The position numbers and the translations under genes were made by a program. Positions 1-25,979 of a DNA stretch of 25,979 nucleotides are shown one piece after another. Position 1 is the first letter of the stretch. Each line of letters opens with the position of its first letter. The DNA comes from Pelagophyceae sp. CCMP2097 (taxonomy: Eukaryota; Sar; Pelagophyceae): NCBI GenBank assembly GCA_026770575.1, contig MU657169.1:155000-180978 (forward strand), written 5' to 3'. The notes below the pieces were generated by a model, which searched no databases, had not been told where the DNA came from, and saw only the letters and a program-made list of their open reading frames with translations.

Positions 1-936
1 ATGTTATCCACGGCTCTGTTTAACTCCGCTGTATGGCAAAACGGTGCTGAATGCACCTCCATCCAAACGCAAATGAATAGAATCTATACGCGGCTCCTCG
101 GTGTACCTGTCTCCACCAACACTGCTGCGGTTCATTACGAGCTTGGTGTAATTGACCAGCAAATCCGTGCACAAGGTGCATCGCTCAAATTCAGAAACCA
201 CATCATCCTTTCAAGTGATGATAGCATGGTTAAGCGTATTTATAGGGCCCTCCAGCAAGAGAGTGGCCCTGCCCCGAATAACAAGTACATCCGAAACATT
301 GTCATCCACTTCCTCGAGCCTCTTGCTGCTTCTTTTGGGTGGATCTCGGCGTGCAAACCCGCCCAAGCGACTGTAAAAGGGCACGACCTCTTATGCCTTC
401 TCCAGCAACAGAAGCTCACCAGTGCGCTCGAAGGATCAACAACTCTCCCCAACTTGATGAAGTGGTCAACAACATGTCGCACGGCCCCTTACCTCCTGCG
501 GAAACATTATCCTTCATGGTCACTTCGACAAGGCCGTGTGTTGAAAACAAAGCTCAGGCTCAAATGTTACGAGGCTCTTGGTGCTCATCATAACCACCCC
601 CTCAGCCAATCCACTTATGGTATTTCCCGCGCTACTTCATGCCGCCACACGCCGTGCTGTCAAGAAAAAATCCCCGGATCCGTATATCACGTTTTGGGGT
701 CATGCCGTGCCTATGAGCAACTTCGTCATGAGTGTTTCTCCAAAATAGGAGCACGTACCTCATCCTTCCCATCCCTTTCGGATGCGGCTAAGGTTGATTT
801 TATCCTAGGGGATGACTCTCCCCCTTGTGTTGATGCCATTATATATCGCTTCCTTTTCAATATTTTTCATGCACGTGCTAAGTTGGTTGAGCCGACTCCG
901 CCAGGGATAAGTCCTTCGGGGCCCGCCGCCCTGTGA
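1..936 (+). CDS. C-terminal part of a non-LTR (LINE-type) reverse transcriptase, 5'-truncated by the window
   Basis: An open frame of 311 codons starts at the window edge and ends at TGA 934-936. The ATG at base 1 is probably internal, because the protein resembles only the region after the polymerase core of LINE reverse transcriptases. It begins with a thumb-like stretch (SALFNSAVWQN, then a YTRLLGVP motif near residue 30). Near residues 211-236 there is a Cys/His cluster (C-x4-C...H-x4-C, followed by Y-x3-R) of the kind seen at LINE C-termini. The frame is visibly less GC-rich than the genes that follow, which fits a mobile element rather than a host gene. No endonuclease or YxDD polymerase motif is inside the window, so completeness and activity cannot be judged. 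The family-level call is an inference; the clade is not assigned. Confidence 0.7.
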   Translation: MLSTALFNSAVWQNGAECTSIQTQMNRIYTRLLGVPVSTNTAAVHYELGVIDQQIRAQGASLKFRNHIILSSDDSMVKRIYRALQQESGPAPNNKYIRNIVIHFLEPLAASFGWISACKPAQATVKGHDLLCLLQQQKLTSALEGSTTLPNLMKWSTTCRTAPYLLRKHYPSWSLRQGRVLKTKLRLKCYEALGAHHNHPLSQSTYGISRATSCRHTPCCQEKIPGSVYHVLGSCRAYEQLRHECFSKIGARTSSFPSLSDAAKVDFILGDDSPPCVDAIIYRFLFNIFHARAKLVEPTPPGISPSGPAAL

Positions 937-957
937 TTCCTAAATTATTATTATTAG
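937..957 (+). mobile_element. 3' end and (TTA)4 tail of the retrotransposon
   Basis: Directly after the reverse transcriptase stop the sequence is AT-rich and ends in four TTA units (945-956), then returns to GC-rich DNA. Short simple-repeat tails replacing poly-A are known for several LINE clades. The exact 3' boundary and the target-site duplication cannot be set without the 5' end. Confidence 0.45.
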
Positions 958-1322
958 TTTTTACTTCCGCGTGCGCAGGCCCACACAACGCAGCCCAGCA
1001 CGCTCGCCGAACCCGTTTGGCGATTCGAGCCGTCGAACAAAAGGTGCTCTAAACGGCGTAGCTGCGGCGGAGCGTCACCAGGGCGGTTCCCTGCGAGTGT
1101 AGGGCGGCTTTGGGGGCCTCTTTAATAGGAATTTGCGCCTCCTACGTTTTTCCCATGGTGGCAGTGACGGCCCAACAAAGAGTGACTGATGCCCCGCCGA
1201 TCTACGAATCAAAAAGTGTCCCGTAACCTTCATATGCATTAGGATTCCTAATCCTTCAAAGTTGAAACCGCCACCGGCGAGGTGACCGAAGCCAGACTGC
1301 GAGGTGACCGAATCCGAGTTCC

Positions 1323-1406
1323 GGAAGACAACTTTTCGGAACTTTTGATGAGCGGGTTTGCCGAGGAAGACAACTTTTCGGAACTTTTGATGAGCGGGTT
1401 TGCCGA
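1323..1406. repeat. Perfect 42-bp tandem duplication
   Basis: Two identical adjacent copies, 1323-1364 and 1365-1406, each beginning GGAAGACAACTTTTCGG and ending TTTGCCGA. Perfect identity suggests a recent duplication. The unit is a multiple of three, but no coding frame here is convincing. Confidence 0.95.
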
Positions 1407-1574
1407 ATACACGTCAAAACGGCGGTCTTTCCCGGTCCATTGACTACTGCTGCGAGCCACCGTCTGTCTCCGACCGGCGCGGCTGCAACGTCGGGACGAA
1501 GCCGATGCCAGCTCGCAAAGTCGCGCGGACTCGCCGAAACCGGTACCTTTTCGATCGCCAAGTCGCAAGAAGCC

Positions 1575-2622
1575 ATGGATTTCCTGGCCCTCGGCTCGCC
1601 CCCCCCTCTCGACGCGGCGGCGAAGCGGCGCGCGGCGGAGGATGCGCGCGCCGCCGCCAAAGCCGACGTTTTGCGGCAGCGCGCAGAAGTGAAGAAGCTC
1701 CACCGGGCGGCGCTCGTGCGGCAGCGAGACGAGTGAGGCCCGGCGGCAGCCGGCGGACGCCGCGGGACCCGCGAAATAGGTACGCGGCCATGGTCGCCAA
1801 GCTCGCCGGCTCGTCGAGCGTGGCGGCGGCAGCCGTCCGCCTCAAGGTCCGTCCAAACGCGACGTCGCGCCGTCCGCGCGCGGGCCGCCGGGGTCGTCCG
1901 CCGCCGAGGCGCGCGCGCCGCCGATGCGCGTGCCGCCAGGCGGAGCAGCGCCTCGCCGAACTCGACGCCGAGCTCGGCGCCAGCGCGCCCGCGGCGACGA
2001 CGCAGAGCCGCGAGCCGCAGAGCCGTGAGTCGCCGCCCTCGCCGGCGGACGGCCCGCGGCGCCCCCGAGTGCAGAGCGGCCCGTCGCTGCCGCGCGCGTG
2101 GCCGCCGTCGCGCGCGCGCCGCAGACGCGCGGGCTCAGGCACGTGGCGACGGCAGCCGCGCGCGCTGGACGCCATCGCAGCTGAGGCGCGCGCGCTGCCG
2201 AAGAGCGCGGCGGGGACGGCGGCCGGCGGGGATATCCTGAAAAAGTAAGTTGCAGCGCCCTCGCGCGCGGCCGACCTCGTTCGACTAGGTATTCCGTTTC
2301 GGCAGTCGCGCATGAGAAGAAGCGCGCCGACGCGGCGGCGGGCGGCGCAGGCGAAGGCTACCTCGAGGCGCCCCTCGTGCCCGCGGTGCGTACTCCGAGG
2401 ACGCGTCTTTGCGGCATCGGACGATTGCTTTAGGGTCCGCTGACGGCGCCGCCGACGACTGCGGCGGCGTTTGAGAGCGCGGATTCGATCCTGCGCAAGT
2501 ACTCTGCAACGAACGCCGCCGCCCCGCCGCCGCCGCCGGCAAAGGCGGCGGACCACCGGGAGTCTACGTCGTCCAACCCAGACTTGCTCATGCTCCCGCC
2601 AAAGCAAAAGCAAAAGCGCTGA
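1575..2622 (+). CDS. Small coiled-coil protein of unknown function, six exons
   Basis: Not recognised as a named family. Exons by splice signal and phase: 1575-1732, 1780-1846, 1940-2024, 2139-2244, 2289-2385, 2434-2622 (702 nt, 233 residues); the third and fourth boundaries are least certain. The start MDFLALGSPP has a good context (GCCATGG). Residues 15-75 are rich in Ala, Arg, Lys, Glu and Gln, and a second helical stretch follows (AEQRLAELDAELG), so a coiled coil is likely. The last exon has a motif FESADSILRKYS, then a Pro run, and ends LMLPPKQKQKR. The last two introns are clear: donors GTAAGT and GTGCGT, acceptors CTAG and TTAG, and in-frame joins. It ends 56 bp before the stop of the convergent phosphatase gene. 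No function can be inferred beyond a structural role. Confidence 0.6.
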
Positions 2623-2678
2623 GCGGCGGCATGTTGTTCAGTGAATTGTTCTTCTAATGTTGTCGGGATACTGTTGGG

Positions 2679-3652
2679 CTAGTGTTGCTCATACGAGTAG
2701 GCGGCGCGGCTGAGGCCGCCGCCGAGGCTCTCGGCGAGGCTCTCGGAACGGCCGCGGAGGCCCTCGGAGGGGTTCGCGTCGACGGCGGCCGGTTCGGCGT
2801 GCGCGCGGTGCGGCTCGCGGAACGGCGCATTGCCGTACGTGGCCTGCCACTCCCCAAGAGCGTCGCGCATCTAAAGTCGACGATGGTGCCGCACAAGGCA
2901 ACCCTCATGCACGGCTCCCGAATGCACGAACTCACCTTTTTGTTCAGCTTGACGGCGGGCCGGTGCAGCTTGCACTCTTCGAACGCTGCTTGCCAATTCT
3001 CAAAGACGCCCGCCCTGACCAGGCAGGCGACCATGACGCAAGTGCTTCGGCCGCGGCCGTGGGCGCAGTGGACCATAATATCGCCCTGGTCGCGGTGCGT
3101 CGCCGCGAAGAGGGCCGCCTCTTCGAGTTGAAAAGGTGAAGGCGGCTGGCCGTCCCAGCATCTCAGGTTGAGATAAAACTCGGTGGCGTCGATGCATCTT
3201 TCCGGGAATTCGGCAGTCAGGTCGATTGTCGCGGCCCATTTCTTCTTGAGGGCGTCGCCGTACCGTCCCCCGATGAACCACCCCGGCGCCACTCGAGACG
3301 CCGGCGGCGTGCCGTGCGACACGCTCGAGTGCACGGCCGTGTATAGCCACGTCGGGAGGTGGAAGGGCCACCACGCTACGTAGCTCCAGAGCGGGACGCG
3401 GCCGGTCAGGACGTCTTTGCCCAGGACAGCCATGCCTCTTCTCGTCACAAAGCCGACGACAGCCGCCGCGTTCACCGCAGCAGCGTACCACAGCAAAAAC
3501 GCCGCGACACCCTCGCACCGCACCGCGCACACCGCCGAAACAAACGACAAGGCCACGTACCTACGGATCACCCCCGTCGGAATCGCCTATTGCTGGGTTC
3601 CCGCGTTGGGGCTCCAGACGCACTTCAGGTGCACGCCGTGCACGGCGCCCAT
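2679..3652 (-). CDS. Membrane-anchored dual-specificity (Cys-based) protein phosphatase
   Basis: Three exons, 3652-3624, 3560-2936 and 2870-2679, give 281 residues. The 63-nt first intron (donor GTGCGT, acceptor GTAG) links the ATG to the body, and the 65-nt second (GTGAGT...TTTAG) joins VKLNKK to MRDALGEWQ, both in phase. The protein tyrosine phosphatase signature HCAHGRGRS lies at about residues 174-182, with Cys175 as predicted nucleophile and Arg181 for phosphate binding; the preceding loop CWDGQPPS carries a candidate general-acid Asp. Residues 10-50 contain two hydrophobic stretches and a third Trp-rich segment follows (about 66-85), so it is probably bound to a membrane with a cytosolic phosphatase domain. 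The C-terminus is low-complexity. The substrate cannot be read from the sequence; lipid phosphate is possible, as for PTPMT1-type relatives. Confidence 0.8.
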
Positions 3653-4095
3653 CCTCTCGTCGAGCTTTGCTCCTTCGTGACCTCGCGCGCGGGACCCGGG
3701 CCCGCCTCAAAGGTAAGCCCGGCTTCGCAAAGAATTTTTGCAATTGAAGAAATCCAGGCCTTTTAGCGATATGTCTGTCTCTCGCGACGCGACGCGGCCG
3801 TAAACGACGACGTCTCGTCGCCGTAGCTGGCCTCGGGACCATCGCTGTACCCACGGTGCGCTCGAGTCGTGCCCTGAGGGATATCTCAGAGATGGCCTCC
3901 AGGATGAGCTGGGGGTCGAGTCGGGGATCAGCGCCGCGTGGCGAGTCTTTACGGCCGGGGTCGCGCCGGGCGTCGACGACCGTCGCTCTGGAGCGGGCAT
4001 CGCCCCCGAGCGCCCTCGCCGGCAGGGCGGCGGCGCTTCGAAGGAGCGCGTTCACGCCGGCCGGAGAGCGCGTCGACGCCGGCCGAAGAGCGCGA
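3653..4095. other. Spacer without a confident gene; imperfect 22-bp repeats
   Basis: Several frames stay open on both strands because stops are rare in this composition, but none has a recognisable domain or clearly higher GC at third positions. Three imperfect 22-bp units starting GAGCGCG lie at 4044, 4066 and 4088; the last overlaps the end of the Sel1 frame. An AT-richer patch at 3720-3770 could be UTR. Confidence 0.4.
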
Positions 4096-4743
4096 TCACG
4101 CCGGCCCTCGACGCGAGTTGGCCGCGACAAAGGCCCGGATTTTGTCGATGACCGCCGGAGCGCCGCCGTGGCCCTTGGCCGCGGCGCGCTCGAGGTAAAC
4201 TAGCGCGGCGTCCTTGTCCTGCGGCACGTCGCGGCCATCCGCGTGACACACGCCGAGCTCGTAGAGCGCTTCCAGTTTGCCCTGCGCCGCGGCGAGGCGG
4301 CACCACTTGGCGGCTTCCTCGTACGACTGCGCCACGCCGTGGCCGTGGTAGAGCATCTGGCCGAGGCAAAACTGCGCCTCTGGATGTCCTTGCTCGGCTG
4401 CTGGTCGGTACCACTGCGAAGCGGACTTGAGGTCGATCTTGGCGCCGTTCCCAGCCTCGTTACAATATCCCAATGCAAACTGAGCGTTAGTTGCGACATC
4501 AACCACCAATCGCTGAATCGGCCGAGTTGCTGCCCGGCACAGCACAGCGTTTGGAGGACTCTTGAAACCAATGAAGGTCCGGGCGAGGGCGCTGGGTCTC
4601 ACGCGGTGGCCCCTGGCCCACCGCGCGCTCTCGCACCAGTTCGAACTCGCGGGTTCCTGGCCCGAGATCCTTGGGATGAGCGACGACGCGTTCAAGGCGG
4701 CAGGTGGGAGCCTCCACCCCCGGCAGCTGGGCGCGGAAGGCAT
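4096..4743 (-). CDS. Sel1-repeat (TPR-like) protein, probably the C-terminal half of a MYND-Sel1 protein
   Basis: The frame ends in TGA at 4096-4098. From about 4510 downwards it encodes three to four Sel1 units: AQFALGYCNEAGNG...SASQWYRPAAEQG, AQFCLGQMLYHGHGVAQSYEEAAKWCRLAAAQG, then ALYELGVCHADGRDVPQDKDAALVYLERAAAKG. These have the G-x-Y/C-G, A-x-x-W/Y and AA-x-x-G spacing of the family. Sel1 repeats form alpha-solenoids that bind partner proteins. The true 5' end is unclear: the frame is open up to 4743, but the first ~60 residues show no Sel1 pattern. A CTAAC...CAG sequence just before the first repeat could be a branch point and acceptor. An N-terminal MYND finger 700 bp upstream on the same strand fits the MYND-Sel1 architecture I associate with pelagophyte and diatom genomes. 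Confidence 0.7.
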   Translation of the reverse strand: MPSAPSCRGWRLPPAALNASSLIPRISGQEPASSNWCESARWARGHRVRPSALARTFIGFKSPPNAVLCRAATRPIQRLVVDVATNAQFALGYCNEAGNGAKIDLKSASQWYRPAAEQGHPEAQFCLGQMLYHGHGVAQSYEEAAKWCRLAAAQGKLEALYELGVCHADGRDVPQDKDAALVYLERAAAKGHGGAPAVIDKIRAFVAANSRRGPA

Positions 4744-5253
4744 CTACGTCACTGAGACGGGCATGCGGTGTGCCGGCGTGCGGCAGCGCTTCTCCTGCAC
4801 CGGCCACGTCGTCCCCGACGGTGGTTCGCAGGGCCGGCGCCAGCCACCGCACAGCGACGCCGACGGACGTGCGCTCGCCGGACCCTGCGGACATCGACGT
4901 ATAGTAGTCGTCCAGCGGCGCAGCCCCGTCTCGATTTGTTCGGAGAAGCTGCATTTCCTCCCACGCACCTGTGCGCCTGAAAACCCAAAAACCTCTCTAT
5001 CGTGATCTTTTTGCGTCTTTCAGAAACGGGATTTGAGAATCTTTGATTTTCAAATCCTCGGGGCGTGCAGGCACGTGAACGGACGTTGTTGGCGGAATTT
5101 GAGATTTGCGCAGCGCGACGGTCAACGCGGCGGACGTTGCTTGTCAACGCAACGGCGCCGTTGCCGGTTCGCCGCGCGGTTGCGGTGGTGTTCTCACAGA
5201 ACGACGTCAAGCGCGCCTGAGCCGCGTCATCGGCGGCCGCAGTCCGGCGGCGG
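4744..5253. other. Region between MYND and Sel1 parts, coding status unclear
   Basis: Long open frames exist on both strands. The plus-strand frame from 4562 or 4574 to 5005 has high third-position GC up to about 4850 and no known domain. The minus-strand frames have no RING or linker motif of the kind expected between MYND and Sel1. I cannot decide which, if any, is translated. Confidence 0.3.
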
Positions 5254-5422
5254 CTGCGTCACAGCGAAACAGACCAGCATTAGTAACGGGTGGCCGCTGC
5301 GCGGCGTTTTCATACCACCTGGCACGCCTTGGAGCAGTAGTGGCGCGACTTGCACTTAGACAGTGCTTGCCGCCAGTCGCGGCGCAGACGCAGCAGGGCT
5401 TCGGACCGGCGGCCTCGTCCAT
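5254..5422 (-). pseudogene. MYND zinc finger exon with a one-base frameshift
   Basis: From the ATG at 5422 the frame gives MDEAAGPK followed by CCVC and AATGGKHC, then the reading shifts: the next frame gives KCKSRHYCSKACQ. Together these match the MYND pattern C-x2-C-x7-C-x2-C-x4-Y-C-x3-C-Q, but only if one base is missing between the codons at 5360-5362 and 5352-5354 (five bases where six are needed). Immediately after CQ a candidate 65-nt intron (5318-5254, GTGGTA...GCAG with a TACTAAT branch-like site) leads to an exon that reads PPPDC then soon a stop, where the family has Asp-Trp. MYND fingers bind Pro-rich partner peptides. Both lesions point to a decayed gene, or one lesion to a sequencing error. 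It is probably the former N-terminus of the Sel1 gene downstream. Confidence 0.55.
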
Positions 5423-5753
5423 CGCGACGCTGAGACCTACGAGCGTGCTTCGTCAAGCGTCCAACCCTCGTTCTCTTCAAAAGTCCTCACGAAGGACCCC
5501 CTCGGGGGGCTTGGCGCTCTCCGGGCTGTCGCGCCGCCTCGCGCGCGCCGTGGGCGACGGCTCCAGAGAAGAAAGTGCGGAACCGCGGGGTCTTCGCTTT
5601 GGCGAAGCCTCTCCGAAGAAGCCCCCTTGCAAGGCCTCGCAAAGCTTCCTTGCCTTGCGCGTGGCGCGGCGGCGCGGTCCCGGGATGCTTGCAAGAAGCC
5701 TCGTGGGGGCCCCCTCGCGTCGTTTCGTTTAGTCTCGTCGTGTCGTTATCACG
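5423..5753. other. Spacer rich in inverted repeats, 3' flank of the mutase gene
   Basis: No gene is supported. The stretch has several self-complementary runs, for example GACCCCCTCGGGGGGC near 5497-5512, and GCAAGG/CCTTGC pairs near 5627-5660. Long open frames on both strands lack domains. It separates the stop of the mutase gene from the MYND start. Confidence 0.4.
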
Positions 5754-8585
5754 TTAGATTTCGTACTCTGCGGGCTCGTCGTCGTACTCGCCTTGTTGTT
5801 TGGGGTCGGCCCAAAACTCGCGCTTCTCGACGGAGAAGTCGTCTGCCGCAGCCTCGTCAAAGGCGTCGATCAGGCCTTGTCTCTCCCGCTCCGCATAGTG
5901 CGAAGTCTGCTCCAACGGCGCCGCCTGCCAGAACGAATCGTCGAGGTAGAGGTGCGGGTCGTGGACGAAGCAGCCCTCGTCGTCGTCGCCGATGCATGGC
6001 CGGAAAAGCAGATCGGCGCCTTTGCCAAAGTCGTAGCGGTCTCGCGGCTGCGGCGACTGCCCGTCATCGAAGAGGTGGACGCACTGCCCCGCCGCGTCGT
6101 AAATTAAAGGGACGCCCGTCGGGATCTCAATCTCCGAGATTCGATCTTCTGGGATGGCGCACAGGTGCATTAGCAACCCGCGAATCGCGTTCTCCGAAGA
6201 CGCGATGAGGACCGTGCGGTTCTGCGCGACGGACTCGGGCAAGATCACGTCGCGGAAGTACGGAATCGTGCGCTCCATGCAATCCCTCAAAGACTCGGTG
6301 CGCGGCAGCTTGCGGTGGAGCTCTAGGCGACCGTGGGCCTATCGTTTTCGTTAAGCCTCTATCGACGCGTCGCAAAGGCCCCTCGCCGCGCGTCTTAGGG
6401 CCCTTGCCGGACGCGGCGCGTCGCGAGCGACCGGATGACGGACTGGATGACGGAAAAGCGGACATCCCGGACGTGCGTCACGTACCGCTCCTAGATTCCC
6501 ACGGGTCATTGTGGATACGGGGTCGGAAACGGCGCACCTCGTTGCCCGGGTAGATGGGCGAGAAGGGCGACGCTGCCGGCGGTCGCGTGTCGTACGAACG
6601 CCGCCATTTCATGAACTGCGCGTCTCCGTGGCGCTGTTTAATCATGCGCTTCGAAAGACCCGTCAAAGACCCGTACATGCGCTCGTTCAAGCGCCAAGAC
6701 TTGATGATCTTCACCCACTGCGAGTCCAGCGGCAAGAGCACGAGCCTAGATGCAGCGTCGGGCGGCGCGGAAGCCATGCACAACCGTGTGTGCGGGTGCT
6801 CTCCTCGCGGCGCGGCCCGTTCTAAGGCGCGGGCTGCCGACCAGGCCGTCTCGATGGCTCGGGAGAGCCAACTCGTGTAGACGATGTCGATTTCCACGCC
6901 GTGCCTGTTCAGCAGCTCGCCCGCCGCGGTAGCCTCGCAGCGGCCCTCTTTAGCGAGAGGCGCGTCGAGCCAGCCGGTGAACAAACCCAACTTGTTGTGT
7001 TCCGTCCGGCCGTGCCGTATGATGACCAGCAAAGGCGGCGGGTTCGGGTTCTTGGCCGTCCACGGCCGCGCGCTGCGCCGCCGGCGCACGCGGCCGTCGG
7101 GCGTTGCCTCGGACCGCATTGGGGCAGGCGCAACGAGGGCCGCGTGGACGGGAGATTCGGCCGCCGCGCCGGGCTCCGCGTTTGCCGCCGCCTCGGCGGC
7201 CTTCTTCGCGGCGGCCGTCTCGCGCATGAGCTTGCGCTCGGCGTTGAGGAGCCGGAGAGACTTTTCAATGGGTGATAGCACGGTGCTCGAATCCGACTTT
7301 ACCAACTCGCCTTGCGGTGAAGTCGCGCGCTCGCGGTCCAGCGCCGCGCGCAGTAGGCCCTTTTCCTCGAGGAACTCGCCGGAGAGCGGGGCCGCGCGGT
7401 TCTCTGAGAAGAGGGGGACTAGAGCACCGGTGATGTTGTTTCGCGCAAACTCGTACACCAGCGGGATGCCTATGATCTGGCGCGTTGGCTCGGCATACAC
7501 AAACGTCTCCTTGCGAGCGACAAGGCCGCCGGACGGACCGTTTGGGATGCCGACGCGCTCGATCTGGCGCGCGTCGAGGCCGTCAATGTTCTTCACCAGG
7601 CCTCGGATGGAATTCCCGTGCGCGACGACCATGACCGTCTTGCCGCACTGCAGATCCACGGATATCTCGTCCCACACGGGCAGCGTGCGCTCGAGACAGT
7701 CCTAACGGAGCTTTTCGGAAAAGCGTCCCACGGCACGAGCCGACGCGCCTTGAGGCTCTCTGAGGCGGGGATGAGGTGCCTTGGGACGTCGGCGTACTTG
7801 CGCTCGCGGACAGGCGAGAGCGCGTGCGTCGCGGGCATGGGCGGCGGCCTGGTCTCGTACGAGGCGCGCCACCGGAACACGACGTCGTAGCCCAACTTCG
7901 CCGCCAGCGTCGTCTTCGACAGGCCCTGCAGAGCGCCGTAGTGCCGCTCGTTGAGGCGCCACGTCTTCTTCACGGGCCGGAACGACTGGTCCAGCTCTCG
8001 CAGCAGGATCCAAGAGGACCGAATCGCGCGCTTGAGCAGCTACAGAGGCCGCGCGTTCAGAGCGACAGACCCCGCAGCCTCCACGGAGCCCGCATCGCCG
8101 TCGCTCTGGCGAGTCGCCCGCCTCGAGGCGCCCTCTGAGGCGTGGGTGGCGTCGGTGAGTCGTTACGCACCGAGGTATACACGACGTCGATCAAGTACCC
8201 GCGCTCCAAAAGCAGCCGCGCCGCGTGCTCCACCTCGCGCTTGCCGTGCGCCGACATGTCCACGTCTACCCAGCCTAAAGCAGGAGCACGCGTCGAGAAA
8301 GGCGACGTCGAGCATACGTTGAAGGATCCCCAAAGATCTTCTTCGTCGTCTTCCGACGCCGATCCCCGCGGCGCTCCTTTGGATAAAGCAAGGCGCACCG
8401 GTAAACGTCTTGTTGGCGTTCCAGAGCGACTCGCCGTGGCGTACAAGGATGAGCTTGCCCGGTGGCTTCTCGCGGCGAAGCAAGTTACTCAGCGGCGCAA
8501 GCCGCGGCCGGGAACCCAGCAGCGCCGCCGCGGGCGCAAACCACGCGACCAGCGCGCACGCCGCGACGCCGGCGAAGGCCTTCAT
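5754..8585 (-). CDS. Tandem two-domain phosphoglycerate mutase (dPGM type) with N-terminal leader
   Basis: Eight exons: 8585-8399, 8274-8171, 8039-7749, 7701-7539, 7469-6842, 6745-6538, 6490-6440, 6338-5754; all phases agree and give 738 residues. Residues 1-23 are hydrophobic and end AAALLG, a possible signal peptide before a Pro/Arg-rich, transit-like stretch. Domain 1 (about 44-256) has RHG (49-51), RLNERHYG (125-132) and the second catalytic His in VAHGNSIRG (His222). A charged Ala-rich linker (about 260-390) follows. Domain 2 (about 395-610) has RHG (400-402) and RLNERMYG, but VAHGNS is replaced by ASSENA, so the second His is Ser592. The enzyme would interconvert 3- and 2-phosphoglycerate in glycolysis. 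Intron 3 is GC-AG; introns 4 (69 nt) and 5 (96 nt) are stop-free multiples of three. The ATG at 8583-8585 is the first in frame; codons upstream lack one. Confidence 0.88.
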
Positions 8586-9239
8586 GCGCCCGGGGCCCTC
8601 GCAGGCACCCGTTCGCGCGTCGCGCTTCTTGATCGCCGAACGAGGTGTCACCAAATCAGAAAAAGAGCTCTAGGATTCCTAAATTTATAGGTTCCTACAA
8701 GGGGTATGCCAATGACTTTCTGGCAATCGGAGTGTTCGTCGGTTGAAGTTTGGCGCTGTTGGGATTGATATAGGACGTCGCGCTGAGTCCCATGATGTCA
8801 GATCCCCCAGAAATTGTTTGTTAAAAACGCTCAAACTAAAAATCTGAACGTCTGTTTTGGCGCGTCTGAAGCGCCACTCGCGGCAATCGTAGGGGATTTG
8901 CCATATACCACCCCAGTACGTATGGACCCACCCCGTCGCATAGCCAGAATTTCGATCCCTGCGGTCCTGCGATTGCCAGCCGGGCCCGAACCTTCGCAAT
9001 ACGGAGGCAAAATCAGTTCAAAATCAAGGTAAGGAGGCAAACAAAGACTTTATCAAGTCCAAAATATGGGGGGAAACGCTTGTTCACGCCCTTGCAAGGC
9101 GCCCTCCTCGAGGCTGATCATGTCACGGACACCCCGGGGGGCAGGGAGGCCCATAGCGACCACGCCCACCCCCGCAGGCGGCCTCTGGGAGGCACAACTT
9201 TGCGCCACTTGAGGATACCCCTTGTAGGGAAAGAGAGGC

Positions 9240-9303
9240 GTTCGAGGCCCTTGCTGCGAGGAGTCTGTCGTGTTCGAGGCCCTTGCTGCGAGGAGTCTGT
9301 CGC
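9240..9303. repeat. 32-bp tandem repeat, two copies
   Basis: GTTCGAGGCCCTTGCTGCGA begins both copies (9240 and 9272), and they are identical over 31 bases. Confidence 0.9.
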
Positions 9304-9307
9304 ACTT

Positions 9308-9369
9308 TAGAGGCTTACAGTTACACTTTCAAGTTAGAGGCTTACACTTTAGGAATTCCTAGAGGCTTA
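9308..9369. repeat. TAGAGGCTTA repeat, three copies at 25-27 bp spacing
   Basis: The decamer starts at 9308, 9335 and 9360, and a TAGGAATTCCTA palindrome lies just before the third copy. The spacing is near 2.5 helical turns, which may be chance. Confidence 0.75.
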
Positions 9370-9417
9370 TACACACATAGCACAGGCGGGCCTCGTGCGA
9401 CAACAGACACGGCGGAG

Positions 9418-10241
9418 TCAGGCGCCGCTTTGGAAGGATACGGCAGAGCAGGCGCCGCTTTGATAGGATGCGCCCTCGTCGCCGGCGCGCGCCGCGAGCT
9501 GCAGCTGCGCCGCCGCGAGCTGCGGCAGTTGCGGCGCCGCGAGCTGCGGCTGCGCCTTGCGCCGCGCGTCTGCAGTACCAGCGGCGTGCCTCGTCAGCGC
9601 CTTGACGACCGCCGCGTGGCCGCCGCGCCGCGCGGCGTCGATGGGCCGGACGCCGTGTTTATTTGCGGCGCCGACGTCGCAGCCGTGCACGGCCTGGCAC
9701 AGGAACTCGACGACTCCGACGTGGCCCCTCGAACACGCGGTCCAAAACGGAGAGGCGCCCATGCACCCTGAGCAGCCCTTGTTCACGTCCACCACCCCGC
9801 GCAGGTTCGCCTAAGCGGCGCACGAGTCGCGGGTCCCGCGCCCCGTCTCCCGTTTCCGTAGAAGCAACACACCATGACCATCACCGTCTCGATGTGTCCC
9901 TCGTGGCAGGCGGCGTAGAACGGCGTCGCGCCGTGCGCGTCGCAGCGGTTGACGTCGACTGCCGGGTCCGCCGCCAGCGCTTGGACGAGCGACGCCTCGT
10001 TACCTGCGCGGCGGTCTCTGCCGGGAGGGCCGCGGTCCGGCGCGTGCGTCGGGCGTGGCGCACCGTGGGCGGCCCACCAGAGGACGACTTCGAGGTCTCC
10101 GGCCGCGCGGACGTCAAAGTCACCTTTGAGGATGAGAGGATGCGCCAAGTTCACAGGATGCAGCGGCAGCGACCGGTCGATGGCCACCGGCTGCAGCGGC
10201 AGCATCAATGCCTCGGAGACATGCGCCGGCCCGCGCGCCAT
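9418..10241 (-). CDS. Ankyrin-repeat protein
   Basis: Three exons, 10241-10064, 10003-9873 and 9810-9418, give 233 residues. Intron 1 (60 nt, GTGCGC...GCAG) removes a non-ankyrin stretch and restores WWAAHGNEASLVQALAADP. Intron 2 (62 nt, GTGTGT...TTAG) joins HIETVMVM to ANLRGVVDVNKG. At least three ankyrin units are seen: DAHGATPFYAACHEGHIETV, MGASPFWTACSRGHVGVVEFL, and NKHGVRPIDAARRGGHAAVV. The C-terminus is a Gln/Leu/Ala-rich tail coded by short tandem repeats, ending with a duplicated QSGA. Ankyrin solenoids mediate protein binding; no catalytic domain is attached, so the partner and role are unknown. The start ATG is 161 bp from that of NF-YA on the other strand, so the two share a promoter region. 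Confidence 0.75.
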
Positions 10242-10402
10242 CGCCCGGCGCGGTCCCGCGGGCGGCGCGACCGGCGCTAGCGCTCAACGGCTCGTTACGT
10301 CAAGGCGATTCCAAATCCTCAGCGCGGCAGGTGCATTCCCATTGGAGCGATTTGAAGCAAATCGAACGCCCGCCGCGCGGTCCCCGCGCCGGCGTTTTTC
10401 TC
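10242..10402. promoter_or_regulatory. Divergent promoter region between ankyrin gene and NF-YA, with a CCAAT element
   Basis: The 161 bp between the two start codons must hold both promoters. ATTGG at 10341-10345 (CCAAT on the minus strand, flanked as CTCCAATGG) is the core bound by the NF-Y trimer, and it lies 58-62 bp upstream of the NF-YA start codon. This suggests self-regulation. A five-base core also occurs by chance, so the site is suggestive only. No TATA box is evident. Confidence 0.4.
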
Positions 10403-11321
10403 ATGGAGGCGCACGCGCGCGTAAACGGCGTCCGAGCCCGGGGCCGAAGCGCAGAGGCGCCGGAAAGCGGCGAGGAAGAATCGCAGAGCATGCCGAGTGT
10501 GGACGCTCTAGGACCGGGGCTCGGCCGCCGCGCGAGGGCCCGCGGCCGCCTCAGCAGGGCGCGGAGGAGGCGCCCATGCTCGTCAACGCCAAGCAGTACA
10601 ACCGGATACTCAAGCGCCGGCGAGTCTCTTTCGCCGCGGCCCAGACGCCTCGGCGGGACACCGCGATCGATGTAGCCTCGCGCGCGCCAAGCTCGAGACG
10701 CTGCGCCGCGTCGTCGGTGATCGCAAGAACTATCTCCACGAGTCGCGCCACAAGCACGCCTGCAGGTGCGCCGCCCCGCGCCGCGGGACCGCCGTGCGGA
10801 CCCGCCGTCTCAGGCGGAAACGTGGACCCGGCGGCCGCTTCCTCACCAAGCCCGAGCTCGACGCCATCGCCCGCGAGGAGGCCGAGGCCGCTGCCAAGGC
10901 GCCCGCCGCCGGCGATGCGCCTGCAGCCACCGACGCCGAGGCGATGGAAACGGACGCCGACGCGCCCGCGCCGCCCGAGCCGCCCGAGTCCGCCGACGAG
11001 GGGCCGCCGGCCGCGGCAACGCAGCAGGAGGCGCTGCAGGCGCAGCCGCCGGTGCAGCTGCTGCAGCCGCCGCTGCAGCCGCCGCCCACGCCGCTGCAGC
11101 CGCCGTCGCTGCAGCCGCGCGCCGCGCCGTGGGCGCTCCTCGCGGCGCCAGCCAAGGAGCTGCCGCGCTACCACGACGGCGACCACGCGCACAAAAGCCA
11201 GCCAAAGGCCGTGCAGCGGACAGGTGACGATTCGAAGGCTTCGTGCGCCGCGGCTTTCAAGGCCGGCCCGACGGCCGCCGCCAAGCCCGAGGCCGCAACC
11301 AAGCCCGCGGCGCCCTCATAA
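10403..11321 (+). CDS. NFYA: NF-YA (HAP2/CBF-B), CCAAT-binding transcription factor subunit
   Basis: Exons 10403-10498, 10555-10619, 10676-10765 and 10814-11321 give 252 residues. The conserved core is complete after splicing: VNAKQYNRILKRR, then LARAKLETLRRVV, then GDRKNYLHESRHKHA, and RRKRGPGGRFLTK. The first helix (about residues 38-60) binds the NF-YB/NF-YC histone-fold pair. The YLHESRHKHA part and the GPGGRF loop contact CCAAT DNA, and the linker length matches the family. Intron 2 (10620-10675) is a GC-AG intron; reading it any other way breaks the KRR-ARAKLE helix. The first exon is the least certain: the in-frame upstream region has no ATG, so a 56-nt intron (GTGGAC...TCAG) was placed. 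The C-terminal half is Ala/Pro/Gln-rich (QPPVQLLQPPLQPPPTPLQP), like NF-YA activation domains, though here on the other side of the core than in animals. Confidence 0.88.
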
Positions 11322-11579
11322 CTCGACGTTTTCCCGTAATCTCGCGGTACCGTCATCCAGTCTCAACCGGCCCGAGGGCACTCGGTCGCTCGCGCCCGAG
11401 GGAACAAAGCATGCGAGGCAACCCCCTCCGTCCAGGTTACCGAAGCTTCGTCGATCCTCGGCTCTGCAGGGCCCGTTCGAAGGAACACCCTCGTCCCAAG
11501 CGGGCCCAAGAGACTTCGAAAGCCGTGCGGCGCGAGTCTTGGGGGATGCAACATTTTTTAAACAACACCGGCGTGGCGT

Positions 11580-11694
11580 CTAGTAATCGCCGCCGGCCGT
11601 CGCCTCGCCGCCGAACATGTCCATGCCGCCGCCCATGTCGACCTCCTCCTCCTCCTCCTTGACCTCCTCGACGGCCGCCGCAGCCGCAGGCGCC

Positions 11695-11732
<38 letters not shown>

Positions 11733-12280
11733 CGGCTGCGGGAAGAAGGTGTCGAGGTCCTTCTTCTTGGTGCACGCCGAGGAGAAGACCTTGGTCCAGT
11801 AAGGCGCAACTACAATCACAAAGCGTGACGGCCGGCGTCCAAACATCTGCGTCGGAAACGCCTCTGCATGACGCCTCTGCAAGAGACGCCTCTGCGAGGG
11901 ACGTGCGGGCCGCGCCGCGTCCGCGCGCGCACCCGGCGCTGCGCCGGCGCCGCCACGAGGGCCACCCTCAATGGGTCCCTCGGCGCGCGCGGCCCTTTGC
12001 GACCCAAGCGGGGCCTCCCAGGCGCTAGTTGCACTTAAGCTTCGCAGGACGCACCGCTGTTGCCCGTCGCCGCGAGGACGGCGTCGAATTTCTCTGCGCG
12101 GGTGGCGCGGTAAGCCGCCTTGTCGCCGTATGCGGCGCGGCACGCCGCAAGTCCCTACGCACCCGGGGAGAAATCCTTGCCCGACTCCTGGAGGATGATG
12201 GCGACGAGCGCCACGACGACCTCCTCCTTCTTCGGGCCCGCGAGCTCCGCAAACGGCGCGACGATAGCAACCTCGGCCAT
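11580..12280 (-). CDS. RPLP1: 60S acidic ribosomal stalk protein P1
   Basis: Exons 12280-12163, 12093-12055 and 11809-11580 give 128 residues. Introns of 69 and 245 nt both start GTGCGT and both are phase 1. The N-terminal dimerisation domain reads EEVVVALVAIILQESGKDFS, then EKFDAVLAATGNS and VAPYWTKVFSSACTKKKDLD, matching the helices of P1. A Gly run of 12 and an Ala/Pro hinge follow, then an acidic tail. P1 with P2 forms the flexible stalk on P0 that recruits translational GTPases. The tail ends EEVDMGGGMDMFGGEATAGGDY rather than the usual DDDMGFGLFD, so DMG and MF are kept but the segment is stretched and carries about ten extra residues. The short middle exon of 39 nt and the long second intron, which holds tandem repeats, would be easy to miss. 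P1 rather than P2 is chosen from the YWTKVF match. Confidence 0.88.
11698..11730. repeat. (CCG)11 microsatellite coding the P1 glycine hinge
   Basis: Eleven uninterrupted CCG units; on the minus strand they code most of a 12-Gly run between the globular domain and the acidic tail of P1. Length variation here would only change hinge length. Confidence 0.9.
11858..11895. repeat. Short tandem repeat in P1 intron 2
   Basis: ACGCCTCTGC occurs at 11858, 11871 and 11885 with 3-4 bp spacers. It lies inside the 245-nt second intron of the P1 gene. Confidence 0.8.
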
Positions 12281-13643
12281 GATGAGAGCCTTTGGAGAAG
12301 CTTCGCTCTTTTGACAGGGGAGAGAGCCAGATTTACAAATGCAGCTGCAACACCAACGTGCCCCGAAACGCGGCGCCCGAGGGCTGCGGAACGCGGGCCG
12401 CGCGCATGGGAGACCTGCGCGCCGCGCCGACGCTCCGATGATTTTTTTCAGAATCCGGGATCTTTGGATTTGAAAACATCTGTGAGGCCCGGGTCGAGGA
12501 TTTCACGCAGGGCCCTCCCGGGCCCGCCCCACCTGAATGTGCGCAGGCAACCTTTTAAGCAAGCAACCCATTGATTGGAGTGCATAATAGAAGAAGAAAA
12601 CCCAGGCCTGGCGTGCAGGTCATCTGGAGCCCCGTTGAATGGTTTGGCGTTGACGGCGAAGCATGCGGGTCGCATTGATCTGTGTGCCACTTTCGTCGTG
12701 GAGTCACAAATACTGCCTCTTCACATGCCTCTTCACATGCCTCTTCACATGCCTCTTTTTGCGTCAGATTTTCTGGGCGTTTTCCAACGGCCAGTTAACG
12801 GCTCTCGACTCGAAAGTGCCTCATCTTTGGGTCGTCTTTCTTGCGCCGAGTTTCGCCTCGTGCACGGCGGCCGCGATGCTGCTCTCCTCGCGTGCGTGTT
12901 TTCCGCGGGTGCAGCGCGGGTCCACGGGGCCGCTGCCGAGAGGAGGGAGGCAGAGGGGGCATGGTTGTCGCGGTGCATCGGTTTCAGTCCCGTCGAAGGC
13001 GCGCCAATAGGCGTTGGCTCCGGCTTCTCGCAAACGGAAAAGACCTGGACGACGGTCCCGGGCAAGCCCGGGAAGCCGGTCAAGGGCGACGCCTCGCCGC
13101 GGCAGACGGACGCGCTGAGGAAGAAGCCGGACGCGACGCAGCGCGCAAAGCCCGGTGCGACCGCGCAGCCGCGCGCGATATAAGGCCACGCGGGGGAGAG
13201 GCGCCTATACGTCGGGAGAGGCCCGTGCGCCGCGCGCGCCGAAAATTGCAGCCGCGGGCGCGGCGGCCGCGCGAAAGTGCCGCGTCGAAGCGCGCCAGGC
13301 CCGCGCGCGTATCGCGCGACGCCTTGTTTGTAGGCGCCGCCAAAGGCAAGGGCCGCGCCGACGAGGTGCCCCGGAGGTGCGCCGCGTGCTTACGCGCGCC
13401 TAGTCGGCCGAAGTGTGGCCTCGGGGGGCCGAGATGGGAATGAGTCGTGTCCCGACGCGTTCCGACCCCGCCCGATAGGCAGCAAGGCCAAGAGGCGTCC
13501 GGCTTCGTGAAGCGACGCTCGGACTGGCCGGTGAGACACGCACCTTTGCGTCGGCAGGCCGAGGCCTCCGCCTTGAGCGGAGGCTGCTGGCGCCGAACGT
13601 GCGGCGCGGAACCCGATGTTTATAGGAGCATTGCCTCATCGCC
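12281..13643. other. Unresolved stretch upstream of P1
   Basis: The first part must hold the P1 promoter. From about 12430 to 12800 the GC content drops. A minus-strand frame at 12448-12690 and a plus-strand frame at 12575-13183 are open but match no domain I recognise. Between 13150 and 13440 a frame with a C-x2-C...C group (RRCAACLRAP, KCGLGG) ends at TGA 13441-13443; it could be an exon of the gene below, but I could not build a consistent splice model. Confidence 0.35.
12715..12756. repeat. 12-bp tandem repeat, 3.5 copies
   Basis: GCCTCTTCACAT is repeated perfectly at 12715, 12727 and 12739, with half a copy after. In the plus-strand frame it would code repeated MPLH, but that frame is unproven. 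Confidence 0.92.
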
Positions 13644-14034
13644 ATGGAAGACGGCCTCGACGACGTCTTCTGCCACCGTGCAAACCGGCGTCCGCAAAAC
13701 GCGCGGCCTTTGACGTGGCCGCCGAGAGGCGCCGCCGAGAGGCGCCGTCGCGGGAGCCGCCCGCGGCCGAAACGCATAATCGCACTTCGCCCCGCCGCCG
13801 GCGGCCCGAGGCGTATCCTTTGCGCGCTAGGCCGCCGGTGCAAGAACGAGCAGCTGCCGCGCGCTGGGACGTGCGTGGCCTGGACTTTGTGCACTTCTGC
13901 GGCCGCGGCCGCGCGGGTGGAAAGTGCAAAACCCCATGCGCGAATTAGGCTCGTCCGCTTCAAGCTGCACAAGTCGCCAAAGTCCGAGTGCTGGCAGTGC
14001 GCCCTTTGCCCGGCCCGCGGCGTGATGGCGTAGG
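13644..14034 (+). CDS. Candidate Cys-rich protein, C-terminal exons
   Basis: Not recognised. ATG at 13644 opens a frame, but the best coding signal moves between frames. The segment around 13860-13945 reads GLDFVHFCGRGRAGGKCKTPC in one frame. From about 13946 a second frame reads LVRFKLHKSPKSECWQCALC and ends at TAG 14032-14034. Both segments have strongly GC-biased third positions and paired cysteines, so a zinc-binding protein is plausible. Joining them needs either a one-base slip near 13942 or a 25-nt intron (GTGCAA...TTAG, 13938-13962), far shorter than the other introns here. Upstream exons are uncertain. Confidence 0.35.
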
Positions 14035-14060
14035 TTCACTGATGACTTTGTAGGTCAGGG

Positions 14061-16682
14061 ATGATCACATGGGAGGAAGATTTGTCCACTCAGCAGCAAA
14101 ACTCGCGCTGGGCGCAAGACGCGCCGCGCGACGCCGACAACGACCGGGACCGCGACGCGCGCGACCGCCAGCACGTGCGTCCGCCCCTCGCCACCGTCCA
14201 TTGGGGGCCTCGCACTTTGGGCTCGGCGATTTTTGACCCGGCCGTCCGGAACATATGCATATGGACACCGCTCCCCGCCGCACCGCCGTGCCTCGCAGGA
14301 GTTCTTCAGCGGCGCGTCGTTTGCGGCGTGGGAGCGCGCCGAGGAGGAGGCGCGCGGCCAGTTCGACGAGCGTGAGCACTTCGCGTACCAGAGTGGCCAC
14401 TTCGACCACTCTGCCCGAAACGGCCGCTTCCAAGGCCAAAACGGCCACTTCGACGACCCAAACGGCCGCTATTTCGACAGAGACGGCCGCATCGACGACC
14501 GCTTCGAGCCGCCGCAGGGCCATGTCGACGCGCGCGCGCAGTTCGAGTCGGCGCGCGCCCACTTCGAGCCGCAGCTGCCGCACGGCTTGTGGGACGCCCC
14601 GGCGCCGGCGCCGGCGCCGTGCGAAGAGGCCTTGCTGGCGTTCTCGCCGCCGTCGCCGCCGTTTTACTCGCCGCTCTCCGTCGCGCTCGTGGCAGACATC
14701 TTCGACGAACAACGCGGTGCGAAATCCCGCACGCTCCTTCGGGGTCTTTGGAGGCCCTCGGGGCACTCATCGTTCGGCCCTCTCTCGATTCAAGCCGGAC
14801 CGCCTTTGCTAGGCTCGCCGCAGCTCGCGGGCGTGGGCCAGCGCCTCTTCTGCGAGCCCGAGGACGACGACTTTTTGGACGACGAGGAGATCATTTCGAT
14901 GGGCGGCCACTTCAGCGCTTTCACCATAGCCGGCCCGCACCTCGAACCCACCTCGCCGACGGCCCTCGACGACCTCCGCAAGGGCTCCACGCCGCTCTTC
15001 GCCGACACGTTCGGCTCGCCCACGCTCCTCTCGTCGGCGCTGCACCGCGGCTCGTCGCTAAACTCCGCCTCGTCACTCCGAGACCTGCAACACGCGCCGC
15101 ACCGCGACTCGCCGCTTTCGCCGCTCCACTCGCTGCTCCGCTGCTCCTCGCTCAACTCGACGCACCGCGAATCGTCGATCCACTCGCCGCAGCCGCCGCT
15201 CCACTCGCCACACTCGCTGCACCGCGACTCGCCGCTGCTCTCGTCGCATTCGTTGCACCACGAGTCGTCCCACCACTCGCTGCACCGCGACTCGCCTCAA
15301 TCGCCGCAGCCGTCCGGGCGCGCCCTCGACCGCCTGGCGAGCTTCTTCGACGCGCCCTTCGAGGCGCCCTTCGAGGCGCGCGCGCCCGCGGCCCACGGCG
15401 GCTTCGCCCGCCAGATGCAGCCCGCGGACCTGCGCGCGCCCGGGTCGCCCGTCTGGTGCGTCTCCCTGCGCGTATTCCCGTGCCTGGCCTTTCCTTGACT
15501 GTCATCTTTTGTAGCTGGTCCGCGGCGTCGTACGAGGTGCGGACGACGGTGACGGAGCACGTCGAGCGGCGGCGCTCGTATTCCGAGCCGGAGCCGCTGG
15601 GGCCGCGGCGCACGTCACCCGAGTGGTCTGAGTCCGACTGGTCCTCCGAGTGGGAGGCGAGCGCTGCGGACCCGTCGCCGCGGAGCGACGGTGCGCGGCC
15701 GCTCCGCGACATGAGGCTGCGGAGCGCTTTTTCGCCTGCGTTTGGCACCCCGGCGTTCTCCCCGGTCGCCTTCGCGCCGGCCGCCTTTGCCGCGGCCACG
15801 CCGTCGCGCCTCACGGCGGCGTCCTTCGGCACGAGCCTGGCCTTCCCGCCGCCGCCGCCGCCCGACGAATACGGCAGCTACGGCTACCAAGGCGGCGGCT
15901 ACAACGGCTACGGCAGCACGCCGGGCGGCTACGGCGTGCCGGGCCTGCCGGAGCCGGCGGCGATGACGCTTCGGGTCGTGGCTGTGAAGCGTTTGAAGGA
16001 AGAATGCGAGTGGCTGCCTCTGTTCACTGGCATGACGTGGGTCGCCGACTGCCAGCTGCCGCGCGCCCAGGCCGGCAGCGTGGCCGCGCTCGAGGCGGCG
16101 GTGGCGAGTGCGACGCACGCCGGGTGCGCGGCGTCGCGGACGAAATCTAAGAGGCGCCGCCAGAGCCGCATCAAAGACGAGCCGCCGGCCCACTGCCACG
16201 TCACCTTCTTCCGCCAGGGCCAAGGCCTGCGCTTGCTGGCGTACGGCGTCAACGCGGCGGCGGCGGGGGCGGCCATGCGGAAGATGCTGGCCGCGAACCT
16301 GCGAGACGTGCAAGGCCGCCCGGCGTACCGCGGCGACAAGCAGCGGTTTGACGACGACCGCACGCTCGCCGCCACGGGCTGGGCCGAGCTGGAAGCCGAG
16401 CTGCGCCTTTTACTCGCTGAGTCGGGCGGCGCCATCCCGTGCAACCAAATTTCTCGTCGTTTTGAAGACCGTTTTGGGTCGGCGCTGTGCGAGACTCTCT
16501 ACGGCGACTTTCCGAGCATCACCGACCTCTTGAAGGCAGACTACCTCGCCACAGCCGTTCGGCTCGAGTACTGCCTCGAGGTTAACGCCGACGGCTCGCA
16601 CAAGAATTCCGACGTCATGGTCTTCCTCGTCGACAAAGGCCACGGTGGCTCGCACGACGGGCGCGTGCCGCTGCCGCAGTAG
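14061..16682 (+). CDS. OST-HTH/LOTUS domain protein with long disordered N-terminal region
   Basis: Exons 14061-14174, 14299-14716, 14813-15455 and 15515-16682 give 780 residues. The introns are 124, 96 and 59 nt, with GTGCGT or GTGCGA donors. Residues 1-500 are low-complexity: Asp/Arg/Asn-Gly-rich (NGHFDD, NGRYFDRDGRIDD), then Ser/His-rich with repeated LHRDSP and LHSP units, then a Tyr/Gly-rich patch near 15870-15940 (YGSYGYQGGGYNGYG). A folded part starts near MTLRVVAVKRLKEECEWLP. At about 682-745 lies an OST-HTH pattern: ELRLLLAESGGAIPCNQISR, FEDRFGSAL, then FPSITDLLK. LOTUS domains bind RNA or DEAD-box helicases in RNA-regulatory granules, and Tyr/Gly/Ser-rich tails are common in such proteins. 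The 96-nt intron 14717-14812 is stop-free and in frame; if kept, the protein has 812 residues. The LOTUS call rests on pattern, not on a search. Confidence 0.72.
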
Positions 16683-17203
16683 ACGCCCAGCCGCAGTAGA
16701 CGCCCAGCGGCGCACACGACGGCGCAGCGCCACCCGGCGAGATGCGGCCACCCTCCGCCCCGCTCCCCAAGATACTCCGCGCAAAGCCCGTCCACGATAA
16801 CACTCACGGACATTAGAACCGCCGCGGCGCCCGCCCGCGGCCATAACAACCCTCAAAAGGTTGGAGACCACGACCTGCATATTAAGCCACGCCTGCGTCA
16901 AACAACCGCTCCGGCTGGCAGGGCACGGTGGGACCCCCCCGTCACTGTCGTGCTCTGACACGTCGCGTATCCGCATCGCGCGATCCGACCGGCGTCGGCC
17001 CGAGTGCGGGCAAAAGGGAGTTTAACTTTAAGATCAAGGTCGTGGGGGTGGGTTTTGGTGTGTGTGTGTTCTCTCTCTTGCACGCGCTTCTCGTACATCT
17101 TGTCAAAGGCGTTTGCGACTTTGGAGGTCTCTCGCAAGGCATGTCGACAGGGAGGGTAGTCGGAAAATCGGGGGCCGTCTCGCGAGGAGTCGGCGAGGCC
17201 GCC
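16683..17203. other. Convergent spacer between LOTUS and RAD54 genes
   Basis: No gene is supported. It contains the two 3' UTRs. A duplicated AGTAGACGCCCAGC-like element follows the LOTUS stop (16679-16710), and a G/T-rich run with (TG)n lies near 17040-17070. Open frames on the minus strand (16898-17142) have no domain. Confidence 0.5.
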
Positions 17204-20200
17204 TCATCTGGGCTTGTGCTTCTGCACGAGGTCGGCGTTGATCTCGAGGCCGAAGACGAAGGAGATGAGGTCTGGCCGGGAGCCGAGGGCCGCGCGGAGC
17301 ACCTGATTTTCGACGCTCAAAAGTTCAAAGGCCGAGGCTCTGCGCACCTCGTCGTCTACCGAAAAAACCGACCGGTGGTGGCTCCAGTTGCGGATGTCGT
17401 CCTCGTCGGGGAGGCCCAACTGCTTCTTGTGCATCGTCGACCTGTAATTTTCGTCGTTGGAACGGCCGTCCCAGTCAAGGAAGCACCCAGAGGTCCCGCA
17501 ATGACTCACGGCTTGGTCAGCGATCTCGCAAAGGCGGCTGCGAAGGGCTTGGTCGCCGCGGGCGCCGCGCCGGGCGTCGTCTCGTCGAGCGCGAGGAGTT
17601 TCGGGGCAAATTCGCGCCAGAGGCGTTGCAGCGCCGTCCCGAGCAAGCGCACAACCGCCTCGTCCCGGCCCGCCCTAACATGAAGCGCCTGAAGCGACGT
17701 CGATGCGCGCTCGAGGTGAAAACGGCCGCCGCTCCAAGCGGACGCCTCTCAAAGCGGACCGCCTCTCAAAGCGGACGCCTCTCAAAGCGGACCGCCGCCC
17801 GTCCGACCGCGTCTTCCGACGCACTTCGCCGCGGCCTTGCCCCAGCCGAAGAGCCTGGCGCGTTGCGCGTCTGGATTCGACGAGGGGCGTCGGGGCACGT
17901 CGAGTCGGGGCGCCTCGTCGAGTCGGGTTCGAGTTCGGGTTCGAGTCGGGTTCGAGTCGGGTTCGAGTTGGGTATCACGCACTCTTTCCGGAGGTCGGGC
18001 GCGCCGGCGCAGTTCTCGACGCGGATCTGGGCCACGTGCGTCGCGACGGTCTGCCGCAGCACGTCGTCGGCGCACTGCGCGAGGACCTGCTCGACTTGGG
18101 CTCCGCGGACGAAGGCTTCCGCGCACGCCCACCGGCGCGGCCCAAAGGCGCCCTCGATCTGCCTGCGCCCGAGCGCGAGTTGGGCGTCGTCGGCGGCGTC
18201 GGCGCCGCCGCAGCAGTCGCAGCGCAGCTGCTCGTGCGTGTCGGACGTGGCCGTGGCCGTGAGAGAAAAGAGGCGGCGGAGCTCCGTCGTGTCAAACCTA
18301 ACGACGGTCCGACAAAGGCAGTCAAACGTCTCCCGTCGGAGGGCCATGATTCTCTGGCGTTGATCAAGCCTCTGGGCACGACTCTGCACTCTGTTGATTC
18401 CCCTGACGGTCTTTCCACCCCCGCGACGGTCTTTCCAACAGTCGCCGGCGCTGCCTCGTCACGCGTTCACGGCGTCCTTGTCGTCGAGGACGCCGTTGAG
18501 GCCGTCCTTGGCGAGCTGGCGCTGGAAGATCTTCTCCTCCACTGTGCCCGTCGTCAAGAGCCGGTAAGTAAAGCACCTGCCGCGGGAACGTCTCGCTCGC
18601 TCCACCGCAAACTCCCGTGCCTCTTTGGGGCCTCCTTCCCCAGGGGCCGCTCGAAGAACGGATGGGGCTCTCAAAGGCGCTCGAGGAGGCTCCCCCCATG
18701 GGCAACGTGGGCCCACCTTCGCGTCTGGCCGTCTCGCCAGCATCGCGCGGCGGCCTGGCGGTCCACCGCAGGGTTCCAGGCAGAGTCAAAGAGGACGAGG
18801 CGCGAGGCCCCGATGAGGTTGAGGCCCGCGCCGCCGGCTGTGGACCTGCGCAGACGGCGGTGCGGACGGGGCGGAGCTTTGGGAAAACATCTCGTTGAAT
18901 CCGAGACGCGGCCTCAATTGAGTATTGAGTATACGAGAGCAGCAGCGCAAAAAAGTGCGACTTTGGGTCGTTCAGCTCGGCGGCGATCTCCGTCCTGCGC
19001 TTCGCGGGCGTCTTGCCGTCGAGCATTACCCAGGGCCATCCCTGGCGGTCGCAGAGGGCGCCGATGAGCGTGAGGACCGAAGTCGCGTTGGCCACGACCA
19101 CGATGCGCTCGTTGCCGCCGGGGCCCTCGTCGCGCCGCCGCAGCCTACGGCAAGGCGTGCAGCGGAGCCCCACGTCGAGGAGACGTCGTCTGAAAAGGGC
19201 AATTCCGCCGACAAGGGGCCTTGTCCGACAAGGGGCCTTGTCCGACAAGGGGCCTGTCCGCTCAAAGGGCGCACTCGTGCATGAGCCTTTTCAGGACGTG
19301 CATCTTCGCCGAGGCGGCCTCGTCGGGCGGCTTGGCGTCGGCCAGGAGGAGCGCGGGGTGGTTGCAGAGCTTTTGCAGCTTGCCCAAAACGCCGAGGACC
19401 TCGCGCGGCGACGTTGTACTCGGTCAAACAAAGATACGTCACGGGGGAATGGCGAGAGGCGGGACGACGGTGCGGCAGCCCGCACCCGCATGTTCTCGAC
19501 GGGCGTCTTCTCTCTCTGTCGATGAAGCCTCTGTCTCGGGAGACTCTTTGTTCACTTTTCCCGGGCGAGACGCGGTTTCGAAGACGTCTTTCTGTTTCCC
19601 CTCGAGCGCGTGCCTCAGGTGCTTGTCGTCTACGATTGCGCGGTAGGCTGCTATTTGAGCCGCCGCCGGCGCGCAGCAGACGACTTGGACGAGCTTGGGG
19701 GGCAGGTGAATCGCATTGATCTTGTTCTCCCTTCTGAGCATGAACTCTACAGCTCTCACAGACAGCGCCGCCTGCGCCGCCGCCCCGGCCTTCAGCGCCA
19801 GTTCAGAGGCGCCGCGGTCGCGCGCCGCGGAGATTGGCGAGGAGAACTTTTTCGAAAAGTCGGAGGCGGACCCGAGCAAGCCCGGGTTGGCGGCGTTTGA
19901 GAGCGCGTGAAACTCGTCGAGGTCGTTTTGCAGCGGCGTCCCCGTCAGCAGAATCCGCCGCCGGCAAGGCAGACCCCCGAAGGCCTCGTACAGCTGCGTC
20001 GCTGCGCCTTTTAACCGCTGCGCCTCGTCGGCGACCAAGACGTCGCAGGCGCAAGGGCCCTTGAACAGGTCGACTTTGCCTCTGAAAGTGTCGTACCTAC
20101 GGATCAGCTCCCTGCGACGAGCCTCTGACGCTCCGGTTCTTTTCGTCGACGCCGCCAAAAACGAAATCACAAGAACGTGCGCCGGCCGCTGCGGCGAGAG

Positions 20201-23200
20201 GAACGCCCCGATCACGTTGTCCGCCTCGCGCGTCTCCAAGACGGCCTTGACCTCGATTCGCTGCTTGCGCGTGGAAGCGCGCGAATTGACCCACTTTTCG
20301 AATTCCGCGGTCCAATTGCCCACGAGCGAACAAGGGCAGACGACGACCGCGCGCTTAAACGGCGCGCCCTCGACTTCGCCGAGCTGCAGCAAAGTGTACA
20401 AAGCCGCGATGGTCACCAACGTTTTACCAAGGCCCATGTCGTCTGCCAAAATGCAGCCGTAGCCGCCGTGTCTGCGGCCGGTGACGGAGTCGTACACGAA
20501 TTGGACTCCCGACCTTTGATGCGGCCTTAGAAACTGGCACAGCAGCGCCGGCACCTGCTCCACGGGGTCGTCGTGCAGCACCAAAGGCTCGTGCGCCAAC
20601 ACTTGCACCGGTGCGGCGCCGCCGCGCGACGGGGCAGTGAACGCCTTCTTCTTCAGAAACAGCCGCCGCGGCGTCGCCACCAGCGGCGGGCCCTCGCTTT
20701 CGACGGCGTTTTCGCAGGTGACGGCCTCGTCGCTCTGCGGGCCCTTGCTCAGCCGCCGCGCGCCGTCGTCGTCGGACCGCGAGGAAGTCGACACGGCAAC
20801 GCGACGCACGGGCGCCATGAACCTCGGCTTCTTCGACGGCACCGCGGCGTCGCACGGCCCGGCGGCGCGGGGGGTCACCGCGGTCGGCCCGGGCGCGTCG
20901 GCGTCGAGCCCGTCGGCGTCCAGCTCCATCTCCGCGGCGCCGCCCGTCGCTGCAGGTGCGGTCGGAGATTCGTCCCTACGTACACGCACTCGACGATGTC
21001 TGAAGCGTCCTCTCGAGTACTCACGGCCTGCGCCGCGCGGGTGCGGCGAAGCGCCTGCGTTTCTGCTTCGGCGCCGTGTCGAAGACCGGTGCCGCGTCGA
21101 AGACCGGCGCCGCGTCGGCGACCGTTGGCCCCGCGTCGGCGACCGCTGGCGCCGCGTCGACGACCGCTGGCACCGCGTCGGCGACCGCTGGCACCGCGTC
21201 GGCGACCGCTGCCGCCGCGTCGGCGACCGCTGCCGCCGCGTCGGCGACTGACAACGCCGCGGTCACTGCAGCGGGGCCGGCACCATCGGGCGGCGCGGAC
21301 TCTGCCACTTTTGGGGCTCGTTGCGGCTCCCTGTGCTGCTCCTTGTGCGGCTCTGGGTCCGGGGCCGCCTCCGGGGCCGCCTCCGCGTCCGCTCCGCCGT
21401 CGTGGTCGGTCATGTCGCTGATCGACGGCGGGCTCGCGTCGCGGCTGCCGTAGCGGGGGGGCGCGTCTTCAGCGTCGTCGAGGCCCAGCGCGTCCACGTC
21501 CTCCAAAGGGCCCGGCGCGTCCACGTCGGCGTCCTCAAAAGCCTCGATAGACGGGGCCCGCGGCGCCGGGCATGGAGCGAGTTCGTCTTCTTCTTCGTCG
21601 CCGCCGCCTACGAAGCCGGCGGGATCGGCCACTGCCGAAACCGAAGCGCCGACTTTGGTCGGGTCGTCGTCCGCGCGCATCGCCGCCGCGTCTGCCATGG
21701 GCGCGTCCGCCTCGGGCTCTGCCGGAGCGTCGAGGACCTCGTCCGCGTCGTTCGTCGAGCTGCCAGAGGTCATCGTCGACGGCACGGCGTCGTCGACGCC
21801 CAGAGTCGCCGCCGCGTCTTCTGCAGTTTCTTCGACGGCGTCGCAGTCCATCGCCGACGCGGCGTGGGCATCGCCGACGTCCGCGGCGAGGCCCGGTGCG
21901 CATGCGTCGTCGAGCAGCGGGTCGGGCGCGCGGAGCTCCTCGGCCGCGCGGAGCTCCGCCACGGCGCCGTCCGCGGCCGCGGCCACGTCTACGACCGAGG
22001 CGCCGTCCGCGGCCGCGGCGTCGTCACTCCTCCGCGGCGCCTTGCTGTCCGGCTGGACGCACGTGTTGACGTCTGCGAAGCGAACCCGCTTCTTGCGCGC
22101 CGACGACGTTGGCCCGGACGAACTTTCTGACGACGGCGCCTCGGCGCGCGGCGGTTTGCCGCGCGGCGGTTTGCCGTGGGCGACGGCGGCGGTGACAAAG
22201 GGCATCAGTGGCGGAGGCGCGGGTTTCCCGGCGTGTTGAGGCGGCGCTGCGTCTTGTGCGCCGGGGTGGAGTCGTTGGATGTCGCCTTGGATGCCGTCGA
22301 TCAGAAACGGCAAAATCTCCGTCACCTGCACGGCCAAGCTCATCCCCAGCTCATCCGCCGCCGACGCCCAGGCGCCGGGCGCCAGCGAGTCCTTGGACCC
22401 CGGGCTCGGCGGGCTCGGCGTCGCGTACGTGAAAGATTCGGCCTCGCCAACGCGCGCGTCCAAAACGTCGACGACCCCGCCGCGGTCAAACGCAGCCGCC
22501 TCCGGGCCCGCCTCGGGCGCGCCGCTTGCGTCGTCGCCTCGGGCACCGGCGGCGTCGTCCGGGTCTGCGGCAGATGCGGCTCCGACTTGGACGCCTCCGA
22601 CTTGGACGCCTCGTTGGACCAACTCGGCGCCGGAGGCGGTATCGGCGAAGAGCGCTGTCGCGGCCGTCGGCGGTCCGTCCTCGTCTTGCTGCGACTCGCC
22701 GCCTCGCGGGGTTTCTTTGACGACTTCCTCGGGATCGGCAGTCGTCGTCGAAGAAGCGACAGCGGCGTCGTCAGCGAAAAACGCCGTCGCGGCGGTAACC
22801 GCCGTCGTCGGCGCGTCATCGTCGTCGTCCAGCTGCGATTCATCTCCACGAGGAGCCTCGTCGACCTCCAGCTCGTCGGCAGCGCCCGTCGCCGTCGGAC
22901 CGGCGTCTGCGACGGCGGCGTCTTCGGCGTCGGCGTCGGCGGAGAGCGCCGTTGTGGCAGCAGCCGTCGTCGGAGCGTCCTCGCCGTGATTCGACGCACC
23001 TCCTCGCGGAGCTTCGATGGCGCCCATCTCGGCAGCGTCGGTCGTCGTCGGACCCGGCGCCACGGCTAAAAAGTCGGCGTCGTCCGCGAAGAGCGCCGGT
23101 GCGACGGCAGCGGCCGTCAGAGGTGCGCCCTCGTCGACGAGGGAGGGCGTCGTTGCGGCGACAGCAGCCGTCGTTGGAACGCTGTCGTCGTCCTGCTGCG

Positions 23201-25778
23201 ACTCTCCTCCATGCGGGGCTTCGTCGACGACGTCCATCTCGTCACCCGTCGTCCTGGGTGCTTCCTCGTCGGCTGCGGCTGCGGCGGCGACGCCCCCATC
23301 TCCAGCGCCGTCGTCGGCTGCAGCGGTCATCGGCGGTGCGTCCTCGTCTTGAGATTCCCCTCCAGCCTCGTCGACCACATACATCTCGTCGGCATCGTCC
23401 GTCGTCGTCAAAGCTGCGGCGGCGACGGCCCCTTCGGCGACGTCGTCGGCGAGCGTCGTGGCAGCGGCCGTCGTCGGAACGGCATCGTCGTCGTCGTCTT
23501 GCTCCGATTCTTTTCCTCGCGGAGCTTTTTCGACGTCCGCCATCTCGTCGGCAGTGGCAGTCGCCGTCGGACCTGGCGCAGGGGCCAAAGCGTCGGCGCC
23601 GAAGGCGAGGAGCGTCGTCGAAGCGGCGGCTGCCACCGTCGGTGCGTTGTCTCTTTCGTCATGCTGAGATTCGCCTCCCTGTGGAGCTGCTTCATCGAGG
23701 ACCTCCACCTCGTCCGCACCACCCGTCGTCGTGGCGGCTACAGCGACGGCTACGGAGCCGTCGGCGAGCGCCGTCGCGGCAGCAGCGGCCGTCGTCGGAG
23801 CTTCGTCGTCTGGCTCCGATTCGCCTCGTCGCAAAGCCGCGTCGTCGTCGATAACCACCATCTCGTCCGCGCCCGTCGTCGTCGGACCCGGCGCAGGGGC
23901 TGCAGCGTCGACGGCGGCGAGCGTCGTCGCAGCGGCAGCGACCGTCGTCGGGTCGTCGGTGGTTTTCTCGTCTTGCTGCAATTCGACTCCTCCCGGAGCT
24001 GCTTCGACGACGTCCACGACGCTCGCCGTCGTTGGAGTCGCGGCAGCGAGAGCGACTGCTTTTTGGGCGGTGTCGACGAGCGTCGGTGCGGCAGCAGCGG
24101 CTGCAGTCGGAGCGGCTTCCTCGTCTTGCTGCGACTCTCGCGGAGCCCCGTCGAAGACCTCCATCTCGTCCTCCATCTCGTCCGTCGGGTCCGGCGCGGC
24201 GGCCGAAGCGTCGACTTCGGCGTCGAGGAGCCCCGTTTCGAGGGCAGCATCCGCCGTCGGTGCGTCTCCCTCGTCTTGCTGCGATTCGCCTCCGGGAGCT
24301 GCTTCGTCGACGACGTCCATGTCGGCCGCACCGTCAGCCGTCGTCAGAGCCGCGGCGGCGACGGCGCCGTCAGCGTCGTCGCCGGCGAGCGCCGTCGCGG
24401 CGGCAGCGGGCGTCGTCGGAACATCGTTATCGTCGTCTTGCTGCGATTCTTCTCCTGGCGGGGCGTCTACAATGTCCATCTCGTCCGTATCGTCGTTCGT
24501 CGGATCCGCGGCGGCTAAAGCATCGACGTCGGCGGCGAGCGTCGGCGTGAAAGTAGCGGCCGTCGTCGGAGCGTCTCCCTCGTATTCTTGCGTTTCACCT
24601 CGTCGCCGAGAAGGGTCGTCGACGACATCAATCCCGACAGCGTCGCTCGTCGTCGGACCCACGGCGGCGAAAGCGACGTCTTCAGCGTCGTCTGCGATCG
24701 CTGTGGCGGCGGCAGCGGCCGTCGTCGGAACGACAGCTTCCTCGTCCTGCGATTCGCCTCCTCGCGGTGCGTGGACGTCCGTCCCGTCGGCTTCGGCTGT
24801 CGTCAAAGCCACGACGGCTTCGGCTGCGGCTCCGCCGTCGTGCGGCGCGACGTAAACAGCGGCGTTTGAGCGCGCTGCGTCGCCTATTTCGCAGGACTCG
24901 GAAGCTGACGAATCATTCTCTCCCGCCGCCTCGGAGCCGCTGTTCTCGACGGTGCCCGCCTCGGACCCTTCGTCGTCGGCCGCAGTGTCATCGACTCGCG
25001 TGTCTTCGTCTTCGCCGCCGTCGTCGACACCGGCGCCGTCGTCGGCGGCACCGGCGCCGTCGTCGGCGGCGCCGTCGGCGGCGAGGGTCTTGTCGGCGAC
25101 CGCGGGTGCGACAGAGGCCACTCCTGCGTTGACCGCGGTGCCCGCGGCGTCGTCGACTCGCGACTCTTCGTCTTCGTCGACTCGGTACTCTTCCTCTCCG
25201 TCGTCGTCGGCGGTGCCGTCGTCGGCGGCGAGGGCCTCGTCGGCGACCGCGGGTGCGGCAGAGGCCACTTCCTCGGCGTCGACTCGCGACTCTTCGCCAT
25301 CGTCCGCGGCGGCGGTGGCGGCGGCTCCGCCGGGGGGAGCCGCGACCGTGTGTTCGGCAGAGGCCACGTCGTCTGCGGGTTGGACGCGTTGCGCGTCTGG
25401 GACGTCGTCGTCGGCCGCGCGCGCCGCCGGGGCCGCGTCGTCGGCGCGCCAGGCCTCGTCGCCGTCCGCGCGGAAGGGCGCGCCCTCGTCGTCGTCGGCC
25501 TGCGCGAGGGCCTTTTTCCGCGCCTTTGCGAGCTTTGCGCGGTACTTGGCCGCCTTCTTCTCGTCGCCCTTCTTTTCGGCCTTGACCAGCTTCTTCTCGT
25601 AGCGCTCAATTGCCGCCTCCACGCTCTCCTCGTCCGCCGCCTCGTCGTCGTCGTCGTCGTCCTCGACGACGTCCTTCTTCTTCTTCGAAGCCTTTGGCTC
25701 TGGCGCGTGCGGCGCCTCGTCGGCGAAGCGCACGCGCTTCTTCTGCGCGGGGCGCGACGGTGGCGAGGCGGGCGCCAT
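17204..25778 (-). CDS. RAD54: RAD54-family SNF2 DNA translocase with giant repeat-built N-terminal extension
   Basis: Nine exons: 25778-21025, 20975-19556, 19399-19275, 19144-18935, 18845-18717, 18576-18463, 18297-17983, 17674-17510, 17441-17204; 7,470 nt, 2,489 residues. All introns are phase 2 except intron 2. Exon 1 codes residues 1-1585: KKRVRFAD, a charged helix (about 50-92), acidic repeats, a second KKRVRFAD (1229-1236), and a DAAPAVA-type heptad array. SNF2 motifs follow: [11 protein letters not shown] (about 1760-1770), DEAQ (1901-1904), [34 protein letters not shown] and CWRDGQ. The end ([32 protein letters not shown]) matches the RAD54 C-terminus, interrupted by about 130 extra residues. 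RAD54 drives ATP-dependent translocation on duplex DNA and stimulates RAD51 strand exchange. The ADDMGLGKT form recalls RAD54B/RDH54. The alternative is that exon 1 is a separate gene ending at the TGA in 21021-21023 and RAD54 starts at 20929. Confidence 0.8.
17736..17793. repeat. 16-17 bp tandem repeat in RAD54 intron 7
   Basis: GCCTCTCAAAGCGGAC recurs at 17744, 17761 and 17777 with an imperfect copy before. It sits in the 308-nt intron 17675-17982, the longest of the gene. Confidence 0.9.
17921..17972. repeat. 11-bp tandem repeat in RAD54 intron 7
   Basis: Four to five units of GGTTCGAGTC with small variants. It is unrelated to the other repeat in the same intron. Confidence 0.9.
19209..19258. 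repeat. 18-bp palindromic tandem repeat in RAD54 intron 3
   Basis: The unit GACAAGGGGCCTTGTCC contains arms GACAAGG and CCTTGTC around GG. It is repeated about 2.5 times inside the 130-nt intron 19145-19274, so the intron RNA could fold into hairpins. Confidence 0.92.
21076..21258. repeat. 18-21 bp coding minisatellite at the end of RAD54 exon 1
   Basis: Two 18-bp units (GCGTCGAAGACCGGCGCC type) are followed by at least six 21-bp units (GCGTCGGCGACCGCTGGCACC type). On the minus strand they code DAAPAVA-like heptads and DAAPVF hexads just before the KQKRRRF end of the exon. Confidence 0.93.
22660..24771. repeat. About 14 diverged ~150-bp coding repeats in RAD54 exon 1
   Basis: On the minus strand each unit codes about 50 residues with the order [11 protein letters not shown], then acidic residues, then [15 protein letters not shown], an Ala-rich part, PTTTDADEM and DVVDE. 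Units vary from about 46 to 69 residues, and all keep the frame. Ten of fourteen have Ser-Gln or Thr-Gln after Glu. Copies are diverged in sequence, so the array is not a very recent expansion. Confidence 0.88.
25077..25271. repeat. Duplicated ~150-bp coding segment near the start of RAD54 exon 1
   Basis: TCGGCGACCGCGGGTGCG with flanking sequence occurs near 25093 and again near 25240, about 150 bp apart. It codes [18 protein letters not shown] and the related [17 protein letters not shown]. The period matches that of the main array, although the sequence differs. Confidence 0.75.
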
Positions 25779-25979
25779 GCGCGTGCAATTCGCCGGGGGC
25801 TCAAGCGCCGGTGCCGCGCGCCTCGGGTCGGGTCACGAGAAGGATTTTGAAGAATCGTCGGCGGATCTAGAAAATGTTCAAAAAGGGGGGTCAAATGTAC
25901 TTTAGGAAATACACATCACTATACCGCCCGCGTGCCCTCGGGGGCGCGGGTCGGCTTGATCCTCCAACAGCAAGAGATG
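25779..25979. other. Upstream flank of the RAD54 gene
   Basis: This should contain the 5' UTR and promoter of the minus-strand gene. Composition falls to AT-richer at 25860-25920. No clear core promoter element or neighbouring gene is visible before the window ends. Confidence 0.4.

Follow-up and report, generated by a model that had tools for sequence, protein, structure and literature searches.

In the window analysed here, a stretch of 25,979 nt (G000:C6:155000-180978) from an assembly of 66.2 Mb in 638 contigs, a RAD54-type Snf2 translocase probably carries an N-terminal extension of 1,585 residues. Removal of a 49-nt intron is predicted to join this extension to the translocase within one gene, giving a product of approximately 2,489 residues and so nearly tripling the protein. 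The fusion is supported by the splice model, by a basic box found before as well as after the junction and by lowered GC content over intron 1; on these grounds the suggestion of the initial annotation that both sides belong to one protein has gained support. In animals and yeast, RAD54 is regulated partly via a short disordered N-terminal region that serves DNA binding, oligomerisation and the response to phosphorylation. If the present reading is true, it shows how far such an N-terminal tail can extend, here to nearly twice the rest of the protein. Moreover, the parts of the tail (charge, S-Q sites, SUMO-like motifs and phosphatase docking) would become separable by comparison.

Gene model and neighbouring frames

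The giant frame runs on the minus strand from ATG 25778 to TGA 21021 (25778..21021 in the window ORF list, 1,585 aa). It is the longest among 65 window ORFs of at least 150 aa, the runner-up being 697 aa, and an in-frame TGA stands at the 19th codon 5′ of its ATG. Its own TGA (21023-21021) sits within GTGAGT (21024-21019). It had been proposed that this stop lies inside a 5′ splice site, CC/GTGAGT at 21024 (strokes mark exon borders), and that a 49-nt splice to the GTAG at 20976 leads in phase 2 into the helicase frame; the sequence confirms the strings, the positions and the phase. The 3′ end of the intron reads ...GTACGTAG/GG, after which the helicase frame follows, and the predicted peptide across the junction is ...ARRRPDESPTAP....

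The joined coding region, modelled by eye and by script, spans 25778..17204 on the minus strand with 8 introns, its stop ending at 17204 (Table 1). The product is 2,489 aa long, and the RAD54-type part, counted from the junction codon, comprises 905 residues. Six of the seven later introns are in phase 2, whereas intron 2 is in phase 0. Our separate gene model thereby matches exactly the phases and the product length of the initial annotation. The junction at 20976 was likewise placed correctly there, although the span given stopped at that position and the coding region continues to the stop. The length had been called exceptional for RAD54, and 2,489 aa indeed lies outside the 700-900 residues named as normal, within which the 889 aa encoded from ATG 20929 would fall.

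Splice scores of the later introns vary, being 12.8, 11.0 and 10.8 bits for introns 3, 7 and 8, and 6.5 and 7.8 bits for introns 5 and 6. Introns 2 and 4 are weak (2.9 and 1.3 bits), and where exactly they begin and end is less certain; the best eight alternatives for intron 2 all score 2.9 bits or less. For intron 3, positions 19274-19190 were dropped in favour of 19274-19145 on the basis of the genome's TAG/G acceptor preference. The last intron, intron 8, has the same layout as intron 1 (AGCC/GTGAGT, phase 2, with a TGA in the donor).

Elsewhere in the window, a histidine phosphatase match (His_Phos_1, E 7e-26) lies at 6478-7677 on the minus strand, and a weak dual-specificity phosphatase match, under the Pfam cut-off, at 2654-3571 on the same strand. 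Two long plus-strand frames, 14589-16682 (697 aa) and 9949-11583 (544 aa), gave no Pfam match at E 0.01.

Table 1. Features of the proposed gene, in window positions
Feature	Coordinates	Strand	Description or basis
Exon 1	21025..25778	-	Giant frame of 1,585 residues; all Pfam families below cut-off
Intron 1 (proposed)	20976..21024	-	Phase 2, 49 nt, GCC/GTGAGT...TACGTAG/GG; holds the giant-frame TGA
Exon 2	19556..20975	-	RAD54-type start with the opening portion of the Snf2 domain; holds internal ATG 20929
Exons 3-9	17204..19399	-	RAD54-type gene; gene model
Exons 3, 4, 5	19399-19275, 19144-18935, 18845-18717	-	Gene model
Exons 6, 7	18576-18463, 18297-17983	-	Gene model
Exons 8, 9	17674-17510, 17441-17204	-	Gene model
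KKRVRFAD copy 1	25719..25742	-	Near N-terminus; degenerate pattern search
Lys/Glu-rich element	25503..25700	-	Residues 27-92; 63% identity to C16 ATPase
14 degenerate repeats of ~50 residues	22539..24761	-	Residues 340 to ~1080; spacing 48-69 aa
KKRVRFAD copy 2	22071..22094	-	Residue ~1230; degenerate pattern search
Basic box 1	21033..21062	-	End of exon 1; pattern match
Basic box 2	20804..20833	-	After junction; pattern match
Basic box 3	20624..20653	-	After junction; pattern match

Intron 1 and the sequence around the junction

The splice model was trained on introns of kinesin, TCP1/Cpn60 and Snf2 genes that lie outside the window in the same genome. As input we chose 30 pairs of neighbouring-exon matches whose profile positions meet or nearly so. 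Each pair was joined at GT/GC-AG sites near the borders. The join scoring highest against the profile was accepted where its margin was at least 4 bits, which retained 20 of the 30 pairs and dropped 10 as ambiguous. The acceptor is TAG/G in 19 of the 20 training introns, a tighter preference than the YAG seen in most eukaryotes. Donors are GT in 17, with 15 starting GTG, and GC in the other three, which may be misplaced. Lengths range from 41 to 239 nt; four of the 20 do not exceed 50 nt (41-50 nt), one being exactly 49 nt. Therefore, 49 nt is a normal intron length in this genome.

Intron 1 scores 15.8 bits (donor 8.5, acceptor 7.3), compared with a leave-one-out median of 13.4 bits for the training introns, two of which reach 15.8 or more. 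Among the 22,816 GT-AG pairs at 35-200 nt on both strands of the window, 11 match intron 1 or better, intron 1 included; as single sites, its donor is equalled or bettered by 11 of the 1,224 minus-strand GTs and its acceptor by 14 of the 1,426 AGs of the window, again counting intron 1. When all 41 phase-compatible GT-AG joins of the two frames were tried (donors 21400-21021, introns of 35-200 nt), intron 1 ranked first and the runner-up scored 4.3 bits. Onward splices of at least 15.7 bits were found at 13 of 1,346 ends of frames of at least 100 codons in 253.6 kb, intron 1 included. Eleven frame ends outscore intron 1, four of which are training introns. With the three GC-donor introns omitted from training, 10 of the 22,816 pairs equal or exceed intron 1, whereas stricter training (13 introns, margin of at least 6 bits) gave a weaker result, with 47 of the 22,816 pairs reaching its score. 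GC content is 0.78 before the intron, falls to 0.59 in a 49-nt bin covering almost all of it and is 0.73 after it, in a bin that still precedes the internal ATG; over intron 1 proper it is 0.55. From these sequence features we infer that intron 1 is spliced in cells.

Alternatively, the locus may hold two tandem genes, one for a free acidic repeat protein of 1,585 aa and one for a RAD54-type protein of 889 aa, with the splice pair arising by coincidence. Started at the internal ATG 20929, which has G at both -3 and +4, the protein would have 889 residues, a length usual for RAD54, and an N-terminal region of its own. Moreover, the peptide that precedes this ATG is not significantly repeat-like, as tandem genes would have it: for the 15-mer immediately upstream, a fraction of 0.48 of the 2,000 residue shuffles scored as well against the exon-1 repeats, and for a 35-mer a fraction of 0.16 did so. 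The same repeat scores were reached by 249 of 6,635 (15-mer) and 10 of 2,286 (35-mer) six-frame windows. Since it is not significant, repeat likeness upstream of ATG 20929 was not used as evidence. Codon usage of these 15 residues barely prefers the motor frame, which scores -5.64 compared with -5.76 and -5.82 for the two remaining forward frames; for the same 15 codons read antisense, one frame scores -5.61. However, the stop of the first gene and the start of the next, on the same strand, would be separated by just 91 nt, and coincidence would have to place one of the best 11 splice pairs exactly on the stop and in the correct phase.

The basic boxes also speak against two separate genes, being common to both sides of the gap. 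They were described by the pattern [KR][KR]x(0,1)[RKAP]FxAPx[KR], composed after the boxes had been seen. Elsewhere in 512,380 six-frame residues of this genome the pattern has only two matches; these share a single repeat-like stretch of L029, close to the second RAD54-type gene described below. A resemblance between the motif at the exon end and one just past the junction had been pointed out, and holds quantitatively: a 17-residue alignment of boxes 1 and 2 scores 43, a value reached by 20 of 30,713 six-frame windows of 25 residues (windows containing KRRRF were excluded from the count). Box 3 is less like box 1, with a score of 31 that 831 of the 30,713 windows reach. Weighing these observations, we consider tandem genes unlikely.

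A related proposal is that of a switchable gene, in which intron 1 is sometimes retained, so that either the free repeat protein or the fusion is made, perhaps together with a short form from the internal ATG. Retention would place a stop directly after the basic box, the internal ATG lies 46 nt past the acceptor, and each of the forms would be a tidy protein. However, the strong splice sites argue for efficient splicing, and a stop of this kind arises with every phase-2 GTGA donor, intron 8 of this gene being an example. A switchable gene is very unlikely in our view, well behind the fusion. If the fusion is true, the layout would carry a more general warning: in GC-rich algal genomes, annotation can split such genes at a phase-2 GTGA donor, which always looks like a stop codon.

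The N-terminal extension

The extension is rich in alanine (25.6%) and in Asp and Glu (22.4% together), has a net charge of -264 and is, judging by this composition, probably disordered. Searches against Pfam, at its cut-off, and against NCBIfam returned no match in it. It had been described as repeat-built, and repeats are indeed present within its 1,585 residues; only approximately 740 of these, however, are made up of the repeat units of around 50 aa. The degenerate units carry a GGESQQDE head, a middle and a tail, and the last unit was given a length of 55 residues by hand.

Translation of the frame was considered with regard to codon usage and to substitution among the repeats. With codon usage learned from other genes, the giant frame is the best of six in 47 of 62 sliding windows. 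Among the 14 units in the coding frame, mean pS is 0.49 and mean pN 0.33, and pN<pS holds in 85 of 91 pairs. The corresponding counts out of 91 are 66 and 17 for the two remaining forward frames, and 88, 21 and 33 for the antisense frames. The excess of pS is therefore consistent with coding repeats and not decisive; alone it is no proof of frame, as one antisense frame behaves alike. This antisense result (88 of 91 pairs), and the length of overlapping frames in this window, would also suit a giant frame that is open merely through high GC and repeats and is never translated. Against this stand the 1,585 codons compared with 697 for the second-longest ORF, the preference of codon usage for the giant frame and the occurrence of KKRVRFAD twice in different codons, and we regard an untranslated frame as scarcely credible.

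Several short motifs recur in the extension. Exon 1 holds ten S/T-Q sites (nine SQ and one TQ; shuffle mean 4.2, P 0.003), all of them within repeat units and in an acidic context, spaced at approximately 50 residues with a maximum of two per 100 residues. SUMO-interaction-like motifs of the form [VILM][DE][VIL][VIL] followed by acid number 7 against a shuffle mean of 0.37, and six are inside repeat units. The VVxV form shows no clear enrichment (4 vs a shuffle mean of 2.73). The consensus for arrays of SUMO-interacting motifs is a hydrophobic core, [VILM][DE][VIL][VIL], beside acidic residues, repeated in tandem. Motif counts within the repeats are not independent, because the units are copies of one another.

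Outside the repeat units, a search for KKRVRFAD as a degenerate DNA pattern (arginine as CGN only) returned two occurrences in 66 Mb, both in exon 1 and encoded by different codons. The motif fits the RVxF consensus for docking of protein phosphatase 1 (PP1), [KR]x(0,1)[VI]{P}[FW]. At motif level only, this consensus is matched by the two KRVRF sites, which yield 4 overlapping regular-expression counts against a shuffle mean of 0.20. The Lys/Glu-rich element near the N-terminus is shared with a portion of the N-terminus of an ATPase on another contig (L080, G000:C16:341679-341864, minus strand), presumably ABC-F-like judging from its sequence. This C16 ATPase also carries SKAQLKKQ-type repeats.

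The RAD54-type motor and comparison with known systems

Residues 122-681 of the 889-residue model align with zebrafish RAD54 (1z3i) at E 3.1e-101 (343 bits), compared with E 7.8e-57 (196 bits) for ATRX, the next-best solved Snf2 subfamily. ATPase motifs are present and are aligned with their RAD54 counterparts in 1z3i. The alignment ends at residue 681 and the last ~200 of the 889 residues have no counterpart in it. The sequence WSHH..DEV..SFVF may correspond to the end of RAD54. No relatives of the helicase exon were found in IMG/VR or in prokaryote genomes, where of 46 and 61 pattern matches respectively 0 were confirmed.

A second RAD54-type gene lies in the same assembly (L029, G000:C64:156500-162500) and is 55% identical to the window gene over 116 residues. 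Over the matching segment of 112 aa, the C64 gene scores 80.4 bits against 1z3i and the window gene 66.3. The earlier designation of the window gene as RAD54 thus stands as regards a RAD54-type motor; it is one of two such genes, however, and in this one segment the other matches 1z3i better. Care is needed in naming it: of the two genes, either may be RAD54 and the other RAD54B-like. No repeat frame comparable to exon 1 was found in the ~0.77 kb before the first match of the C64 gene. Within L029, positions 1494-4329 form a gap of ~2.8 kb between stretches whose matches in the window protein lie at residues ~265 and ~332. The gap holds exon-like scraps (DVLVISYETFRLHAKRF; VCDEAHRLK) together with a stretch of repeat-like character (RGPSRGAVSRGRLEG-like), and looks as if it were an intron filled by a repeat. 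Two DNA searches for a second copy of the window locus, as allele or paralog, returned none; beyond the locus itself they gave 9 and 42 short matches, none longer than 158 bases, with identities of 71-90%.

With regard to function, the extension could form a long regulatory and recruitment tail placed before the usual N-terminal DNA-binding region of RAD54. The basic boxes adjacent to the motor may contact DNA or RAD51, S-Q sites of the acidic repeats may be phosphorylated by checkpoint kinases, and the SUMO-interaction-like motifs may bind SUMO-modified repair proteins. Phosphorylation and SUMO binding would then tune oligomerisation and loading on DNA, and KKRVRFAD could dock protein phosphatase 1, which would undo the phosphorylation. 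Taken as a whole, a checkpoint- and SUMO-responsive antenna of approximately 14 acidic units (with ten S/T-Q and six SUMO-like motifs), flanked by PP1-docking-like sites and possibly freed by intron retention, appears rather unlikely in this full form.

Literature searches, judged by titles and the opening parts of abstracts, listed no paper on a RAD54-type protein with such an extension. Human ATRX, with ~2,490 residues and a long N-terminal part, has a RAD54-like Snf2 motor and nearly the same total length as the window fusion. However, the window motor scores far lower against ATRX than against RAD54, and no Pfam domain, such as the ADD domain, lies above cut-off in exon 1. Rdh54/Tid1 and RAD54B are paralogs of RAD54. 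Yeast Rdh54, a target of Mec1/Rad53, recruits RAD51 and self-associates by means of a disordered N-terminal region, and the passages on it describe no extension of the size seen in the window gene (PMC10681728). S/T-Q cluster proteins are defined by at least three S/T-Q within 100 residues, in a census that lists Rad54/RAD54L (PMC3564818); exon 1 shares S/T-Q sites in an acidic context and, with its maximum of two per 100, falls outside the definition. For human RAD54, whose final residue is 747 according to construct names, excerpts of one study state that the N-terminal domain binds branched DNA and drives the oligomerisation needed for branch migration, and that phosphorylation of S49 inhibits oligomerisation (PMC5750232). 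In the window protein too, basic boxes lie in a short region preceding the motor, at the N-terminus of the RAD54-type part, yet ~1,700 residues would precede that motor in all. On the simplest reading, the extension would represent the known regulatory tail of the RAD54 family, enlarged by repetition.
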